Below, piece after piece: positions 1 to 64,000 of a DNA stretch of 64,000 bases (position 1 is the first letter of the stretch; every line of letters starts with the position of its first letter). The position numbers were made by a program, and so were the translations under genes. The DNA comes from Candidatus Electrothrix scaldis. Lineage in GTDB: Bacteria; Desulfobacterota; Desulfobulbia; Desulfobulbales; Desulfobulbaceae. A model generated the notes under the pieces. That model had not been told where the DNA came from. It saw nothing but the letters and a program-made list of their open reading frames with translations, and did not search any database. The DNA is taken from positions 372,001 to 436,000 of the forward strand of contig CP138355.1 in assembly GCA_033584155.1 (NCBI GenBank), in the 5' to 3' direction.

Positions 1-1
1 A

Positions 2-421
2 TTGACAAGGGAGGCTCATGAACACGATAAGCTCGCAGAGTCAATAGTTTTCTTTGAGAAATTTCTCAAGGTTATTACCAGTAATGATGCGAAGAATTAT
101 ATTCCACGTCTGTACCGATTTGCTGATGAATATGTTGTCCAGCATTTCAAGTTTGAGGAGCAGGAGCTTTTTCCGACTATCCTGAAAAAAGGCTCTTCAT
201 ATGAACGGTATTTCATCGCGGAGCTTCTGGAAGATCATAAAAATATACTCACCGCCTTAGAGAGATTTAAGGAGAGTATCTCGATCTATGAACCGCAGCC
301 GGACAAAGAGCAGGTCAAAAAGATCATTCAAGCAAGTGAGGAGGTTATCAGTGAAATTATCGCTCATGCACGCAAAGAGGATAAGCTCTTATTTCCTGCC
401 CTGAAGAAGTATAAAGTGTAG
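2..421 (+). CDS. Hemerythrin HHE-domain protein, 5' end outside window
   Basis: This is a hemerythrin-like cation-binding protein, a four-helix bundle that binds a di-iron centre and O2 or NO. The visible 139 residues carry the expected pattern: EHDK near the start, HFKFEEQELFP around residue 50, a lone His in LLEDHKN near residue 79, and HARKEDKLLFP near the C-terminus. The reading frame is open to the window edge and the first codon in frame is TTG without a ribosome site, so the true start probably lies upstream. Such proteins in anaerobes are usually linked to oxygen sensing or storage; nothing nearby narrows the role. It converges with the aldo/keto reductase gene, with only about 20 bases between them. 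Confidence 0.8.
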   Translation: MTREAHEHDKLAESIVFFEKFLKVITSNDAKNYIPRLYRFADEYVVQHFKFEEQELFPTILKKGSSYERYFIAELLEDHKNILTALERFKESISIYEPQPDKEQVKKIIQASEEVISEIIAHARKEDKLLFPALKKYKV

Positions 422-440
422 CTTTTTGTTTTTCTGTCTT

Positions 441-1649
441 TTATTGTTCCTCGCGTGATTTCCCTAGCAAGGCATGCGCCTCTTCCAACAGCCTGATTAA
501 TTTTTCAACGGGCATTCCTGCTTGCTCCGCAACATTCGTAAGATCGTAATTTCGAGCTGCTGTTCCATTTAACCCCGGTACCCAGGGCATATCCTGTCCA
601 AGCATCTTATAGCGCCGCCGGGAAAACTCTACAAGGTCCCAGCCACGGGCCAGATTATACAGCCATAAGACCATGCCGATATTGATATAGCCGGGTGTCT
701 GCTGCCAGGGCGGGAAGCTCGACCAGAGGGCATCAGGTCGGGTATGACCGGTTGCCTCTTCCATGCGTCGTTCCCATAACCGATATATTTCCTGGATTTT
801 TTTCTGATCATCCAGCCAGGCCAAGGCCTTGAGATGATTGTCCAGGTCAGAGATTTGGGCGGCTCCAACGCTGATGGTATGCACTTCAGGGCGTTGCAGG
901 CAGTAGAGGTCATTAAACTGGATCGGGGTAAGGGGAACGCATATATCTTTGAGGCAATCAGGCGGTGTTTGCAGCATGCCGCCCTTATCTGTAGGGCTGA
1001 TGATAAACACGCCCATATTATTTTCAGCAGCAGCTTCCAGGGCAGGGCTGTTCCGCTGATACACCGTGTACCAGTGCAGGTTCATATAATCAAACCCGCC
1101 GTCCTCCTGATGGGCAATGCCCTTGAGGATGATCTCCACATCGCCATGCCCTGAAAATCCCACCCAATCCACTTTTCCTTGGTCCTGAAGTTTACGGGCC
1201 GCAGCAAGACAGCCACCGGGTCTGCATATCTGCCATAGGCTCCGATGATCATTCAGGCCATGTAGGGCCAGCATATCAACTTTTTTTTGTCCCATGCGAT
1301 CAAGTGAGTCGAGTACCTGAGCAGTAAATAGCTCAGGATCATCCTCTGGCTTGACCTTGGTTTGGAGGATAAGGGAGCTGCGTTCATGCTGGTCAAGAAT
1401 TTCGGCCAGCTGGCGTTCTGAGGTGCCGTAATTGCGCGCCGTTTCAATATGATTCATGCCCAGAGAAAGGGCTTTGTCTACCAGGTTGGACATATCCTGC
1501 TGACCATGCTCCGGGATCTGTTCCAGGGGGATATCCTGGGGAGAATATCTGGAACGCATCATGCCGAGGGAGAGCACAGGCATTTCTAAGCCGGTTTTAC
1601 CGAATGTTCTGGTTGGAACTTTTTGCTGTGCTTTTTCTTTTTGCTTCAT
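441..1649 (-). CDS. Aldo/keto reductase family protein
   Basis: 402-residue NAD(P)H-dependent oxidoreductase of the aldo/keto reductase superfamily, a cytoplasmic TIM barrel. The family tetrad can be followed: HIETARNYG (the usual Asp is Glu here, the Tyr is kept), Lys in LILQTKVKP and His in LALHGLN. The barrel fills about residues 12-290. The remaining 110 residues form an alpha-helical C-terminal extension (WERRMEEATG onward) seen in the larger bacterial members. These often carry a C-terminal iron-sulfur motif, but no CxxCxxC cluster is visible here. The gene stands alone and its substrate cannot be predicted. Confidence 0.85.
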   Translation of the reverse strand: MKQKEKAQQKVPTRTFGKTGLEMPVLSLGMMRSRYSPQDIPLEQIPEHGQQDMSNLVDKALSLGMNHIETARNYGTSERQLAEILDQHERSSLILQTKVKPEDDPELFTAQVLDSLDRMGQKKVDMLALHGLNDHRSLWQICRPGGCLAAARKLQDQGKVDWVGFSGHGDVEIILKGIAHQEDGGFDYMNLHWYTVYQRNSPALEAAAENNMGVFIISPTDKGGMLQTPPDCLKDICVPLTPIQFNDLYCLQRPEVHTISVGAAQISDLDNHLKALAWLDDQKKIQEIYRLWERRMEEATGHTRPDALWSSFPPWQQTPGYINIGMVLWLYNLARGWDLVEFSRRRYKMLGQDMPWVPGLNGTAARNYDLTNVAEQAGMPVEKLIRLLEEAHALLGKSREEQ

Positions 1650-1835
1650 GATTAGACGTGCTGCTGGAGTGTTTTAGTGAGCTGAGTTAAAGAGACATTT
1701 TCAAACGAATAGATTGCAATTTGCGTAATTCATGAGGTACGTTCAAGTATTGTGGGTGAGTAAAAAATACCTATTTTGTTATTTTTTCCGGAAAGAAAGT
1801 TCATAATTCAGCATGTTATATTTAAGGAATCTTCT

Positions 1836-2723
1836 ATGAATAATTCTATGGATAAGCCAAGGAAGCCATGTGTTGCCGCTTTGCTGTCACTTTTGAGTTG
1901 TGGGCTAGGGCATGTCTACGCAGGGGAATTAAAAAGAGGCATACTCTTCTACCTGGGACGGGGGCTGCTTCTGGCGATACTCCTGTTCCTACTCTTTATT
2001 CGACCGGACCGGCTCGGTCTACTGGTTGCCCTGGTCGCTAGTATCGTTTATTTCCTCTTTTATTTTTTTGATTCTGTGAGAGCTGCGAAAAAAAGCTCGG
2101 CCTCTTACGAGATGAGAAAGTTTAATAAATGGTATTTCTATCTTTTCTACCTCTTTCTGGCAAATATTGTCTTGCAATCACTTGCCGGAGCATTGGTCAA
2201 AGAACATTTCATCAAGGCCTACAAGATCCCGGCTGGATCAATGCTTCCGACCTTACTGGTCGGTGATCATCTCTTGGTGAATAGGTTTATATACAAGCAG
2301 CGTCAACCGGAGCGAGGTGATATCGTTGTTTTCGAGTACCCGAGAGATCCTTCGCTAGACTACATAAAACGTATAGTTGCGGTGGCCGGAGATGTGGTTG
2401 AGCTCCGGGATAAAAGGCTTTTTGTTGATGGAGTTCCTCAAGATGCCTATCCGACAGTACATAAGGATAACACAATACATCCTCGCTCTGAAGACCCAAG
2501 AGATAATTTTGGTCCGGTGACTGTGCCTGAGCATGCTGTCTTTGTCCTTGGAGATAACCGGGATAATAGCTTTGATAGTCGTTTTTGGGGCTTTGTTGAT
2601 GAAAGCACAATAAAAGGAAAAGCCATGAGCTTTTACTGGTCATGGGATCTTAAAGAACCCCTCCTTTCAGCTCGTCGTTGGAGTTCCATCAGGTGGGACA
2701 GGATTGGTAAGGAAATACAATAA
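1836..2723 (+). CDS. lepB: Signal peptidase I
   Basis: Membrane serine protease that removes signal peptides from exported proteins. The S26 core is clear: PAGSMLPTLLVGD holds the nucleophilic Ser, YIKRIVAVAGD the general-base Lys, and VLGDNRDNSFDSRFWG is the C-terminal signature box. Start chosen at 1836 (295 residues) because AAGGA lies five bases upstream; the longer frame from 1776 lacks a ribosome site. The N-terminal third is unusual: it contains about four hydrophobic segments, beginning with a glycine-rich SCGLGHVYAGELKRG motif that resembles small TM2-like membrane domains, rather than the usual one or two anchors. The catalytic domain would face the periplasm. Confidence 0.93.
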   Translation: MNNSMDKPRKPCVAALLSLLSCGLGHVYAGELKRGILFYLGRGLLLAILLFLLFIRPDRLGLLVALVASIVYFLFYFFDSVRAAKKSSASYEMRKFNKWYFYLFYLFLANIVLQSLAGALVKEHFIKAYKIPAGSMLPTLLVGDHLLVNRFIYKQRQPERGDIVVFEYPRDPSLDYIKRIVAVAGDVVELRDKRLFVDGVPQDAYPTVHKDNTIHPRSEDPRDNFGPVTVPEHAVFVLGDNRDNSFDSRFWGFVDESTIKGKAMSFYWSWDLKEPLLSARRWSSIRWDRIGKEIQ

Positions 2724-2775
2724 AACCATATAAACCATAGAATATGGGACAGAAAAGGAAGAGAAGAAGAAAGAT

Positions 2776-4230
2776 ATGAACACCTGCACACCGAACAGCC
2801 ACATTGTTGATTCCAGATTTTACAGCGGCGGTTATACAACCCTTGAGGCCCGTCGAATTTTTTGTGACCTTCGCCGCTACCAGCACTGGCTTGATGTGGA
2901 GGTGGCCTTGGCTTTGGCCCAGGCAGAATTAGGGATTATCCCGCAGGAGGCTGCTGATAATATCCAGCAAAATGCCCGGATCTGTCTGCTGGATCTTGAT
3001 GGCATCCGACAGGGCTTACAGCTCACCAATCATTCCCTGATGCCTCTGCTTGAGGCTCTGCGCAAGGTCTGTGATGAAGAAGCAGGACAGTTCATCCATT
3101 TCGGGGCCACGACCCAGGATATTCAGGACACGGCCCAGGTCCTGGAACTCCGCAATGTCCTGCTGGTTGTGGAGCGCGATCTGCACAGGATCATCAGTCT
3201 GCTCATGCAGCGGGCCCGGCAATACCGTGATCTGGTGACCATCGGGCGGACCCATTCCCAGCATGCCCTGCCCATGACCATCGGGCTGAAGATAGCGGGC
3301 TGGCTTGACGAGGTCTGGCGTGGTGTGGAGCGGCTGGAGCAGGTGCGGGAGCGCCTTTTGGTCAGTGAGCTCTTTGGTGGTGTCGGTACAATGGATGCCT
3401 TAGGCGAGCAGGCCTTTCCCTTAGTAGAGAGATTTTCCGCTAAGCTGGGGCTTGCGGTGCCCAATGTGGCCTGGCATGCCTCCCGCGACCGTTTTGCCGA
3501 ATTCCTATCCCTGTTGGCGATGATCGGTGGCTCCCTGGCTCGTATTGCTGATGAAATCCGCTGCCTGGCCCGTAATGAGATCCATGAGATGGAAGAGCCC
3601 TTTCATATGGGCAAGATCGGCAGCAGCACCATGCCTCATAAGCGCAATCCTGAGCTTTGCGAGCAGGTGGTGGTCTTGTCCAAACTCATTACCTCCAATG
3701 TGCTTTTAGGTTATGAAGGACTGATTTGTGAGCATGAGCGGGATTATCGTTCAGTCCGTCTGGAGTGGGCCGCTCTCACGGACAGCTCCCTTTATACCTG
3801 TGGTCTGCTAGCCCTGATGAAGGAAATTTTGGCTGATATGACAGTCCATGAACAGAGGGTTCGCGACAATGTACTCAAGGCGGCCCCGCTGATCTCCACC
3901 GAGGCCTTGATGTTTTTCTTGGGTGATACCATCGGCAAGCAAAATGCCCACACCCTGGTCTATGAGGCATCCATGCAGTCTGTGGAAACCGGCAAGCCGG
4001 TGCTGGATATCCTGATGGAGGATGCAAAGATAGCAGGGAATTTCAGTCGGGAGGAGATCGAGCGGGCTATCGCCCCGGAACGACATGTGGGTATGTCTCG
4101 GGAGCTCACCGAGAAGACCATTGCCTACGTGGAAAGCCGGATGCAGGACAAGGAAACACCGGCGGATGATGCGACCCGTTGTTCTTTGTGTACGGAGCTG
4201 GAAGGGTGTCTATGCGGGGCGGTGGGGTAA
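2776..4230 (+). CDS. purB: Adenylosuccinate lyase
   Basis: 484-residue purine biosynthesis enzyme of the fumarase/aspartase superfamily. It splits adenylosuccinate to AMP plus fumarate and SAICAR to AICAR plus fumarate. The superfamily signature GSSTMPHKRNPE is present around residue 278, with TTQDIQDT and GRTHSQHALP earlier in the chain. It starts at ATG 2776 about 50 bases after lepB, behind a purine-rich AGAAGAAGAAAG stretch. The C-terminus ends in a short cysteine-rich tail, CSLC followed by CLC, beyond the normal helical bundle and possibly metal-binding. An AICAR transformylase acting next but one in the pathway lies far away at 33706. Confidence 0.93.
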   Translation: MNTCTPNSHIVDSRFYSGGYTTLEARRIFCDLRRYQHWLDVEVALALAQAELGIIPQEAADNIQQNARICLLDLDGIRQGLQLTNHSLMPLLEALRKVCDEEAGQFIHFGATTQDIQDTAQVLELRNVLLVVERDLHRIISLLMQRARQYRDLVTIGRTHSQHALPMTIGLKIAGWLDEVWRGVERLEQVRERLLVSELFGGVGTMDALGEQAFPLVERFSAKLGLAVPNVAWHASRDRFAEFLSLLAMIGGSLARIADEIRCLARNEIHEMEEPFHMGKIGSSTMPHKRNPELCEQVVVLSKLITSNVLLGYEGLICEHERDYRSVRLEWAALTDSSLYTCGLLALMKEILADMTVHEQRVRDNVLKAAPLISTEALMFFLGDTIGKQNAHTLVYEASMQSVETGKPVLDILMEDAKIAGNFSREEIERAIAPERHVGMSRELTEKTIAYVESRMQDKETPADDATRCSLCTELEGCLCGAVG

Positions 4231-4281
4231 GAGAAGCGGGTACGGCTGTATCCCGGAAAAAACACTCCCGTTTTTTTTTGA

Positions 4282-4419
4282 AAAGTACCGTAGTAGTTTG
4301 CTCTAAAGTACTACGGTAGTTTATCCCAAAGTACTACCGTAGTTTGATCCAAAGTACTACCGTAGTTTGATCTGAAGTACCTTGGTAGTTTTATCCAAAG
4401 TACCAGGGTACTTTTTTTG
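4282..4419. repeat. Six-unit 23-bp tandem repeat with palindromic core
   Basis: Six units begin at 4282, 4305, 4328, 4351, 4374 and 4397, each exactly 23 bp after the last. A typical unit opens AAAGTACTACCGTAGTTT and ends GATCC. The core is a dyad, ACTAC-C/G-GTAGT. Several units differ in sequence but keep pairing, for example TACC-TT-GGTA in unit 5 and GTACC-AG-GGTAC in unit 6. The array sits just after purB. The rest of the 4231-4886 gap shows no convincing gene. Confidence 0.9.
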
Positions 4420-4886
4420 AAGTACACCCGTTAAATTGTCAGGGGCATACTCGTTGGACGGATTGATCCATACTCGATGAATGGTTCGGGGCATCCTCGA
4501 TGGAGAGGGTATTAAGACAAACTGTCTGCAACCCTATCCTGTCCCTCCCCCTTTATTTCGCCTCATCACTCTCCGCTTTCACCCCCGGTTGTCATTCTCA
4601 CTAACCCGCTACGATCATTACAAAGAAGATATTATTGCAACGCGCTGGCAGAGCTGTGGGCAACGACCTTTCTTTCCCGAAATTTTACTATTCTGAATGG
4701 TTCCATTGACAAAATGACAAAAATGGGATATTTCTATTTGCCTAACGTGTGGCAGAGCTCGTTAGTGTCTCAGCGTTTCTTGCTTCAATTGTCAGTCAGT
4801 AGATTTACTGTTTTCTGATTCAATGCTCGCTCGGGTTTGCTGGAACATAACGATCAGAGAATATAAATGCTCATTGTGGTGATGGT

Positions 4887-5453
4887 ATGTCAAAGAAAAC
4901 ATTTGAAATTAATCCCGGATTCAGTGCCGAGGTGGTTGCGGAACCCGGTGGCCAGCATCTGAACTCCTGTTTTTCCTGCGGTGCTTGTTCTGGTGCCTGC
5001 CCGGTGAGTCAGGCTGTTCCAGATTTTGATCCCCGCAAGATCATCCACATGGTTCGTATGGGCATGGAAGAGCGTTTATTGAGCTCTGATTTGCTTTGGT
5101 ATTGTTCAGGATGCCGTAGCTGTGTCTTTGTTTGTCCCCAGGATGTAAGTTTTGCCGATATCATGGGGACTCTGGCCAAGCTGGCCATGAAAAAAGGCTA
5201 TATTACTGAAGAGCAACTGGTAGAAAAAGGGAAGGCAGCCCAGGTGCAACGTGACCTTTGTGTGTCCTGTCTCACCTGTGTTCGGGTCTGCCCGTGGGAG
5301 GTACCCAAAATTGATGAGGGTGGGCTCGCCACAATTAACGTGACGGATTGTAAAGCCTGTGGTATTTGTGCTTCTGAGTGCCCTGCCCAGGCTATTATCC
5401 TGAATGAATCCGAAGACGAGCGGCTGATCGCTGCCTATGGAACCAACCAATAA
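4887..5453 (+). CDS. hdrC: HdrC-like four-cluster iron-sulfur protein
   Basis: 188-residue cytoplasmic electron carrier related to heterodisulfide reductase subunit C. Two classical HdrC motifs come first (CFSCGACSGACPV near residue 28 and CSGCRSCVFVCPQ near 72). They are followed by a ferredoxin-like half with CVSCLTCVRVCPW and CKACGICASECPA, giving room for four [4Fe-4S] clusters. The start ATG at 4887 has only a weak GGTGATGG element upstream. It is followed 18 bases later by an mvhD-like gene and then metV. In acetogens and some sulfate reducers such subunits join HdrA and MetF/MetV in a complex that couples methylene-tetrahydrofolate reduction to other carriers. HdrA, HdrB and MetF are not in this window. 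Confidence 0.85.
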   Translation: MSKKTFEINPGFSAEVVAEPGGQHLNSCFSCGACSGACPVSQAVPDFDPRKIIHMVRMGMEERLLSSDLLWYCSGCRSCVFVCPQDVSFADIMGTLAKLAMKKGYITEEQLVEKGKAAQVQRDLCVSCLTCVRVCPWEVPKIDEGGLATINVTDCKACGICASECPAQAIILNESEDERLIAAYGTNQ

Positions 5454-5471
5454 TATCGTGGAGCAGATTCG

Positions 5472-5879
5472 ATGAGTTTTACACCGGACATACGTTTGTT
5501 CAGTTGTCATTATACCTCCCAGCAGAGTTGCGCCGACGAAGGACGTGGGTTGCAGCAATTAGATTTTCCAAAAAATGTTAAGATGACTCGTGTTGTCTGC
5601 ACTGGAAAACTGGAGGAGGTTACTCTGCTTAAGGCATTTGAGGATGGGGCTGACGGAGTATTCGTGGTGGGTTGCCCTGCGGATGGATGTCATAATGTGC
5701 GTGGAAGCCAACGGGCTGCCAAGCGTGTTGAGTCTGTACGCTCAGCCCTCAGTGAACTTGGAGTGGAAAAGGATCGGGCTAAGATGTTCTTTCTGCCGCG
5801 TGGGCTGCATCCTGAATTTGTTGATGTCGCTCAGGAAGTGAATACCTTGGTTACAGAAATGGGGCCGTCACCTTTTTGA
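5472..5879 (+). CDS. mvhD: MvhD/FrhD-like [2Fe-2S] subunit
   Basis: 135-residue protein of the hydrogenase/heterodisulfide-reductase delta subunit family (MvhD), which passes electrons between HdrA and a partner dehydrogenase through a [2Fe-2S] cluster. The cysteine pattern fits: SCHYTSQQSC near the N-terminus, CTGK in the middle and VGCPADGCHNVRG near residue 70, followed by the family's R-rich helix and LPRGLHPEF. It begins 18 bases after hdrC, behind TCGTGGAG, and is presumably co-transcribed. It is probably the electron bridge for the adjacent MetV-containing complex. Confidence 0.85.
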   Translation: MSFTPDIRLFSCHYTSQQSCADEGRGLQQLDFPKNVKMTRVVCTGKLEEVTLLKAFEDGADGVFVVGCPADGCHNVRGSQRAAKRVESVRSALSELGVEKDRAKMFFLPRGLHPEFVDVAQEVNTLVTEMGPSPF

Positions 5880-5920
5880 TAAGGGCTTTCCCAAAAATAC
5901 CCTCTCTATTTCGATATATT

Positions 5921-5984
5921 TGTAGGGGAAGGCCTCTGTGCTTGCCCGATAGACAAGGGCGAACACAGGGGGGGCGGCCCTGTA
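5921..5984. repeat. Dispersed GTAGGGG-bounded repeat, copy 1
   Basis: A degenerate copy of a palindromic element that recurs at 32715, 33631, 35021-35118 and 63321. This copy reads TGTAGGGGAAGG, then GCCCGATAGACAAGGGCGAAC with CACAGG, and ends GCGGCCCTGTA. It fills the 217-base spacer between mvhD and metV, where no gene is visible, and may add a hairpin to that transcript. Confidence 0.6.
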
Positions 5985-6096
5985 ACACTCGCATAATGGG
6001 TAAGATATTTCTTGTTAAATTCCTCAGGAGAGCTGCTGTTTCGCAACAAGAAATTTGCTTTGCTTTTACTAAACCCTGCTTTTTCGGGAGTTCCAT

Positions 6097-6765
6097 ATGA
6101 TTATTGCTGAACGGAAGCCTTTGGCTGAAATAATAAAAATGGTTCAGGATTGTAAAAAGATTCTGGTGCTGGCTTGTCGGGGGTGCGTCACAGTTTGCTC
6201 AGCAGGCGGAGAGCGAGAGGCTGAGATTCTGGCGTCGCTCATTCGGCTTGGTCTGAAAAAGGCAGGGAAAAGTGCAGAGGTCTTTGATGCATCTTTGGTT
6301 CGTCAATGCGATAAAGAATATATAGACAGCATTGATCAATTTGAAGGGCAGTACGACGCGATTGTCTCCACAGCCTGTGGCGTAGGCGTAAATTTTATAG
6401 CTAATTTGCGTCCTAACGATAATGTTTTCCCAGCTTTGAACACCACATTTTTCGGTGGCTCCCCTGAGCAGGGTGTCTGGACTGAACAATGTGCTGGTTG
6501 CGGTCATTGTGTCCTGCATTTTACCGGAGGGCTCTGTCCGGTGGCCCGTTGCGCAAAGAGCCTGATGAACGGCCCTTGTGGCGGTTCAGTTAACGGGCGT
6601 TGTGAGATACATCCTGAAGTGGATTGTGTTTGGCAGATGATCTATGATCGGATGGGACGTTTGGACCGTCAGGAGGAGTTAACAGCATCTGCCCCTATTC
6701 GTGATTGGTCAACCTCCAGGCATGGCGGACCGCGCAAACGGGTGCGAGAGGACCTCACAGTGTAG
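6097..6765 (+). CDS. metV: Methylenetetrahydrofolate reductase C-terminal (MetV) protein
   Basis: 222-residue homologue of MetV, the zinc/iron-sulfur partner of MetF-type methylenetetrahydrofolate reductase. Visible Cys groups are CRGCVTVC near residue 29, STACGVG near 92, and a dense C-terminal set from QCAGCGHCVLHFTGG through CPVARCAK, GPCGGS and RCEIHPEVDC. The GPCGG motif is typical of the family. GGGAG lies seven bases before ATG 6097. The gene follows hdrC and mvhD, matching the MetFV-HdrABC-MvhD logic known from Moorella, but MetF itself must be encoded elsewhere. Confidence 0.85.
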   Translation: MIIAERKPLAEIIKMVQDCKKILVLACRGCVTVCSAGGEREAEILASLIRLGLKKAGKSAEVFDASLVRQCDKEYIDSIDQFEGQYDAIVSTACGVGVNFIANLRPNDNVFPALNTTFFGGSPEQGVWTEQCAGCGHCVLHFTGGLCPVARCAKSLMNGPCGGSVNGRCEIHPEVDCVWQMIYDRMGRLDRQEELTASAPIRDWSTSRHGGPRKRVREDLTV

Positions 6766-6911
6766 CAGCACTTTCAGGGAATTTTGTTGACAAACAGGGA
6801 TCATTCCGGCATAACGGAAAGATTCCTGTTTTTTTTGTTTCAGCAAAACTGAAGTTAAGATACAGAGTATATCTTGACCGATTTGAAAGGAAAACTCTTC
6901 AGAGGTATAAA

Positions 6912-7475
6912 ATGATGCGTTTTTTTCTGCCATCCGCTCGAACTCTTCTCCAGTCAGTGATCCTTTGTGGTGCTCTTTTGTTGGTGGCGAGCTCTGGATT
7001 TTGTCAAAAAGATGACAAGCCTATTAATATTGAAGCAGACCGGATGATTTCCCAGGAAGAAAAAAATTCTGTGGTTTTTATCGGGAATGTTGACGCCAGT
7101 CAGGGTAAAGTGACCATCCGCACCGATGAGATGACGATCTATTACCAGCCCAATGATCCCAAGAAGCCAAAGGACCAATCCCGACAGGTAGATAAAATGA
7201 TCTGTGTAGGCAATGTAAAAGTCACCCAGGAAGACTGGTTGGGTACAGGAGATCGGATGGATTATTTTGCTGATGCCCGCAAGGTAATTTTGCACGGGAA
7301 CGCCAAGGCCTGGCAGGGAAAAAATATGGTCTCTGGTAAAACGATTACCTACTATCTTGATGAAAAACGGTCTGTTGTTGAGCGCTCTGAGGCTGTTGTT
7401 GGCAAAGGTGGTAAGGGGAAGGGTAAGAAGCCGGAGCGCATTAAGGCGGTTATTGTGCCGAACTCGGATAAGTAG
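6912..7475 (+). CDS. lptA: LPS transport periplasmic protein LptA
   Basis: 187-residue OstA-fold protein that forms the periplasmic bridge carrying lipopolysaccharide to the outer membrane. A signal peptide runs through VILCGALLLVASSGFC. The body has the beta-jellyroll pattern INIEADRM, VFIGNVDASQG, IRTDEMTIYY, ICVGNVKVTQ and VILHGNAKAWQG. Start at ATG 6912 is preferred because AGAGG sits six bases before it; the longer frame from 6705 overlaps metV and lacks a signal peptide at its start. The Lys/Gly-rich C-terminus (KGGKGKGKKPE) is unusual. It is followed six bases later by lptB. Confidence 0.9.
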   Translation: MMRFFLPSARTLLQSVILCGALLLVASSGFCQKDDKPINIEADRMISQEEKNSVVFIGNVDASQGKVTIRTDEMTIYYQPNDPKKPKDQSRQVDKMICVGNVKVTQEDWLGTGDRMDYFADARKVILHGNAKAWQGKNMVSGKTITYYLDEKRSVVERSEAVVGKGGKGKGKKPERIKAVIVPNSDK

Positions 7476-7481
7476 TAAAGA

Positions 7482-8213
7482 ATGGAACCTGTCTCTATCC
7501 TGGAAACCAGGAATCTGGTTAAGGAATATCGTGCCCGTCGGGTAGTGGACCAAGTCAACCTGAAGGTGCAGAATGGCTCCATTGTTGGTCTGTTAGGGCC
7601 GAACGGTGCTGGCAAGACCACGACTTTTTATTCAATAGTCGGTTTTATTCGCCCCACAGCAGGGGCTATTTTCCTCGATAACAGGGAAATTCAGGGGCTT
7701 CCTATTCACCGTCGTGCCTCCCGGGGTATTACCTATCTGGCACAGGAACCATCGGTTTTTAAAAAATTGACGGTTGAAGAAAATGTCCGGATTGTTCTGG
7801 AGCCCCTGGGCCTGACCCGTAATGAAATTAATAATCGCATCAGCGAGTTAATGGCTGAACTCAAGATAGAGTATTTGGCAAAAAATAAAGGGCATGCACT
7901 CTCCGGTGGTGAACGAAGAAGGGTGGAAATCATGCGTGCCTTGGCAACTCGGCCTCGCTTTATCCTGTTGGACGAACCCTTTGCCGGGGTTGATCCCTTA
8001 TCTGTTGCTGATTTACAGCAAATTATCCGAGGATTGAAGGAGAAAGGCCTGGGAGTTTTAATTTCAGATCATAATGTTCGAGAAACATTGCAGGTATGCG
8101 ATTTTGCCTATATAATGAATGCAGGGCAAATTCTTACCAGCGGTGCAGCCGATGATATTATTCAGAGTGAATTAGCTAAGAAAATGTATCTTGGTGAAAA
8201 TTTCACAATGTGA
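7482..8213 (+). CDS. lptB: LPS export ABC transporter ATPase LptB
   Basis: 243-residue ATPase that powers LPS extraction from the inner membrane with LptF/LptG. Walker A GPNGAGKTT, Q-loop LAQEPSVF (where LptB enzymes have this motif), signature LSGGERRR, Walker B FILLDEPFAGVDP and the switch His in ISDHNVRET are all present. It lies six bases after lptA and 51 bases before rpoN. The order lptA-lptB-rpoN-(hpf)-ptsN is widely conserved in Proteobacteria and Desulfobacterota. Confidence 0.96.
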   Translation: MEPVSILETRNLVKEYRARRVVDQVNLKVQNGSIVGLLGPNGAGKTTTFYSIVGFIRPTAGAIFLDNREIQGLPIHRRASRGITYLAQEPSVFKKLTVEENVRIVLEPLGLTRNEINNRISELMAELKIEYLAKNKGHALSGGERRRVEIMRALATRPRFILLDEPFAGVDPLSVADLQQIIRGLKEKGLGVLISDHNVRETLQVCDFAYIMNAGQILTSGAADDIIQSELAKKMYLGENFTM

Positions 8214-8264
8214 CACATACAAGGCGGGCCGCTGTAACGGCATACATTTTATGTTTTTTGATCA

Positions 8265-9710
8265 ATGAGTCTTGAACTCCGACAGCAAGTAAAACTTACT
8301 CAAAAACTGGTTATGACGCAGCAATTGCGTCAAGCCATTAAGCTTCTGCAGCTGAACCGCTTGGAATTGACCAATGCTCTGCACGAAGAAATGGCCCAGA
8401 ATCCCATGTTGGAGGAAGTTGTTGGTGTTCAGGAAACAGTGAGTAATCCCGAATCATTATCAGCTGAAGAGGCCCAGGTTTCTGTGGAGTTGGCAGCCTC
8501 CTCACAGGTCGCGGGTGATGACCCGAAAACCGTGGCCGAGGTGGATTGGGAGGATTATTCCAATAATTTTGATTCCGACTTTTCCTTTTCCAGAGAAGCC
8601 CCTCCAAGTGATGCTCCATCGCAGTTTGATTTTATCTCTGCTGCTCCCGGTCTCATTTCGTTCTTAGAATGGCAACTTTCCCATCTTAAGCTTGACGAAA
8701 AAGATGAAGATATCGCCCGATTTATCCTGGGGAGTATCAATGGGCATGGTTTCTTCGAGGCCTCAATCGAGGATATATGTGATTATGCAGGTTGCAGTAT
8801 AGAAGAGGCCGAAGGGATGTTACGTCTGGTGCAAAGCCTTGACCCGCCAGGGGTAGCGGCCAGGGACCTACGCGAATCTCTGCTCTTGCAGTTGGAGAGG
8901 GAGGGGATGGAAGATGACTTGGCCTACCTGCTTGTTGCTGATCACCTGGATGAACTACAAACTCATAACTTCACTAAGATTGCTGCCAAGATTGACTATA
9001 CTGCCCGTGAAGTCCGCAACGCTTTTAGTGTTATTACCTCATTAAATCCATATCCAGGGAATGAATATAGTAATGAGCAGACCAATTATGTTGTTCCTGA
9101 TGTATATCTGCATAGGTTAGATGGTGAGTTCATTATTCAGTTGAATAACGACGGGATGCCACAATTGCAGCTTTCTGCGGAGTATCAGGAGCTGATGAAG
9201 GACAAGGCAGGAACAGATTCCAAGGGATATTTGACCGAGCAGAAGCGAAACGCACAGAATTTTATCAATTCGGTTCATTATCGGCAGAATTCTATTTATA
9301 AGGTTATGAAGAGCCTGCTCAAATTCCAACATGATTTTTTTGAACAAGGGCCGGGGCACCTGAAGCCTCTGGTGTTGAATGATGTAGCACAGGACATCGG
9401 TCTTCATGAGTCCACTGTCAGTCGCATTACCTCGAATAAATATGTGCATACGCCCCAAGGGCTGTATGAGTTGAAGTTCTTCTTTTCCAGCGCAGTCACG
9501 ACAACTGATGGAAATTTGGTGGCATCCGAAGTAATAAAAAATCGGATTAGGCAGCTTATCCAGCAGGAGCCCCCGGAAAAGCCGCTTAGTGATAATCTTA
9601 TTTCTGAAATGTTAAAGGAAGAGGGGGTCAATGTTGCCCGGAGAACAGTGGCAAAATATAGGGATCAAATGAAAATTCTTCCAGTTAAACATCGTCGTAA
9701 AAGTCGTTGA
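8265..9710 (+). CDS. rpoN: RNA polymerase sigma-54 factor
   Basis: 481-residue sigma-54. Region I is the glutamine/leucine-rich N-terminus (LTQKLVMTQQLRQAIKLLQL), followed by an acidic linker to about residue 120. Next come the core-binding domain and the helix-turn-helix region around LHESTVSRITSNKYVHTPQG. The RpoN box appears as ARRTVAKYRDQMKI near the C-terminus. It directs core polymerase to -24/-12 promoters together with AAA+ activators. It sits downstream of lptB and ends before a strong terminator, so ptsN is probably transcribed at a lower level or from its own promoter. Confidence 0.97.
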   Translation: MSLELRQQVKLTQKLVMTQQLRQAIKLLQLNRLELTNALHEEMAQNPMLEEVVGVQETVSNPESLSAEEAQVSVELAASSQVAGDDPKTVAEVDWEDYSNNFDSDFSFSREAPPSDAPSQFDFISAAPGLISFLEWQLSHLKLDEKDEDIARFILGSINGHGFFEASIEDICDYAGCSIEEAEGMLRLVQSLDPPGVAARDLRESLLLQLEREGMEDDLAYLLVADHLDELQTHNFTKIAAKIDYTAREVRNAFSVITSLNPYPGNEYSNEQTNYVVPDVYLHRLDGEFIIQLNNDGMPQLQLSAEYQELMKDKAGTDSKGYLTEQKRNAQNFINSVHYRQNSIYKVMKSLLKFQHDFFEQGPGHLKPLVLNDVAQDIGLHESTVSRITSNKYVHTPQGLYELKFFFSSAVTTTDGNLVASEVIKNRIRQLIQQEPPEKPLSDNLISEMLKEEGVNVARRTVAKYRDQMKILPVKHRRKSR

Positions 9711-9719
9711 AAAAACTTT

Positions 9720-9754
9720 TTCTCTCATCCCCTTGGGGTTGGGAGATTTTTTTT
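9720..9754 (+). terminator. Rho-independent terminator after rpoN
   Basis: The imperfect stem TCTCATCCCC-TTGG-GGTTGGGAGA is followed by eight T residues, ten bases after the rpoN stop. It separates rpoN from ptsN. Confidence 0.8.
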
Positions 9755-9812
9755 AGTGTAATATTGAGAAAAATTTGGCTATCCCTGTGGGGAAGGAAAA
9801 TTTGGCAGAAAG

Positions 9813-10253
9813 ATGATAGAACTCTCAGAGCAATGCATAGTCCTTGATTTAGAATCGACAAATAAAGAAGAGCTTCTTGGGGAAATGGCTGAGACCGCTC
9901 AGAAAAGATTCCCTGAGTTAAATTCCAAGTCTATCCAGCAGGTCTTGATGGAGCGGGAGCAGATTGGCTCAACGGGTGTCGGGAATGGCGTTGCAATACC
10001 GCATGGAAAATTACATGAATTACAGCAATGTCTGGTCTGTTTCGGGCGATCAGTAAAAGGGATCAGCTTTGAAGCAAAGGATAACAAGCCGGTTCACCTT
10101 GTTGTGATGATTCTCTCGCCCGTCGGGATGGCGGGAGAATACCTGCAAACCCTGGCCAAGGTGAGTAGGCTGATGAATAATGAAGAGAACAGAAATAAAT
10201 TTCTTCAGGCCAAAAGTAGAGAAAGTATTCAACAGCTATTTAGTGCATCATAG
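9813..10253 (+). CDS. ptsN: PTS IIA-like nitrogen-regulatory protein
   Basis: 146-residue EIIA-Ntr domain protein. The phosphorylatable His lies in the motif VAIPHGKL near residue 68, after ERE-QIGSTGVGNG, exactly as in PtsN. It receives phosphate from NPr and regulates potassium, nitrogen or envelope functions rather than sugar import. It follows rpoN, but hpf, the ribosome hibernation gene usually found between them, is absent here. ATG 9813 is preceded by an AGAAAG element. Confidence 0.9.
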   Translation: MIELSEQCIVLDLESTNKEELLGEMAETAQKRFPELNSKSIQQVLMEREQIGSTGVGNGVAIPHGKLHELQQCLVCFGRSVKGISFEAKDNKPVHLVVMILSPVGMAGEYLQTLAKVSRLMNNEENRNKFLQAKSRESIQQLFSAS

Positions 10254-10285
10254 CTTATGATAAATCCCCCTCCCTTGTGGCACCT

Positions 10286-10304
10286 CCCCGTCTTTCGGAC
10301 GGGG
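10286..10304. terminator. GC-rich hairpin after ptsN
   Basis: A perfect seven-base stem CCCCGTC-TTTCG-GACGGGG lies 33 bases after the ptsN stop. A long T run is missing (AATCCCTTT follows), so it may end transcription only weakly. Confidence 0.4.
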
Positions 10305-10464
10305 AATCCCTTTCTCCTCATTTCCCCCTCATATAGAGCAGGCCAGCAGATGGTACCCTTTTCTCGATTTTTCTCAACCTATCAAGGGGTATTTTCTGTA
10401 ATCCCTTTCAATTTTCTTTTTTTAAGTTTTTTTTGGTTGGTAGTAGAGTGACTGAAATTAAATT

Positions 10465-10647
10465 GTGGTAGCGTTTTTTTACTTGCTTTTTTTTCTATTC
10501 GTTGTGTTAATGGGTGTGTTTTTTTGGGGCATAGAAGAAATGTTTCCCCTTTTTAAGGGGAAAGCGACAAAAAAGTTAAAAAAAATTACTTATCTCAAGA
10601 AAGAAGAGAAGAAGGCCGAAAGAAAAATATTTGACAGAAGATTGTAA
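10465..10647 (+). CDS. Possible small membrane protein upstream of ATP synthase genes
   Basis: A 60-residue frame opening with GTG. The first 25 residues are strongly hydrophobic (FFYLLFFLFVVLMGVFFWG), followed by a lysine-rich tail (KATKKLKKITYLKKEEKK), which would suit a single-span inner membrane protein with a cytoplasmic tail. The surrounding 10254-10840 spacer is very AT-rich, so a chance frame cannot be excluded, and no ribosome site is obvious. It has no recognised family. Confidence 0.3.
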   Translation: MVAFFYLLFFLFVVLMGVFFWGIEEMFPLFKGKATKKLKKITYLKKEEKKAERKIFDRRL

Positions 10648-10840
10648 TTTATGTAAAGCTCATGTCTTTATTGTTTAACCTGGTGAATTTTATTTGCAAC
10701 TGCCTTTGCTTGTAAGGGCTTTATTTTTTTGCATTTTTAATTATAAAAATTTTTAATATTAAGTTGCAGGTTAATAGAAATACTTTCAATTTTATCTAAA
10801 ATTAGACTTTCATTTCAAGCGTCATCATGAGGAGTGTTCT

Positions 10841-11272
10841 ATGATTTCAGTCGATAGCACCGTGTTCATTCACATCATTAATATGATCGCTTTAATGCTC
10901 ATACTGAATAAGGTCCTGTACAAACCTATCATTGAGATCATGGAAAAGAGGCAGGATGCCTTGGATACCTTGAGCGATAACGTCGAAAAATACGAGCGTA
11001 ACGCCAAAGATCGCCAGGCGGAACTCGATAAAAAAATGCGGGAGGCTTCAGCCAAAGCTAAAGAAACGCTTGATGCGGCAAGAGGTGAGGCGACCAAGGC
11101 CGCAGCTGCCAAGCTGGCTGTTGTTCGCCAGGAAGCAGAGGGCGAAAGGGAAAAACAGCTTGTTAAAGTGCAGGCCGAGTTTGAGGAAACCCGCGAAAAA
11201 TTATTGGGCAATTTGGATGTATTTGCCCAGGAGATGGCCTCAAAAATACTGGGAAGGAGTCTGGAAGCATGA
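10841..11272 (+). CDS. atpF': ATP synthase F0 subunit b'
   Basis: 143-residue peripheral-stalk subunit. One N-terminal membrane helix (FIHIINMIALMLILNKVLY) is followed by a long charged coiled coil to the end. It has the short b' form and pairs with the longer b subunit encoded next, as in other Desulfobacterota with split b genes. It starts with ATG 10841 about ten bases after GAGGAG and overlaps atpF by four bases (ATGA), implying translational coupling. F0 subunits a and c are not in the window and must lie elsewhere, a common arrangement in this group. Confidence 0.93.
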   Translation: MISVDSTVFIHIINMIALMLILNKVLYKPIIEIMEKRQDALDTLSDNVEKYERNAKDRQAELDKKMREASAKAKETLDAARGEATKAAAAKLAVVRQEAEGEREKQLVKVQAEFEETREKLLGNLDVFAQEMASKILGRSLEA

Positions 11273-12054
11273 ACGCTCGAAGTATGAAAAAGATTGTTCC
11301 GATACTACTTGCTGTCGGCTTGTGCGGGGGGATACACGCTGTCTCCTTTGCCCAGGAACACGGCAAAGACGGACATCCTGTTGAGCAGACGACTATGCAT
11401 GAGCAGCATGGGGAACATCACATTGCCGAATCTCCAGTTATTGAACCCCATAGTGACCACGAAGCTATGGAGATGCTCGGAGATGAAGATATCTCTGAAA
11501 CCAGGGGGCATGACGAGCATGCTGCTGGACACGAAGAAGGGCATGGCGAACATAATGCCCCGATGCTGACCGCAGCAAAGTTGAAAGACCTCCTGTGGAG
11601 GGCCCTGAATTTTGCCGCCCTTGTCTATCTTCTTGTAAAATTTCTTGCCAGACCTCTAGCAACAAGCTTGGGAGGCAGACGTCGCCAGATTAAAGATGAG
11701 CTGGAGACTATGCAGGAAAAACGTGATGAAGCGGAAAGGGCCTATAAGGATTTTGAGTCGCGTTTGGCTGGTATGGAAGGGGAAATGGAGAAACTCGTGG
11801 CAAGAGCCAAGGCAAAAGCCGAAGAAGAAAAGGTCCGGATTATTGCTGAGGCTGAGGTCGCAGCAGAAGAAATGCGGCATCAGGCTGAATCTGCGGTACA
11901 GGGTGCTCTTGCTCAGGCAACAGAAAGGCTACAGGCGGAGATTGCCGAGCAGGCTGTTGTGCTGGCTGAGGAGTTGATCGTACAAAATTTGACCCCAGAG
12001 GATCAGATAGCGATCACTGAGAAGTATCTTGAACGTGTGGGTGCGGTACAGTGA
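11269..12054 (+). CDS. atpF: ATP synthase F0 subunit b with His-rich N-terminal extension
   Basis: 261-residue peripheral-stalk subunit, about 100 residues longer than usual. Residues 6-28 look like a cleavable signal peptide (KKIVPILLAVGLCGGIHAVSFAQ). Residues 29-95 form an acidic, His-rich stretch with 13 histidines, including EQHGEHH and GHDEHAAGHEEGHGEH. The canonical part follows: a membrane helix from LLWRALNFAALVYLLVKFL and a coiled coil. The His-rich segment would sit in the periplasm. It may bind metal or protons, which is inference. The gene overlaps both neighbours by four bases. Confidence 0.93.
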   Translation: MNARSMKKIVPILLAVGLCGGIHAVSFAQEHGKDGHPVEQTTMHEQHGEHHIAESPVIEPHSDHEAMEMLGDEDISETRGHDEHAAGHEEGHGEHNAPMLTAAKLKDLLWRALNFAALVYLLVKFLARPLATSLGGRRRQIKDELETMQEKRDEAERAYKDFESRLAGMEGEMEKLVARAKAKAEEEKVRIIAEAEVAAEEMRHQAESAVQGALAQATERLQAEIAEQAVVLAEELIVQNLTPEDQIAITEKYLERVGAVQ

Positions 12055-12599
12055 AACAGACAATTATAGCAAAGCGGTATGCCAGGGCGATCTTCAGGCT
12101 GGGGCAGGAGCAGGGGCTTATTGAAAGCTATGCAGAAACACTCAGCAGCATTGCGGATCTCTTTGATGATCCTGAGTTGGAAGTTGCGGAAACACTTGTT
12201 AATCCCCTGTATCCACTTGAAGCCAGATATAAGGTGATGACTGCGATTGCGGAAGCTGTGGGCGCTGATGCCCTGGTGACAGCCTTCCTTAATCTGTTGG
12301 TGGAGCGAAAGCGGATTGATGTGCTCAAGGAAGTTGTTGAGCAGGTTCGCGGCATGCTTGATCTTGAAAAGAATATCAGTCACGGTCGTGTCACCTCGGC
12401 AATAGAGCTTGATGATATGTTGCTCGGTAAAATTCAGGCAAAGCTGGAAGAACTTACAGGACGCAAGGTAATTCTTGAAACACAGGTTGATCCCTCGATT
12501 ATCGGTGGCATGATTGCCAGAGTCGGAGATCTGGTGTTAGACGGAAGTATACGAACACAACTTAATGGATTAAAAGAATCTATCAAGGGGAGAGAATAG
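12051..12599 (+). CDS. atpH: ATP synthase F1 subunit delta
   Basis: 182-residue OSCP/delta subunit connecting the alpha3beta3 head to the peripheral stalk. The N-terminal helical domain begins with the typical [11 protein letters not shown], and the C-terminal part carries [20 protein letters not shown], the conserved family signature. It starts at a four-base overlap with atpF and ends five bases before atpA. Confidence 0.95.
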
Positions 12600-12603
12600 T
12601 CAA

Positions 12604-14127
12604 ATGCAGATCAAAGCCTCAGAAATCAGTCGGATCATCAAGGATCAGATTGCTGGTTATGCCAGTGATATTGATCTGAAAGAAACCGGAACAGTTCTTT
12701 CAGTTGGTGACGGTATTGCCCGTGTGTACGGTGTGGAAAATTGTCAGGCCATGGAGCTGCTTGAGTTCCCTGGCGATATCATGGGACTCGCTCTGAACCT
12801 GGAAGAGGATAATGTCGGTGTTGCGGTCATGGGTGATGTCCGTCATATTAAGGAAGGCGACATCGTTAAACGGACCGGTAAGATCGCTGAGGTTCCTGTT
12901 GGACCGGAACTGGAAGGTCGCGTTGTTGACGGTATTGGGCAGCCCATTGATGGGAAGGGACCGATTGAAGCCAAAGAAACTCGAAAGATGGAAGTCCTGG
13001 CTCCCGGTGTTATCGCCCGTAAAGGTGTGCATGAACCCTGCTACACCGGCTATAAGGCGGTTGATGCCATGACTCCGGTTGGTCGCGGACAGCGTGAGTT
13101 GGTTATCGGTGACCGCCAGATCGGCAAGACTGCTCTCTGCGTTGATGCTATCATCGCCCAGAAAAACAGCGGTATACATTGTGTGTATGTTGCCACGGGC
13201 CAGAAAAAATCCACAGTTGCTCTCGTTGTTGAGGCCCTGCGTAAGCACGGTGCTATGGAGTACACCACTGTGGTTGCAGCCTGTGCCTCTGATCCTGCGC
13301 CGATGCAGTATGTTTCTGCGATGGTTGGTTGCGCAATGGCTGAGTATTTTCGGGATAATGGTCAGCATTCCCTGATTATATATGATGATCTTTCCAAGCA
13401 GGCTGTTGCCTACCGTGAGCTGTCCCTGTTGCTCCGTCGTCCACCGGGACGTGAGGCTTATCCTGGCGACATCTTCTTTAACCACTCTCGTCTGCTGGAG
13501 CGTTCCGCCAAGGTGAGTGACGAGCTCGGTGCTGGTTCCATGACTGCTTTGCCCATCATCGAAACCCAGGCTGGTGACGTTTCCGCCTTTATCCCCACCA
13601 ATGTTATCTCTATTACTGACGGTCAGGTTTTCCTGGAACCGAGCCTGTTCTTTGCCGGTGTTCGTCCGGCGATCAACGTTGGTATCTCAGTTTCCCGTGT
13701 TGGTGGTGCTGCTCAGGTTAAGGCTATGAAGCAGGTTGCAGGCACTCTTCGTCTTGATTTGGCCCAGTATCGTGAGCTGGCTGCCTTTGCCGGTTTTGGT
13801 TCTGATCTGGATGCTGCCACCCAGGCCCAGCTGACCCGTGGTGAGCGTCTGGTTGAGATCCTGAAACAACCACAGTACCAGCCCCTGCCTATGGAAAAAC
13901 AGGTGACTATCATCTTTGCCGGTACCAAGGGCTTCTTGGATAAATTTCCGGTAGATATGCTTGCTGATTACGAGCAGGAGCTGTACAGCTATATTGAGAC
14001 AAATGAGCCCTCAATTTTTACCGAGCTACAGGAACAGGAAGCAATCTCAAGCGAGCTGGATGAGAAGATGAGAAAAACCCTGACCGCTTTTGGTGAGGCG
14101 TTTAAAGCGACCAAGGATCTGAACTAA
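12604..14127 (+). CDS. atpA: ATP synthase F1 subunit alpha
   Basis: 507-residue non-catalytic nucleotide-binding subunit. P-loop [10 protein letters not shown] (near residue 169), [25 protein letters not shown], and the late signature [17 protein letters not shown] are all intact and the length is normal. GGGGAGAG in the end of atpH serves as ribosome site. It forms the alternating hexamer with beta encoded by atpD. Confidence 0.98.
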
Positions 14128-14190
14128 AGCTGAACTGAAAGGTGCGCACGAAGCTTGAAGAGCTCGAAGAAATAGCAAGGAATTGATCAC

Positions 14191-15057
14191 ATGCCTGGAT
14201 TAAAGGATGTTAAAAATAAAATAGAAGGTGTCTCAAAGACCTCGCAGATCACCAAGGCTATGAACATGGTCGCCTCTGCGAAACTGCGCGGTGCCCAGGA
14301 ACGAATGGAGACCTTTCGGCCCTATGCGGAAAAATTCGCCGAGGCTATGAAGGATCTGTCCAGTGGGGACAGCGAAAAGCAGCCTCTGATGGAAGTCCGT
14401 GATGTCTATGGAGTAGAGCTTATTGTCGTCACTTCGGACCGTGGACTTTGCGGAAGTTATAACGCCAATATCATCTCCAAGGCGCAGAAACTCATCAAGC
14501 AATTTGAGGCAGAAGGGAAAAAAGTCAGCCTCATTACGGTGGGCAATAAGGCGGCCCAGGCATTCCGACGCTCCGGTAAGATTCGGGAAGAGCACAAGGA
14601 CATCATGGGGACCTTTCAGATGTTTCATGCCCGGGATATATCCCAGAATGCCGCGACGAATTTTCTCTCGGGAGAGGTTGATGAGGTACGGATCGTGTAC
14701 GCCCGTTTTCTCTCTATGGCCAAACAGCACGCAACAGAAACAATGCTGTTGCCCATTAAGCCTGTTGAGCAGGGAGAGGAGGCTACCGGAACGGCTGTGG
14801 AATATATCTATGAGCCTGATCCTGCCCAGATTATGGAGGTGTTGCTTCCTCTCCATCTGAACGTACAGGTCTATCATGCCATGATTGAGGTTGCGGCTGG
14901 TGAACATGCGGCACGCATGACGGCTATGGATAATGCGACCAAGGCATGCGGAGATATTATCAACGATTTGACGCAACTGTACAATAAGGCTCGCCAGGCG
15001 GCCATTACCGGTGATCTCATGGATATCGTCGGTGGTGCTGAGGCACTGAAGGGGTAA
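14191..15057 (+). CDS. atpG: ATP synthase F1 subunit gamma
   Basis: 288-residue central rotor subunit. It has the N-terminal KNKIEGVSKTSQITKAMNMVASAKL helix, TSDRGLCGSYNANI in the middle and the C-terminal helix with MTAMDNATKACGDIINDLT. The gene is intact. Its last 230 bases, however, recur downstream at 15827-16054 and 16698-16899 as decayed copies. The normal next gene, atpD, is displaced almost 1.9 kb away by two inserted genes. Confidence 0.97.
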   Translation: MPGLKDVKNKIEGVSKTSQITKAMNMVASAKLRGAQERMETFRPYAEKFAEAMKDLSSGDSEKQPLMEVRDVYGVELIVVTSDRGLCGSYNANIISKAQKLIKQFEAEGKKVSLITVGNKAAQAFRRSGKIREEHKDIMGTFQMFHARDISQNAATNFLSGEVDEVRIVYARFLSMAKQHATETMLLPIKPVEQGEEATGTAVEYIYEPDPAQIMEVLLPLHLNVQVYHAMIEVAAGEHAARMTAMDNATKACGDIINDLTQLYNKARQAAITGDLMDIVGGAEALKG

Positions 15058-15134
15058 CTATCTTAAATGGTGAAGCAAGGTCATTGATATTTGTTTCATC
15101 TGTTACATTTAACTTTTTTGAGGGAGGTATGCGG

Positions 15135-15701
15135 ATGAAACGGTTACTTTATATGGCGTTAGCAGTATTATTAGTGGTGGTGACGCATACAGTAGCTCAA
15201 GCCGAGGCTCAAGGTCGTATAAATGATAGGATAACGCGTGTTAGGCCCGGGGATTTGTTAGGGGGAAATATGGGGATCAAACCCCCGGAAACAGATTTGC
15301 GTGTAGATGGAATGGGTTGTCATGGATATGAATGTTGTGAAAAAACCGATATCTCCGGTGCGTTTTTTATGAGGCAAATCGAAGTCAATGTTAGTAACTA
15401 TCCATCCAGCAATGGCAATCATGTTAATATTCCATCTGTTTTGACGGTAACATACTATGATTTTCGGAAAAAAAAAGAAATAAAAATTATCAAGGAGTTA
15501 CCGGCAATGTCAACCTCCCAAGACGGAGTTGAGTATAGGCTTAGTGAAATTGTTGTTAACTCCCCTGTGCTGGTAGGGAAATGGAAAGGCATTCGTGCTG
15601 AAATAGCTCCCAAAGATGATAATACTATTGATAGGAATACTTCTAATAATGTTAAGACTGTCAAAGCTTGCTTCGATATGCCGCTTGGTCCAGAATTCTG
15701 A
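15135..15701 (+). CDS. Secreted protein of unknown family inserted in atp operon, paralogue 1
   Basis: 188-residue exported protein without a recognised family. The signal peptide is KRLLYMALAVLLVVVTHTVAQA. The mature part has a short Cys group (MGCHGYECCEK) and a beta-rich body (LTVTYYDFRKKKEIKIIKEL, VVNSPVLVGKWKGIRAEI). It ends with NTIDRNTSNNVKTVKAC, whose D..NN pattern recalls CARDB-type beta-sandwiches. Start at ATG 15135 is preferred because GGGAGG lies seven bases upstream; ATG 15129 would be too close. It is a paralogue of the gene at 16134, lies between atpG and atpD, and is probably read through by the atp transcript. Confidence 0.75.
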   Translation: MKRLLYMALAVLLVVVTHTVAQAEAQGRINDRITRVRPGDLLGGNMGIKPPETDLRVDGMGCHGYECCEKTDISGAFFMRQIEVNVSNYPSSNGNHVNIPSVLTVTYYDFRKKKEIKIIKELPAMSTSQDGVEYRLSEIVVNSPVLVGKWKGIRAEIAPKDDNTIDRNTSNNVKTVKACFDMPLGPEF

Positions 15702-15826
15702 CTTGGTTAATTCATCATTGATGGTTTTGTAAAAAATACGTTTTTTTTTAAATTTGCGCATCACAACTTAACCTAAGTTCGTAAACCGAAAGAGCAACGA
15801 CCTTTAATAACAGCACATTTACACAG

Positions 15827-16054
15827 ATTATGGAAGTTTTTCTTCCCTTGCACCTGAATATACAGGGCCATCATTCTAAAATTGAGGTTGCGGCCGGTGA
15901 GCATGCGGCCCGTATGGCAGCGATGGATAATGCAACCAATGCATGCGGAGATATTTTATTCGCGGGTTGACACAACTGTATAATAAGGCTCGCCAGGCGG
16001 CCATTACCGGTGATCTCATGGATATCGTCGGTGGTGCTGAGGCACTGAAGGGGT
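15827..16054 (+). pseudogene. Decayed duplicate of atpG 3' end, copy 2
   Basis: This stretch matches the end of atpG from CAGATTATGGA to GCACTGAAGGGGTAA. It lacks an open frame: the middle has many substitutions, and ATTTTATTCGCGGGTTGA gives an early stop. The final 75 bases and the following spacer are essentially identical to copy 1 with a constant 999-bp offset, and the identity continues into the next gene's ribosome site and signal-peptide codons. Confidence 0.9.
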
Positions 16055-16133
16055 AACTATCTTAAATGGTGAAGCAAGGTCATTGATATTTGTTTCATCT
16101 GTTACATTTAACTTTTTTGAGGGAGGTATGCGG

Positions 16134-16628
16134 ATGAAACGGTTACTTTATACGGCGTTAGCAATATTTTTGGTTGTGACGGCTACAGCGGCTCAAGCTG
16201 AGGTTCAAGGTCGTCGGTTTATAGGAGGGGAGTTAGCAGGGCGTCTGCGTGCAGAGCCATTTAAAACAGATTTGCGGGTGAATGGAATCTATGGAGTTTG
16301 TGCATGTGACCTTCCTGAAGTAGATGCGTTGTATATGGGAGAAATTGACGTATGGTTTTCTATTGATCCATACGTCAAGAATGGTGTATTGAAGGTGACC
16401 TATTATGATTTGATGAAACAAAAGGAAATAACTGTTATTAAAGATGTAGCTGAGTTGCCATCCACAAATTCGAGCAATTATCCAAGGCGCATTGTTGATA
16501 CTCCTGTACTGGTAAAAAGAACGAAAGGTATTCGTGTAGAAATAACTCCTAAAAATAACAACATTATTGATCAAGACTATTCTAACAATGTAAAAGTAGT
16601 TCATAGTTGCGAAACTTACATTGAATAG
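16134..16628 (+). CDS. Secreted protein of unknown family inserted in atp operon, paralogue 2
   Basis: 164-residue exported paralogue of the 15135 product. The signal peptide KRLLYTALAIFLVVTATAAQA is nearly identical at its start, because the DNA there was duplicated. The mature protein shares the pattern TDLRVNG, LKVTYYDLMKQKEITVIKD, DTPVLVKRTKGIRVEI and NNIIDQDYSNNVKVVHSC. Identity between the two mature proteins is roughly 40-50 percent by eye, so this duplication is not recent or has diverged under selection. It starts at ATG 16134 after GGGAGG. Confidence 0.75.
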   Translation: MKRLLYTALAIFLVVTATAAQAEVQGRRFIGGELAGRLRAEPFKTDLRVNGIYGVCACDLPEVDALYMGEIDVWFSIDPYVKNGVLKVTYYDLMKQKEITVIKDVAELPSTNSSNYPRRIVDTPVLVKRTKGIRVEITPKNNNIIDQDYSNNVKVVHSCETYIE

Positions 16629-16697
16629 TTATATCGTCCTGTTTAGATAGGAAAAGACCAAGGCTGATGTGGAGTATATCTTGAATCTAATTCAACA

Positions 16698-16899
16698 CAG
16701 ATTATGGGAGTTTTTCTTCCCCTGCATCTGAATTTTAAGTCTATAGGTTGCGACTCGGACGACGGCAATGGATATGTGCCTATATGCCTGCGGAGATATT
16801 ATCAAGGAATTGACGCAACTGTACAATAAGGCTCGCCAGGCGGCCATTACCGGTGATCTTATGGATATCGTCGGTGGTGCTGAGGCACTGAAGGGCTGA
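16698..16899 (+). pseudogene. Decayed duplicate of atpG 3' end, copy 3
   Basis: A second atpG remnant running from CAGATTATGGGAG to GCACTGAAGGGCTGA. Its first half is heavily altered and shortened, and its last 95 bases are almost identical to atpG. It directly precedes the spacer and ribosome site of atpD, so it probably marks the original atpG-atpD junction before the insertion. Confidence 0.88.
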
Positions 16900-16911
16900 T
16901 ACGAAATATAA

Positions 16912-18375
<1,464 letters not shown>

Positions 18376-18405
18376 TTCGTGCAAGCGAACCTGAGGTAGA
18401 AAACA

Positions 18406-18822
18406 ATGGCACAGATACATCTTGAAGTAGTCACTCCGAAAGGACCGGTTGTCAGTGAGAATGTGGACATTGTCACCGCACCTGGTGTCGAGGGAGAGTT
18501 TGGTGTGCTGGCAAATCATGCTCCGTTTCTGAGCGCGATTAAAACAGGTACCTTGGTCTTTAAACAGGATAACCGGGAAAAGTTTCTGATGGTCAGCAGC
18601 GGCTTTGCCGAGGTTTCAAATAATAAAGCCACTTTTTTGGTGGAAACCGCAGAGTTCGGGCATGATATCGATGTGGATCGTGCTCTGGAAGCGAAAGAGC
18701 GGGCGGAAAAACGCTTGGCAAGAGATATCGCCCATGCTGATGACCTTGATCGAATCCGGGCCGAGGCTGCTCTGCAACGAGCTGTTGCCCGCCTAGCTGC
18801 TGCGCAACGGACAAAGCTGTAA
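18406..18822 (+). CDS. atpC: ATP synthase F1 subunit epsilon
   Basis: 138-residue rotor subunit. The N-terminal beta-sandwich starts [32 protein letters not shown], with the typical [12 protein letters not shown]. The C-terminal two-helix arm ([15 protein letters not shown] onward) can inhibit ATP hydrolysis. It is the last gene of the operon and is followed by a strong terminator. Confidence 0.96.
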
Positions 18823-18850
18823 TTTTTCGTTTCTCATGCAGTTTGTTTTA

Positions 18851-18881
18851 AAAGGGTCGTCCTTAGGGACGGCCCTTTTTT
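18851..18881 (+). terminator. Rho-independent terminator of the ATP synthase operon
   Basis: AAAGGGTCGTCC-TTAG-GGACGGCCCTTTTTT forms a long stem ending in T residues, 29 bases after the atpC stop. Confidence 0.88.
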
Positions 18882-19013
18882 GTTTCGCAGTACCGGGTTA
18901 GGAAGACGGTGTTCTGCGTCCAGGAGCTGAGGTTCCGTTACTTATAGTGGAGGGAGGTAACGCGCAAGTTTATATCCCGTAGAAGAAAAAAACGGGCATC
19001 ATGCCGAGGCATT

Positions 19014-19481
19014 CTAAGGGCCCCCTGCCTTTTTATCTTTAGCTTGTTTATCCCAATGAAGAATCATTTCAAATCGCTGAATGCTTGAATACTTAGTTTT
19101 CTCAAGAACCTCAATCGGCTTATCAAAAGAGTTAAACCCGTCAGCAGAAACTCGGAGTTGATGTTGACCAAGAGTGAGTTGCCACTTGGTCGAATCGTCA
19201 TCTTCATTTACATCTCTCAGACGACTTCTATACACTAGCTTACGATCAATATAGAGTTCATAGCAATGAACTTGATTACAAAACTCGGGCTCATTGCAAT
19301 TCTGATCACTATCCCTTTTAATTTGTCTCGGTGATATATGTATAAGAGCAGTTCCCGGGGGGGCTTGTGACTCCTGAGCTTCTTTGGATTCCTGATGTTC
19401 TTGAGATTGCTCTGACAAATTATCACAGCCAGAACAGGTTAACAAACAAGTCAAAAGAACAGAGATGATGAACCATTTCAT
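19014..19481 (-). CDS. Putative lipoprotein with PEGA-like domain
   Basis: 155-residue exported protein. The N-terminal hydrophobic segment IISVLLTCLLTCSGC ends in a lipobox-like cysteine, although the -3 residue is Cys instead of the usual Leu. A low-complexity Gln/Glu/Ser linker (SEQSQEHQESKEAQESQ) follows. The remainder is beta-rich and contains KWQLTLGQHQLRVSADGFNSF, which resembles PEGA domains that bind surface structures. No function can be assigned. It stands alone in opposite orientation to the atp operon. Confidence 0.65.
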   Translation of the reverse strand: MKWFIISVLLTCLLTCSGCDNLSEQSQEHQESKEAQESQAPPGTALIHISPRQIKRDSDQNCNEPEFCNQVHCYELYIDRKLVYRSRLRDVNEDDDSTKWQLTLGQHQLRVSADGFNSFDKPIEVLEKTKYSSIQRFEMILHWDKQAKDKKAGGP

Positions 19482-19558
19482 AACTCTTCCTCAAGAAGAC
19501 GTTGAGTTCAGTCATAAAACAACTGAAAAAATGAGAACTAACTATTCTTGATGGTTTC

Positions 19559-19639
19559 GTAAAAAGTCCAATTTTGGTAAAAATTGCACCGTAACCCTTT
19601 GAGTTGTCGTTAGCGATTTGCGGATTTCCGACTTTTTAC
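19559..19639. repeat. Inverted repeat GTAAAAAGTC / GACTTTTTAC
   Basis: A perfect ten-base inverted repeat (19559-19568 and 19630-19639) encloses 61 bases in the 390-base spacer upstream of the transposase. The left arm sits in TTGATGGTTTCGTAAAAAGTCC. A related TTGATGGTTTTGTAAAAAA occurs at 15717 after the first inserted atp-operon gene, so this may be a small dispersed element. No gene is seen in 19482-19871. Confidence 0.55.
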
Positions 19640-19821
19640 CAGACTATCATTCTTACATGAAAATATTTAAGCATGGTGAAAAATGCAAGTTAATAGTCAT
19701 ATAACGTTAATATTGTGACCTTGTATTGCTCAGGAAAAGATCACAATTGAATGTTATTACAGCATAATAAGAACTCAAAATCCAATTTTCTTAAAACAAT
19801 ACCTTCGCCAATTGCCCATTC

Positions 19822-19865
19822 CTCTTGAATGATTATTATTATGAAAATGACAAATCATTCAAGAG
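19822..19865. repeat. Perfect 13-bp inverted repeat before the truncated transposase
   Basis: CTCTTGAATGATT (19822-19834) and AATCATTCAAGAG (19853-19865) are exact inverse copies with an 18-base loop. The right arm ends six bases before the transposase ATG. It could be the insertion sequence end, a transposase operator, or an mRNA hairpin that hides the start. Confidence 0.7.
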
Positions 19866-19871
19866 AGCAAA

Positions 19872-20657
19872 ATGGACATTTTCAGCATACTCTATTGTTT
19901 AAGCCCTTGCCTTGACCGCACAACTTTACGCCAATTGGCTATTATTGTCTCAGCAATTTTGTCTATGCCGGATAGAGTCACCATGCTCGGCATATCACGT
20001 TGGACTGAAAAGGGCGGTAGCTATCGAACCATCCAACGGTTTTTTAAAACAAAAATTGACTGGGCAAAGGTTCAGTGGATTTTTATCCGTACCCACCTGC
20101 TGGGAAATTCCAGAGTCACTCTTTTGGGTGGAGACGAGGTCGTCACTCTGAAGGCAGGTAAAAAGACCTTTGGGCTCGGACGGTTTTTCTCTTCCATCTA
20201 TGGTAAGCCGATACCGGGTATGTGCCATTTGCAATTATCGTTAATTTCTGTTGAGAAAGAGAACTCTTACCCGTTGATAACTCAACAAATGCAGCAATCT
20301 GAAAAAACAAAGTCGAAAAAATCCAAGCCGTTAAAATCCAAATCTAAACGCAAAACCAAAAAGAAAAAAGGCGGGCGTCCTAAAGGAAGTCGTAACAAAA
20401 ATCGTCGTAATGTAAAGCTCACGGAAACCCAAAAAATATTGCAGGAAAACATTAAAAAGGCACTTGCCTTGGTTGGTAATACATTAAAATTAGATTACTT
20501 TGTCTACGATGGAGCCTTGGGGCATAATAATGGTGTCCGATTGGTCAGACAATGTGATCTGCATTGGGAGCATTCCCAAAAAGTAGGTCAAATGACACTC
20601 GCGGCCTTTAGGGAAAAAACATGTTCTCTCAACATGTTCCATCGGCCAGCTTTATAG
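19872..20657 (+). pseudogene. Truncated DDE transposase (IS4/IS701-like)
   Basis: The first 230 or so residues look like a DDE transposase with DRTTLRQLAIIVSAILSMPDRVTMLGISRW at the N-terminus, the first acidic site in LLGGDEVVTLKAGKKTFGLG, and a second in YFVYDGALGHNNG. The insert KKSKPLKSKSKRKTKKKKGGRP is highly basic. The frame then runs into the terminal repeat of the next insertion sequence at 20566, so the third catalytic residue and the C-terminus are missing, and no remainder is visible beyond that element. It is probably inactive. Family assignment is by resemblance only. Confidence 0.75.
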
Positions 20658-21610
20658 TGCGCTCGTAAATACAACATAGCCTCCGCTGTTTCCTGCAACC
20701 AGAACAGCGAAGCGCCCTTAAGGCGCAGATTAACCACTCTGCGTATCGCGCTCTCGACGGACCCGCTCCCTATCGGTAAACTTTTTTCCGCGACATCGGA
20801 ATAAAGCATGCGATGCATGTTGCGGACAAAATAATCCCGCTCTGTTTTGAGCTTTTTATTTCGACTCCTGCGATAAAGCTCTTTTATCGCCTCAACTACT
20901 TCCTGACTTCTGCCGTTTTTCAACATGGCTCTATGTTTCGCAAACCATCGCTTCCTTTGTGCCGGTTTTAATTTTTTCTGCAATCCTGATACCTTGTTTA
21001 GATGCTCAGCTGCATGATAAAAATCGAGAAGTTCATGGCACTGATTGGAGGCAAGGCCGAGTGACGTGAACAGCTTACTGACACGATTCCATATCCATCG
21101 GGCACCGTCGGCGACAAACAACACTTTCGCTGCCGAGCTCACATTGATCTTTTCAAGATAAAAACGTAGGAGCGAAAAAACAGCATCTGGACCTTTCATA
21201 CTCGCATCTATAAACGGCGCAAAGGTCCTGTCAACTTTTCCTTGATCGTTAACCGTATGAATAATCAAAAGCTTAGGTTCTCGCCATGCACCGTGATATC
21301 CCGAGCGTCCCTTTTGGGTTTTAGGACCGCGTTTCTTTTCTCGTATCCGAACACGTCCCCCGTCCACAGAAACAACAACCCGGCAACCGGACAATGTCTC
21401 GGAAAAGTTGTATCCTTCAGTCCGGGCCGACAGCTTCGCACGTTGAGCGTAGCGTCGGCAGGTGTTACATATCTTCTTGATAGCAAGGAATATTCCATTC
21501 CCCTCCAAAACCTGTCGGGCTTCAGCATAAGAGCCGACAATGACGGCTGTTGAGCTGACTTCAGAGGCAAGTTTTGGAGTCAGGCGATCATGTATACCCA
21601 GGAGAAACAA
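20588..21610 (-). CDS. ISKra4-like transposase, catalytic part (orfB)
   Basis: 340 residues with DDE features: VVVSVDGGRVRIREKKRG (first Asp), VLFVADGARWIWNRV (second Asp), CHELLDFYHAAEHL, and GSGSVESAIRRVVNLRLKG near the C-terminus carrying the likely Glu. It lies downstream of, and out of frame with, the 21588-22010 frame. In-frame codons upstream of its first Met read NGIYPGLFLLGIHDRLTPK, which is protein-like, so translation probably enters from the upstream frame. It ends just inside the terminal repeat. It is either a frameshift-expressed or slippage-expressed transposase, or one inactivated by a single frameshift. Confidence 0.85.
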   Translation of the reverse strand: MFLLGIHDRLTPKLASEVSSTAVIVGSYAEARQVLEGNGIFLAIKKICNTCRRYAQRAKLSARTEGYNFSETLSGCRVVVSVDGGRVRIREKKRGPKTQKGRSGYHGAWREPKLLIIHTVNDQGKVDRTFAPFIDASMKGPDAVFSLLRFYLEKINVSSAAKVLFVADGARWIWNRVSKLFTSLGLASNQCHELLDFYHAAEHLNKVSGLQKKLKPAQRKRWFAKHRAMLKNGRSQEVVEAIKELYRRSRNKKLKTERDYFVRNMHRMLYSDVAEKSLPIGSGSVESAIRRVVNLRLKGASLFWLQETAEAMLYLRAHYKAGRWNMLREHVFSLKAASVI

Positions 21611-22010
21611 GCCCGGATAAATGCCGTTTCTTTTTTTTGCGTCTCTTATCTTTTTTGACCGCCCGACTGAAGTAGCTCGCCACTACTGTGATCGTTACAC
21701 CAAGTGAAGTCGATATGTTAACTCCCCGTACACCCTGATTCTTCATTTTTTTAGGAATAGAGCGTACTACTTTCCTTTCCTCGTCCTGTATCTTATCTCT
21801 CTTCAGACTTTCCTGTATTTTCAATGCCAAGATACGAGCAGCAAGCCTGTTTGTTGCTTTAACTATCTGTTGTTCGGCTTTATGCAGGGAAGCAGGGCAG
21901 TTGATATGAAATATCTCATTAATCAGCCATTTAATTTCAAGCTGACTGTCATAGATCTCATTTTCCAATACACCAAGATTTCCTTCGACGGAACACGTTC
22001 CCTTTTTCAT
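21588..22010 (-). CDS. ISKra4-like transposase, N-terminal part (orfA)
   Basis: 140 residues forming the helical N-terminal portion of the transposase (HKAEQQIVKATNRLAARILALKIQESLKRD, then IPKKMKNQGVRGVNISTSLG and VASYFSRAVKK). It ends in KKDKRRKKKKRHLSGL, where a run of eight A residues (plus-strand T run at 21631-21638) lies just before the switch to the orfB frame. Moving one base forward, or losing one A during transcription, joins the two frames into one sensible protein. The start ATG at 22010 lies about 106 bases inside the right terminal repeat. Confidence 0.75.
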   Translation of the reverse strand: MKKGTCSVEGNLGVLENEIYDSQLEIKWLINEIFHINCPASLHKAEQQIVKATNRLAARILALKIQESLKRDKIQDEERKVVRSIPKKMKNQGVRGVNISTSLGVTITVVASYFSRAVKKDKRRKKKKRHLSGLVSPGYT

Positions 22011-22144
22011 GATTTGCTGTCCTGAATTTGAAAGAGTGATTCAGGGCTGTGTTAATTCCATGAATTGATCCTGATGTCTTGCAAAAAACAAATCAGCAGT
22101 TAAAAAAAGTACATTCCTACTTTTTGGGAATGCTCCCCCTTGAA

Positions 22145-22585
22145 ATGAGTAGGGTAATAGGCGACACAATAGGATTAGAAATGTGGTTAGTTCCTCTTTT
22201 CTTGCTTGTTCTGCTTGTTAACTATTCCCTCTTCAAATTTGCTAAAAAATCAGTATCCTCAGCCCATATCCTTCTCTTTAGTTTCATCATTTCCATTCTC
22301 TCTGCAATTATCACGATCAGTTGCGAGACAATTGACTGCCACCGTATTGGTCTTCCTTGGTTTTATGGCTTGCATATATTACAGCTCGCTGTCTGGATAT
22401 GTATCTTTCCGTTTATTTTCCATTTTCACAAAAAGTACCTCAATAAAAGTAACTCTAAGCTGCTTGTAGCAGCAATAAACATATTGCTCGTCATTGTGGC
22501 AAACGATTTCCTCACAACGTATCTCTTCGTTTTACCAATGCATAGAAGATATCTTTTACTCGATTTATTGGGGTATTACAGTTAA
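22145..22585 (+). CDS. Membrane protein of unknown function, 5' region altered by IS insertion
   Basis: About 146 residues with four hydrophobic segments: LEMWLVPLFLLVLLVNYSLF, ILLFSFIISILSAIITI, FYGLHILQLAVWICIFPFIF and LLVAAINILLVIVANDF. The open frame extends back to 22079, but that part lies inside the insertion sequence's terminal repeat. The native coding sequence therefore either starts at ATG 22145 or has lost its 5' end; no good ribosome site precedes it. It has no recognisable family and its function is unknown. Confidence 0.5.
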   Translation: MSRVIGDTIGLEMWLVPLFLLVLLVNYSLFKFAKKSVSSAHILLFSFIISILSAIITISCETIDCHRIGLPWFYGLHILQLAVWICIFPFIFHFHKKYLNKSNSKLLVAAINILLVIVANDFLTTYLFVLPMHRRYLLLDLLGYYS

Positions 22586-22586
22586 A

Positions 22587-23240
22587 CTAAAACCCAGAAA
22601 CAATAACAGCGGCAGCCCTCCCCGCCTTGGCACAGGCCTCCTGAATCCGCCAGTTCTCCCGATTGCGATCCTCAACCATATTGCTGATGCAACGGACCTC
22701 CAGGCAAGGCAAAGAAAATTCCGCACAAACCCGTGCCACAGCTGCCCCTTCCATATTTTCGCACAGCCCGCGAAACTGGCGTCCCAGCTGATTTCCCCGC
22801 AGCAAGGTTCCACTGGCGCAGTTCACCGTAATAAAAACACCCTGCAAATACGAAACACCCGCCTTGCTCAACATTCCTCCCGCTAAAGCCAGCAGATCAG
22901 AATCCAGAACAAAACTATCCTGAACTGGTAAATCATCTCTAAATTTTTCCACCTTATCCGCTAACTGAATCCCGAGGTCCCCCAAAATTTCCTGTTCTGC
23001 AAGGCTCAAATCAAGGAGCCCTGCCTGAACCGGACTATCATTTTTCAGATATGCTCCAGCAATACCAAAATTGAGCACGCAACGTATCTCAGCCTGCTGC
23101 TGAAGAGCCCTTGCCAGAGAGAGGGTGGTCTCCACCGGCCCAATCCCTGTGATGAGCCGATATATCCCTTGCTGATCACCACCAGCATCAAGAAAGGCCT
23201 GCATCTCCATTTCCGTTGCTGCTGTCACCAATATGCCCAT
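22587..23240 (-). CDS. mqnB: Futalosine hydrolase
   Basis: 217-residue nucleoside hydrolase of the MTA/SAH nucleosidase fold. It cleaves futalosine to hypoxanthine and dehypoxanthine futalosine in the futalosine pathway to menaquinone. Markers are ILVTAATEMEM at the N-terminus, LITGIGPVETTLSLA, FGIAGAY, GVFITVNCASGT and the active-site ENMEGAAVARVC, with CISNMVEDR where the catalytic acid is expected. Homologous MTA/SAH nucleosidases share the fold, but EMQAF and SNMVEDRNRENW favour MqnB. No other mqn genes lie nearby. Confidence 0.82.
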   Translation of the reverse strand: MGILVTAATEMEMQAFLDAGGDQQGIYRLITGIGPVETTLSLARALQQQAEIRCVLNFGIAGAYLKNDSPVQAGLLDLSLAEQEILGDLGIQLADKVEKFRDDLPVQDSFVLDSDLLALAGGMLSKAGVSYLQGVFITVNCASGTLLRGNQLGRQFRGLCENMEGAAVARVCAEFSLPCLEVRCISNMVEDRNRENWRIQEACAKAGRAAAVIVSGF

Positions 23241-23405
23241 AATCTCCTCCTACTCCTTGATGCAACATATTATTAAATCGATAAATTTTAGTCATCGACA
23301 CCTATCCCGTCAGAGTTCCAAGTAAAAACTTTCTCACGCCTTCTTCAAAGCCTCATCCTTTCCATCCCAGCAGATCTACTGTAACGGGATGACATATATT
23401 TCTTT

Positions 23406-23434
23406 TTGACAGAAATCCTCTTATGGTTTACAAC
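23406..23434 (+). promoter_or_regulatory. Possible sigma-70 promoter for the surface protein gene
   Basis: TTGACA is followed after 17 bases by TACAAC, within the 328-base spacer before 23569. This leaves an untranslated leader of about 130 bases. The call rests only on similarity to the consensus. Confidence 0.35.
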
Positions 23435-23568
23435 CAGTGTACATGTTTTTTTCACCAGCCCGCATTTTCTCATACTGCTGAGCGGGTACCAAACCAAGAA
23501 ATGATAGTTTAACTGATGACAGTTCGTACGATACCGAACGTTAGAGAATTGATCCTCGGAGGCCGATC

Positions 23569-25779
23569 ATGAATTCCTTGATGAACACAAAAAAGCTGCA
23601 AAACAATAAGCGCATAGCCCGGAGCGCCCTGCTCTCGCTCATCGTCTGTTGTTTTATGGTCATCAGCCATAATGCCTTTGCCCAATATCAGCCTGATATT
23701 GAAGCAACAGACAGTGGCGGAGGCACCTGGGGAGAAATTCTGCGAATGAACGTCCGCATCCAGGGATCTGGTGCCATCTTCAGCATCACCTCCAAGAAAG
23801 GCCCTTTTTATAACACAAACAGCGTCACCATCCGATCCGGGAGCCATGACGGCCCGATCGTTGTTGCCGGAAAAATTGCTCCGGGCAGCGAAGCAGCAAA
23901 CCTGCAAGTGGATTTAGATGCGGTACCCTCATTTCCCCATCGCTTTTTTGCCACCATCACCAATAATATCGGCTTTGCCTGGGTTGGCCCCATCCAAATT
24001 TCTAAAAACGTGACCGCAATCACCGAGCCGGTACCCTGGGAGGATACCCCAAGTAATGTTGCTCCTCAGCCTCAGCGTCCCATTATCGATGAGTCGCCGG
24101 ACAAGGCAGAAGTAGACTCTGTGGTCAATATAGCCGTGACTGCCGGACAAAACCATACCAATGATATGGTCAGACTACAGTGTACAGCCAGCAGCTCCGA
24201 CACCTCACCAAGCAGCCCCTACCGCTCTGGCTGGGTGTATAGCGGTGATACCATCAAAATCCCCCTGACCTTCCACTCAACCGGTACCCAGGTAATTTTT
24301 TGTAATACCCTGAATAATCAAGGCGAGACCAGTTCTCTAAGCCAACGCACAATTATCGTCACACCGGCTCAGCGTTTTGCTATTACCCCGCCTGCACCGA
24401 GAAACAATATTTCAACACCCGCAGCCCCTATGGCGATACCAGCGACACCCCGTTTTACCGATTCAAGGCCTCGGATGTATACGCCCCCGGTAACACCGTC
24501 TGCACCAGCAACGCAACCCAACTACACTGCGCCGAAACCAAACTTCTCTACCCCTGCACCGAATTACTCTGAGACTCCACCTCCCAGCACACCTGCCCGG
24601 AGACGGATCACCAGTACCCCGGTTCCCCTTGTTGAAGTTCCAGATCAGGGACCTGTTAATACACCAATCAGCATCAAGCTGACTGCCGGACTTGATCCGC
24701 AAAACAGAGATCTGGTCAGGATTGGTTGCACAGCCAGTGATTCTGACAGGACACCGGATAATCCCTACCTGTCCGATTGGTTACCACCAGAAGGAAAAGC
24801 AGAAGGCACCTTTACCTTTTACTCTCCTGGTCCGAAAACCATCTACTGCACCTCATACAGCAGACAGGGGGTGACCAGTCCTTCGACCAACAGGACGCTC
24901 AACGTCCAGTACGCCAATCAAGCTCCGGAAGCTCCGGTCATCAGCGAGTATCCTTATACCACTGAGCCTGGAAGAACCACCTATATTACGGTCACTGCTG
25001 GAGGTGATCCTGACGGCGATCAGGTACAGGTGAAGTGCTCAGCAACAGATTCCAGCATCACAGGGAACTCTCCTTATCTCTCCGAATGGGTAGCACCGAA
25101 GGCAACCGTGAGTGCCTCCCTTACCTTTTTCACTGCTGGAAATAAGGAAATAACCTGTATAAGCATTGACAGCAAGGATGCACAGAGCAGTCCAACGACA
25201 CGCAAAATACACGTGCATACTTCCCAATATGCATCAACACACCGTACGCCTGATTATAATTTCAACAACCGGTCCAGTGCTTCATCAAATGCAGCTGCTG
25301 CCCAAGATTGTGGCTGTGACCAGAAAAAGAAGGCCCAGGAAGAAATAGACTTTAACCAACCCTACATCCCCGGCTTCCCTATCCCCAATCGCCAAAACAC
25401 CTACGAGCCGCCCAAACGGCAAGCAGACCTGAGCGGTCGGGTTGTTTACAGAAGCAGCGGCAGGCCTGCCCAGAATGCTCTCGTCAAATTCTGGAACCCC
25501 ATGTCCGGTCAGACATACACCGAGACAACGGATTTTAATGGCTCCTTTGAGTTCAACTTTCTCCACAAGAACCTCACAGGACAGCTTCAAGCCACCAAAG
25601 GGGCTGACGCTTCCGTTATTCGGGAAGTACAAATCAAACCTGCTGAGCCTGTTTTCCTTGACCTGACGATTATGGACAGCACACCAGCACCTGCTCCGGC
25701 GCCACAGCAGTCGTACTGGCCCTCCAAACAGGCTACCCAACCAGCCCCAGCCCATAATAGTGTTTGGCAATTTAATTAA
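23569..25779 (+). CDS. Secreted multi-domain surface protein with three Cys-paired repeats
   Basis: 736 residues. The signal peptide ends near AHNAFAQ (about residue 38); GGAGG lies seven bases before ATG 23569. A beta-rich N-terminal domain is followed by three repeats of about 90 residues (roughly 165-257, 352-445 and 456-550). Each reads V.L.AG...D.VR..CTAS.S.....SPY.S.W and ends with a second Cys (IFCNT, IYCTS, ITCIS), as in Ig-like folds with one disulfide. They are separated by Pro/Thr linkers. A CGCDQKKK patch and a carboxypeptidase-regulatory-like domain (LSGRVVYRSSGRPAQNALVKF) complete the chain. It is likely an adhesin or envelope structural protein. No anchor motif is seen. Confidence 0.75.
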   Translation: MNSLMNTKKLQNNKRIARSALLSLIVCCFMVISHNAFAQYQPDIEATDSGGGTWGEILRMNVRIQGSGAIFSITSKKGPFYNTNSVTIRSGSHDGPIVVAGKIAPGSEAANLQVDLDAVPSFPHRFFATITNNIGFAWVGPIQISKNVTAITEPVPWEDTPSNVAPQPQRPIIDESPDKAEVDSVVNIAVTAGQNHTNDMVRLQCTASSSDTSPSSPYRSGWVYSGDTIKIPLTFHSTGTQVIFCNTLNNQGETSSLSQRTIIVTPAQRFAITPPAPRNNISTPAAPMAIPATPRFTDSRPRMYTPPVTPSAPATQPNYTAPKPNFSTPAPNYSETPPPSTPARRRITSTPVPLVEVPDQGPVNTPISIKLTAGLDPQNRDLVRIGCTASDSDRTPDNPYLSDWLPPEGKAEGTFTFYSPGPKTIYCTSYSRQGVTSPSTNRTLNVQYANQAPEAPVISEYPYTTEPGRTTYITVTAGGDPDGDQVQVKCSATDSSITGNSPYLSEWVAPKATVSASLTFFTAGNKEITCISIDSKDAQSSPTTRKIHVHTSQYASTHRTPDYNFNNRSSASSNAAAAQDCGCDQKKKAQEEIDFNQPYIPGFPIPNRQNTYEPPKRQADLSGRVVYRSSGRPAQNALVKFWNPMSGQTYTETTDFNGSFEFNFLHKNLTGQLQATKGADASVIREVQIKPAEPVFLDLTIMDSTPAPAPAPQQSYWPSKQATQPAPAHNSVWQFN

Positions 25780-25805
25780 GGCCGCGTAAAAGCCCAGGAA
25801 TACTC

Positions 25806-25827
25806 CCCGCCCCTTCTGAGGGGCGGG
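25806..25827 (+). terminator. GC hairpin after the surface protein gene
   Basis: A perfect eight-base stem CCCGCCCC-TTCTGA-GGGGCGGG lies 27 bases after the stop codon. The T run is weak (ATTC). Confidence 0.5.
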
Positions 25828-26020
25828 ATTCAAACCAGAATCGGATCGTTACAACCTTTCCTGCAATCAGCAGGATGTTTCCACAGTCCCACGCTTTTCC
25901 GCAACTCTTTCCATTATATCCCTCTCTGCGACTCCCAACCTTTCTCACCCAGTGAAAAGAATAACTACCCGTTGCAGAAGGATATTTTTTTAAATATACA
26001 CGTATACACTTATTACACCT

Positions 26021-27148
26021 ATGTCTCAATGTAACGAGACGGCAGATAATGCCGTGCAGGAGATCTACCAACTTTCCTCTTACGACTACCCCTTACCGGA
26101 AGAGCTGATCGCTCAACAGCCTGCTCCCCAGAGAGACCAATCCCGCCTTCTGGTCCTGGATTGCGTCAACAACAGCAGGCAGCATACCCAGTTCGAGACC
26201 CTCTGCCACTTGCTCCGTCCAGGGGACCTGCTGGTGGTCAATAACACCAAGGTCTTCCCGGCCCGCCTATTTGGTCAGAAGACAACCGGGGGCAAAATCG
26301 AAATGCTCCTGCTCCATTTCCCTACCCGGATCAAAGAGGAAAAAGGGATCTGCCAGGCTGGGACCCTGGCCCTGATAAAAAGCTCCAAACGGCCAAAGCC
26401 CGGCAGCATGCTCCATTTCTCTGAGAACCTGCAAGCCAGAGTTGACGCACTGCTCCCTGATGGTAAGGCAGAAGTCAGCATCCTCTACCCTGCTGATGCT
26501 GATCTGGAAGTACTGCTGGAACAACATGGCGAAATCCCCCTGCCGCCCTATATCAAACGACTGGAAGGCAGCACTGAGGAAGATGCGCAGCGCTATCAGA
26601 CCAAGTATGCCCGTCATATCGGCTCGGTCGCTGCACCAACCGCAGGCCTGCATCTCAGTAAGGCGCTGATCAAAAAGCTTCAGGATAGCGGTATCGGTTT
26701 CGCAGAGGTAACCCTGCATGTGGGCTACGGGACCTTTGCCCCTGTACGTTGTGAGGATATTCGGGAACATACCCTCCATAAGGAGTTGGTTCGTGTTGCA
26801 GAGGAAACAGCGGAAGCGATCAATACAACCAGGGAAAAAGGCGGAAGGATATGGGCTGTGGGCACGACCACGGCCAGGACACTGGAATTTGCAGCCAAGC
26901 ATGCGGACACAGCAGGTAAGCTGCAAGCGATTGAGGAACTCTGCGGTCTGTATATTTATCCAGGCTACCAGTTTCAGGTAGTGGATAACCTGATCACTAA
27001 TTTCCACCTCCCCAAATCATCCTTACTCTTTATGATTGCAGCCTTGGCAGGGAAGGAACGGGTCTTAGAGGCCTACGGGGAAGCTGTTGAACAGGGATAT
27101 CGTTTTTTCAGCTACGGGGATGCAATGGCGATTATCACTAAAGAATAA
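26021..27148 (+). CDS. queA: tRNA preQ1(34) S-adenosylmethionine ribosyltransferase-isomerase
   Basis: 375-residue enzyme that transfers and isomerises the ribose of AdoMet onto preQ1 in tRNA, making epoxyqueuosine. Conserved blocks include YDYPLPEELIAQQP, RLFGQKTTGGKIEMLLL, LPPYIKR, GSVAAPTAGLHLS, VTLHVGYGTFAPVR and LITNFHLPKSSLLFMIAAL. A preceding 14-residue extension up to the first YQLSS is unusual, so a later start is possible. No other queuosine gene is adjacent. Confidence 0.95.
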   Translation: MSQCNETADNAVQEIYQLSSYDYPLPEELIAQQPAPQRDQSRLLVLDCVNNSRQHTQFETLCHLLRPGDLLVVNNTKVFPARLFGQKTTGGKIEMLLLHFPTRIKEEKGICQAGTLALIKSSKRPKPGSMLHFSENLQARVDALLPDGKAEVSILYPADADLEVLLEQHGEIPLPPYIKRLEGSTEEDAQRYQTKYARHIGSVAAPTAGLHLSKALIKKLQDSGIGFAEVTLHVGYGTFAPVRCEDIREHTLHKELVRVAEETAEAINTTREKGGRIWAVGTTTARTLEFAAKHADTAGKLQAIEELCGLYIYPGYQFQVVDNLITNFHLPKSSLLFMIAALAGKERVLEAYGEAVEQGYRFFSYGDAMAIITKE

Positions 27149-27190
27149 AAAGGTACTTGAGGTGTAGTGAGCGCTTTTTTTGCTGAGCGC

Positions 27191-27667
27191 TCAGCCTTCA
27201 TCATCCTCATCCGGCTCCAGCTCAAAGGAGACCGCTTTGACGAACTCCGCTCCCAATTGCATGGGGTCTTCAGCCTCGTAGAGCAAGGTGGTCTGAAGGA
27301 ACAAAAAGCTTTCATGTCCCATTGAGAGAAACTCAAGGGCCATGCCCTCCTCATTCACCCAAACAACAGTGCAACGGGCCCGGAGCTCAATACCGAAGTC
27401 ATTCTCAGGGTTGCTCAATTCGACGATGCAGGTATCTCCTTTCTGTTGGTCAAACTGCCCCTTAACATACATTCCGCCCAGACTGAGATTGTCGACGGTG
27501 TTATGTGTATATTTCTTTCCGTCGAAATCAATATGTACATCTCGCTGGAAGTCCACTCGGGTATACTGCCGGGTTCGAGTATACTCCCCGGTATTTAAAG
27601 TATTCATCAAACCGTCTTTATGGGAAAAGGGTATTCGCAATGTCTTGAAAGAGGACAATTCCTGCAT
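27191..27667 (-). CDS. PilZ domain protein
   Basis: 158 residues with a PilZ c-di-GMP-binding domain. The arginine motif lies in RTRQYTRVDFQRDV and the DxSxxG-type motif in VDNLSLGGMYVKG, followed by the beta-barrel segments CIVELSN and RCTVVWVNEEGMALEFLS. An acidic tail (LEPDEDDEG) ends the protein. The start is uncertain: Met at 27667 and Met at 27607 are both possible and neither has a clear ribosome site. It probably senses c-di-GMP for motility or surface functions, but no target gene adjoins it. Confidence 0.8.
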   Translation of the reverse strand: MQELSSFKTLRIPFSHKDGLMNTLNTGEYTRTRQYTRVDFQRDVHIDFDGKKYTHNTVDNLSLGGMYVKGQFDQQKGDTCIVELSNPENDFGIELRARCTVVWVNEEGMALEFLSMGHESFLFLQTTLLYEAEDPMQLGAEFVKAVSFELEPDEDDEG

Positions 27668-27917
27668 ATAGGATTTATCACATCAAAGTAAAAATAATAA
27701 ATGATCTTTCCTGTTTTTTCAAAGTAAATATTTCAAATTGCCCATTTGGCGGGCACTCTCCTTCAGAACAAACAACTTACGCTCTCCAGTACCCACTGTT
27801 CTCAAGAACATTCGCAGGTACCAGGCCGGTATACAGCAGGCCGTCGCCTTGCTGCCCTCTCGTATATAAAAAAATAAATGTCTGATAGAAAAGCTGATAA
27901 GGGCTTACTTTGTTTGC

Positions 27918-27963
27918 GGGTGGGGTGGGAGGTATGGGAGGGGGAAAGGTGCGGGGAGGCGGG
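27918..27963 (+). other. G-rich tract with G-quadruplex potential
   Basis: The plus strand carries GGGTGGGGTGGGAGG followed by GGGAGGGGG and GGGGAGGCGGG, at least four G3 runs with short loops. It lies in the 352-base gene-free spacer between the PilZ gene and the first antitoxin-like gene. Nothing else is seen in that spacer. Confidence 0.5.
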
Positions 27964-28019
27964 CTGTATCCGTTGTATCTGCGATCAAGGGCGAAGCTTC
28001 GCTTCGCAAAGCAGGTGCC

Positions 28020-28253
28020 TCAACGGCTGTTTACTGAAGAAGAGACCTTAGGCATACTTTGAATGAGGGCACGCAGAACAGTATTCACATCTTCGGAGGA
28101 AGAAAACACCTCAGCCACATCCGGGTCAAGGACAACCATCACATTTTCCCCGCTTACTCGCTCGGCAAACCGATTAGGACGTGCTTTCTTATAGTCGAAT
28201 CTATATTCCGTTCGCAGGTCATCATAGACTGAATGATCAGCTGTTTTCTTCAT
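28020..28253 (-). CDS. Small antitoxin-like protein, orphan
   Basis: About 77 residues (MKKTADHSVYDDLRTEYRFD...). The C-terminal half, RFAERVSGENVMVVLDPDVAEVFSSSEDVNTVLRALI, matches a common small-protein type found beside toxins, where VAEVF..SE.VN.ALR is conserved. Start at Met 28253 is preferred; a Met five codons earlier (28268) is possible. No toxin gene is seen on either side. It is the last of three TA-type cassettes downstream of the CRISPR array on the same strand. Confidence 0.6.
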   Translation of the reverse strand: MKKTADHSVYDDLRTEYRFDYKKARPNRFAERVSGENVMVVLDPDVAEVFSSSEDVNTVLRALIQSMPKVSSSVNSR

Positions 28254-28376
28254 AATCCCTCTGCTCATGATTCCTGTTCGTATGAACCTGGCGTAAAGCT
28301 AACATCTTCGGGTCTCCTTGGGAAATACTCTTCAGGGCTGTGCTCGGGCTGAATGCAGGGCGAGTGGTCGCCTCCT

Positions 28377-28490
28377 GCTTTCTTTTTATGCTACCTGATG
28401 CATTGGGACAGGGCAAGAGGTTTCAAATAAAAAGGGCGACCGGCTGGTCGCCCTTGTGGGGTGTAATACCCTCCTCTTCATAGGGTAGGA
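28377..28490 (-). repeat. CRISPR terminal segment, relict copy 1 with hairpin
   Basis: This 114-bp stretch is nearly identical to 29092-29205. It holds TTTTTATGCTACCTGATGC, then a hairpin GGGCGACC-GGCT-GGTCGCCC at 28434-28453 and a damaged CRISPR repeat with an extra CTC (ATACCCTCCTCTTCATAGGG). Read on the minus strand the hairpin is followed by TTTTTATTT, so it can act as a terminator for the CRISPR or TA transcript. Confidence 0.8.
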
Positions 28491-28538
28491 ACGACCACAG
28501 AAACTAACGCAGAAGGCGACAATGGAAGATTGAAAATG

Positions 28539-28793
28539 TTATCTATATACTTCCCGGCGATGAGCTATGGTGACCACCAGAACAATGAGTTCATTGTCCT
28601 GAATTTCATAGATGACGCGGTACGTTCCGATTCGGATGCGCCATGCCGGACGTCCTGTCAGCTTCTTACAGCCGGACGGTCTGGGATTGTCGGCCAAGGC
28701 ATATATTGCCGAAGCAATGCGGTTGCGCGTTTGGCTATCCAGCCTGGCAAGCTGCTTCTGCGCTGAACGAAGGATAGTGACCGAGTAGGTCAC
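28539..28793 (-). CDS. RelE/ParE-family toxin
   Basis: 84-residue type II toxin, probably an mRNA interferase. Typical RelE features are YSVTILRSAQKQLARLD, the helix IASAIYALADNPRPSGCKKLTG, the strand WRIRIGTYRVIYEI, and the C-terminal basic HRREVYR. It overlaps the upstream antitoxin by four bases, as usual for such pairs. The pair sits between two copies of the CRISPR terminal segment. Confidence 0.88.
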   Translation of the reverse strand: MTYSVTILRSAQKQLARLDSQTRNRIASAIYALADNPRPSGCKKLTGRPAWRIRIGTYRVIYEIQDNELIVLVVTIAHRREVYR

Positions 28794-28996
28794 GCCCGGT
28801 TCTCCGGCTCAATTTCGCGCATTGCCTGGGCAAACGGAACAGCTTCCTGCGGACCTGCTTTGGCAGCATCGTATTGTCGGATGTCGTCCAGTTCCTCCAG
28901 TGCTTCAAGAACCTTTTCCCATTCGGCTGCGGAAATCAGTACAGCCGTTCGCTTTCGGTCGGCATTAACAACATATTGCGGATGAATCGACAGCAT
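28790..28996 (-). CDS. Phd/YefM-type antitoxin
   Basis: 68-residue antitoxin. MLSIHPQYVVNADRKRTAVLISAAEWEKVLEALEELDD has the Phd-like beta-alpha start; the acidic, probably unstructured tail would bind the toxin. The start at 28996 is chosen because AAGAGG lies eight bases upstream, while the longer frame from 29131 runs into the duplicated CRISPR segment. It is co-transcribed with the RelE-like toxin. Confidence 0.8.
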   Translation of the reverse strand: MLSIHPQYVVNADRKRTAVLISAAEWEKVLEALEELDDIRQYDAAKAGPQEAVPFAQAMREIEPENRA

Positions 28997-29091
28997 TGCG
29001 GCACCTCTTTTTGTTATCGTATCCAGAAATAAAGAGAGCCATGCAGGATGCATTCCATGCACCATTTCGGTGCGGAGGCCGCACCCTACCG

Positions 29092-29205
29092 GCTTTCTTT
29101 TTATGCTACCTGATGCGTTGGGACCGGGCAAGAGGTTTCAAATAAAAAGGGCGACCGACCGGTCGCCCTTGTGGGGTGTAATACCCTCTTCATAGGGTAG
29201 GTACT
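29092..29205 (-). repeat. CRISPR terminal segment, copy 2 with terminator hairpin
   Basis: Nearly identical to 28377-28490. The hairpin GGGCGACC-GACC-GGTCGCCC at 29149-29168 reads into TTTTTATTTG on the minus strand, a good Rho-independent terminator. It directly adjoins the two-repeat mini-array at 29175. Confidence 0.82.
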
Positions 29206-29278
29206 CCAACGAAAATCCAATGGATCGAGGCGTTGGGTCTGGTCTTAATACCCTCTTCATAGGGTAGATGCCCGTTAC
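29175..29278 (-). CRISPR. Two-repeat mini CRISPR array
   Basis: A first repeat (29175-29210, with GGTGTAATACC replacing the normal GTCTTAATACC) and a second repeat (29242-29278) flank a 31-base spacer. The second repeat keeps GTCTTAATACCCTC and CATAGGGTAG but its end reads ATGCCCGTTAC, unlike either type in the main array, and overlaps the end of the vapC pseudogene. Confidence 0.85.
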
Positions 29279-29635
29279 AGAGGGTTAATCACCTTCAGTC
29301 CTTCCACCCACTCAAAATCTTTAACGTTTCGTGTTAAAAGAGTCTGGTGATGCTCAAGGGCTGTGGCCGCGACCAAGGCATCTCCCAGCGACATTTTTCT
29401 TTGCTGGCGCAATGCAATGGCTGTATCAATAATGGGCTGTATTATCGGGTATACTGCAATCGTTTCAAAAAGCAATTGCAGATTAATGTTGTTCATCTTC
29501 TGACAGCCTGTGATAGCCCAGAGTTTCCACGCAGCTGATGACGGAACAGCAGATTTCGTTGTTCCTCAGATATTCCTGCAGGATCTCAAATTCAGGAAGA
29601 AACGAGTAGATAATGATATTGCTGTCAAGAAGCAT
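29275..29635 (-). pseudogene. vapC: VapC-like PIN toxin, frameshifted
   Basis: The gene starts at ATG 29635, overlapping the stop of the upstream antitoxin. The first frame encodes MLLDSNIIIYSF and CSVISCVETLGY and stops at TAA 29483-29485. The second half resumes one frame over: LQLLFETIAVYPII, DTAIALRQQRKMSLGDALVAATAL and LLTRNVKDFEWVEGLKVI. The PIN acidic residues (Asp in LLDSN, Glu in CVETLG, Asp in LGDAL) are split between frames, so no active toxin is expected unless the frameshift is suppressed. Confidence 0.82.
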
Positions 29636-29901
29636 CAGGCATCTCTTCCGGGCAGAGAGCGGTCATGGCGGAGGTCCCGCTGCCAGGCAACCGGATCCTG
29701 AATATGGGAAAACAACTTTTTTCCCGAAGCTTCGCGGAGCAATCGAATCAGTTTCTCGCCATCGGCCCGCTGTTCTTTTACCTGTAGCCGCTTGGAGGGT
29801 AATCTGCTTTTCAGGAAGCGGACAAAGTTCAGGGCCTCCTTTTGCATTTCCTTGGGAAGGTCCCCTGCATCCTGAAGGAGTTGTTCAAGTACTGCATCCA
29901 T
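29635..29901 (-). CDS. vapB: VapB-like antitoxin (DUF2281 type)
   Basis: 88 residues. LLQDAGDLPKEMQKEALNFVRFLKSRLP is the characteristic N-terminus of the small antitoxins paired with PIN toxins, followed by a basic, toxin-binding tail. TGATG couples its stop to the start of the frameshifted vapC. It is the TA gene nearest the main CRISPR array, about 150 bases from its last repeat. Confidence 0.75.
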   Translation of the reverse strand: MDAVLEQLLQDAGDLPKEMQKEALNFVRFLKSRLPSKRLQVKEQRADGEKLIRLLREASGKKLFSHIQDPVAWQRDLRHDRSLPGRDA

Positions 29902-30026
29902 AGTTTAATCCTGTTTTACATTGAAGAGTATGATTCCGAAGGGTTCGGTTTCTGCGGTATTATAACCTGGATTCAATATGTTTTGCAACAGCGGGAAATG
30001 AGGAGGTGGTGCAGGGTGAACAGAAA

Positions 30027-30046
30027 GGGCGACCGGCTGGTCGCCC
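30027..30046 (-). terminator. Hairpin at the trailer end of the main CRISPR array
   Basis: GGGCGACC-GGCT-GGTCGCCC lies seven bases beyond the degenerate last repeat. On the minus strand only TTTCTG follows, so it is a weaker terminator than the copies at 28434 and 29149. Its presence supports minus-strand transcription of the array. Confidence 0.55.
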
Positions 30047-30052
30047 TTGTGG

Positions 30053-31134
30053 GGTGTAATACCCTCTTCATAGGGTAGGTACTCCAACCTACCCAAAAAA
30101 ATCCAGACGACGAAACTGTGCTGGGTCTTAATACCCTCTTCATAGGGTAGGTACTCCAACTCTGGCTTTGCCTCTATCAGCTTCCGCTGAAAGTCTTAAT
30201 ACCCTCTTCATAGGGTAGGTACTCCAACCGTTTGGGTTTAGTAATGGCAGACCGATTGATGAAGTCTTAATACCCTCTTCATAGGGTAGGTACTCCAACT
30301 ACTCTCTCTTTCGGTCTCATACACTAATCTGGTCTTAATACCCTCTTCATAGGGTAGGTACTCCAACTTCCTATCAATTGGTATAGGAGTGCTATTTCCG
30401 TCTTAATACCCTCTTCATAGGGTAGGTACTCCAACACTTGGGGAGCTGATATCACGGCAATTCAGGCTGTCTTAATACCCTCTTCATAGGGTAGGTCGTT
30501 GCAACTTGGAGAAACTCCAACACAATACCCAGAGATACTAGGTCTTAATACCCTCTTCATAGGGTAGGTACTCCAACTACTCTCTCTTTCGGTCTCATAC
30601 ACTAATCTGGTCTTAATACCCTCTTCATAGGGTAGGTCGTTGCAACAACCTAAAGAGGAGTAATGGCCACAGAAAAACAAGTCTTAATACCCTCTTCATA
30701 GGGTAGGTCGTTGCAACGACAATAATGCAAATAGGGGTGATTGGCAATACGTCTTAATACCCTCTTCATAGGGTAGGTACTCCAACTTTTTTGGTTTCGT
30801 AAATACTTCTTTTGCGGTGGTCTTAATACCCTCTTCATAGGGTAGGTACTCCAACGGTCAACAAAATCTTATAAATTTTTTGCGGGGGGTCTTAATACCC
30901 TCTTCATAGGGTAGGTACTCCAACCTTCGCTTTAGTTGCGATGCTTACGCGCAACAAAGTCTTAATACCCTCTTCATAGGGTAGGTCGTTGCAACATGGT
31001 CTTCCGATTAGAAGAGAAAACAAGGTGTCAAGTCTTAATACCCTCTTCATAGGGTAGGTCGTTGCAACCACATCACATCACATCATATCACATCCACGTC
31101 TTAATACCCTCTTCATAGGGTAGCTCCCAACAAC
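30053..31134 (-). CRISPR. CRISPR array, 16 repeats and 15 spacers, two repeat types
   Basis: Repeats start at 30053, 30125, 30193, 30264, 30332, 30400, 30469, 30542, 30610, 30681, 30751, 30820, 30889, 30959, 31032 and 31098. All but the first share GTCTTAATACCC and TCTTCATAGGGTAG (plus strand). They end in one of two ways: type A, GTACTCCAAC (36 nt), or type B, GTCGTTGCAAC (37 nt). In order from low coordinate the array is A,A,A,A,A,A,B,A,B,B,A,A,A,B,B, then a variant ending CTCCCAACAAC. Spacers are 29-36 nt; spacers 4 (30300-30331) and 8 (30578-30609) are identical. The left repeat is degenerate and followed by a hairpin, and the minus-strand repeat ends ATTAAGAC, a plausible crRNA handle. 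Transcription from right to left is therefore likely. No cas genes lie in the window. Confidence 0.97.
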
Positions 31135-31223
31135 CTTGTATTAAGTAATAATAGCCTCACCGGATTATGCAAGAAAAAAACGACAGCAAACACATTTTGA
31201 ACATTGCGCCCTTTACAAAGAGG

Positions 31224-31447
31224 AAGCCTGCATACTCCCCAAGAGCATACCTGCATACTCCTCAAGAGCATGCCTGCATTCTCCTCAAGAGCATGCCTGC
31301 ATCCTCCCCAAGAGCATACCTGCATTCTCCCCAAGAGCATGCCTGCATACTCCCCAAGAGCATGCCTGCATACTCCCCAAGAGCATGCCTGCATACTCCC
31401 CAAGAGCATAGTAGTATCCTCCGCAAGAGCATGCCTGCATCCTCCTG
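31224..31447. repeat. 23-bp minisatellite at the leader side of the CRISPR array
   Basis: About nine and a half tandem units of AAGAGCATGCCTGCATACTC plus CCC, with small variations (ATACC/ATGCC, CATTC/CATCC/CATAC). One unit is strongly divergent (GAGCATAGTAGTATCC). Because 23 is not a multiple of three, every frame across it stays open and produces artefactual repetitive frames on both strands. It separates the presumed leader (31135-31200, AT-rich) from the gene at 31596. Confidence 0.92.
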
Positions 31448-31595
31448 CCGGGAATCACTGCGTCCCCCTCCTTTTTCACCCTATTTCCAGAGGATGAACA
31501 ATAATTCCATTGACAAAGCCGGAAGAGCGCCGTAATTTGGCACAAGCAGTTCTGCTCCATCCCATTTTATCCCATCATTTCAAAGGAGAATCCTC

Positions 31596-32660
31596 ATGTC
31601 AAACGTTCAATGGAAACCAGTTGAAAATGCCCTGACCACCCCCCGATCCTACCGCGTTCAGGTTGTGCCGTATAATACGCCCGGCTACGATGAAATGGCT
31701 GCCGACATCTCGGCCCTGAATCCCAACTACAACGCCGACCTGATCCGTTCCCTTGCTCCCCTGATGATGGAGTGGATTCAGACACGGCTGATTAACGGCG
31801 ACCGGGTAACCCTGGAGGATGCCCTGAGCTTTCATCTCACCATCAGTGGCAGGCTGGACGGGCCGGATTCTCCCCTGCCTGATGATGAAGATCTGATCAA
31901 TGTCAATATATATGCCACCCGGCCCTTTGTGGAGAAGATCCGCAAAGAGGTCCAGTTAGAACGGCTGCCCATGAGCAAAAAACAGCCGCTGATCACCTCG
32001 GCAGAAGACACCAAACTCAAGCTGACCGATGTACTCAACCCGGACGGCGTACTGCACCTGACCGGCAGTAATCTCTTTTTCCAGGAGGATAACCCGGACT
32101 GTTCCTGCGTCCTCCAGGGCACCCGGAGTGGTCAGACCAAGCAGACCACCTTTGCCTCCATCGCCAACAGCGAAGTCCTGCTGGTGCCTGACATCCCTGC
32201 CCAGCCTGACCCGTGGAACAACGAGTACACCGTATCAATCAGCACCCAGTACACCGAGCACGGCACGGTCCGCACCGGAACCTTTGGCCGCAAACTACGC
32301 ACTCCGCTCAGTGTCACCCTGGGCAATGGCGACGGCATCCTGACTGATGATGCCAATGCGCCCTATGTCACGGTGGAGGGGGGCAATCTGACTGGGGAGG
32401 AGATGGTGCGTATTCAGGTTGTACAGGATCTGCACGAAGGCCTGCTGTTTTTCAATCTGCGGGATATGCACGAAAAAGGGGAGCAGGGCGAGCCTGTCCG
32501 GGTGAGCGGCAACGGCCCCTGCACCCTGCCCGGCTTTGCCGGTTCCGGCCTGACCAGTCTGGACCTGACCGTGCAGAAGTACAGTAAGCTGATGGATATG
32601 ATCCGTAATAAGTACGGCGGAAGACTGGTGGATGTGCTCAAGGTGGAGAGCGGGGCCTGA
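31596..32660 (+). CDS. DUF4469-like protein with HU-like N-terminal domain
   Basis: 354 residues. The N-terminus (YNTPGYDEMAADISALNPNYNADLIRSLAPLMMEWIQTRLINGDRVTLEDALSFHLTISGRLD) has the pattern of HU/IHF-like DNA-binding domains in bacterial DUF4469 proteins. The middle (VLNPDGVLHLTGSNLFFQ) and C-terminal parts are beta-rich repeats of unknown role. AAAGGAG lies ten bases before ATG 31596. No signal peptide is seen. An exact function is not known; related proteins are often adjacent to similar short proteins, and the partial gene at 63483 may be of a comparable type. Confidence 0.65.
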   Translation: MSNVQWKPVENALTTPRSYRVQVVPYNTPGYDEMAADISALNPNYNADLIRSLAPLMMEWIQTRLINGDRVTLEDALSFHLTISGRLDGPDSPLPDDEDLINVNIYATRPFVEKIRKEVQLERLPMSKKQPLITSAEDTKLKLTDVLNPDGVLHLTGSNLFFQEDNPDCSCVLQGTRSGQTKQTTFASIANSEVLLVPDIPAQPDPWNNEYTVSISTQYTEHGTVRTGTFGRKLRTPLSVTLGNGDGILTDDANAPYVTVEGGNLTGEEMVRIQVVQDLHEGLLFFNLRDMHEKGEQGEPVRVSGNGPCTLPGFAGSGLTSLDLTVQKYSKLMDMIRNKYGGRLVDVLKVESGA

Positions 32661-32714
32661 TCCGGTTATCCTTACGTTATTCGCCTGATCGGGGATTATC
32701 GGCCAGCGCATTAT

Positions 32715-32784
32715 TGTAGGGGTCGCCCCCTGTGGCGACCCTGCCTGTCACAAAGCGGGCAAGCACAGGGGCTTGCCCCTACCC
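32715..32784. repeat. Dispersed GTAGGGG-bounded repeat, copy 2
   Basis: It opens TGTAGGGGTCGCCCCCTG, holds TGGCGACC and AAAGCGGGCAAGCACAGGGG, and closes CTTGCCCCTACCC. The outer ends pair (GTAGGGG with CCCCTAC) and two internal hairpins can form. It lies between the DUF4469-like gene and the nitroreductase gene, which converge here. Confidence 0.8.
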
Positions 32785-32945
32785 TTCCGGTCTTTTACTC
32801 AGCAGCCAGCCGGGCCTTGTTCTCCTGATGCTTCCTGTGAAGGAGACATCATCAAGGGCCTTGGTATCCGGGTATTCATAGGTCAGGTGCTGAACGCTGA
32901 TCATTGCTCTGTTCCCTCCGAGTTATATTGATATCCCTGTGGAAC

Positions 32946-33608
32946 TTACTCCACAAAGGTGGCAATCTCTTCCACCGGGCTGCGCTCAGTGCGGTAGCTG
33001 TTCACCGGGGCTGCCAGATCAGGGTAGCCAATAGACATCCCCAGGACCAAGCGGTTATTCTCCGGGATACCAAGATACTCTTTAATCGCCTCTGCATAGT
33101 CGGTCAAAAAGGCCTGGGGAACCGTACCCAGTCCTTTAGCTTGGGCTGCCAGCATCAGGTTTTGGGCAAAGAGCCCTAAATCAAAAAGAGACCAGGAGGA
33201 CAGGGAGTTGTCCTGATACAAATAGATGGCATGGGGGGCTCCGTAGAAAGAGAAGTTGGCCCTCTTGGCCCTGGTAACCACAGCAGGATCACGCAGATCC
33301 ATGCCTGTCAGTTCCTGGCGCTTATTCATCAGGTAGGTAATGCGGGCCTGCTCTTCTTCAGGCCAGGATGCAGGGGTAGGAAGATCCGGGTTAGGCGGGG
33401 TGTTGTTATCCAACATATCAATCATCAGCTGAGAGAGACCTTCCTTTTTCTCCCCGGAGATCACCATAACCTTCCACGGCTGGGTGTTCTTATAGGAGGG
33501 GCTCCAGCAGGCCATTGAAATGATCTCTCTGAGCAGATCCTGGGAAACCGGCTTTTCCTGGAAAGCGCGGATACTGCGCCGGTTGGTGATGCATGCGATG
33601 GCGTCCAT
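32946..33608 (-). CDS. Nitroreductase family protein
   Basis: 220-residue FMN-dependent oxidoreductase. The N-terminal RRSIRAFQEKPVSQDLLREII carries the phosphate-binding arginines, WSPSYKNTQPWKVMVISG is the FMN-binding stretch, and the C-terminal half has the dimer helix LGLFAQNLMLAAQAKGLGTVPQ followed by RLVLGMSIGYPD. GGAGAAAGAG precedes ATG 33608. The substrate is unknown; such enzymes reduce nitro-aromatics, quinones or flavins. Confidence 0.9.
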   Translation of the reverse strand: MDAIACITNRRSIRAFQEKPVSQDLLREIISMACWSPSYKNTQPWKVMVISGEKKEGLSQLMIDMLDNNTPPNPDLPTPASWPEEEQARITYLMNKRQELTGMDLRDPAVVTRAKRANFSFYGAPHAIYLYQDNSLSSWSLFDLGLFAQNLMLAAQAKGLGTVPQAFLTDYAEAIKEYLGIPENNRLVLGMSIGYPDLAAPVNSYRTERSPVEEIATFVE

Positions 33609-33630
33609 ATCTCTTTCTCCTTTATGTCAC

Positions 33631-33694
33631 GGTAGGGGCGAACCTATGTGTTCGCCCTTGATATAGCGGGCAGACACATGGGTCTGCCCCTACA
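33631..33694. repeat. Dispersed GTAGGGG-bounded repeat, copy 3
   Basis: The clearest copy: GGTAGGGGCGAACC and GTGTTCGCCC form one hairpin, GCGGGCAGACACATGGG and TCTGCCC a second, and the outer GTAGGGGC pairs with the closing GCCCCTAC. It sits between the nitroreductase gene and purH. Confidence 0.88.
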
Positions 33695-33705
33695 GATCGT
33701 TCTGA

Positions 33706-34995
33706 TTAATGCTTAAATGAGCGCTGACCAGTGAACATCATAGCCACCTGGGGGTTGGCCTCGTTACAGGCCTCAATGGTGGCATAGTCACGCATGGAGC
33801 CACCGGCCTGAAGAATAGCGGTGATACCCTCACGGATACCCACATCGGCCCCATCGCGGAAGGGGAAAAAGGCATCGGAGATCATGGTGGAGCCGGGCAG
33901 CCCGCCCCGATCTTCCTTGACCTTGGCATCAATGGCTGCTTTATCACCTGCATCCCGCTTGCCCTGCTCAATTTCTAACGCCAAGTCCGCATAAGGGATT
34001 CCATACTGATCAAAACAGATGATGTCCGCATATTTCACATAGGCCTTATGCACGGCAATCTCTGCCACGCCCACGCGATCCTGCTCACCTGTACCGATGC
34101 CGGTGGTGCAGCCGTCTTTAACATAGATGACTGAGTTGGAGGTAACCCCGTGCTCCACAGCCCAACCAAAGATCATGTCATCCAGCTCCTGCGGAGTGGG
34201 TTGGCGCTCACAGGCGTACTCCTGACCCTTCCAGGTTGCGGTGGCTGGCTTCAGGTCTGCTGCTGAACGGATAGAGTTGACCGCAGACTGCTGGATGATG
34301 ATACCGCCGTCGATCAGGGACTTGAAATCAACAAAACGATATTTCTCAAAGTCCGCCAGACGATTGATGCCGTCCATGCGGATCACCCGCAGGTTCTTGG
34401 CCTTGGCCAGGATCTCCAGCGTCCCTTCCTCGAACTCAGGGGCACAGACAACCTCTAGATAATTCTGGCTCATCAGCTCAGCGGTTGCCTTATCAATAGC
34501 CCGGCTGGTGATAACAGCACCACCGAATGCAGCAATGCGGTCAGCCCGGTTGGCCTTATTGTAGGCATCTGCCAGGTTGGCACCGATGGCAGCACCACAA
34601 GGGTTATTATGCTTAAGGATAACCGCAGCAGGTTTATCCACCAGGTACTTAATAATATTGAGACCGTTGTCCACATCGGTGAGGTTAATCTTGCCCGGAT
34701 GCTTACCCACCTGGAGCATATCCTCAACGCTGATGCCGCTGACCAGGGAGTTGCCCGGCTCAATAAACTTGCAGTCACCAAGTGCCAGATTGCCGTTCAC
34801 CAGCTCATACAGGGCTGCTTCCTGATCCGGATTCTCGCCGTAGCGAATACCGCGCTCATCCACACCTCCACCTTCCGTGGGAATGGCCCAGGTCCGCTTG
34901 CGGTAGACCAGGGTCTGGTCGCCAAAAGAGATAGTCATATCCATGGGGAAGGAATCACCGAGGATGGTTGTGTACATTTTCTTGATGTCGCTCAT
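33706..34995 (-). CDS. purH: AICAR formyltransferase (PurH-type), without IMP cyclohydrolase domain
   Basis: 429-residue enzyme that formylates AICAR in purine synthesis. RYGENPDQEAALYEL and VILKHNNPCGAAIG are signature motifs of the AICARFT domain, and GSTMISDAFFPFRDG and SMRDYATIEACNEA lie in its C-terminal half. The MGS-like IMP cyclohydrolase domain of bifunctional PurH is missing; the N-terminus begins only about 50 residues before RYGENP. IMP cyclohydrolase must be separate. Start at 34995 is supported by GGAG; the longer frame from 35058 runs through a dispersed repeat. Confidence 0.85.
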   Translation of the reverse strand: MSDIKKMYTTILGDSFPMDMTISFGDQTLVYRKRTWAIPTEGGGVDERGIRYGENPDQEAALYELVNGNLALGDCKFIEPGNSLVSGISVEDMLQVGKHPGKINLTDVDNGLNIIKYLVDKPAAVILKHNNPCGAAIGANLADAYNKANRADRIAAFGGAVITSRAIDKATAELMSQNYLEVVCAPEFEEGTLEILAKAKNLRVIRMDGINRLADFEKYRFVDFKSLIDGGIIIQQSAVNSIRSAADLKPATATWKGQEYACERQPTPQELDDMIFGWAVEHGVTSNSVIYVKDGCTTGIGTGEQDRVGVAEIAVHKAYVKYADIICFDQYGIPYADLALEIEQGKRDAGDKAAIDAKVKEDRGGLPGSTMISDAFFPFRDGADVGIREGITAILQAGGSMRDYATIEACNEANPQVAMMFTGQRSFKH

Positions 34996-35020
34996 TGTTT
35001 TAGCTCCGGGTTTTCTTGGG

Positions 35021-35118
35021 GTAGGGGCACGGCGCGCCGTGCCCCTACGGAATGACAAAACTATTCTACAAAACTATGTTACAAACTATTGGGCAGACAC
35101 ACAGGTCTGCCCCTACGG
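35021..35118. repeat. Dispersed GTAGGGG-bounded repeat pair, copy 4
   Basis: A short palindrome (35021-35049, GTAGGGGCACGGCGCGCC and its inverse) and a second part (35092-35118, GGGCAGACACACAGG then TCTGCCCCTACGG) flank 42 bases in the purH-glyQ spacer (34996-35374). The remainder of that spacer shows no gene or clear T-box. Confidence 0.75.
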
Positions 35119-35374
35119 CCTGTCCTTGCTTCACAGACACGGGTTCTCTTCAGAAAACTCAAAAAGATAACGAGTATAATAGGAACAGAATCAGTTGCCA
35201 ACAGAGAAAATGCGGAGTTACCACCTGAAGCGCAGCTCCTGTTGACCAGCGGAATGACAAAATCATTTACCCCCACTTCCTGCTGTGTTAGATTAGCAAC
35301 CATTTATACTGTTACTTCGGGTTTGTTCATGATCTCCGGGTGAGAAAAACTCAGCAAGAAAGGGATTATCCATC

Positions 35375-36262
35375 ATGTATTTTCAAGACATTATCGCCGC
35401 CCTGAATAGCTATTGGGCCTCTGCTGGTTGCGTTGTTATGCAGCCCTATGACATGGAAGTTGGTGCCGGAACCTTTCACCCGGCCACCCTGCTCAAGGCC
35501 CTTGGGCCGGAACCCTGGAAAGCGGCCTATGTGCAGCCCTCCCGCCGTCCTACTGATGGACGCTACGGGGAAAACCCCAACCGCCTCCAGCATTATTATC
35601 AGTATCAGGTGGTGATTAAACCCTCTCCCGATAACGTCCAGGAGATGTACCTGGAAAGCCTTAAGCGCTTTGGTCTGAATCTGCTGGAGCACGATATCCG
35701 CTTTGTTGAGGATGACTGGGAATCACCCACCCTGGGTGCCTGGGGGCTGGGTTGGGAGGTCTGGCTTGATGGCATGGAGATCACCCAGTTCACTTATTTC
35801 CAGCAGGCCGGTTCCATTGACCTGAAACCCATTACTGTAGAGATCACCTATGGTCTGGAGCGCATTGCCATGTACCTCCAGGAAAAGGAATCTGTCTACG
35901 ATATTCAGTGGAATGAAGAGGTCACCTACGGAGATATCTTCCTCCAGGCAGAAAAAGAGTTCTCAGCCTTTAACTTTGAAGAGGCTAAGGTGGATGATCT
36001 GATCACCAGCTTTGATAATTATGAGCGAGAGGCCCTGAAGTTGGTGGAAAAGGATCTGATTCGCCCGGCCTATGATTACTGCCTCAAATGCTCCCATACC
36101 TTTAACCTACTGGACGCCCGCAAGGCCATCTCGGTGGCTGAACGTACCCGCTATATTGGCCGGATTCGCAATATCGCCCGTCAGGTAGCCCAGCATTTTG
36201 TGGACCAGCGCGAGACAATGGGTTGGCCTATGCTCAAAGAAAAGGTCGCTGAAGCAGCATAG
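35375..36262 (+). CDS. glyQ: Glycyl-tRNA synthetase alpha subunit
   Basis: 295-residue catalytic subunit of the alpha2beta2 enzyme that charges tRNA-Gly. [61 protein letters not shown] and [10 protein letters not shown] are diagnostic. The usual partner glyS does not follow; a methyltransferase gene starts 41 bases downstream instead. AAGAAAGG lies about 13 bases before ATG 35375. Confidence 0.97.
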
Positions 36263-36303
36263 TTCTTTGGTGGCCATGTAGATATCTCAGGATCAGGAAA
36301 AAA

Positions 36304-37122
36304 ATGGGGCAGCAGAACATCAAAGAGTTGTACAAGAAGACCTTTAATACGGTTGCTGAGGGATATGATAACCCGGCAATGCGCTTTTTTCCCGAAAGCG
36401 CACAACGGATTGCCTCCTATCTGAACCTCAAAGGCAATGAACATGTGCTGGATGTGGCCACCGGGACTGGTTGTGCCGCACTCGCCTTAGCGCATGACCT
36501 ACCTGATGGCCAGGTTACCGGTCTTGATTTCTCCACCGGCATGTTGGCGCAGGCAATGGAGAAGCAGGAGCAGGCCGAGCTGGACAATATCTTCTTTGTT
36601 GAGATGGATATGCAGGCAATTGACTATCCTGATCAACATTTCGATGCTGCCGTAAGTGCATTCAGTATCTTCTTTGTTGATGATATGGAAAGGCAATTAG
36701 CTCATATTGCTGACAAGGTGAAGACCGGTGGACGGGTTATCACAACCACCTTTTATAATACCGCCTTTACCCCGCTTGTCGGTCTTTTTCTACAGCGCCT
36801 CCAGCAATACGGGATTGAGCCGCCTTCCCTGGCCTGGAAAAGAGTAGCGACTGAGGAGCAATGCCTTGCCCTTTTTCAGGCAGCTGGGCTCCAGGACAGC
36901 CAATGTCATCGTGTGGAATGCGGATATCATCTCCAGGATGCCTCTGAGTGGTGGTGCCTGATCTGGAACGGTGGTTTTAGGGGCCTGGTGAATCAACTTG
37001 CTCCAGCTGATATGGATCGTTTTCAGGAAGAGCATTTGGCAGAGGTACAGGCCCTTGCCTCAGAGCAGGGAATCTGGCTTGAGATGAACGTGCTGTATAC
37101 CGTCGGCACGAGAACCGTATAA
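36304..37122 (+). CDS. SAM-dependent class I methyltransferase
   Basis: 272 residues of the UbiE/MenG-like methyltransferase type. The AdoMet-binding motif I is VLDVATGTGCAALALA near residue 44, motif II GLDFSTGMLAQA, then FDAAVSAFSIFFVDDME. The substrate is unknown. It may be co-transcribed with glyQ and the small membrane protein that follows 27 bases later. Confidence 0.87.
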   Translation: MGQQNIKELYKKTFNTVAEGYDNPAMRFFPESAQRIASYLNLKGNEHVLDVATGTGCAALALAHDLPDGQVTGLDFSTGMLAQAMEKQEQAELDNIFFVEMDMQAIDYPDQHFDAAVSAFSIFFVDDMERQLAHIADKVKTGGRVITTTFYNTAFTPLVGLFLQRLQQYGIEPPSLAWKRVATEEQCLALFQAAGLQDSQCHRVECGYHLQDASEWWCLIWNGGFRGLVNQLAPADMDRFQEEHLAEVQALASEQGIWLEMNVLYTVGTRTV

Positions 37123-37149
37123 CCTCATAGAGGCAGGAGAATTTTCCCT

Positions 37150-37419
37150 ATGACATGGCAGGAAACAGGGGCTTTTATTGTCCAGCGTTTTGTGGCTTTA
37201 GTAACAGGCCTTGTTATTATTACGATTCTCGAACCAACTCTTCTGCCGCCGGACACGCTTCCTCCTGATGCCAGCTGGTTTGCCCGGAATGCAAAGCTTG
37301 TTTACAGCGCTGTGGTGTTTACGGAGGTGGCCCTGGTCTTCCAGTACTGGGTGCAACCCCTCAGAAAAGTCGGCTGGGCGCTTTTGGCGATTACCTTTGT
37401 GATAGCGAAGTTCTGGTAA
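37150..37419 (+). CDS. Small integral membrane protein
   Basis: 89 residues with three hydrophobic segments (FIVQRFVALVTGLVIITIL, LVYSAVVFTEVALVFQYWV and VGWALLAITFVIAKFW). GGCAGGAG lies about ten bases before ATG 37150. It follows the methyltransferase gene and precedes metG by 115 bases. No family is recognised. Confidence 0.6.
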   Translation: MTWQETGAFIVQRFVALVTGLVIITILEPTLLPPDTLPPDASWFARNAKLVYSAVVFTEVALVFQYWVQPLRKVGWALLAITFVIAKFW

Positions 37420-37534
37420 GACATCATATAAATATACATATGCCTTGAGCCCCCTTGAGCTCCATAAGGCAGAGTGAAAGATTAACAAAATATTTGAAGA
37501 GAAACGAAGCGGAGCAGCTCGTCGCGATATTATT

Positions 37535-39490
37535 ATGACCACCTATATAACCACCCCCATTTACTATGTAAACGCCATGCCCCACATCGGACATGCGTAC
37601 ACCACCATCGTTGCTGATACCTATGCCCGTTTTCGTCGTCTCTGCGGTGATGAGGTTCGCTTCCAGACCGGTACGGATGAGCACGGCGAAAAAATCGTCC
37701 AGGCTGCTGAAAAGGAGGGTGTCAGTCCCCGAGACTACGTTGACCGTATTTCAGCTTCCTTTCATGACACCTGGCCAGACCTGGATATTGCCCCGGATAA
37801 TTTCATCCGCACCACGGATGCCGATCATATCAAGCTGGTACAGGATATCCTGCAAAAGGTCTACGATGAAGGAGATATCTATTTCTCCGAGTACTCAGGT
37901 CATTACTGCAAGGGCTGTGAACGTTTCCTCACGGAAAAAGAACTGGTGGACGGTAAGTGCCCGGACCATCTCACCGTGCCCGAGGAGATCTCTGAGCAGA
38001 ACTACTTCTTCCGCATGTCCAAGTATCAGGACTGGCTGATTGAGCATGTTGAGAGCAATCCTGAATACATCACCCCGGAACGCTATCGCAACGAGGTACT
38101 CTCCTTTCTCCGTGAGCCGCTGGAAGATCTCTGTATCTCACGGCCCTGTTCCCGCCTGACTTGGGGTATCCCTCTACCTTTTGATGAGAACTTTGTCACC
38201 TATGTCTGGTTTGATGCCCTAATCAATTACCTCACTGGAATCGGCTATCCAGACGGCTCTTGTTTTGATTACTGGGCTGCTGCCGAGCATGTGATTGCCA
38301 AGGATATCCTCAAGCCCCATGCCATTTATTGGCCCACGATGATCCGGGCAATGGGACTACCTCCGTATAGACGCTTGCATGTCCACGGTTACTGGAATGT
38401 GGATGAGACCAAGATGTCAAAATCCTTGGGTAATGTAATTCGTCCTGGCGAGCTGGTTGAGGAATACGGGGTGGACACTGTGCGCTACTTTTTGCTCCGG
38501 GAGATGAGTTTCGGGCGGGATTCTTCTTTTTCCACGGAAGCCTTGGAAGCTCGCCGTAATTCGGATCTGGCCAATGATGTAGGCAATCTGTTCTCACGCG
38601 CCCTGACCATGCTGGTCAAATATGCTAATTCGACTGTACCGGAGCTTGATAAGGAAACCGTGACCGAAGAAGATCGGGTCTTGGTGGATGCTTTGGAGAA
38701 GATGGTGGCTGATTACAGCGCAGCCATGAATAGCTTTGAGTTTCATAAAGCCTTGCAGTCCATCTGGGAAGTGATCGGGATGTTGAACCGCTTCATCGTT
38801 ACCAATGCACCCTGGGAGCTGGCCAAGAACTCTGATCAGGCTGGCCGGCTGAACACCGTGCTGTATGTCCTGGCTGATAGTCTGCGTCTGCTAGCTCTGG
38901 TGCTCCGTCCGGTTATGCCCACGGCTGCGGAAAAGATGGCAGCAGCTCTGGGGCTGGAGAAAGAGCTGGCTACAGCACAACTGGAAAATGAAGGGTGCTG
39001 GGGCAAGATGCAGGCCGGGACGACCCTGAATCAGGGCGAGGCCTTGTTTCCCCGCTTGGCGAAAAAGAAAAAGCCACAACAACCTCAGGCCCAACAACAA
39101 AGCAAGAAAGGCAAGGCAAAGAAAAAAGAGGCTGAGCCGGAAATCGACATGGAAGGACTGATAACCTTTGAGCAATTCGGTGAGGTTGAATTGCGGGTGG
39201 CGGAGATCATCACCGCAGAGAAGGTCAAAAAGGCGAACAAGCTGCTCAAACTCACGGTCAAGGCCCCGGAGGAGCGGACTTTGGTGGCTGGTATTGCCAA
39301 ATTTTACGCTCCAGAGGAATTGGTCGGAAAGAAGGTGATTATCGTCGCCAACCTGAAACCCGCCAAACTGATGGGGATTACCTCACAGGGCATGGTGTTG
39401 GCTGCTAAAGAAACCGACGAAGAGGGTAATGAGCGCTTGGTGCTCTCCACCGTGGCTGGCGATATTGCGCCAGGTTCGCGGGTGGCATAG
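37535..39490 (+). CDS. metG: Methionyl-tRNA synthetase with C-terminal tRNA-binding domain
   Basis: 651-residue class I synthetase that charges initiator and elongator tRNA-Met. The HIGH motif appears as HIGHAYT near residue 16, the KMSKS loop as KMSKSLGN near 290, and the zinc-knuckle cysteines as CKGCERF plus CPDH. Residues after about 545 form the EMAP/Trbp111-like tRNA-binding domain (FGEVELRVAEI, GIAKFYAPEELVGKKVIIVANLKP), joined by a Lys/Gln-rich linker (KKKKPQQPQAQQQSKKGKAKKK). Confidence 0.97.
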   Translation: MTTYITTPIYYVNAMPHIGHAYTTIVADTYARFRRLCGDEVRFQTGTDEHGEKIVQAAEKEGVSPRDYVDRISASFHDTWPDLDIAPDNFIRTTDADHIKLVQDILQKVYDEGDIYFSEYSGHYCKGCERFLTEKELVDGKCPDHLTVPEEISEQNYFFRMSKYQDWLIEHVESNPEYITPERYRNEVLSFLREPLEDLCISRPCSRLTWGIPLPFDENFVTYVWFDALINYLTGIGYPDGSCFDYWAAAEHVIAKDILKPHAIYWPTMIRAMGLPPYRRLHVHGYWNVDETKMSKSLGNVIRPGELVEEYGVDTVRYFLLREMSFGRDSSFSTEALEARRNSDLANDVGNLFSRALTMLVKYANSTVPELDKETVTEEDRVLVDALEKMVADYSAAMNSFEFHKALQSIWEVIGMLNRFIVTNAPWELAKNSDQAGRLNTVLYVLADSLRLLALVLRPVMPTAAEKMAAALGLEKELATAQLENEGCWGKMQAGTTLNQGEALFPRLAKKKKPQQPQAQQQSKKGKAKKKEAEPEIDMEGLITFEQFGEVELRVAEIITAEKVKKANKLLKLTVKAPEERTLVAGIAKFYAPEELVGKKVIIVANLKPAKLMGITSQGMVLAAKETDEEGNERLVLSTVAGDIAPGSRVA

Positions 39491-39556
39491 CGGGAAGTGG
39501 TCATTCCCGCGCCGGAGCGTGGGAGCAAGAAGAAGGTTCTTTCAAGAGACGTTGAG

Positions 39557-40675
39557 ATGATAACACAGCTTGAGATAAAGAACTTCAGAGGGTTCTCTGA
39601 ATATACGATTGAGGATGTCGGGCAGGTTAATTTGCTGGTCGGCACGAATAATTGCGGGAAAACTTCAATCTTGGAAGCTGTTCATCTGCTTAAATCCCGT
39701 GGTGATGCAGCAGTGTTGTTTTCCCTCCTCTCTCGAAGAGGAGAGCGGATTCAAAATGAAGAGCGAACGCATCGCGATGCGGAAGGAGATTTATGCCGAC
39801 TGTTTCATGGCTTTGGTTTGACACCAAAATCATCCTTGGTTATTAGCGCTGCTGACCATGCAATTGAAAAGTTATCTGTTTCCATTAATGAAATCCAACC
39901 GGTTCAGCTCCATCTGTTCAAAGATCTTGTTGATTCTGCAGGACGATACCAACTTGACGTCGAGTGGGGGAGTGATCAGGACAGAAATACCAAACAAGAA
40001 TATCCCATCAGTTACACAGGAGGATTATCTTATCATTATATGCGGAAGATGTCTCATGCCACCAAATCAAGCATAGAAGACGACCGTAATATAGAATTCG
40101 TACCAGCTTCCTCTTTGGCTCCACAAGAGATTGTTGCTTTATTCGACAAGATTGTTCTCACACCGGATGAAGAGTTGGTGCTGGAAACTGTAAAAATTAT
40201 CGAACCCGATATTATCCGACTTGCCTCTCTCGGAGTCAGTGACGGATATTATCCTTTGCGTTCTGGAGACTACGCCCGTGGAGGCATCATCGTAAAAAGC
40301 AGCAAATGGGAAGAACGGATTCCTATAGGTAGTTTCGGCGACGGAATATGGCGCCTGCTTGGTCTTATCCTCTCTCTCGTTGCCGCAAAAAACGGCACCT
40401 TGCTCATCGACGAAATCGACACCGGCCTGCATCACACGGTCATGTCCAAAATGTGGAAGCTGATCTGCACCACAGCGAGAAAACTCAACGTTCAGGTCTT
40501 TGCCACCACTCACAGCAGCGATTGCTGGAAGACCTTAGCAGACAATGCCGTCGAAGAGGAATTCGCCGACATGCCTATACGTATTCATCGAATTAATAAG
40601 GATAAAGAGAGCGCGGTAACCTTTACGAACAGAGAAATGCATCTTGCGCTAGATCGAGAAATAGAGGTGCGCTGA
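39557..40675 (+). CDS. AAA ATPase of the OLD/ABC type, candidate defence protein
   Basis: 372-residue SMC/ABC-like ATPase. MITQLEIKNFRGFSEYTIED begins the fold, Walker A is LVGTNNCGKTSILEA, the signature-like segment is IGSFGDGIWRLLGLILSL, and Walker B with switch is GTLLIDEIDTGLHHTV, then VFATTHSSDCWK. Start at 39557 gives the standard N-terminus; the frame extends to 39497 without support. The next gene, one base after its stop, encodes a TOPRIM-like protein. ATPase plus TOPRIM pairs include split OLD nucleases, AbiL and PARIS, so anti-phage defence is likely but unproven. Confidence 0.85.
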   Translation: MITQLEIKNFRGFSEYTIEDVGQVNLLVGTNNCGKTSILEAVHLLKSRGDAAVLFSLLSRRGERIQNEERTHRDAEGDLCRLFHGFGLTPKSSLVISAADHAIEKLSVSINEIQPVQLHLFKDLVDSAGRYQLDVEWGSDQDRNTKQEYPISYTGGLSYHYMRKMSHATKSSIEDDRNIEFVPASSLAPQEIVALFDKIVLTPDEELVLETVKIIEPDIIRLASLGVSDGYYPLRSGDYARGGIIVKSSKWEERIPIGSFGDGIWRLLGLILSLVAAKNGTLLIDEIDTGLHHTVMSKMWKLICTTARKLNVQVFATTHSSDCWKTLADNAVEEEFADMPIRIHRINKDKESAVTFTNREMHLALDREIEVR

Positions 40676-40676
40676 G

Positions 40677-41315
40677 ATGGGATATCGCCCTGAAAAGCTC
40701 TTACTCGTTGAAGGACGGGATGATAAAGCTGTTATTTCCGCCGTCGCAAAACGTCATGGAGTAGAGTGTGGAGATAAAAGCAAGAACCAGCTTATTGCGA
40801 TTAAGACTTTAGAAGGTTTAGGTAAACTCAAAGAAAAAATTTCTGTTGAGTTGAAAGACTCTTCAATTAAGACTATCGGAGTAGTGCTTGACGCAGATAA
40901 ATCTTCTGAAAATCGTTGGCAAAGTATCCGTAACTGTTTAATCGAAAATTATCCAACTCTCCCAAAACCCTTGCCTGAAGAGGGTCTTATTCATAAAGGT
41001 GAGAAGAAAATAGGCGTATGGATCATGCCGGATAATAATGAAGCAGGTATGCTGGAAACTTTTCTTCAATTTTTCGTACCCGAAGGTAACAAGGAGCTGT
41101 GGGATTTTGCCGAGCAGAGTTGCACATCAGCTAGAGAGCGAGGTGCCCCTTTCAGAATAAGCCATACTGACAAAGCAAAAATTCATACTTGGTTGGCATG
41201 GCAAGATCCTCCAGGCACACAGCTTTACACAGCGATTACAAAACGTATTTTCGATTCTAATTTACCGCAGGCCACCCTGTTCATGCAATGGTTCAAAGAC
41301 CTGTTTGAAGTATGA
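40677..41315 (+). CDS. TOPRIM-like (DUF3226-type) effector partner
   Basis: 212 residues with a TOPRIM-like core: LLLVEGRDDKAVISAV holds the catalytic Glu, GVVLDADKSSENRW the DxD motif, and WIMPDNNEAGMLETFLQFF a third acidic stretch typical of DUF3226 proteins. ATG 40677 follows the ATPase stop by a single base, so the two are translationally linked. The likely role is a nuclease or effector released by the ATPase sensor. It converges with tonB. Confidence 0.8.
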   Translation: MGYRPEKLLLVEGRDDKAVISAVAKRHGVECGDKSKNQLIAIKTLEGLGKLKEKISVELKDSSIKTIGVVLDADKSSENRWQSIRNCLIENYPTLPKPLPEEGLIHKGEKKIGVWIMPDNNEAGMLETFLQFFVPEGNKELWDFAEQSCTSARERGAPFRISHTDKAKIHTWLAWQDPPGTQLYTAITKRIFDSNLPQATLFMQWFKDLFEV

Positions 41316-41329
41316 AGGATCTCTTCTCG

Positions 41330-42382
41330 TCAATGCAACTGAAAGCGCACCGGCACCTTCACCCACATTGACTGGGCCCTGCCCCCTACCGTACCCGGAG
41401 AAAACTTCCATCCCCGTACAGCCTTTAGGGCTGCCTTATCAAGCAAGCTGTGCCCGCTGCTGGCAAAGAGCCGTAACTCTGCCACCCTGCCGTTGGGATC
41501 AACCTTGGCCTCGATGGTGACAACTCCTTCAAGCCCACGTCGTCTCGCCATGCGGGGATATTCCGGTGGCGGGTTGCTCTGATAAAGCGGTGCTGCTTCC
41601 CGGACCACACCTGTATTCTTCGCTGGTGTTGCTCGCTTTGTTGTTTGATTTGTTGTTCGGACTGTCCTCCCGCTTGTTGTTCTGCTTGGAGTTGATGCAA
41701 GCACCTGCCTCGTACGCACCTGCCTTGTGCTCACCGGCTGTTGATTTGTTCTCTGATATGTTTGCCGATACCTTGTCGGTGTTGCTGGATGTATCGTTGC
41801 ACTGCGCACTATAGGCCGCTGCTGCGAAACGACAGGCTGAGCCTGCCTTACCACCGTACTACTCTGCTGGCGCGAAACAACTGGAGTAATGGTCCGTACC
41901 GGTGTCGGAATACGTTGCGGCTCAGGCTTTGGTAACGGCTTGACGACTTTCAAGGGCTTAATCTCCTGCTGCGTAACCGGAGCGATCTTCGGTAGCACCG
42001 GGAGCTTGGTGGAGATCTTCTTTCCCGGCTGGAGCGTGACCGGACGGATCGCTTGATGCTGCACCTGCGCAAGCTTGGGCAGTGAAGGCACCTTTTGCAC
42101 GATCTTCTTCAGCGGTTTAGGCTTGGGTACGATCGGTTTGATCGGTTTGATCGGCTGATACTCTGCCGCTGCAAGCTGGGGAAGAGATGGCACCTCCTGG
42201 ACAATCTTTTTCATCGGCGGCGCAGGCGGTGGAAGCCTCGTCAGACTAACTGTAATCTTCTGCGGTAAAGGCTTCGGTCGTACAGTCGGCGGGGGCTGCT
42301 GCATTCGCCAGGAAAGCAAGGCCCCATGCAGACCAATGGTGAACAGGATTGCAGGGACCATCCGCTGCATGGCTTCATTCAT
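41330..42382 (-). CDS. tonB: TonB-family energy transducer
   Basis: 350 residues. The N-terminal membrane anchor is VPAILFTIGLHGALLSW. A very long Pro/Lys/Gln/Thr-rich periplasm-spanning region follows (residues about 30-265, rich in VPSLPQLA, PKPLKKIV and arginine-rich TRQ/RQT patches). The C-terminal TonB domain is YPRMARRRGLEGVVTIEAKV to KVPVRFQL. It transmits the ExbBD proton-motive energy to outer-membrane receptors. It overlaps exbD by four bases. Five TonB-dependent receptors lie downstream in the window. Confidence 0.9.
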   Translation of the reverse strand: MNEAMQRMVPAILFTIGLHGALLSWRMQQPPPTVRPKPLPQKITVSLTRLPPPAPPMKKIVQEVPSLPQLAAAEYQPIKPIKPIVPKPKPLKKIVQKVPSLPKLAQVQHQAIRPVTLQPGKKISTKLPVLPKIAPVTQQEIKPLKVVKPLPKPEPQRIPTPVRTITPVVSRQQSSTVVRQAQPVVSQQRPIVRSATIHPATPTRYRQTYQRTNQQPVSTRQVRTRQVLASTPSRTTSGRTVRTTNQTTKRATPAKNTGVVREAAPLYQSNPPPEYPRMARRRGLEGVVTIEAKVDPNGRVAELRLFASSGHSLLDKAALKAVRGWKFSPGTVGGRAQSMWVKVPVRFQLH

Positions 42383-42807
42383 GGTGTTGCGGCCTCTGCC
42401 TGAGCCTGAAGAGATATACTGGTCAGGCCAGCCAAGCGAACCCGATCCAAGACCTGAAAAAGCTCCTGATAGGAAACCGACTTATCGGCAAAGATCTGGA
42501 CATCAGGGCTGTTCTCCGCCCCCTCTTTCTTCTTGCCCTCCAACAGCTGCTCCAGCTGAGGGAGTTCTACCGGCTTTTCATCAACAAAAAGCTTCAGGGC
42601 TCCGTTCTGATTCTGGATGGTCACACTGACCGCCTCTGCCGTTTCCAGACCCGCAGTGCCGGATTCCGGCAAATCCACGGTTTGACCACGATGCACTGCC
42701 ATAGAGAGCATGGCATAGATAAAAAAGACCAACAACAGGAACACGATATCAATCAGGGGCAGCATTTCCACCCGAGGCGGTGCTATACTGCGATTGTTCA
42801 GTTTCAT
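42379..42807 (-). CDS. exbD: ExbD/TolR-family proton channel subunit
   Basis: 142 residues. One membrane helix with the essential acidic residue: VEMLPLIDIVFLLLVFFIYAM (Asp in PLIDIVFLLLVFF). The periplasmic domain ends SYQELFQVLDRVRLAGLTSISLQ. It overlaps exbB and tonB by four bases each, giving a tightly coupled three-gene operon. Confidence 0.95.
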   Translation of the reverse strand: MKLNNRSIAPPRVEMLPLIDIVFLLLVFFIYAMLSMAVHRGQTVDLPESGTAGLETAEAVSVTIQNQNGALKLFVDEKPVELPQLEQLLEGKKKEGAENSPDVQIFADKSVSYQELFQVLDRVRLAGLTSISLQAQAEAATP

Positions 42808-43418
42808 TGTATTCCCTCCGCCTGTAATCTCCGATATCCTACCTCCAGCCGGGTAGCGTATTTTTCCATGAGATGGGCTGCGTTCTCAATCCGGCTCTTG
42901 AAATAATTATAGGGGAAGACCGTAAAAATGGAGATGGTCAGGCCCGCAGCTGTGGTAATCAGGGCCTGGGCAATTCCGCCAGTCACCAGCTTGGGATCAG
43001 CCATACCACTGCTGCCGAGCATCTTGAAAGAGGAGATAATCCCGATCACCGTGCCCAGGATGCCCAGAAGCGGCGCCACCGTGATTATAGTGTCCAGTAC
43101 GGTCATAAACTGGGACATCTGCTTGAGCAGGTGCTGGGCCTCGGACTCCATTGCCTTACTCATATCATAATCCCTGTGCAGGATTCCTACTTTGAGTACC
43201 CGGACAATAGCATCATCACTGTCTTCTGTTTTTTCTTCAATCTGCTGCCAATCCCTGCTTTCGGCAATATGCAACACCTCATCGCGCAAGGGGCGGTTAC
43301 GTCGATAGGCCATAGTTCCCCAGAACAAGATACGTTCAAGGATGATAGTCAGCACAATCACAGAACAGGCCAGGAGTGGCCACATAACCAGGCCACCGTT
43401 ACGAATAATTTCCAACAT
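42804..43418 (-). CDS. exbB: ExbB/TolQ-family proton channel subunit
   Basis: 204 residues with three membrane helices: GLVMWPLLACSVIVLTIILERIL, then after a cytoplasmic segment the conserved helices VLDTIITVAPLLGILGTVIGIISSF and GGIAQALITTAAGLTISIFTVFPYNYF. It forms the motor with ExbD that drives TonB. A structured 267-base leader precedes it. Confidence 0.95.
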   Translation of the reverse strand: MLEIIRNGGLVMWPLLACSVIVLTIILERILFWGTMAYRRNRPLRDEVLHIAESRDWQQIEEKTEDSDDAIVRVLKVGILHRDYDMSKAMESEAQHLLKQMSQFMTVLDTIITVAPLLGILGTVIGIISSFKMLGSSGMADPKLVTGGIAQALITTAAGLTISIFTVFPYNYFKSRIENAAHLMEKYATRLEVGYRRLQAEGIQ

Positions 43419-43467
43419 AGTAAGGTCTCACTCTTGATATATCTTGATGTATTGAACGTAATGAAAA

Positions 43468-43624
43468 GTGACAGCAGCGATTCTGCTTGAGAGGACAACG
43501 GATCTTGAAAAATTCACCGCACAAACCAGCTGCTGTCACCACTTGGTAAAGTAAACCATTGCAGGCTTCCTGGACAATGAGGCGGAAGGCTCATTTTCTC
43601 GGGAAGATCTCCCGATATTCGGGA
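43468..43624 (-). ncRNA. Structured leader of the exbB-exbD-tonB operon (candidate)
   Basis: The 267-base spacer upstream of exbB can fold extensively on the minus strand. GTGACAGCAGC (43468-43478) and GCTGCTGTCAC (43529-43539) are a perfect 11-base pair. CATTG-TC-CAGG-AAG-CCTG-CAATG forms another hairpin. At 43599-43624 TCGGGA-AGATC-TCCCGA-TAT-TCGGGA gives three alternating arms. The CCAGGAAGCCTGC part faintly recalls a B12 box, but the rest of a cobalamin riboswitch is missing. It may be a cis-regulatory RNA or a set of operators. Confidence 0.4.
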
Positions 43625-43685
43625 AATATGGCCGCCTATGCAGGCAGAGGAATAGACCTGAAAAAACATACCATCCTCTTATCAA

Positions 43686-44546
43686 TCAAGGGCTGCGGAG
43701 CTCCGGGTGGATCAACTTCGCCATAAGAGAGAGTGTTTCCGCAAAGGTAGCAGGGGATGGGCTACAGGCCAGATCCGGATCAACCACAGAGACCTGCTTC
43801 TTTTGCACAGCACTGAGCATAGGAAAGCCCTCCCATTTCTCCTTTTCCTCCTGGGCAATCCCGGTTTCACTGCCCATCATGGCTATAATGATCACATCGG
43901 GATTCTTCATCAGCACCTTTTCATAGCTGACCGTACCCTTCTTCTGTTCACCGATCACGTTGATACCGCCGCTCAGGGCGATAAAATCCTGGGTAAAGGA
44001 ATTCTGCGCTGCCCCAAAAAGCGGGCGAGAGCCGATCTGGAGAAAAACTTTAGGCCGAGGAAGCGGAGCAACAGCGGCACCTACCTTGGCCACCTTTTTC
44101 TCTGCCTCGCGAATGACCTTCTCAGCCTGTTCCTCCAGGCCAAGCAGTGCCCCGATGCGGCGGAACTGTTCGCAGATCTCGACAAAGGAGGAGGACTGGC
44201 GAAACTGCTCCACCCGCAGGCCCAGGTCACGGAGCTTCTTGAGTTGGACAGGCGATGTCAGTCCGGTGGCAAGGATCAGGTCCGGGCGCAGGCTGAGGAT
44301 CTTCTCAATAGAGACCTGCATCACTGAGCCGATCTTTTCCTTGTCCTTGGCCGCCTCTGGCCGGACGCAGTAATTGGTGTTCGCAACCAGACGGTCCTGC
44401 GCCCCTAGGAGGTAGACATTCTCGGTATTGATCGGGCCGAGAGAGATAATACGTTGGGGAAAGCTGTTTTCCCGGGCCTGTCCGGTCAGGGGAAGAAAGT
44501 AGGACAGGAGGGTGATAAATAAAAAAAAGAACCTATACCTATACAT
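43686..44546 (-). CDS. Periplasmic cobalamin/metal-chelate binding protein (BtuF/FecB fold)
   Basis: 286 residues. Signal peptide FFFLFITLLSYFLPLTGQA. The family III binding-protein pattern is clear: RIISLGPINTENVYLLGAQDRLVANTNYC, KILSLRPDLILATG and the long helix of AEKVIREAEKKVAKVGAAV. The C-terminal lobe has SFTQDFIALSGGINVIGEQ and LMKNPDVIIIAMMG. No ABC permease or ATPase is adjacent, so it may serve a transporter elsewhere. Its place between tonB and a B12-riboswitch receptor favours a corrinoid or metal chelate. Confidence 0.85.
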   Translation of the reverse strand: MYRYRFFFLFITLLSYFLPLTGQARENSFPQRIISLGPINTENVYLLGAQDRLVANTNYCVRPEAAKDKEKIGSVMQVSIEKILSLRPDLILATGLTSPVQLKKLRDLGLRVEQFRQSSSFVEICEQFRRIGALLGLEEQAEKVIREAEKKVAKVGAAVAPLPRPKVFLQIGSRPLFGAAQNSFTQDFIALSGGINVIGEQKKGTVSYEKVLMKNPDVIIIAMMGSETGIAQEEKEKWEGFPMLSAVQKKQVSVVDPDLACSPSPATFAETLSLMAKLIHPELRSP

Positions 44547-44692
44547 TTAATCTGAACAGATAGAAATTATTCTGATGACAGACATTGCATGCAATGCTTG
44601 CAAAGCCTATAATAAATACATACAAAGCTGCTCACTTCAATAAGAGGAGTAATCAGCAAGCTTCATATAAACCTCAATCTACGGAGTGGCCT

Positions 44693-44941
44693 ATGCCAAG
44701 TCTTACCATCCGAAACCTTGACCCTGCTGTTAAACGGGGCCTAAGAATACAGGCTGCCCGCCATGCCTGCTCAATGGAAGAAGAAGCCAGAAGAATATTG
44801 CGGGCTGCTATACTGCAACCTGTTAGGGAAAAAGGCTTAGGTACTTTCATTCAGCAGAAATTCCATAAGAACGGCGGAGTTGCAATAGATCCTGTCCGCT
44901 CTGCTCCCCGCTCCCCTGTCATACAGGATGATGAGGAATGA
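44693..44941 (+). CDS. FitA-type ribbon-helix-helix antitoxin
   Basis: 82 residues. MPSLTIRNLDPAVKRGLRIQAARHACSMEEEARRILRAAI is the canonical FitA ribbon-helix-helix DNA-binding domain, followed by a toxin-binding tail ending DDEE. Start at 44693 is supported by ACGGAG seven bases upstream; the longer frame from 44585 is not. It overlaps the toxin gene by four bases (ATGA) and probably autoregulates the pair. Confidence 0.88.
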   Translation: MPSLTIRNLDPAVKRGLRIQAARHACSMEEEARRILRAAILQPVREKGLGTFIQQKFHKNGGVAIDPVRSAPRSPVIQDDEE

Positions 44942-45357
44942 TACTTCTTGATACCAACATCCTCTCCGAGCCGATGCGTCCTTCGCCAAATGAGCAGGTC
45001 ATCTCCTGGCTTGACGAACAAATCGTCACGGATCTCTTTATCTGCGCTGTCACCAAGGCGGAAATAGAACTCGGCATCGCCTTGTTACCGGAGGGCCGAA
45101 GAAAAAAGGCCTTGTTTTCCGCAGCTCAGGAGCTGTTCAGCAAATTTTCCGAACGCTGTTTGGCCTTTGGGGCAGCTGAGGCCTCCATCTATGCCGCAGT
45201 TATTGCCAATACCCGTGCCAAGGGCGAAACAATGAGCGTTGAAGACGCCATGATCGCTGCGGTCGCCCTGTCCTATGACTTCACCCTGGCAACACGGGAC
45301 ATCAAAGACTTTAACGGAATTGACGACATATCACTCATCAATCCCTTTGCAATCTAA
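44938..45357 (+). CDS. FitB/VapC-type PIN toxin
   Basis: 139-residue PIN-domain ribonuclease. MILLDTNILSE holds the first Asp, VTKAEIELGIALLPEGRR the Glu, and MSVEDAMIAAVALSYDFTLATRDIKDF the later Asp residues, so the acidic catalytic set is complete. It is coupled to the FitA-like gene and converges with the B12-regulated receptor gene. Confidence 0.9.
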   Translation: MILLDTNILSEPMRPSPNEQVISWLDEQIVTDLFICAVTKAEIELGIALLPEGRRKKALFSAAQELFSKFSERCLAFGAAEASIYAAVIANTRAKGETMSVEDAMIAAVALSYDFTLATRDIKDFNGIDDISLINPFAI

Positions 45358-45380
45358 CCCTGTTCGACCTCAGGCAGACA

Positions 45381-47375
45381 TCAGTACTCCCAACGCAGCG
45401 CAGCAAAGAAACTCCGCCCTGGCATCGGGTACCCTTTCACATAGGCGTACTCTTCGTCAAAGAGATTACCGATCTGCCCGCGCAACGTGAAGCTCCCCAG
45501 CCGCTCATTCTCATAGAAACGCCAAGAAGCACTCAGGTCAGTGACCGTGCTGGCATCCAGCTCAACCACCGGGGTCGGGTAAGCCCCGGACTCCCAATCC
45601 TCCACATCCTGCGTACCGCTATAGGCCACATTGAGGCGGTATGAGATACCGTCCCCGTTATTGACCAGCAAGCCGGTGGAAAAATTCATCGCACTGACAT
45701 CCTGAAGATCCTCACCCGTATTTTCATCCTCATACTGGGTCAGCAGGGTAAAATTGAGATAGGGGCGCACCTCCCAATCCCAGCCCATGCTCAGACCCAG
45801 ATCATAGGAGAACTCGCCTTCAAAGCCCGAGATCGTGGCATCACCCAGGTTTTGCCAGGTCCGGGAGCCATCGGCCAGATAATCAACAATGATCTTATCG
45901 GTGAAATCGGTAGAAAAAACGGTAAGCGAGGCATTGAGTCCGCTGGCGCTGAAGTCCAGGCCAGCCTCATAGGTGCGGCTGGATTCCGGCTCCAGCTCGG
46001 CATTACCCACTGTCCGGGAGCCGAAATGGGTAAAATCTGCTGCCAACTGATTGGCCGAGGGAATCATAAAGGCCTCAGCATATTGGGCCCGCAGTTTGAG
46101 CTGCTCTGTGACCAGCCAGGACAGGCCGATCTTGGGGGTGAAATGATCGGTATCGATGGTGCGACCAGCCGGTTCCACCACCTCCACCTCATACCAATCA
46201 TAGCGCAGCCCCAGATCAAGGGTCAGGCGCCGGGCGGGAAAGGTGGTCTTGCCAAGGAGAAAAACCGCTGGATTGCTGTAGCTGGTCTTTGTTGGTGTCC
46301 AGGTATTTTCCACTGCATAGTCCAGCCAGTCAATACCAGTGGTGATCCGGGTGTGCCCGAAGGTTCCGGTCAGCTGGGCCTGGGCCCCCTGCTGATCGGT
46401 GCTGTTGGATGAGACCTCGCCGTTATCCCAGCCATCCGGGTCGGAGGCAACAGGATCATCCCAGGAGTTCTCGTCCTTACCGAAGAAATAGCGGGTCATC
46501 CATTGCCAATGCTCGGCGCTGTCTGCTCCTGCATAGTTCAGATCAACCGAGTAATTTTCCTTGTCCGTGCTGTCATCCAGATCATTGGCCGAGAAATAAC
46601 CAGGGCTGCCGCTGTTATCCAGTTCCGAAGCAGTGACTATCAGGCCCAGGCGGTTTTTTTCCGGGTTCTCTTCCGTAAACGACCAGCCCAGATTGGCGCT
46701 CAGGCCCGAGGCTGCATCCAGGCCGGTGTTCTGAAACTCTGCCCCACTCCCGGTCTCATAGGCATCCCGCCCGGAACGACTATAGGAACCGGCAAAGTCA
46801 AAGCCCCCCTTCTTCAGGGTGCCGCCAATGCGGGATTCGTAGGCACCAAAGGAACCTGCACCTGCCTCGGCAAAGGCTGCGTTGCGCACTCCCTTGCGGG
46901 TAATGATATTAACCACCCCGCCCATTCCTGCTGAACCGTACTGCACAGCTCCCGGTCCCCGGATAATCTCAATCCGCTCAATATTACCGGTGAGCAGCTT
47001 GGCCACATTACCGGTTCCGGCACGACGCCCATCAAGCAGAATCAGTACATGGCCCTGAAGGTCATTCCCGAGGCTGTCGGTACGAAATCCACGCAGACCG
47101 ATGGAGGTCAGGGCACCGGGGTATTTATGAATATGGCCGATGGCCTTCTCCGCCAGCAAATCACTCACATCACGGGCACCGGATTGCTTGATCTCCTCCC
47201 GGTCAATCACTGTCACGTTGGCACTAACTTCCCTTTTCGGCTCGGCTGTCCGACCCGCAGTCACCACTACTTCGTCCATCTTCATCGACTGCCCAGATGC
47301 AGCGGCAAGCCCAGTGTGTACAGCGCAGGTGCCGATAAACAGCTGCACAGCCACGGTTGCAAAACTCTTCTTCAT
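45381..47375 (-). CDS. TonB-dependent receptor under B12 riboswitch (BtuB-like)
   Basis: 664-residue outer-membrane barrel. The signal peptide ends near GLAAASG. The TonB box is KMDEVVVTAG. The plug includes IDREEIKQSGARDVSDLL, IGLRGFRTDS, VLILLDGRRAGTGNVAKL, IERIEIIRGPGAVQYGS and GGVVNIITRKG. The barrel ends in an aromatic strand (RSFFAALRWEY). A cobalamin riboswitch with its own terminator lies upstream, so the cargo is probably cobalamin or a related corrinoid. Confidence 0.93.
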   Translation of the reverse strand: MKKSFATVAVQLFIGTCAVHTGLAAASGQSMKMDEVVVTAGRTAEPKREVSANVTVIDREEIKQSGARDVSDLLAEKAIGHIHKYPGALTSIGLRGFRTDSLGNDLQGHVLILLDGRRAGTGNVAKLLTGNIERIEIIRGPGAVQYGSAGMGGVVNIITRKGVRNAAFAEAGAGSFGAYESRIGGTLKKGGFDFAGSYSRSGRDAYETGSGAEFQNTGLDAASGLSANLGWSFTEENPEKNRLGLIVTASELDNSGSPGYFSANDLDDSTDKENYSVDLNYAGADSAEHWQWMTRYFFGKDENSWDDPVASDPDGWDNGEVSSNSTDQQGAQAQLTGTFGHTRITTGIDWLDYAVENTWTPTKTSYSNPAVFLLGKTTFPARRLTLDLGLRYDWYEVEVVEPAGRTIDTDHFTPKIGLSWLVTEQLKLRAQYAEAFMIPSANQLAADFTHFGSRTVGNAELEPESSRTYEAGLDFSASGLNASLTVFSTDFTDKIIVDYLADGSRTWQNLGDATISGFEGEFSYDLGLSMGWDWEVRPYLNFTLLTQYEDENTGEDLQDVSAMNFSTGLLVNNGDGISYRLNVAYSGTQDVEDWESGAYPTPVVELDASTVTDLSASWRFYENERLGSFTLRGQIGNLFDEEYAYVKGYPMPGRSFFAALRWEY

Positions 47376-47420
47376 GCCTTCTCCTCAGGTTTATCGTCCG
47401 AGGAGCTACCTGCACAAGGC

Positions 47421-47462
47421 AAAAAAAATCCCCGGACCAATTACATACATTGATCCGGGGAT
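47421..47462 (-). terminator. Attenuator hairpin between B12 riboswitch and receptor gene
   Basis: On the minus strand, ATCCCCGGATCAA and TTGGTCCGGGGAT form a long stem with a short loop, followed by TTTTTTTT. It lies between the riboswitch and the receptor ATG, which fits transcriptional attenuation by cobalamin. Confidence 0.9.
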
Positions 47463-47556
47463 GCCCTATTTTTCCACGAATAACTCTCCGCATCTCTCCC
47501 TTGTCCACGGGGAATGAGACGGTCCTGCCGGTGCCTGTTTTCGGCACGCAGATCAT

Positions 47557-47720
47557 AGTTTCAGACAGGTCTTCTGACTCTCGGTTCATCCTCCTGCTGC
47601 GCCTTCCCACATATGAATATGCAGTGGCATTCTACAGCATTTGTCCCCGATCACAGCGGCGGGCCCGTCCCGGATTTACACCGGGTTCCCTATTAAGCTC
47701 GGTTAGGAGCATCTGAAATA
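47557..47720 (-). ncRNA. Cobalamin (B12) riboswitch
   Basis: On the minus strand the conserved blocks appear in order: AATAGGGAACCCGGTG, TAAATCCGGGACGGGCCCGC, CGCTGTGATCGGGGAC, then ATGCCACTGCAT and GGGAAGGCGCAGCAGGAGGAT, and the B12 box GAGTCAGAAGACCTG. It precedes a terminator hairpin and a TonB-dependent receptor gene. Binding of adenosylcobalamin would favour termination and lower receptor expression. Confidence 0.93.
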
Positions 47721-47875
47721 CAGGCAAATATATAGCCGAAAACTGGTGGATCTGTCAAGAGGGAGAAGCTGAAGCAGGAGACAATACGTCTTGACTTCCC
47801 AGGTTGTAAGGGTATTTTTCAGCACAGGAGAACACAGAACATCGCTGGATAGATAAACAAAAAGGAGCAGGAAGA

Positions 47876-48643
47876 ATGAGCAGGGATAGCCGGAAAAAAG
47901 AATTAGCCGACCTCCTGAATGAGGTTGACGCACTCAAGGAGCAATTGGATGCGGTCAGGCCCCTTGCAGGCAGAGAAATCCTTCAGGCCCTTGATACCGA
48001 ATACACCTATGACAGCAACCGGATCGAAGGCAATACCCTGACCCTGCGAGAGACAGACATCATTGTCAATAAGGGACTCACCGTGGGTGGCAAATCCATG
48101 CGTGAACACCTTGAGGCGGCCAATCATTACGAAGCGGTTGCCTTTGTTCGGGAGCTTGCCCAGGAGCAGGCACCTGTTTCAGAGAGCATTGTCAGGCAGG
48201 TCCATGCCCTTATCCTGCAAGGCATTGATCGGGAAAACGCGGGAATATATCGTTCCGTTCCCGTGGCCATCTCGGGCAGTCGCCATGTTCCGCCCCAACC
48301 CTGGCAGGTCCCCAAGCTGATGGAGGAGCTCTTTCTCCGCCTGGAGCAGGAAGCAGAGCACATGCATCCGGTTGTCTCCGCTGCTGAGCTCCATGAAGGC
48401 ATAGCAACCATCCATCCCTTTATTGACGGCAACGGCAGAACAGCCAGACTGCTGATGAATCTGGCCCTCCTCCGACAGGGCTATACCATCACCAATATTC
48501 CAGGAGAAAGCCACAGTCGGCTGGCCTATTATGATGCGCTGGAGAAATGTAATCTAGAGCAGGATAAAACGGAATTTCATCTCCTGATAGCCGGGTATGT
48601 TCGGGCTAGCATGGAAAATTTTGTTCGCCTGTTGGGGAAGTAG
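47876..48643 (+). CDS. Fic family protein (AMP-transferase)
   Basis: 255 residues. The catalytic Fic motif is HPFIDGNGRTARLLMN near residue 181. An inhibitory-helix type sequence, TYDSNRIEGNTLTL, lies near residue 45, so activity is probably auto-inhibited by Glu in SNRIEGN. AAAAGGAG lies about 12 bases before the ATG. Fic enzymes usually AMPylate proteins; the target is unknown and no antitoxin neighbour is seen. Confidence 0.92.
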   Translation: MSRDSRKKELADLLNEVDALKEQLDAVRPLAGREILQALDTEYTYDSNRIEGNTLTLRETDIIVNKGLTVGGKSMREHLEAANHYEAVAFVRELAQEQAPVSESIVRQVHALILQGIDRENAGIYRSVPVAISGSRHVPPQPWQVPKLMEELFLRLEQEAEHMHPVVSAAELHEGIATIHPFIDGNGRTARLLMNLALLRQGYTITNIPGESHSRLAYYDALEKCNLEQDKTEFHLLIAGYVRASMENFVRLLGK

Positions 48644-48727
48644 GGAGCAGGTCCGCTTGAGAGGAGCGAAAGCGGACATAAGCCTGAAAAGCGATAGACT
48701 CAAACTGTTCTCCTTTTTTTATCTCCT

Positions 48728-48758
48728 GTATTTTGTGCATCAAAATACAAGTATTTTG
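48728..48758. promoter_or_regulatory. Three alternating half-sites GTATTTTG / CAAAATAC
   Basis: GTATTTTG (48728-48735), its exact complement CAAAATAC (48741-48748) and GTATTTTG again (48751-48758), spaced 5 and 2 bases, in the 369-base AT-rich spacer before the PLD-family gene. This looks like an operator for a dimeric regulator. The rest of the spacer shows no gene. Confidence 0.45.
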
Positions 48759-49012
48759 CAACCATGAATTAGGGATTTTATATCTCAAAATATCTATATT
48801 CGTATACACAGAATACCTGTATGATATAGACCATGACTTTCACATTCTGGAAGCTGAGCTTCTCTACCCAGAGATAGCCAAGCAGAGCTTAGGCACCAGC
48901 AAAAAAACGGTACGTGATACCGGGATGAATACATTCTTTCGTTGTAACGGTGACTTTATCATTGTCTTGTGAACGTTTTGAAGTTTAATCAATTCATATA
49001 CTCGGAAACTAG

Positions 49013-50320
49013 ATGAAAATATATTCAACACATTACCATAATACTGTTGATTGCAAGAAACTGCGGAAAAGCATATTGCTAGCACATGCAAAAAAGTCGA
49101 TAAAGATTAAAATATTAACTGCATATTATTCAGCGAGTTTCATCAAATCTTTCTTTAAAGACATATCTAAGGAAAAAAGAAAAACCTGTGGAATAACATT
49201 AGTTGTTAATGGTTTCTCGGGAAAAAGACTTAAAGAACAGGTAAAAGAACTTACTAGGATAAAAAAAGATTTTAATCTTTGGGGATTTAAAAAATCTAGC
49301 ATATATATCAATTATGAAAATACCTTATTTCATACTAAGCTTTATCAGTTTGTCAAGACGACAGGAAATATTTGGTTTCTTGGCTCTGCGAATGCTTCAG
49401 AAATAGCCTTTAGTGGAAATGAGGAGCTTCTTGTAAAAATAGGTGCAAAAAGAGCGGATTTAGAAAGGTATGTTGATTCTGTAATTTCCAATTCGATTGA
49501 AATTAGTAAATTCAAACCACCAAAAATAAACAATCTAATTAACTTTTTAAAATCAGGTACTATTTATTTCAAGCCTAATACACAAATTCAATTTACATTT
49601 AATGAATTGAATATGCCAGACGATGTAATAGAAGAACTCGGAAATCTAGATAAAACAGAAAGGCCTCGTGATACTAATCCAGGTGTTTTATGGGGAGCCT
49701 ATAATGTAAAAAGAGCACTCGGGATGCAAAATAGCAAACAAAAAAGAAAAATAGTATCAACTAGTCGCTTTGCTATAGAGACATGTTTTGGATACTGGGT
49801 GCCATCAACATATTCCAAAGATCTTGATGCACAAATAAAAGCATCTGGCGCAAATAAAAGAAATGAAATTGAGTCAGCACGTGATAAACTAGAAGAAGTT
49901 GGTGTTTATGAGATGATAGAAAAATTTGATTTGTATTTGCAGGATGTTGTAAAAATTTTAAATGAAAACGATGTTGAGTGGAGACCAGCTCAAAACCTTT
50001 CAGATAAATTTAAAACTTTTGTACAAAACTTACAGAAACGGTTAGAGACCCCAAAGCAGATAGAAAGAGCAAGCGATCCTTTTATTTCAAGTTATCTACC
50101 AGAAATCTGGAATGATCCAATTTCCAAGGAAGATTTTTTTGATTCATTTTTTGACTATATTGAATATAAAATCAAGCAATCATCTCCCCCATTGATAGTT
50201 AGATCATTGAAAAAAAACTTTAGCCTAGATCCAAGCAACACATCAAAAGAAATAAGAAATAAGATGGAAAAACAACTTAAAAAAGATGGGTGGTCAGAAG
50301 ACCAATGGGTTCAACCATAA
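49013..50320 (+). CDS. PLD-family nuclease-like protein, AT-rich, probably horizontally acquired
   Basis: 435 residues. The single HKD-type active site is split in the usual way: HTKLYQFVKTTGNIWFLGSANASEIAFSGNEEL near residues 104-135 (His, Lys, then GSANAS). Such a half-site needs a dimer, as in BfiI and NgoFVII type restriction nucleases. The remaining 300 residues are basic and not recognised. The gene is much richer in A+T than its neighbours and uses lysine AAA heavily. No methyltransferase accompanies it. It may be a restriction or abortive-infection effector. Confidence 0.75.
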   Translation: MKIYSTHYHNTVDCKKLRKSILLAHAKKSIKIKILTAYYSASFIKSFFKDISKEKRKTCGITLVVNGFSGKRLKEQVKELTRIKKDFNLWGFKKSSIYINYENTLFHTKLYQFVKTTGNIWFLGSANASEIAFSGNEELLVKIGAKRADLERYVDSVISNSIEISKFKPPKINNLINFLKSGTIYFKPNTQIQFTFNELNMPDDVIEELGNLDKTERPRDTNPGVLWGAYNVKRALGMQNSKQKRKIVSTSRFAIETCFGYWVPSTYSKDLDAQIKASGANKRNEIESARDKLEEVGVYEMIEKFDLYLQDVVKILNENDVEWRPAQNLSDKFKTFVQNLQKRLETPKQIERASDPFISSYLPEIWNDPISKEDFFDSFFDYIEYKIKQSSPPLIVRSLKKNFSLDPSNTSKEIRNKMEKQLKKDGWSEDQWVQP

Positions 50321-50435
50321 AAAAATACATAAAATGTCCAACGAGTGTTTCCAGCTGACGTTTCCCGCCGCTCGTTCATCGCTCTGGGTAACGCAGCTGA
50401 AACAGGTGTTAGTCACATAAGTGATGTTATGTTAA

Positions 50436-50477
50436 ACAAAAAGGGCTGCCAGCAAGTCATGCCAGCGACCCTTTTTT
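50436..50477. terminator. Bidirectional terminator between PLD gene and receptor gene
   Basis: AAAAAGGGCTGCCAGC and a bulged inverse arm GCCAGCGACCCTTTTTT form a hairpin with T runs in both directions. It separates the plus-strand PLD-family gene from the minus-strand receptor gene. Confidence 0.6.
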
Positions 50478-50526
50478 CCCGCGCTATCACCTCAACCGGG
50501 GAAGCACCCCGGCTAAGAACGCATCA

Positions 50527-52770
50527 TTAATACTTCACCGAAAGACTCAACATCCCGGAGAACGGCGTGCCGGGATAATAGGTAGCCACGCCCTGCCTGC
50601 TGTCATCCATCGCATTAATGGTGGAGACATATTCCTCATCCAGGAGGTTGTTCAGCTCCAGAGAGAGCTTCATCTCCTTACTCTTGAGGACGTTGGGGAG
50701 GGTGTAGCTCATGCGGAGATCAAGCACGGTGGCGGCGTCCACTTCGTCCTTGTTTTCCAGGTCACTATAGCGGCTGCCGATATAGCGAAGCATGGGCACC
50801 ACCTCAAAGGGACCGTTATGCCAGATCAGGCCGGTCTTGACCAACCATTCCGGGGTGTCCACCACCTGGTTGCCGTCCGCCTCCAGGGTCTTGCCTGCAT
50901 AGACCAGATTCTTGTCATACTGCATGGTGGTGTAGGTGGGGTTGACGAACAGGGTCAGCTCGTCGTTGAGATAGGCATTCATCTCCAGATCCAGGCCGTA
51001 GCCGGTGGCCTCCCCGATAAACTGATCATAGTTCAGGCCTACCCTGGGATCATAGACCGTGCAGACCAGGTTGCTGTGGGTGCTGTAGAACAGGGTGGGC
51101 GAAAGCTCAAACCAAGGGCCGATATAGCGCAGGCCCAGGTCAAAGGTATGGGTCTCCTCAATATCATAGCCATCAAAGAGGGTTTGCAGGTTCATACCCT
51201 GGGCAAGAAAGGTGCTCCGGTTAGCGCTGTACAGGTTAACCAGGGGCATGTACTTGTATGGGCGGATAAAGGTCTTGCCGTAGCTGGCCCGCAGCTCGGT
51301 CGAGTCGCTGAGCAGGGTGGACGCGGCCAGGGTAGGAAGGAGGATATCGTACTCTGTGGAGGCCCGGTCCAGATCAGGAGTACGCACTAAGGCATAATCC
51401 GGGCCAGGACCGCTCATATAGCCCTGGCTGTCATCCTCCTGAAAGTTGAAGTACTTGAGCCCGGCCTGCCAGTTGAAGCGCTCATAGGCACCTGCCAGCT
51501 TGAGGTAGGGACTGTGGATATAGGAGGTACCGCTACTGGCCATGCGTCCGTAGCCGCGATAGGCCAGACCGCTGTCCACAATGGCGTAGTTCTGGCTGTG
51601 GATATCCATGTCCACGGCCTCAAAATGATAGCCCAGGGAGACATTGAGATTGGCTGTCTTCTGCACAGCCTCAGCAATAAGGCCGGTGCGTTGGATATCA
51701 CGAATCCTTTTCTGGACCATACCTCCGTTGTTGGTCACTCCCTGGAGAATCTCTACATCCTCCTTAGAGGCATAGGGCTTGAGGGATATGGACAGGCTGT
51801 CAGTGAGCTCTGATGACAGTACAGCTAGGAAGTCATCATTCAGATACGTACCCCGGTTATAATCATAGTAATAGATGTCTTGCTTCACGTCTCCGGTCAG
51901 GGTGCCATTGAAGTCCTTGTCATAATTCCCCCCCAGGTCCTGGATATCATCCCAGCTCAGGGCCCGGTACAGGTGCTGGTCCAGATCATTATGGTTGTAC
52001 CAGAGCTTGACCGAGGTCTTCTCACCCAGGGCTTGCCTGAGGGAGAGGTTCCCGTTAAAGCGGGGGCCAAGTTCCCCCTCACCCCGCCACTTGTCGGACT
52101 CGGCATAGGAGAAGGAGCCAGACAGGGCCGTGCCCGTGGCAGGCAGTACCCCTGAGTCCAAGCGGAGATAGGTCCGGGTGTAGGCATCAGAACCCAGGCT
52201 CTGCTTAAAGGCCACACCAAAATCCTCATGGGGCCAGTCTGGTCGCAGCTCCACTGCCCCGCCCCGTGAGCCCACGCCGGTGCCGATATCACCGGGCACA
52301 GCCCCTTTATAGACAGAGACGGCCTCCATGTTTTCCATATCATAGAGATAGTCACGTGGCCCGATAGGGTTGCCGCCGTAGTTGGGCACGCCCTCCACAG
52401 TCAGGGCACCGAGGGCCCCCTTGACCCCACGCACCCGCACGCTACTCATCTCCGCTGCCAGCCCATTGCTGTCCGGGCTCTCCACGTTGATACCGGGCAG
52501 CATATCCAGGGTGTTATAGACGCTGGTGGTGGCCTTCGTGCCCTGGATTTCCATACCCTTGGCGGTGATCTCACTGCCGGTGTAGACGGTCTCACTGGCC
52601 TGCCGGGTCGGGGTGATGAGGCGTTCTCCCACCACCAGGACCTCTGCCATATCCCTCCCCTCTTCACTTGCCTCGGCCAAGCCACCCTGTGCGGCTACGG
52701 CTGCGATTGCCAGGGTGAAGAGGGCCTTCCTGCTGTATTGTTTTCTGCCTTGTGTGTTGCGCATGCTCAT
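50527..52770 (-). CDS. TonB-dependent receptor
   Basis: 747-residue outer-membrane receptor. Start at 52770 is chosen because AGGAAAG lies a few bases upstream and a signal peptide follows (KALFTLAIAAVAAQGGLAEA); the longer frame overlaps the FmdE-like gene. The TonB box is MAEVLVVGERL. Plug motifs are TTSVYNTLDMLPGINVES, VRVRGVKGALGALTVEG and MEAVSVYKGAVPGDIGTG. The last strand is FSGMLSLSVKY. It follows the FmdE-like gene closely and probably shares its promoter. The cargo is unknown; Ni/Co or a corrinoid is possible from context. Confidence 0.92.
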   Translation of the reverse strand: MSMRNTQGRKQYSRKALFTLAIAAVAAQGGLAEASEEGRDMAEVLVVGERLITPTRQASETVYTGSEITAKGMEIQGTKATTSVYNTLDMLPGINVESPDSNGLAAEMSSVRVRGVKGALGALTVEGVPNYGGNPIGPRDYLYDMENMEAVSVYKGAVPGDIGTGVGSRGGAVELRPDWPHEDFGVAFKQSLGSDAYTRTYLRLDSGVLPATGTALSGSFSYAESDKWRGEGELGPRFNGNLSLRQALGEKTSVKLWYNHNDLDQHLYRALSWDDIQDLGGNYDKDFNGTLTGDVKQDIYYYDYNRGTYLNDDFLAVLSSELTDSLSISLKPYASKEDVEILQGVTNNGGMVQKRIRDIQRTGLIAEAVQKTANLNVSLGYHFEAVDMDIHSQNYAIVDSGLAYRGYGRMASSGTSYIHSPYLKLAGAYERFNWQAGLKYFNFQEDDSQGYMSGPGPDYALVRTPDLDRASTEYDILLPTLAASTLLSDSTELRASYGKTFIRPYKYMPLVNLYSANRSTFLAQGMNLQTLFDGYDIEETHTFDLGLRYIGPWFELSPTLFYSTHSNLVCTVYDPRVGLNYDQFIGEATGYGLDLEMNAYLNDELTLFVNPTYTTMQYDKNLVYAGKTLEADGNQVVDTPEWLVKTGLIWHNGPFEVVPMLRYIGSRYSDLENKDEVDAATVLDLRMSYTLPNVLKSKEMKLSLELNNLLDEEYVSTINAMDDSRQGVATYYPGTPFSGMLSLSVKY

Positions 52771-52813
52771 TTCTTTCCTACTCCGTCCTACAGAGATCTT
52801 CCCTGCAAGTTTA

Positions 52814-53956
52814 CTAATTGAGATTATCGATAAGCAAGACCGGATCAACACCGGGCCGTGCATATTCTTTCGGGTCAGTACCCAGAGGCAGGGTGAATTG
52901 CTTGAGAACAGTAATAAACTGCTCAGGCTGATCCATTCTGTCCAGGTACCAGAGATCTGTGCAGAGTTTATTCATGACAGCGTGTCCGTAATCCGGGCAT
53001 CCGGTTTCCCCCCAGGTGTACCCCAGGGCAAGTCCTCCCCAGGTTTCCGTTCCCTTGTCATAACGGTAAACAACGGTGGACAGATTGCTCGCCCAAGTTG
53101 GCCACGAGGCGATATCCTCTGCCGTGGGATAGGTGACAGCGTAGCTTTTCTTGCCCGGCGTTGTGTTCAACAACACCATCAAGGCATCCTCTTTGCACCA
53201 GGGTTGAATCCCCTGGACAAAATAACTCCCCCCAGAGGCCAGCGGGAAATACCTCTTGATATAATCGGCCAGCAGGATACCGGAGGTCACACCGGGACAA
53301 TAATGATCGTGAAACTCAAAGGCACGGATCGCAGCCGTTGATACCCCGGCGCTCAAGGCATTAACAATGGTAACGATTCTGAACTCATTGCCGTTGAAGA
53401 TGGCATTATCAAACTTTTCCGCATACTCTGTGGCATGCTCATACAGATGCTCAGCATTGATCTGCTCTGCCACGGCTGTGCTGAATAGCATGTGACTGTT
53501 AAAGGAGCTCTTCTCTCGAACTGCATCCGAGTTCACCTCAAGATAAGCAACCCACCCAGATGCGGTATCATAGACTGCAAACCACAGCCCTGAAGTCGGC
53601 GCGCTCTGCACCTCCACCAGACTGTGATTCCCCCGGCTGACCTTCAGCGCAGTGGTTAAGCCGTCCAATGCCCCCATAGTGGACTGCTCATGCACTTCGG
53701 CATAACCGGCATTGGTCAGGGCCAGGCAATTTCTTGTGTTGAAATGCGGTACCTCTCGACGAAGCATCTGCTTAGCCTTACCGCCTGCTCGGATACCTAT
53801 TCTTTTCCAGGCAGTGTAGTCACTGTCAGTAGTGCGGGATTGTGACCAGGCCGCTGAGGCTGACACCATCAAAAACACACAGCAAAACAGGGTAAAAAGA
53901 TATCGATACTCTGCTGATACGGTATATACCGCCTTTCTCTTGTTACTTCTTTTCAT
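52814..53956 (-). CDS. Exported FmdE-family protein
   Basis: 380 residues. Signal peptide LFTLFCCVFLMVSASAAWSQ. The domain of formylmethanofuran dehydrogenase subunit E is recognised in FEFHDHYCPGVTSGILLADYIKRYFPL and WCKEDALMVLLNTTPGKKSYAV. Late cysteines (ETGCPDYGHAVMNKLC) could complete a metal site. FmdE is cytoplasmic in methanogens; an exported version beside a TonB-dependent receptor suggests a periplasmic metal or cofactor-handling role, which is inference. GGAG lies eight bases before ATG 53956. Confidence 0.8.
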   Translation of the reverse strand: MKRSNKRKAVYTVSAEYRYLFTLFCCVFLMVSASAAWSQSRTTDSDYTAWKRIGIRAGGKAKQMLRREVPHFNTRNCLALTNAGYAEVHEQSTMGALDGLTTALKVSRGNHSLVEVQSAPTSGLWFAVYDTASGWVAYLEVNSDAVREKSSFNSHMLFSTAVAEQINAEHLYEHATEYAEKFDNAIFNGNEFRIVTIVNALSAGVSTAAIRAFEFHDHYCPGVTSGILLADYIKRYFPLASGGSYFVQGIQPWCKEDALMVLLNTTPGKKSYAVTYPTAEDIASWPTWASNLSTVVYRYDKGTETWGGLALGYTWGETGCPDYGHAVMNKLCTDLWYLDRMDQPEQFITVLKQFTLPLGTDPKEYARPGVDPVLLIDNLN

Positions 53957-54009
53957 GTGGAGCCTCCGTTTTTCTTGTGTTATGTCTATGCAGGCCAGGA
54001 GCCTGCACC

Positions 54010-54357
54010 TTATTGTTTTTTCATCATCTCCTTACTCACCTTGGTGCCCAGCCGGACAAAATGGCCGTCCTCATCCTTTATGGTGATCTTCCAGCGGCCT
54101 GGTGCATCCGGGCGGAAACAGAAATAGCCGTTGCGGTCAGTGCGACCGGACTGGAAGGGGACCTCGGCATTAGGGGCTGTGATCTCCACGCTTGCATAGC
54201 TCATCGGGCCGCCATCATCGTAGGATGCAGATGTGCAGAGGGCCTCACTGCTGCTGCCGGTTTCCCCGTGTACGCTATGGGCCTGTACCTGCCCCGTAAT
54301 GGTAAGGGCCAAGAGAAGCAAAAGAAAGGAACTGAGCTTTGTCGAGAAAATCTTCAT
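54010..54357 (-). CDS. Small exported protein, carboxypeptidase-regulatory-like fold
   Basis: 115 residues. Signal peptide SSFLLLLLALTITGQVQA, with mature N-terminus HSVHGETGSSSEALC, which has two histidines at its very start. YASVEITAPNAEVPFQSGRTDRNGYFCFRPDAPGRWKITIKDEDG is the typical beta-sandwich seen in periplasmic helpers of nickel/cobalt transport. It is the first gene of the 54357-50527 operon, followed by the FmdE-like gene and a receptor. Confidence 0.75.
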   Translation of the reverse strand: MKIFSTKLSSFLLLLLALTITGQVQAHSVHGETGSSSEALCTSASYDDGGPMSYASVEITAPNAEVPFQSGRTDRNGYFCFRPDAPGRWKITIKDEDGHFVRLGTKVSKEMMKKQ

Positions 54358-54508
54358 GGTTATTCCTTAAGTAATGGTTAACAATTTCTTCTTGATATTT
54401 CTTCAGAAACTCGGTTCTGTCTCCTCACCCTGAGAAAAGCACGGTGAGCATGGCACAGCGCGGCAGGATCTCGAAGGAGGCAGAAAGATTGACTGAGTGA
54501 CTCCACAA

Positions 54509-54610
54509 ACAGGTACAAATACAGGTACAAATTTTTATTCGCGAGTAAGCTACCAGACAAAAAATGCCCGAACAATAAGATAACAGGCTCATTTTAGTGG
54601 GGAATCCACC
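54509..54610 (-). promoter_or_regulatory. Conserved upstream region of the FmdE-receptor operon
   Basis: Two direct repeats ACAGGTACAAAT (54509-54532) are followed by a stretch matching the region upstream of the 62918 receptor gene: CAGACA, then GAACAATAAG and CTCATTTT. On the minus strand TTGTTC with TAGCTT after 17 bases could be a promoter, with the GTACAAA sites near the start of transcription. The rest of the 54358-54973 spacer has no convincing gene. Confidence 0.55.
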
Positions 54611-54876
54611 TCAGAGCTCGGGAGGGAAAATTATGACGGAGGTGCCACAATATCAACAGGAAAACAAACAAAACAAGATTGAATGAATCAGCTCACCAGC
54701 CCAAAATGACTTTATCAAGACGGATTTTGCCCGAGTTCGCCCTTAACAATCATGCCATTCGCTCAGGAAAGACGGGCGATGATCTCGTGATGCGTAGTAT
54801 GATGAGGACAGGCCAGAATCAGGCTTTTTACAAGGGGAAAGAGAAAAAGGAATACTTTGTGGTGGATTACGAATCC

Positions 54877-54928
54877 TAAAAAAACGACGACCACAGAAGA
54901 AAGAAGATGGAAAAACAGTGGTCGTCGT
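54877..54928 (-). terminator. Terminator of the DUF4198-receptor operon
   Basis: GTGGTCGTCGT and ACGACGACCAC form a perfect 11-base inverted repeat with a 23-base loop, followed on the minus strand by seven T residues. It lies 45 bases after the stop of the 54974 gene. Confidence 0.8.
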
Positions 54929-54973
54929 CTTACACAAAAAGGTAAATCAGCTCAATAAGAGCAATTTGCCTGC

Positions 54974-55744
54974 TTATCTCACCTCTAAGGTGAGGGTTGC
55001 TGAAAACGCCTCAACATCACAGACTTTTTGATCCGAGTACGGCTCTTCGTATTCTGCCTTGATCAGCCAGATACCGGGCTGGAGGATGCGAATCCTGCCC
55101 ATTCCTTCTTTATCGGTCTTTGTCGTATAAGCAAAGACATCACTCTCTGTAGAAAACCCCATATAGGTCGCAAAAAGTTTAGCCTGATGAGGTTTGCCGC
55201 GAAGAAGAAGCTGCACAGGCAGGTAATCGCCTGCCCGTAAAGAGGCAGGATTGGCCTGAGGAACAATCTCCAGAACATGACCGAGCGCCTTTTTATCCAT
55301 CGTAGCATCTTCAGCATCTACAGTGAGCAGCCCTTTTGCGCTTTTATGGGAGAGGGAGCAGCGCAGGACATTCTTTAACCCCTCCTTGGTCTGACGTTTC
55401 CAGCCATCTGTAGTTTTTGTATAAAAAATAGCCTTACGCTGAGCTGCAACAGTATATATTCCCGGTTCGCTCAAAGCTTCTTCTGGTTCATATTCAATAA
55501 TATTAGCTTCCTTCAAGGGGATCTGACCGGTGGGACCGGTCAGACTCATGCTCTCCACATCCTCTTGCTGTAAAAAACTTCCCAAAGGATAACCATGCCC
55601 GTAACCAATATTAATTTTAGGTGATTCGCCAGCGTGAGGGAAGTAGCTTTCCGCATTGATCCAGGGGTAATGGGCCAGGGCCTGGGTGCTGCCAAGAACT
55701 GTCATCCCTAAGAAAAGGGCAAGTGTTGCATAGTGTTTGCGCAT
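54974..55744 (-). CDS. DUF4198 periplasmic protein, copy 1
   Basis: 256 residues. Signal peptide LALFLGMTVLGSTQALA, then the DUF4198 start HYPWINAESYFPHAGESPKINIGYGHGYPLG, rich in histidines. The middle has VLEIVPQANPASLRAGDYLPVQLLLRGKP and the end has TDKEGMGRIRILQPGIWLIKAEYEEPY. DUF4198 proteins accompany nickel and cobalt uptake in many bacteria. It is paralogous to 58062 and follows a receptor gene in the same operon. AGGAGAAAA precedes the ATG. Confidence 0.88.
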   Translation of the reverse strand: MRKHYATLALFLGMTVLGSTQALAHYPWINAESYFPHAGESPKINIGYGHGYPLGSFLQQEDVESMSLTGPTGQIPLKEANIIEYEPEEALSEPGIYTVAAQRKAIFYTKTTDGWKRQTKEGLKNVLRCSLSHKSAKGLLTVDAEDATMDKKALGHVLEIVPQANPASLRAGDYLPVQLLLRGKPHQAKLFATYMGFSTESDVFAYTTKTDKEGMGRIRILQPGIWLIKAEYEEPYSDQKVCDVEAFSATLTLEVR

Positions 55745-55807
55745 TTTTTCTCCTTTACAGTGTATGTGCGTTCAATGAATAATTGAGTTGTTGAAATCGT
55801 TCTTACC

Positions 55808-57910
55808 TCAGAAGTCTACAGTCATGGTCAGATAGGTTGACAAGGGCAGGGCCGGAGAATACGAGCTGCTTGAGGTGTAATCTGCATATTTTTCGTCAAA
55901 CAGGTTCATGACATCCAGAGCAAGCAGATAGCGTTCCTTTTCTCCGAAACGATAGGAAAGCTGCGCGTCCACCCGGCCCCAATCCTCAGACTCCTGTTGG
56001 TTCTCTTTGTCCAGATAATAGCCCTCCTCCCAATGATAACGAACCCGTCCTCCTGTCCCGCTCGGCGGGTTGTATCCCACCTCCATATTCACAACATGCT
56101 CCGGCACCCCGGTCACGGTGTTATCGGCATAGGACTGACCGTCAACCTGATATTCATCATACTTCGCATCAATGTATGCGTAGTCAGCGTGAACATACCC
56201 GTATTCAAAGCCGTACAGATCCAACCGGGCCTCTGCGCCGTTACGGGTGGTCTTACCCACGTTGTCAAACTTACCAGAGCCTGCCACGCTTTCTATAAAA
56301 TCCTCTGAGGTCTTGAGCTGGTAGCCGACAAGCTCCGCCATAAACCAATCAGTGGGCCTGATGCGGGAACCTGCCTCTACCTGAGTCCGTTTCTGTGGAT
56401 CCCAGTTTTCCTGGGTAAAGGCGGCCATCTCCGAGAAACCGGGCATAAGGGCGAAGCCTTCACTGTAATTGGTAAACAGTTCCAGATGATCGTCCAGCAG
56501 GGTGAGTACGCCGCCCGCCTTGGGAGAGAAAATAGTCTGGGTATCCATAGAAAACTCATTCCCGTTATCCAGGTAGTCGACAAGATCTCCGGCAAAATAG
56601 TCGAAGCGGGCGCCTACGTTCAGACGCAGGAAAGGAGTAACCTGAAAACTGCCTTCGGAAAAGAGCCCAAGGGACTCCATATCTATATTGTAATTCCAGA
56701 ATTGCTCCCCTTTTTCCCGGCCGGTTCCGGCAAGCAGCCGCCAACGTTTGCGGCTGTCATCCTCAACCATATAATCGGCACCGGCTGTCAGGTGCAGTTC
56801 CCGGTCAAGGAGCTTACCGATAAAGTTGTAACTTCCGCCCACTCCGTACACAGCACGGTCAAAGTCACGGAGATTACCAACAACAGTGTCAGCAGAAAGC
56901 CCTTCCGGGTCACCTGCATACCAGCGTTTGAAATTCTGGTCTGAGTTCCAGAGATAGAAGAGGATCTTGGAGGTCGTGTTGAGGCGATAATCAAAGTCCA
57001 GCCTGCCTTCCAGGCGATCTTTGCTGCCGCCGTTGGTCTCGCTCACGGCCTGAGTGGGATCTGCATCAAATTTTTCCTGGGTCAGGTAGCCCGGAGCATC
57101 CCAGTCTGAGTTAAAGCCCCGCAGGCTGATTCGGGCACTCAGGGAGTCATTGATCTTGTGGGTGATTCGGGTGGCGGCATTCAGTTTGTCCCAGTCGGAA
57201 TTATCCTGGTAGCCGTCTGTATGGTAATTCAGCAGGGAAAAGACATAATCGGTCTCGTCAGTGGAGAATCCGCCGACATAATTGCCCTCATAGGTATTAT
57301 GAGCACCGTAGTGCAGTTTCACCTGCTGTCCGTCAACGCGCTTTTTGGTGTAATAGGACAAGGTACCGGCAGAGGCGTAGTTTCCGTACAGGGCTGAGGC
57401 CGGTCCTTTGATAACTTCTGCCCGCTCCACCTCGTTGGGATTAATGGTGTTGGTATCTGCATAGCCGTCGCCTTCATTGAGAAGAATACCGTCTACATAA
57501 ATGGCGGTGTTAGGACCGTGCGAATTACCGCTAAATCCACGCATGATGAAGTTGGCCGCAGTTCCTCCCTGTTTGTACTGCACAACAGAGACCCCCGGCG
57601 TCTGCTCCACCATATCCAGCGGGGTAATATAAACCCGGTTCGTGATATCCTCATTGTCCAGGATTGTGGCCGAAGTGCTCTGAAGATTTGTGTTAACCGC
57701 TTCCCCCCGTACAACCACCTCGTCGAGCAGGGTGGAAGCGCCAACATCCTTCTGTTGTTCCTGCTGTTTCTGTTCTTCCTGTTGTTCCGCTACCACCGGT
57801 TCGCTTGCTCCGGCAAAAACCGGAAAAAGCAAGAGCAGAGCAACAGCAGGCAGCAGGGGATATTTCCCGCTCCCTGCTTCCTGTGTATCAAGTACTTCCT
57901 TATCGTTCAT
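55808..57910 (-). CDS. TonB-dependent receptor
   Basis: 700-residue outer-membrane receptor. The signal peptide is LLPAVALLLLFPVFAGASE, then a Glu/Gln-rich stretch (EQQEEQKQQEQQK) before the TonB box LLDEVVVRGE. Plug motifs: ITPLDMVEQTPGVSVVQ, FIMRGFSGNSHGPNTAIYVDGILLNEG, VERAEVIKGPASALYGN. The final strand ends LSTYLTMTVDF. ATG 57910 (not the TTG three bases before) follows AGGAAC. It lies between two DUF4198 genes. Confidence 0.93.
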   Translation of the reverse strand: MNDKEVLDTQEAGSGKYPLLPAVALLLLFPVFAGASEPVVAEQQEEQKQQEQQKDVGASTLLDEVVVRGEAVNTNLQSTSATILDNEDITNRVYITPLDMVEQTPGVSVVQYKQGGTAANFIMRGFSGNSHGPNTAIYVDGILLNEGDGYADTNTINPNEVERAEVIKGPASALYGNYASAGTLSYYTKKRVDGQQVKLHYGAHNTYEGNYVGGFSTDETDYVFSLLNYHTDGYQDNSDWDKLNAATRITHKINDSLSARISLRGFNSDWDAPGYLTQEKFDADPTQAVSETNGGSKDRLEGRLDFDYRLNTTSKILFYLWNSDQNFKRWYAGDPEGLSADTVVGNLRDFDRAVYGVGGSYNFIGKLLDRELHLTAGADYMVEDDSRKRWRLLAGTGREKGEQFWNYNIDMESLGLFSEGSFQVTPFLRLNVGARFDYFAGDLVDYLDNGNEFSMDTQTIFSPKAGGVLTLLDDHLELFTNYSEGFALMPGFSEMAAFTQENWDPQKRTQVEAGSRIRPTDWFMAELVGYQLKTSEDFIESVAGSGKFDNVGKTTRNGAEARLDLYGFEYGYVHADYAYIDAKYDEYQVDGQSYADNTVTGVPEHVVNMEVGYNPPSGTGGRVRYHWEEGYYLDKENQQESEDWGRVDAQLSYRFGEKERYLLALDVMNLFDEKYADYTSSSSYSPALPLSTYLTMTVDF

Positions 57911-58061
57911 CAAGTGTTCCTTTCGTTCCTTTCTGTTTGAGAAGACAGGGCGAACACAGGGAATCTCCTCCCTGCACTCCCCACTATAAACGCTCTGAAA
58001 AACTGCTCCCGATGCCTATACAAGCACAATCGGGAGCAGGGAGATGGCTCATGCTAAAAAC

Positions 58062-58841
58062 CTATTGTATTTCCAGGGTCAGGGTGGCAGAAAATGATTC
58101 CACGTCACAGACCTTCTGATCTGAATAGGGTTCCTCGTATTCCGCCTTAATCAGCCAGACACCGGGCTGAAGGATACGGATTTTCCCCATGCCTTCTTTA
58201 TCGGTCTTCGCTGTATAGGCAAACACATCCTTTTCTGTGGAAAAGCCCATATAGGTGGCAAAGAGCTTGCCCTGATGGGGTTTGCCGTACAGGAGCAGCT
58301 GCACCGGAAAATAATCACCAGCCCGCAGAGAGGACGGATTGGCCTGTGGAATAATCTCCAGGGGATGTCCCACCGGGGTGGTGTTTACCTCTTCCGCTTC
58401 CTCATCCTCTCCAACCGTCAGGAGGGCCTTCATGGTCATATGAGAACGAGAGCATCGAAGGACGTTTTCCAAACCTTCCTTGGATTGGCGCTTACCGCCC
58501 TCAGTGGTCTTGGTGTAGAAACCGGTTTTGCGCTGAGCCGCAACGGTATAGGTACCAGGAGTGCTCAGGGCCTCTTCTGACTCAAATTCCATACTGTTGT
58601 TCGCCTTGAGAGGAATAACATACCCACCCGGCTCTCGCAGACTCATGCTCTCCAGATCTTCCTGCTGGAGAACACGGCCCAGGGGATAACGGTGCCCCCA
58701 GCCTATGGAAATATGCGGTGTTTCCCCGCTGTGGAGGGTGTAGCCGTCTGTATTGATCCAGGGGAAATGGGCCAAGGCCTGGGAGGAAAAGAGGCCGCTC
58801 AAACCGATGGTCAGTGCGCCTGCTGCAATAACTTTACGCAT
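58062..58841 (-). CDS. DUF4198 periplasmic protein, copy 2
   Basis: 259 residues. Signal peptide IAAGALTIGLSGLFSSQALA, then HFPWINTDGYTLHSGETPHISIGWGHRYPLG. It is closely related to the 54974 product over its whole length (shared QQED-ESMSL, PLEIIPQANPSSLRAGDY, LFATYMGFSTEKDVFAY and a matching C-terminus). It has an extra acidic loop (GEDEEAEEVNTT). Start at 58841 has GGAG seven bases upstream; the longer frame lacks a signal peptide at its start. Confidence 0.88.
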   Translation of the reverse strand: MRKVIAAGALTIGLSGLFSSQALAHFPWINTDGYTLHSGETPHISIGWGHRYPLGRVLQQEDLESMSLREPGGYVIPLKANNSMEFESEEALSTPGTYTVAAQRKTGFYTKTTEGGKRQSKEGLENVLRCSRSHMTMKALLTVGEDEEAEEVNTTPVGHPLEIIPQANPSSLRAGDYFPVQLLLYGKPHQGKLFATYMGFSTEKDVFAYTAKTDKEGMGKIRILQPGVWLIKAEYEEPYSDQKVCDVESFSATLTLEIQ

Positions 58842-58947
58842 TCTTGTTCTCCATATAATGGTCAGCTCTTGGCTGCCTTGTTTATTGTTTTCCCCGCCCA
58901 TTGGGCCGGGATGAGAGCACTCTCTCAAGAGTCTCAAGAGTCGCTCC

Positions 58948-60936
58948 TTAGTAATTGATGGCAAAGGTCAGGAAATATCCCCTGGGATTGGCGGTGCGAA
59001 GCGAAGTGGCCGACTCCGTACTGGGATATCGTTCGTCAAAGGCGTTTTTCACCTCAAAGGTCAGGGAGTACTCATCCAGTCGGTATCCGACCTTGGCATT
59101 TGCAACCCAGTAATCGATGGTGTACTTGCGCTCACCACTGTAGTTTGTCGGATAGTCCTCCAGATATCCTTCGCCTGCATAGCGGTAATCAAGACCGGCA
59201 AACAGCCCCTGAGGTGGTTTCCACTCAAGGCCGAAGCTGTAGAGCCATTCCGGGACAAGGGAGATATCTGTATCGGAGTAATCGATACCGTTTTTGATAT
59301 AATTCACATACTCTCCCTTGGTATACGAGAGCGTCCCATATACGGAGAGATCGTTGGCAAGGGCATAATCGACATTAAGCTCCACACCGGTACGCCGCGT
59401 TTCGCCCCGGTTCTCCTTTGTGCCTTCCGCATCAAAGGCGACGATTTCATCCTCCGTCTCCAGGATAAAGCCGGTCAGGGTGCTTTCAAGGTTTCTGATT
59501 CCAGTCATTTTGACCCCGAGCTCGTATTGCCTGTAGGTTTCCTCCTTCAGGTCAGGATAGGTGAACTTATCGAAGCCGCTCGGCAGCTTGAACCCTTCTC
59601 CGTAGGTGGTGAACAGAGTGTATCCGTCAAAGGGGGTATAATCCAGTGCCGCCTTGGGACTGAAAATATTAAAGGTGTCCATGTCCAAACTGGTACCGGT
59701 CAGATTGTCATCCAGGTCTCCACCTATGGAATCGTACCGCCCGCCCAGCGTAAGCTGCCAGGCAGGAGAGAGCAGGATCTGGTTCTGCATATAGACGGAA
59801 AAGGTGGTGATCTGAGAATCGCCGTCCACCGTGAGTTCTTCACGGGCTGTGCGAATTCGACTGGGGTTGCTGGCATTGATGGTGTGGGTCAGTTCCACTT
59901 GGGTGTCGATGCCTGCGGTCAGGGTGTTCGGTATTCCCCATGCGTTATAATCCAGCACATGACTGAAGCTACCACCGACCATGTTCCGGTCATGATACTC
60001 TTCCCGGACATAGGAGGTCATGTCCCGATAGCGGGTAAGGTTCATGGTATAGCCGTAGAGCATCATATTGAGTGATGCGGTATCGGAAGCCTCCCAACTC
60101 ATGTTGCCGCTGCCGCCGTAGCGGTAGCGTTCACCGCCACCCAAGGGCTTGGCGCTCCAATACTCACCGCTATCCCACTGTTCACGGGTCAGGTATTCTG
60201 GATGATCCCAGTAGGTGGAATGCAGATTCAGGGTCAGACCGGCCTTCAGGTCATCATTGATATCATAGGTCATCTTGCCGGTGGCATTGCAGAGGGTCCA
60301 GTCGGAATTATCCGTGGCCCCTTCACTCCTGGAGATTTCCGCCCCGATAACAGAAGAGAGATCACCCTTGCGGCGACCAACTGAGGCGGAAAAGCGCTGC
60401 CTGCCGAAATCACCGACACCGAATTTGTAGGAATCAAAGTTACCTTCCCGCTTGGTGATGATATTGATCACCCCGGCTCGTGCGAACTGACCGTACAGCG
60501 CAGAAGACGGCCCCTTGATTACCTCGATGGACTGAATATCCTCCGGCATGATGGTGTTGAAATCCCCGTACCCATCTCCATGTGAGGTGGATTCATTGAT
60601 GGGCACACCATCCACAAAGATGGCCACCCCAGTGTTATGGCCCAGCCGGAGGCCCCGCATGGCGAACTGGCTGGCCACTGCCCCCTGACCATAGTCCTGA
60701 ATCACCACACCCGACACCTTCTGGAGGATATAAAGTGTCTTGTCCACCTGTTCATCCTCCAGCTCGTCAGCTGTGATAACAGTTGCCGAAGGAGAGACGG
60801 TCGAGCTGATTTCCTTCTCACCGCTGACCACGACCTCTTTCATGGTCAAAACCTTACTCGGCTCACTGGCCTGGCCAGTTGAGGCCGCTATGCCAAGCAG
60901 GCAGAGGGGTAAGATTGCTGTTGTTGGTCTCCGCAT
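58948..60936 (-). CDS. TonB-dependent receptor
   Basis: 662-residue outer-membrane receptor. Signal peptide ILPLCLLGIAASTGQA, TonB box TMKEVVVSGEKE. Plug: LYILQKVSGVVIQDYGQGAV, FAMRGLRLGHNTGVAIFVDGVPINE, IQSIEVIKGPSSALYGQFARAGVINII. The barrel ends GYFLTFAINY. The start codon follows CTGGAGAAG. It is the second gene of the minus-strand operon that begins at 62918. Confidence 0.93.
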   Translation of the reverse strand: MRRPTTAILPLCLLGIAASTGQASEPSKVLTMKEVVVSGEKEISSTVSPSATVITADELEDEQVDKTLYILQKVSGVVIQDYGQGAVASQFAMRGLRLGHNTGVAIFVDGVPINESTSHGDGYGDFNTIMPEDIQSIEVIKGPSSALYGQFARAGVINIITKREGNFDSYKFGVGDFGRQRFSASVGRRKGDLSSVIGAEISRSEGATDNSDWTLCNATGKMTYDINDDLKAGLTLNLHSTYWDHPEYLTREQWDSGEYWSAKPLGGGERYRYGGSGNMSWEASDTASLNMMLYGYTMNLTRYRDMTSYVREEYHDRNMVGGSFSHVLDYNAWGIPNTLTAGIDTQVELTHTINASNPSRIRTAREELTVDGDSQITTFSVYMQNQILLSPAWQLTLGGRYDSIGGDLDDNLTGTSLDMDTFNIFSPKAALDYTPFDGYTLFTTYGEGFKLPSGFDKFTYPDLKEETYRQYELGVKMTGIRNLESTLTGFILETEDEIVAFDAEGTKENRGETRRTGVELNVDYALANDLSVYGTLSYTKGEYVNYIKNGIDYSDTDISLVPEWLYSFGLEWKPPQGLFAGLDYRYAGEGYLEDYPTNYSGERKYTIDYWVANAKVGYRLDEYSLTFEVKNAFDERYPSTESATSLRTANPRGYFLTFAINY

Positions 60937-60962
60937 ATCACTTCTCCAGGGTAGAATGAGGG

Positions 60963-62918
60963 TTAAAAGGAGTAATCCAGCTTGACCAGGAAGGCGCGAC
61001 CGGTACGGTAGTTGCCGTCATCCCCCTTGTCGGAATCAAAGATATTATCGGCCTCAAAGCTCAGGGTGGTGCGCTTGCCCAGCTGTTTTGCTATTCTGGC
61101 ATCAATAACTGTATGCTCCCCGATTTCCGAGGTGTTACCGCTGTCTGTATACTGTTTGCCAGTATAGCTGAGAACCCCGCTGAAGAGCAGCCCATAAGGG
61201 CTGTAGGTATAGGAAGGGGTCAGGGCGAGGCTGTGCTCCGGCACATAGGGGAGATTCATTCCAGTCTCGGTATTCTCCGAGTCCGTATAGGTGTAGGAGC
61301 AGTTAAAGGAAAACTCGCCCAGGTTGAGGCGGGCAGAGAGCTCAAGCCCCTGCGTTGTGGCCTCATCCACATTATAATAGCTCTGTAGAGGCAGACCGTC
61401 GTAGAGCAACCCAGTGTCTTCCCGGACCACCATATCCTCTACCTCGTTGCGGAACAGGCCAGCAGAGAGAATCAGCCGGTCATCTGCCAGCCATTGCTCA
61501 ATGCCTGCGGAGTAGCCCAGGCCCAGCTCCGGCTGAAGATCCCGGTTGGACTGGACATAGTAGTCGCCGTGCTGATACGGGGTATTATAATAGAGCTGGC
61601 GAATGGTCGGGGATTTGAAGGAACGTCCGGCAGAAGCACGAAGGGTGGTGCTTTCAGAGAGGGTATACATCAGACTCAGCTTGGGATTGACCTCCGAGTC
61701 AAAGACTGAGTGATCATCAAAGCGAAGGCCTCCCACCAGAGTCAGCGACTCAGCCAGGACAAGCTCATCCTGGGCATAGAGGCTGGCCGTGTCCACCTCC
61801 TCATCCACCCGGATAACCGAGCCGGTGGGGTTCTCGATAGTATAGTCAATGGTCTGACGTTGCAGCTCACCACCCACGGTCAGGGTATTGCTGTCGCTGC
61901 TGTACCAGGTATATTGCAGTTCGCCCTGGCTATAGCTGATATCTCCGTACTTATAGCCGTGGGCATAGCCTGGTGAGCCGTGGGTGAAGTCCCAGTTATA
62001 GACATAGCCTTTGATTGCAAGGAACGTATCCTGGCTCAGCCGCCATTCCATACCCGGCGACAGGCGCAGGCTGTCTTCCTCCCGATTATCTTCCTTTTCA
62101 TAGGAACTGGCCTCGCCTTTCAGAAAAAGGTCCACGCTCTCGTTGGCTGCCAGATCGATCTTAGCCATCAGGGAATGCCGATCCGAGTCAATGGGGTCTG
62201 CTCCTGCATCCTGGGCAGACTCGTAGTTATAATTCACCAGATAGCCCAGACGCTCTGAGGGTTTATCACCAAAAGAGAGATAGGCCTGGGAGGTGTTGCG
62301 GTAATCACCATCATCCGAGGCCGGGGATTTTGTCCCGTCAGCGTTGACCTTTTCCTTGATGGTGTACCAGCCATAGGAGGCACCTGCCCGGGCGGTCATC
62401 TGCTGCGGGGTCCTGCGGGTGATGATGTTGATCACCCCGGCCATAGCATCGCTGCCGTACAAGGCTGAGCTCGGTCCTTTCACTACCTCAATCCGCTCAA
62501 TCATATCCACAGGCAGCTGGTTAAGGCCGATACCGTACTCGCCCATACCACCACTCTGGCCGCAGCCCATAGCCCGCTGACCATCGATAAGGATCAGGCC
62601 GTAGCCGTCATTGAAATTAAGACCGTGCATATTGGCCCGCCAGGTATAGGTACCAAACACATCATCATGGACCGAGGTATTGATGCCAGGCACGGTCTTG
62701 AGCACATCTATGGCGTTCTGGGCAGTACTCTGCTCTATCTCCTGCCGAGTAACCACCACCGTCTCCACTGGCACGTCCTTGAGGGTATGTGGGGTACGGG
62801 TGGCCGTGACCACCACCTCGTCCAAGGCGTGGGTCTTATCTTGCGCCTGCTCCTGGGCAGAAGCCTTCCCTGCAAGCAGGACAACAAGGGCTAGTGCTGG
62901 CATCATCTGTTTCTTCAT
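60963..62918 (-). CDS. TonB-dependent receptor
   Basis: 651-residue outer-membrane receptor. Signal peptide MMPALALVVLLAGKASA, TonB box ALDEVVVTATRTPH. Plug: AIDVLKTVPGINTSVHDD, NMHGLNFNDGYGLILIDGQRAMG, IERIEVVKGPSSALYGSDAMAGVINIITRR. The last strand is AFLVKLDYSF. Start at 62918 is preferred over the longer frame to 63002 because a signal peptide follows directly. It heads an operon of three receptors and two DUF4198 proteins. Confidence 0.93.
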   Translation of the reverse strand: MKKQMMPALALVVLLAGKASAQEQAQDKTHALDEVVVTATRTPHTLKDVPVETVVVTRQEIEQSTAQNAIDVLKTVPGINTSVHDDVFGTYTWRANMHGLNFNDGYGLILIDGQRAMGCGQSGGMGEYGIGLNQLPVDMIERIEVVKGPSSALYGSDAMAGVINIITRRTPQQMTARAGASYGWYTIKEKVNADGTKSPASDDGDYRNTSQAYLSFGDKPSERLGYLVNYNYESAQDAGADPIDSDRHSLMAKIDLAANESVDLFLKGEASSYEKEDNREEDSLRLSPGMEWRLSQDTFLAIKGYVYNWDFTHGSPGYAHGYKYGDISYSQGELQYTWYSSDSNTLTVGGELQRQTIDYTIENPTGSVIRVDEEVDTASLYAQDELVLAESLTLVGGLRFDDHSVFDSEVNPKLSLMYTLSESTTLRASAGRSFKSPTIRQLYYNTPYQHGDYYVQSNRDLQPELGLGYSAGIEQWLADDRLILSAGLFRNEVEDMVVREDTGLLYDGLPLQSYYNVDEATTQGLELSARLNLGEFSFNCSYTYTDSENTETGMNLPYVPEHSLALTPSYTYSPYGLLFSGVLSYTGKQYTDSGNTSEIGEHTVIDARIAKQLGKRTTLSFEADNIFDSDKGDDGNYRTGRAFLVKLDYSF

Positions 62919-63011
62919 ACCTGGTGTTCTCCTTCTTCTTTGCGCATCGACAAACAGAACCATCATATATCCTTGATTCTGTTGTCTGTTCAGAATCAGC
63001 ATCTCCTCTCA

Positions 63012-63115
63012 AAATTTTGTACTTCTATGTACAAAATTTACAACGAGGGTAACAGACAGATACACGCCTGAACAATAAGGTAATAACCTCATTTTTATAG
63101 GATTTTCCACAGCAA
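63012..63115 (-). promoter_or_regulatory. Operator-like palindrome and conserved promoter of the receptor-DUF4198 operon
   Basis: AAATTTTGTAC (63012-63022) and GTACAAAATTT (63029-63039) form a perfect 11-bp inverted repeat with a six-base centre. It is followed by AACAGACAGATACACGCC, TGAACAATAAGG and CCTCATTTTT, which align with 54540-54610 upstream of the other metal operon. On the minus strand TTGTTC and, after 17 bases, TTACCC could be the promoter, placing the palindrome close to the transcription start as expected for a repressor site. Confidence 0.6.
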
Positions 63116-63320
63116 CACAGGGCAAAAACGGGCAAGAGCAGGAAGGCAGGAAAGCATAGAGAGAAGAAGAAATCTCTCTATGTTAAGGAGATACAAGCCA
63201 GAACAACAACAGGTTGCAAAAGGTGCTTCCTTTCATCAGAGAATAGATCAGGGAATTTCCCGAACAACAGGGCAAAACGCCCGTGGAGGCGGGCGGGTTT
63301 TCCTGCATGTCATGAGAGGC

Positions 63321-63446
63321 GTAGGGGCAAACCCATGTGTTTGCCCTTTTTACATCGGGCAGATCTATATTTTTACCATTTTATATCAGGCAGATATATA
63401 TTTCTGCCCTTTTATACCGGGCAGACACGCGGGTCTGCCCCTACAA
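63321..63446. repeat. Dispersed GTAGGGG-bounded repeat, copy 5, expanded
   Basis: It opens GTAGGGGCAAACCC, ends TCTGCCCCTAC, and contains three successive copies of a CGGGCAGA/CAGGCAGA unit interrupted by ATATATTT. It is about twice as long as the other copies. It fills the spacer between the operator region and the partial gene at the right edge. Confidence 0.8.
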
Positions 63447-63482
63447 CAAAAAACGGGGAACTTATTTTTGTGAATTTCCTTA

Positions 63483-64000
63483 TCAGGCACCGCCGAACTG
63501 ATCCATAGTGCAGACTTCCAGGACATATCGTCCCCTGGCAAGCAGAAAGTCGTACAAAGCCTGATACGCATTTGTATCTGCAACAGTAAGGACCACATCC
63601 ACACCGGATGTGACGCCCTGAAGAGTAATTTCACCACCGCCTGTTGGGAGAATAACCGGAGTCCCCATCTCCCCGGTGTAGGGGCCGATTGCCAATGTCA
63701 TGGTATTGTCCGGCTTTAAGATCGCCTCAACCCGACACTCCTCAGCTTCTGCATCGTGCTGCACAGCCTGAACAGGGCCTGTTGCCTCTGCACCAGCCAC
63801 AAACATCTCAAGCTGATCAGATGCGATAAAATTCATACTCCGCACATACTTGTATGAACCCTCCCGGAGAGTACCGTTGCGGGTATATCTGTTCCGGCAA
63901 AGAAGAGTTTTCTCGACATTGGGAGACCCAGCAGGCTCTCCGCCGAAATCCGCAGTAATGATCACGTTGGATGGGTCATTGAGACCGATTTTATCCTGCT
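63483..64000 (-). CDS. Hypothetical protein, 5' end outside window
   Basis: The frame remains open to the right edge (QDKIGLNDPSNV precedes the first GTG at 63965), so the gene continues outside. The visible 170 or so residues have ITADFGGEPAGSPNVEKTLLCRNRYTR, then a Gly- and acid-rich beta-type C-terminal half (EITLQGVTSGVDVVLTVADTNAY) and the end VLEVCTMDQFGGA. No family is recognised and no membrane segment is seen. Confidence 0.55.
   Translation of the reverse strand, partial: QDKIGLNDPSNVIITADFGGEPAGSPNVEKTLLCRNRYTRNGTLREGSYKYVRSMNFIASDQLEMFVAGAEATGPVQAVQHDAEAEECRVEAILKPDNTMTLAIGPYTGEMGTPVILPTGGGEITLQGVTSGVDVVLTVADTNAYQALYDFLLARGRYVLEVCTMDQFGGA

Follow-up and report, generated by a model that had tools for sequence, protein, structure and literature searches.

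Introduction

According to passages of a review (PMC8047081), deletions, duplications, recombination and degenerate terminal repeats are known in CRISPR arrays, as is ectopic insertion in arrays with mutated leaders; in the same passages, RecA-type exchange over short homology is thought to be inefficient, and RecA-independent misalignment is favoured for short repeats. As set out in part of another study (PMC2886076), the stretches of variant repeats that occur in Escherichia and Salmonella have been taken to arise when a new repeat copies its neighbour. Our literature search, with supplements and most subscription journals outside its scope, has given no array in which repeats from two leader classes alternate among the matches listed, and no account of cable-bacterial CRISPR arrays, judged by titles and abstract openings; in the main text of two cable-bacteria genome papers (PMC10926707, PMC12093952), the word “CRISPR” is missing.

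Here, we have analysed an array of the cable bacterium Ca. Electrothrix scaldis GW3-3, whose closed genome is described in the genome report as a hybrid Nanopore and Illumina assembly with an average read length of 3,779 bp (PMC10926707). The array is located in a window of 64,000 nucleotides (positions 372,001 to 436,000 of contig CP138355.1), to which all coordinates refer unless they are given in kb, i.e. on the genome, or with the identifier of another locus (L numbers). Genomes are numbered, with G000 being the genome of the window and G002 a sister genome of the same genus.

Results

The repeats of the window array

The array occupies positions 30053-31131 and consists of 16 repeats and 15 spacers of 29-36 nt, with start-to-start distances of 66-73 nt; as in type III-B arrays, regular, near-identical repeats and spacers are accompanied by a leader, which is truncated here. 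Its transcript sense is probably that of the minus strand, because the conserved leader side is at the high-coordinate end; a leader on the low-coordinate side was ruled out, given that arrays with a full leader have a long conserved leader on the opposite side. The class I leader (31132-31200, minus strand, far end approximate) is followed by tandem 23-nt repeats at 31218-31470, and a similar stretch adjoins the array at 3,483 kb.

Two kinds of repeat alternate in the array: repeat A (GTCTTAATACCCTCTTCATAGGGTAGGTACTCCAAC, 36 nt) and repeat B (GTCTTAATACCCTCTTCATAGGGTAGGTCGTTGCAAC, 37 nt), which have their first 28 nt in common (the last 28 nt in the transcript sense). From low to high coordinates and on the minus strand throughout, six A repeats with their spacers at the trailer end (30053-30435) are followed by one B repeat (30469-30505), one A repeat that adjoins the second copy of a duplicate spacer (30542-30577), two B repeats (30610-30717, i.e. 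30610-30646 and 30681-30717), three A repeats (30751-30924, i.e. 30751-30786, 30820-30855 and 30889-30924), two B repeats (30959-31068, i.e. 30959-30995 and 31032-31068) and, lastly, the leader-side repeat of 34 nt (31098-31131). The claim of an earlier, sequence-only reading that two types of 36 and 37 nt are interleaved in one array is thus confirmed, and the types follow one another as A6 B A B2 A3 B2. The 25-base block that it had ascribed to all sixteen repeats is present in 15 of them and absent from the first (30053), which starts with GGTGT, not GTCTT, leaving about 22 nt common to all sixteen; the identity between A and B extends over 28 nt. As the same reading had held, the difference between A and B is located outside the hairpin, which the common 28 nt contain, and at the 5' end of the repeat in the transcript sense.

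At both ends of the array, the outermost repeat has an outer end unlike those of the body repeats. The end of the leader-side repeat had been regarded as a third type, which we reject by comparison with the sister genome: the repeat is an A repeat with a deletion of 3 nt and an insertion of 1 nt (GCTCCCAAC for GGTACTCCAAC), and at the matching site in G002, the orthology of which is supported by flanks that match on both sides, a single repeat with an intact A end is located before the same leader. The leader side of the G002 site is interrupted after about 100 bases.

RNA folding predicts the TACCCT/AGGGTA hairpin for the B repeat, for the repeat kind of the 211 kb array and for the trailer-end repeat, and the same hairpin for the leader-side repeat with three extra leader bases, while the A repeat, in its lowest-energy fold, has its 5' end paired in another way. 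Of the five repeats tested, none is clearly more stable than its shuffles (z -0.9 to -1.7). The scan for promoters and terminators gave no signal above chance.

Spacers and flanks of the window array

One spacer occurs twice in exact copy, at 30300-30331 and at 30578-30609; the copies are non-adjacent, 278 nt apart, and have an A repeat as leader-side neighbour at one copy and a B repeat at the other. This spacer was not found in the 7 other genomes of the genus with up to 3 mismatches. Within the mosaic, A and B units are not separated by spacer length (P 0.42, 10 versus 5); between pure A and pure B arrays, the lengths differ slightly (P 0.02, 22 versus 15). The spacer at 30506-30541 contains the A end, ACTCCAAC, together with AATACCC, the start of the core; the chance of this 8-mer in any of the 15 spacers is about 0.7%. 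The spacer at 31069-31097 (29 nt) is of low complexity, with CACAT-like repeats. As regards protospacers, phage records gave no match to the window array at E values up to 0.1, and viral contigs gave no exact match to 24-nt pieces that were taken from 3 of the 15 spacers, nor to the repeat core.

The trailer flank, of the type that we refer to as T1, contains a palindrome (GGGCGACC..GGTCGCCC, 30027-30046); this palindrome or a close relative is found at the trailer end in two CRISPR repeat families that are unrelated to each other (the window array; L129 and L131). A mini-array of two repeats, one ending as A and the other degraded at its end, is found nearby (29175-29278, minus strand), and its trailer flank resembles that of the main array.

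CRISPR systems of the genome

The 20-nt core of the repeat occurs in 61 exact copies in the genome, against 0 for the reversed pattern, which excludes chance. The core-bearing arrays are located at 182, 211, 401, 402, 437, 3,483 and 4,394 kb, in addition to a few solo copies; in a collection of named genomes, 17 stretches contain the exact core (Ca. Electrothrix 9, Desulfobulbaceae MAG 7, Bacteroidales MAG 1). A search for pure arrays, which the sequence-only reading had proposed as a check, has found both kinds elsewhere in the genome: an array of A units only at 3,483 kb, with 7 spacers and a decayed leader-side repeat of its own, and an array of B units only at 182 kb, with 2 spacers. A-only and B-only arrays also occur in other genomes of the genus. 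The 182 kb B array (L038 7951-8374, G000) is missing from G002, where about 3.3 kb of other DNA is located instead (L135 7141-10444).

The cas genes, also proposed as a check, are located beside an array of the same core: genes at 202-210 kb match Cmr1, Cas10/Cmr2, Cmr3, Cmr4, Cmr6 and Cas6 and adjoin the array at 211 kb, whence our assignment to type III-B. In G000, cmr1 is split into two overlapping frames (L040 3596-4883; 207-209 kb), either by a frameshift or by a sequencing error, and in G002 it is one stop-free stretch of 422 codons. The sole Cas1 match in the genome is of type I-C (4,217 kb) and adjoins an array of type I-C whose repeat is unrelated.

A second locus of RAMP genes (2,026-2,035 kb) encodes a Cas6-RT of 532 aa (G000 2,034 kb, L128 11915-13513), which is without the Cas1 part of the 878-aa Cas6-RT-Cas1 of G002 (L130 9471-12107); no Cas1 match remains at the G000 Cas6-RT locus. 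The array that is associated with RT-Cas1 in G002 (L129 11814 onward) contains three nested repeat variants, in 6, 9 and 1 copies, apparently a natural record of ordinary leader-end copying, with the types sorted.

Two leader classes across the genus

We have tabulated 48 core groups (22 multi-repeat, 26 solo) from retrieved loci of seven genomes of the genus and of a single Bacteroidales MAG contig; one place in G007 (C87) and one place with three mismatches in G000 were left out of the table, and G004, an eighth genome of the genus, has no core match. On the leader side, the 36-nt repeats end in ACTCCAAC (A), GTTCCGAC, GTTACGAC, GCTACGAC and similar sequences, and the 37-nt repeats in CGTTGCAAC (B) or TGTTGCAAC. 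The leaders form two classes that follow the repeat length: class I leaders (26 groups) occur with the 36-nt kinds or with decayed forms, and class II leaders, which contain GCGCGAACC in 6 of 6 groups, are paired with the 37-nt kinds; the GTTGCAAC-type leader-side end is found in all 6 class II groups and in none of the 26 class I groups. The remaining 16 of the 48 groups are without a recognised leader. Flanks of the T1 trailer type occur in 25 of the 48 groups, including 11 of the 16 leaderless ones, and those of the T2 type in 5 of the 6 class II and 5 of the 26 class I groups, by patterns that we have written ourselves and outside which 13 of the 48 groups fall.

Alternation between repeat kinds is found in the window array only, among the 22 multi-repeat arrays. 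A second hybrid between the classes is group 28 of G001, which starts, from the trailer end, with a single B unit and continues with 7 class I units and a class I leader; its trailer flank is closely like that of group 34, a class II solo repeat. Group 25 of G003 has a single switch between two class I kinds, and groups 33 and 38 have one slightly changed unit each. Several solo repeats have a leader and no spacer (L026, L027, L028, L030, L031, L032), and are possibly collapsed arrays.

Truncated leaders and the turnover of units

In the multi-repeat class I arrays with a truncated leader, the leader-side end differs from that of the neighbouring body in 6 of 6 arrays (4 loci), against none of the 10 other multi-repeat class I arrays (9 loci); counted by loci, the chance of this association is 0.0014. 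Group 45, called truncated by our script, is counted among the ten, as its contig ends inside the leader, and group 4, which has two repeats, lacks a recognised leader and has a leader-side end that is also unlike the body, is excluded from the count.

Four arrays have orthologues in G000 and G002, with flanks whose main aligned stretches show about 95-99% identity; the cmr genes of the two genomes are 73-91% identical. These four pairs have 0 spacers in common (14 versus 30; 8, of which 7 are distinct, versus 22; 7 versus 7; 6 versus 6). In two of the pairs, the leader-side end is decayed in both genomes, in the same way in one pair and in a closely similar way in the other, and every body repeat has an intact end. 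Units that had been copied from the leader-side repeat after the split would bear the decayed end; as the body ends are intact, other routes have been considered for these two pairs, either the loss of complementary parts from long ancestral arrays, allelic recombination, or entry at internal repeats. Turnover by deletion alone may also account for the two leader-truncated pairs: a rough model of random-subset deletion, which serves as a guide only, since real deletions remove blocks, gives P about 0.01 with 60 ancestral spacers and 0.10 with 100.

We suggest, very tentatively, that units may still enter leader-truncated arrays in a way that bypasses the leader-adjacent repeat, i.e. by insertion at internal repeats or by the import of whole units, in which case new repeats would bear a 5' end that is foreign to the leader-adjacent repeat. 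A different idea, that a tail is supplied with each inserted spacer, was considered because both outermost repeats of the window array differ from its body, and was set aside: in the 10 other class I arrays, as in all 5 of the multi-repeat class II arrays, the leader-side end is identical to the newest end of the body.

Discussion

Origin of the mosaic

We consider it likely that the mosaic has been formed by recombination in the common core between arrays of the two classes, with each spacer travelling together with its end tag. The locus would be a Cmr (type III-B) array whose class I leader is truncated, in which the A units would come from class I arrays, with 36-nt repeats, and the B units from class II arrays, with 37-nt repeats. 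The common 28 nt hold the predicted hairpin and a putative crRNA 5' handle (ATTAAGAC), which is placed within them on the model of other Cas6 systems. In these 28 nt, either recombination or misalignment during replication would swap units that consist of a spacer and the type-specific 5' end of the adjoining repeat; since the type-specific end is located between the common 28 nt and the spacer, an exchange there moves the two together. The interleaved order would require several exchanges, of which one or more would have been unequal and have given rise to the spacer duplicate.

As would be expected of a hybrid array, units of two parental kinds are joined at a sequence that they have in common; 5 of the 15 units are B, despite the cut-short class I leader, and as this leader is A-type, the B units look foreign. 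The sequence-only reading had offered recombination between arrays as one explanation, which is supported in that A and B belong to two leader classes and arrays of each kind are present in the genome; the exchange events themselves are inferred, as are their number, their RecA dependence and the processing and use of A as well as B units by Cas6 and Cmr. Recombination is also favoured by the hybrid array of G001, by the T2 flanks, which occur in both leader classes, and by two spacers from the second G000 array of the Cas6-RT system: each is present three times in the first array of G002, and these two arrays are not orthologues by their flanks. It counts against recombination that a comparison of 180 spacers from 22 arrays of the repeat family gave no donor, since none of the spacers of the window array recurred in a second array and the sole pairs over the similarity limit were two within-array duplicates; that spacer length does not separate the A and B units of the mosaic; that 28 nt are short for a RecA-type exchange, while misalignment is confined within arrays and does not join distant ones, and that the five A/B junctions require several events.

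The other explanation in the sequence-only reading, that the leader-adjacent repeat alternated between A and B repeatedly, with each new unit copying the current one, is disfavoured, and we regard it as quite improbable. Copying of this kind is seen in the nested variants of the RT-Cas1 array of G002 and could account for the one change of type in group 25 of G003, and the repeat-variant stretches of Escherichia and Salmonella have been so interpreted (PMC2886076); the window array, however, would need five exact exchanges between A and B at one site, and it has a class I leader and a decayed A repeat on the leader side, yet its next two units are B. Leader-end acquisition would leave the types sorted, with the newest like the leader-side repeat, which is not the order found: there are 6 runs, where random mixing gives 7.7 (P of 6 or fewer, 0.24; P of two or fewer, 0.0007), so that the A/B order is no less mixed than random. 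Ectopic acquisition, by which an array with a truncated leader would receive insertions at internal repeats that copy the local type, so that B units, imported once or twice, were multiplied, is unlikely, although the review (PMC8047081) describes ectopic insertion in arrays with mutated leaders, and all six truncated class I arrays have a body without the end of the leader-side repeat, as against none of the ten others. The entry of B would still require recombination, though; the leader-side spacer should persist, but in neither of the two comparable pairs is it the same in G000 and G002, and the genome's only Cas1 match belongs to type I-C.

Assembly error is an unlikely cause of the variant repeats, and as the origin of the whole mosaic, an assembly artefact or a mixture of strains seems to us hardly credible. 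Arrays are repetitive and the genome is metagenome-derived, but the genome report describes a clonal enrichment with a 0% polymorphic rate, sequenced from native DNA with long reads (PMC10926707); moreover, each repeat kind is present in separate arrays elsewhere in the genome.

Recombination between the two array classes, the reading that we prefer, suggests that the arrays of this cable bacterium trade spacers beyond the additions at their front end. Arrays are usually read as time lines, with the newest spacer at the leader, and exchange between arrays undermines that reading. The repeat end would act as an inherited mark that shows from which class of array a spacer came, making exchange directly countable in genomes, and the leader-truncated arrays offer a natural test of array renewal without leader-end acquisition.

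Comparison with known systems

The window array is like type III-B (Cmr) arrays in its repeats of 36-37 nt and in the Cmr operon and Cas6 that are located beside a sister array of the same core; it differs from them in that several dispersed arrays and two leader classes occur here, and in that the sole Cas1 match, of type I-C, is at a separate locus. With the Escherichia and Salmonella arrays (PMC2886076), it has in common the presence of repeat variants inside one array; the variants form stretches there, whereas two kinds of different length alternate here. Ectopic acquisition with mutated leaders, as covered in passages of the review (PMC8047081), is matched by the leader-defective arrays whose body repeats are unlike copies of the present leader-side repeat, but the cases of the review are of type II, with other machinery, and no insertion event is seen in ours. 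The closest likeness is to array rearrangement by recombination, which those passages also describe (PMC8047081): the out-of-place spacer duplicate, the solo repeats that are probably collapsed and the degenerate terminal repeat all have their counterparts there, with the difference that the repeats of the window array bear a class tag, so that the mixing of the classes is directly readable, and interleaved. Array recombination is already known, and the interleaving of the window array is a striking natural example.
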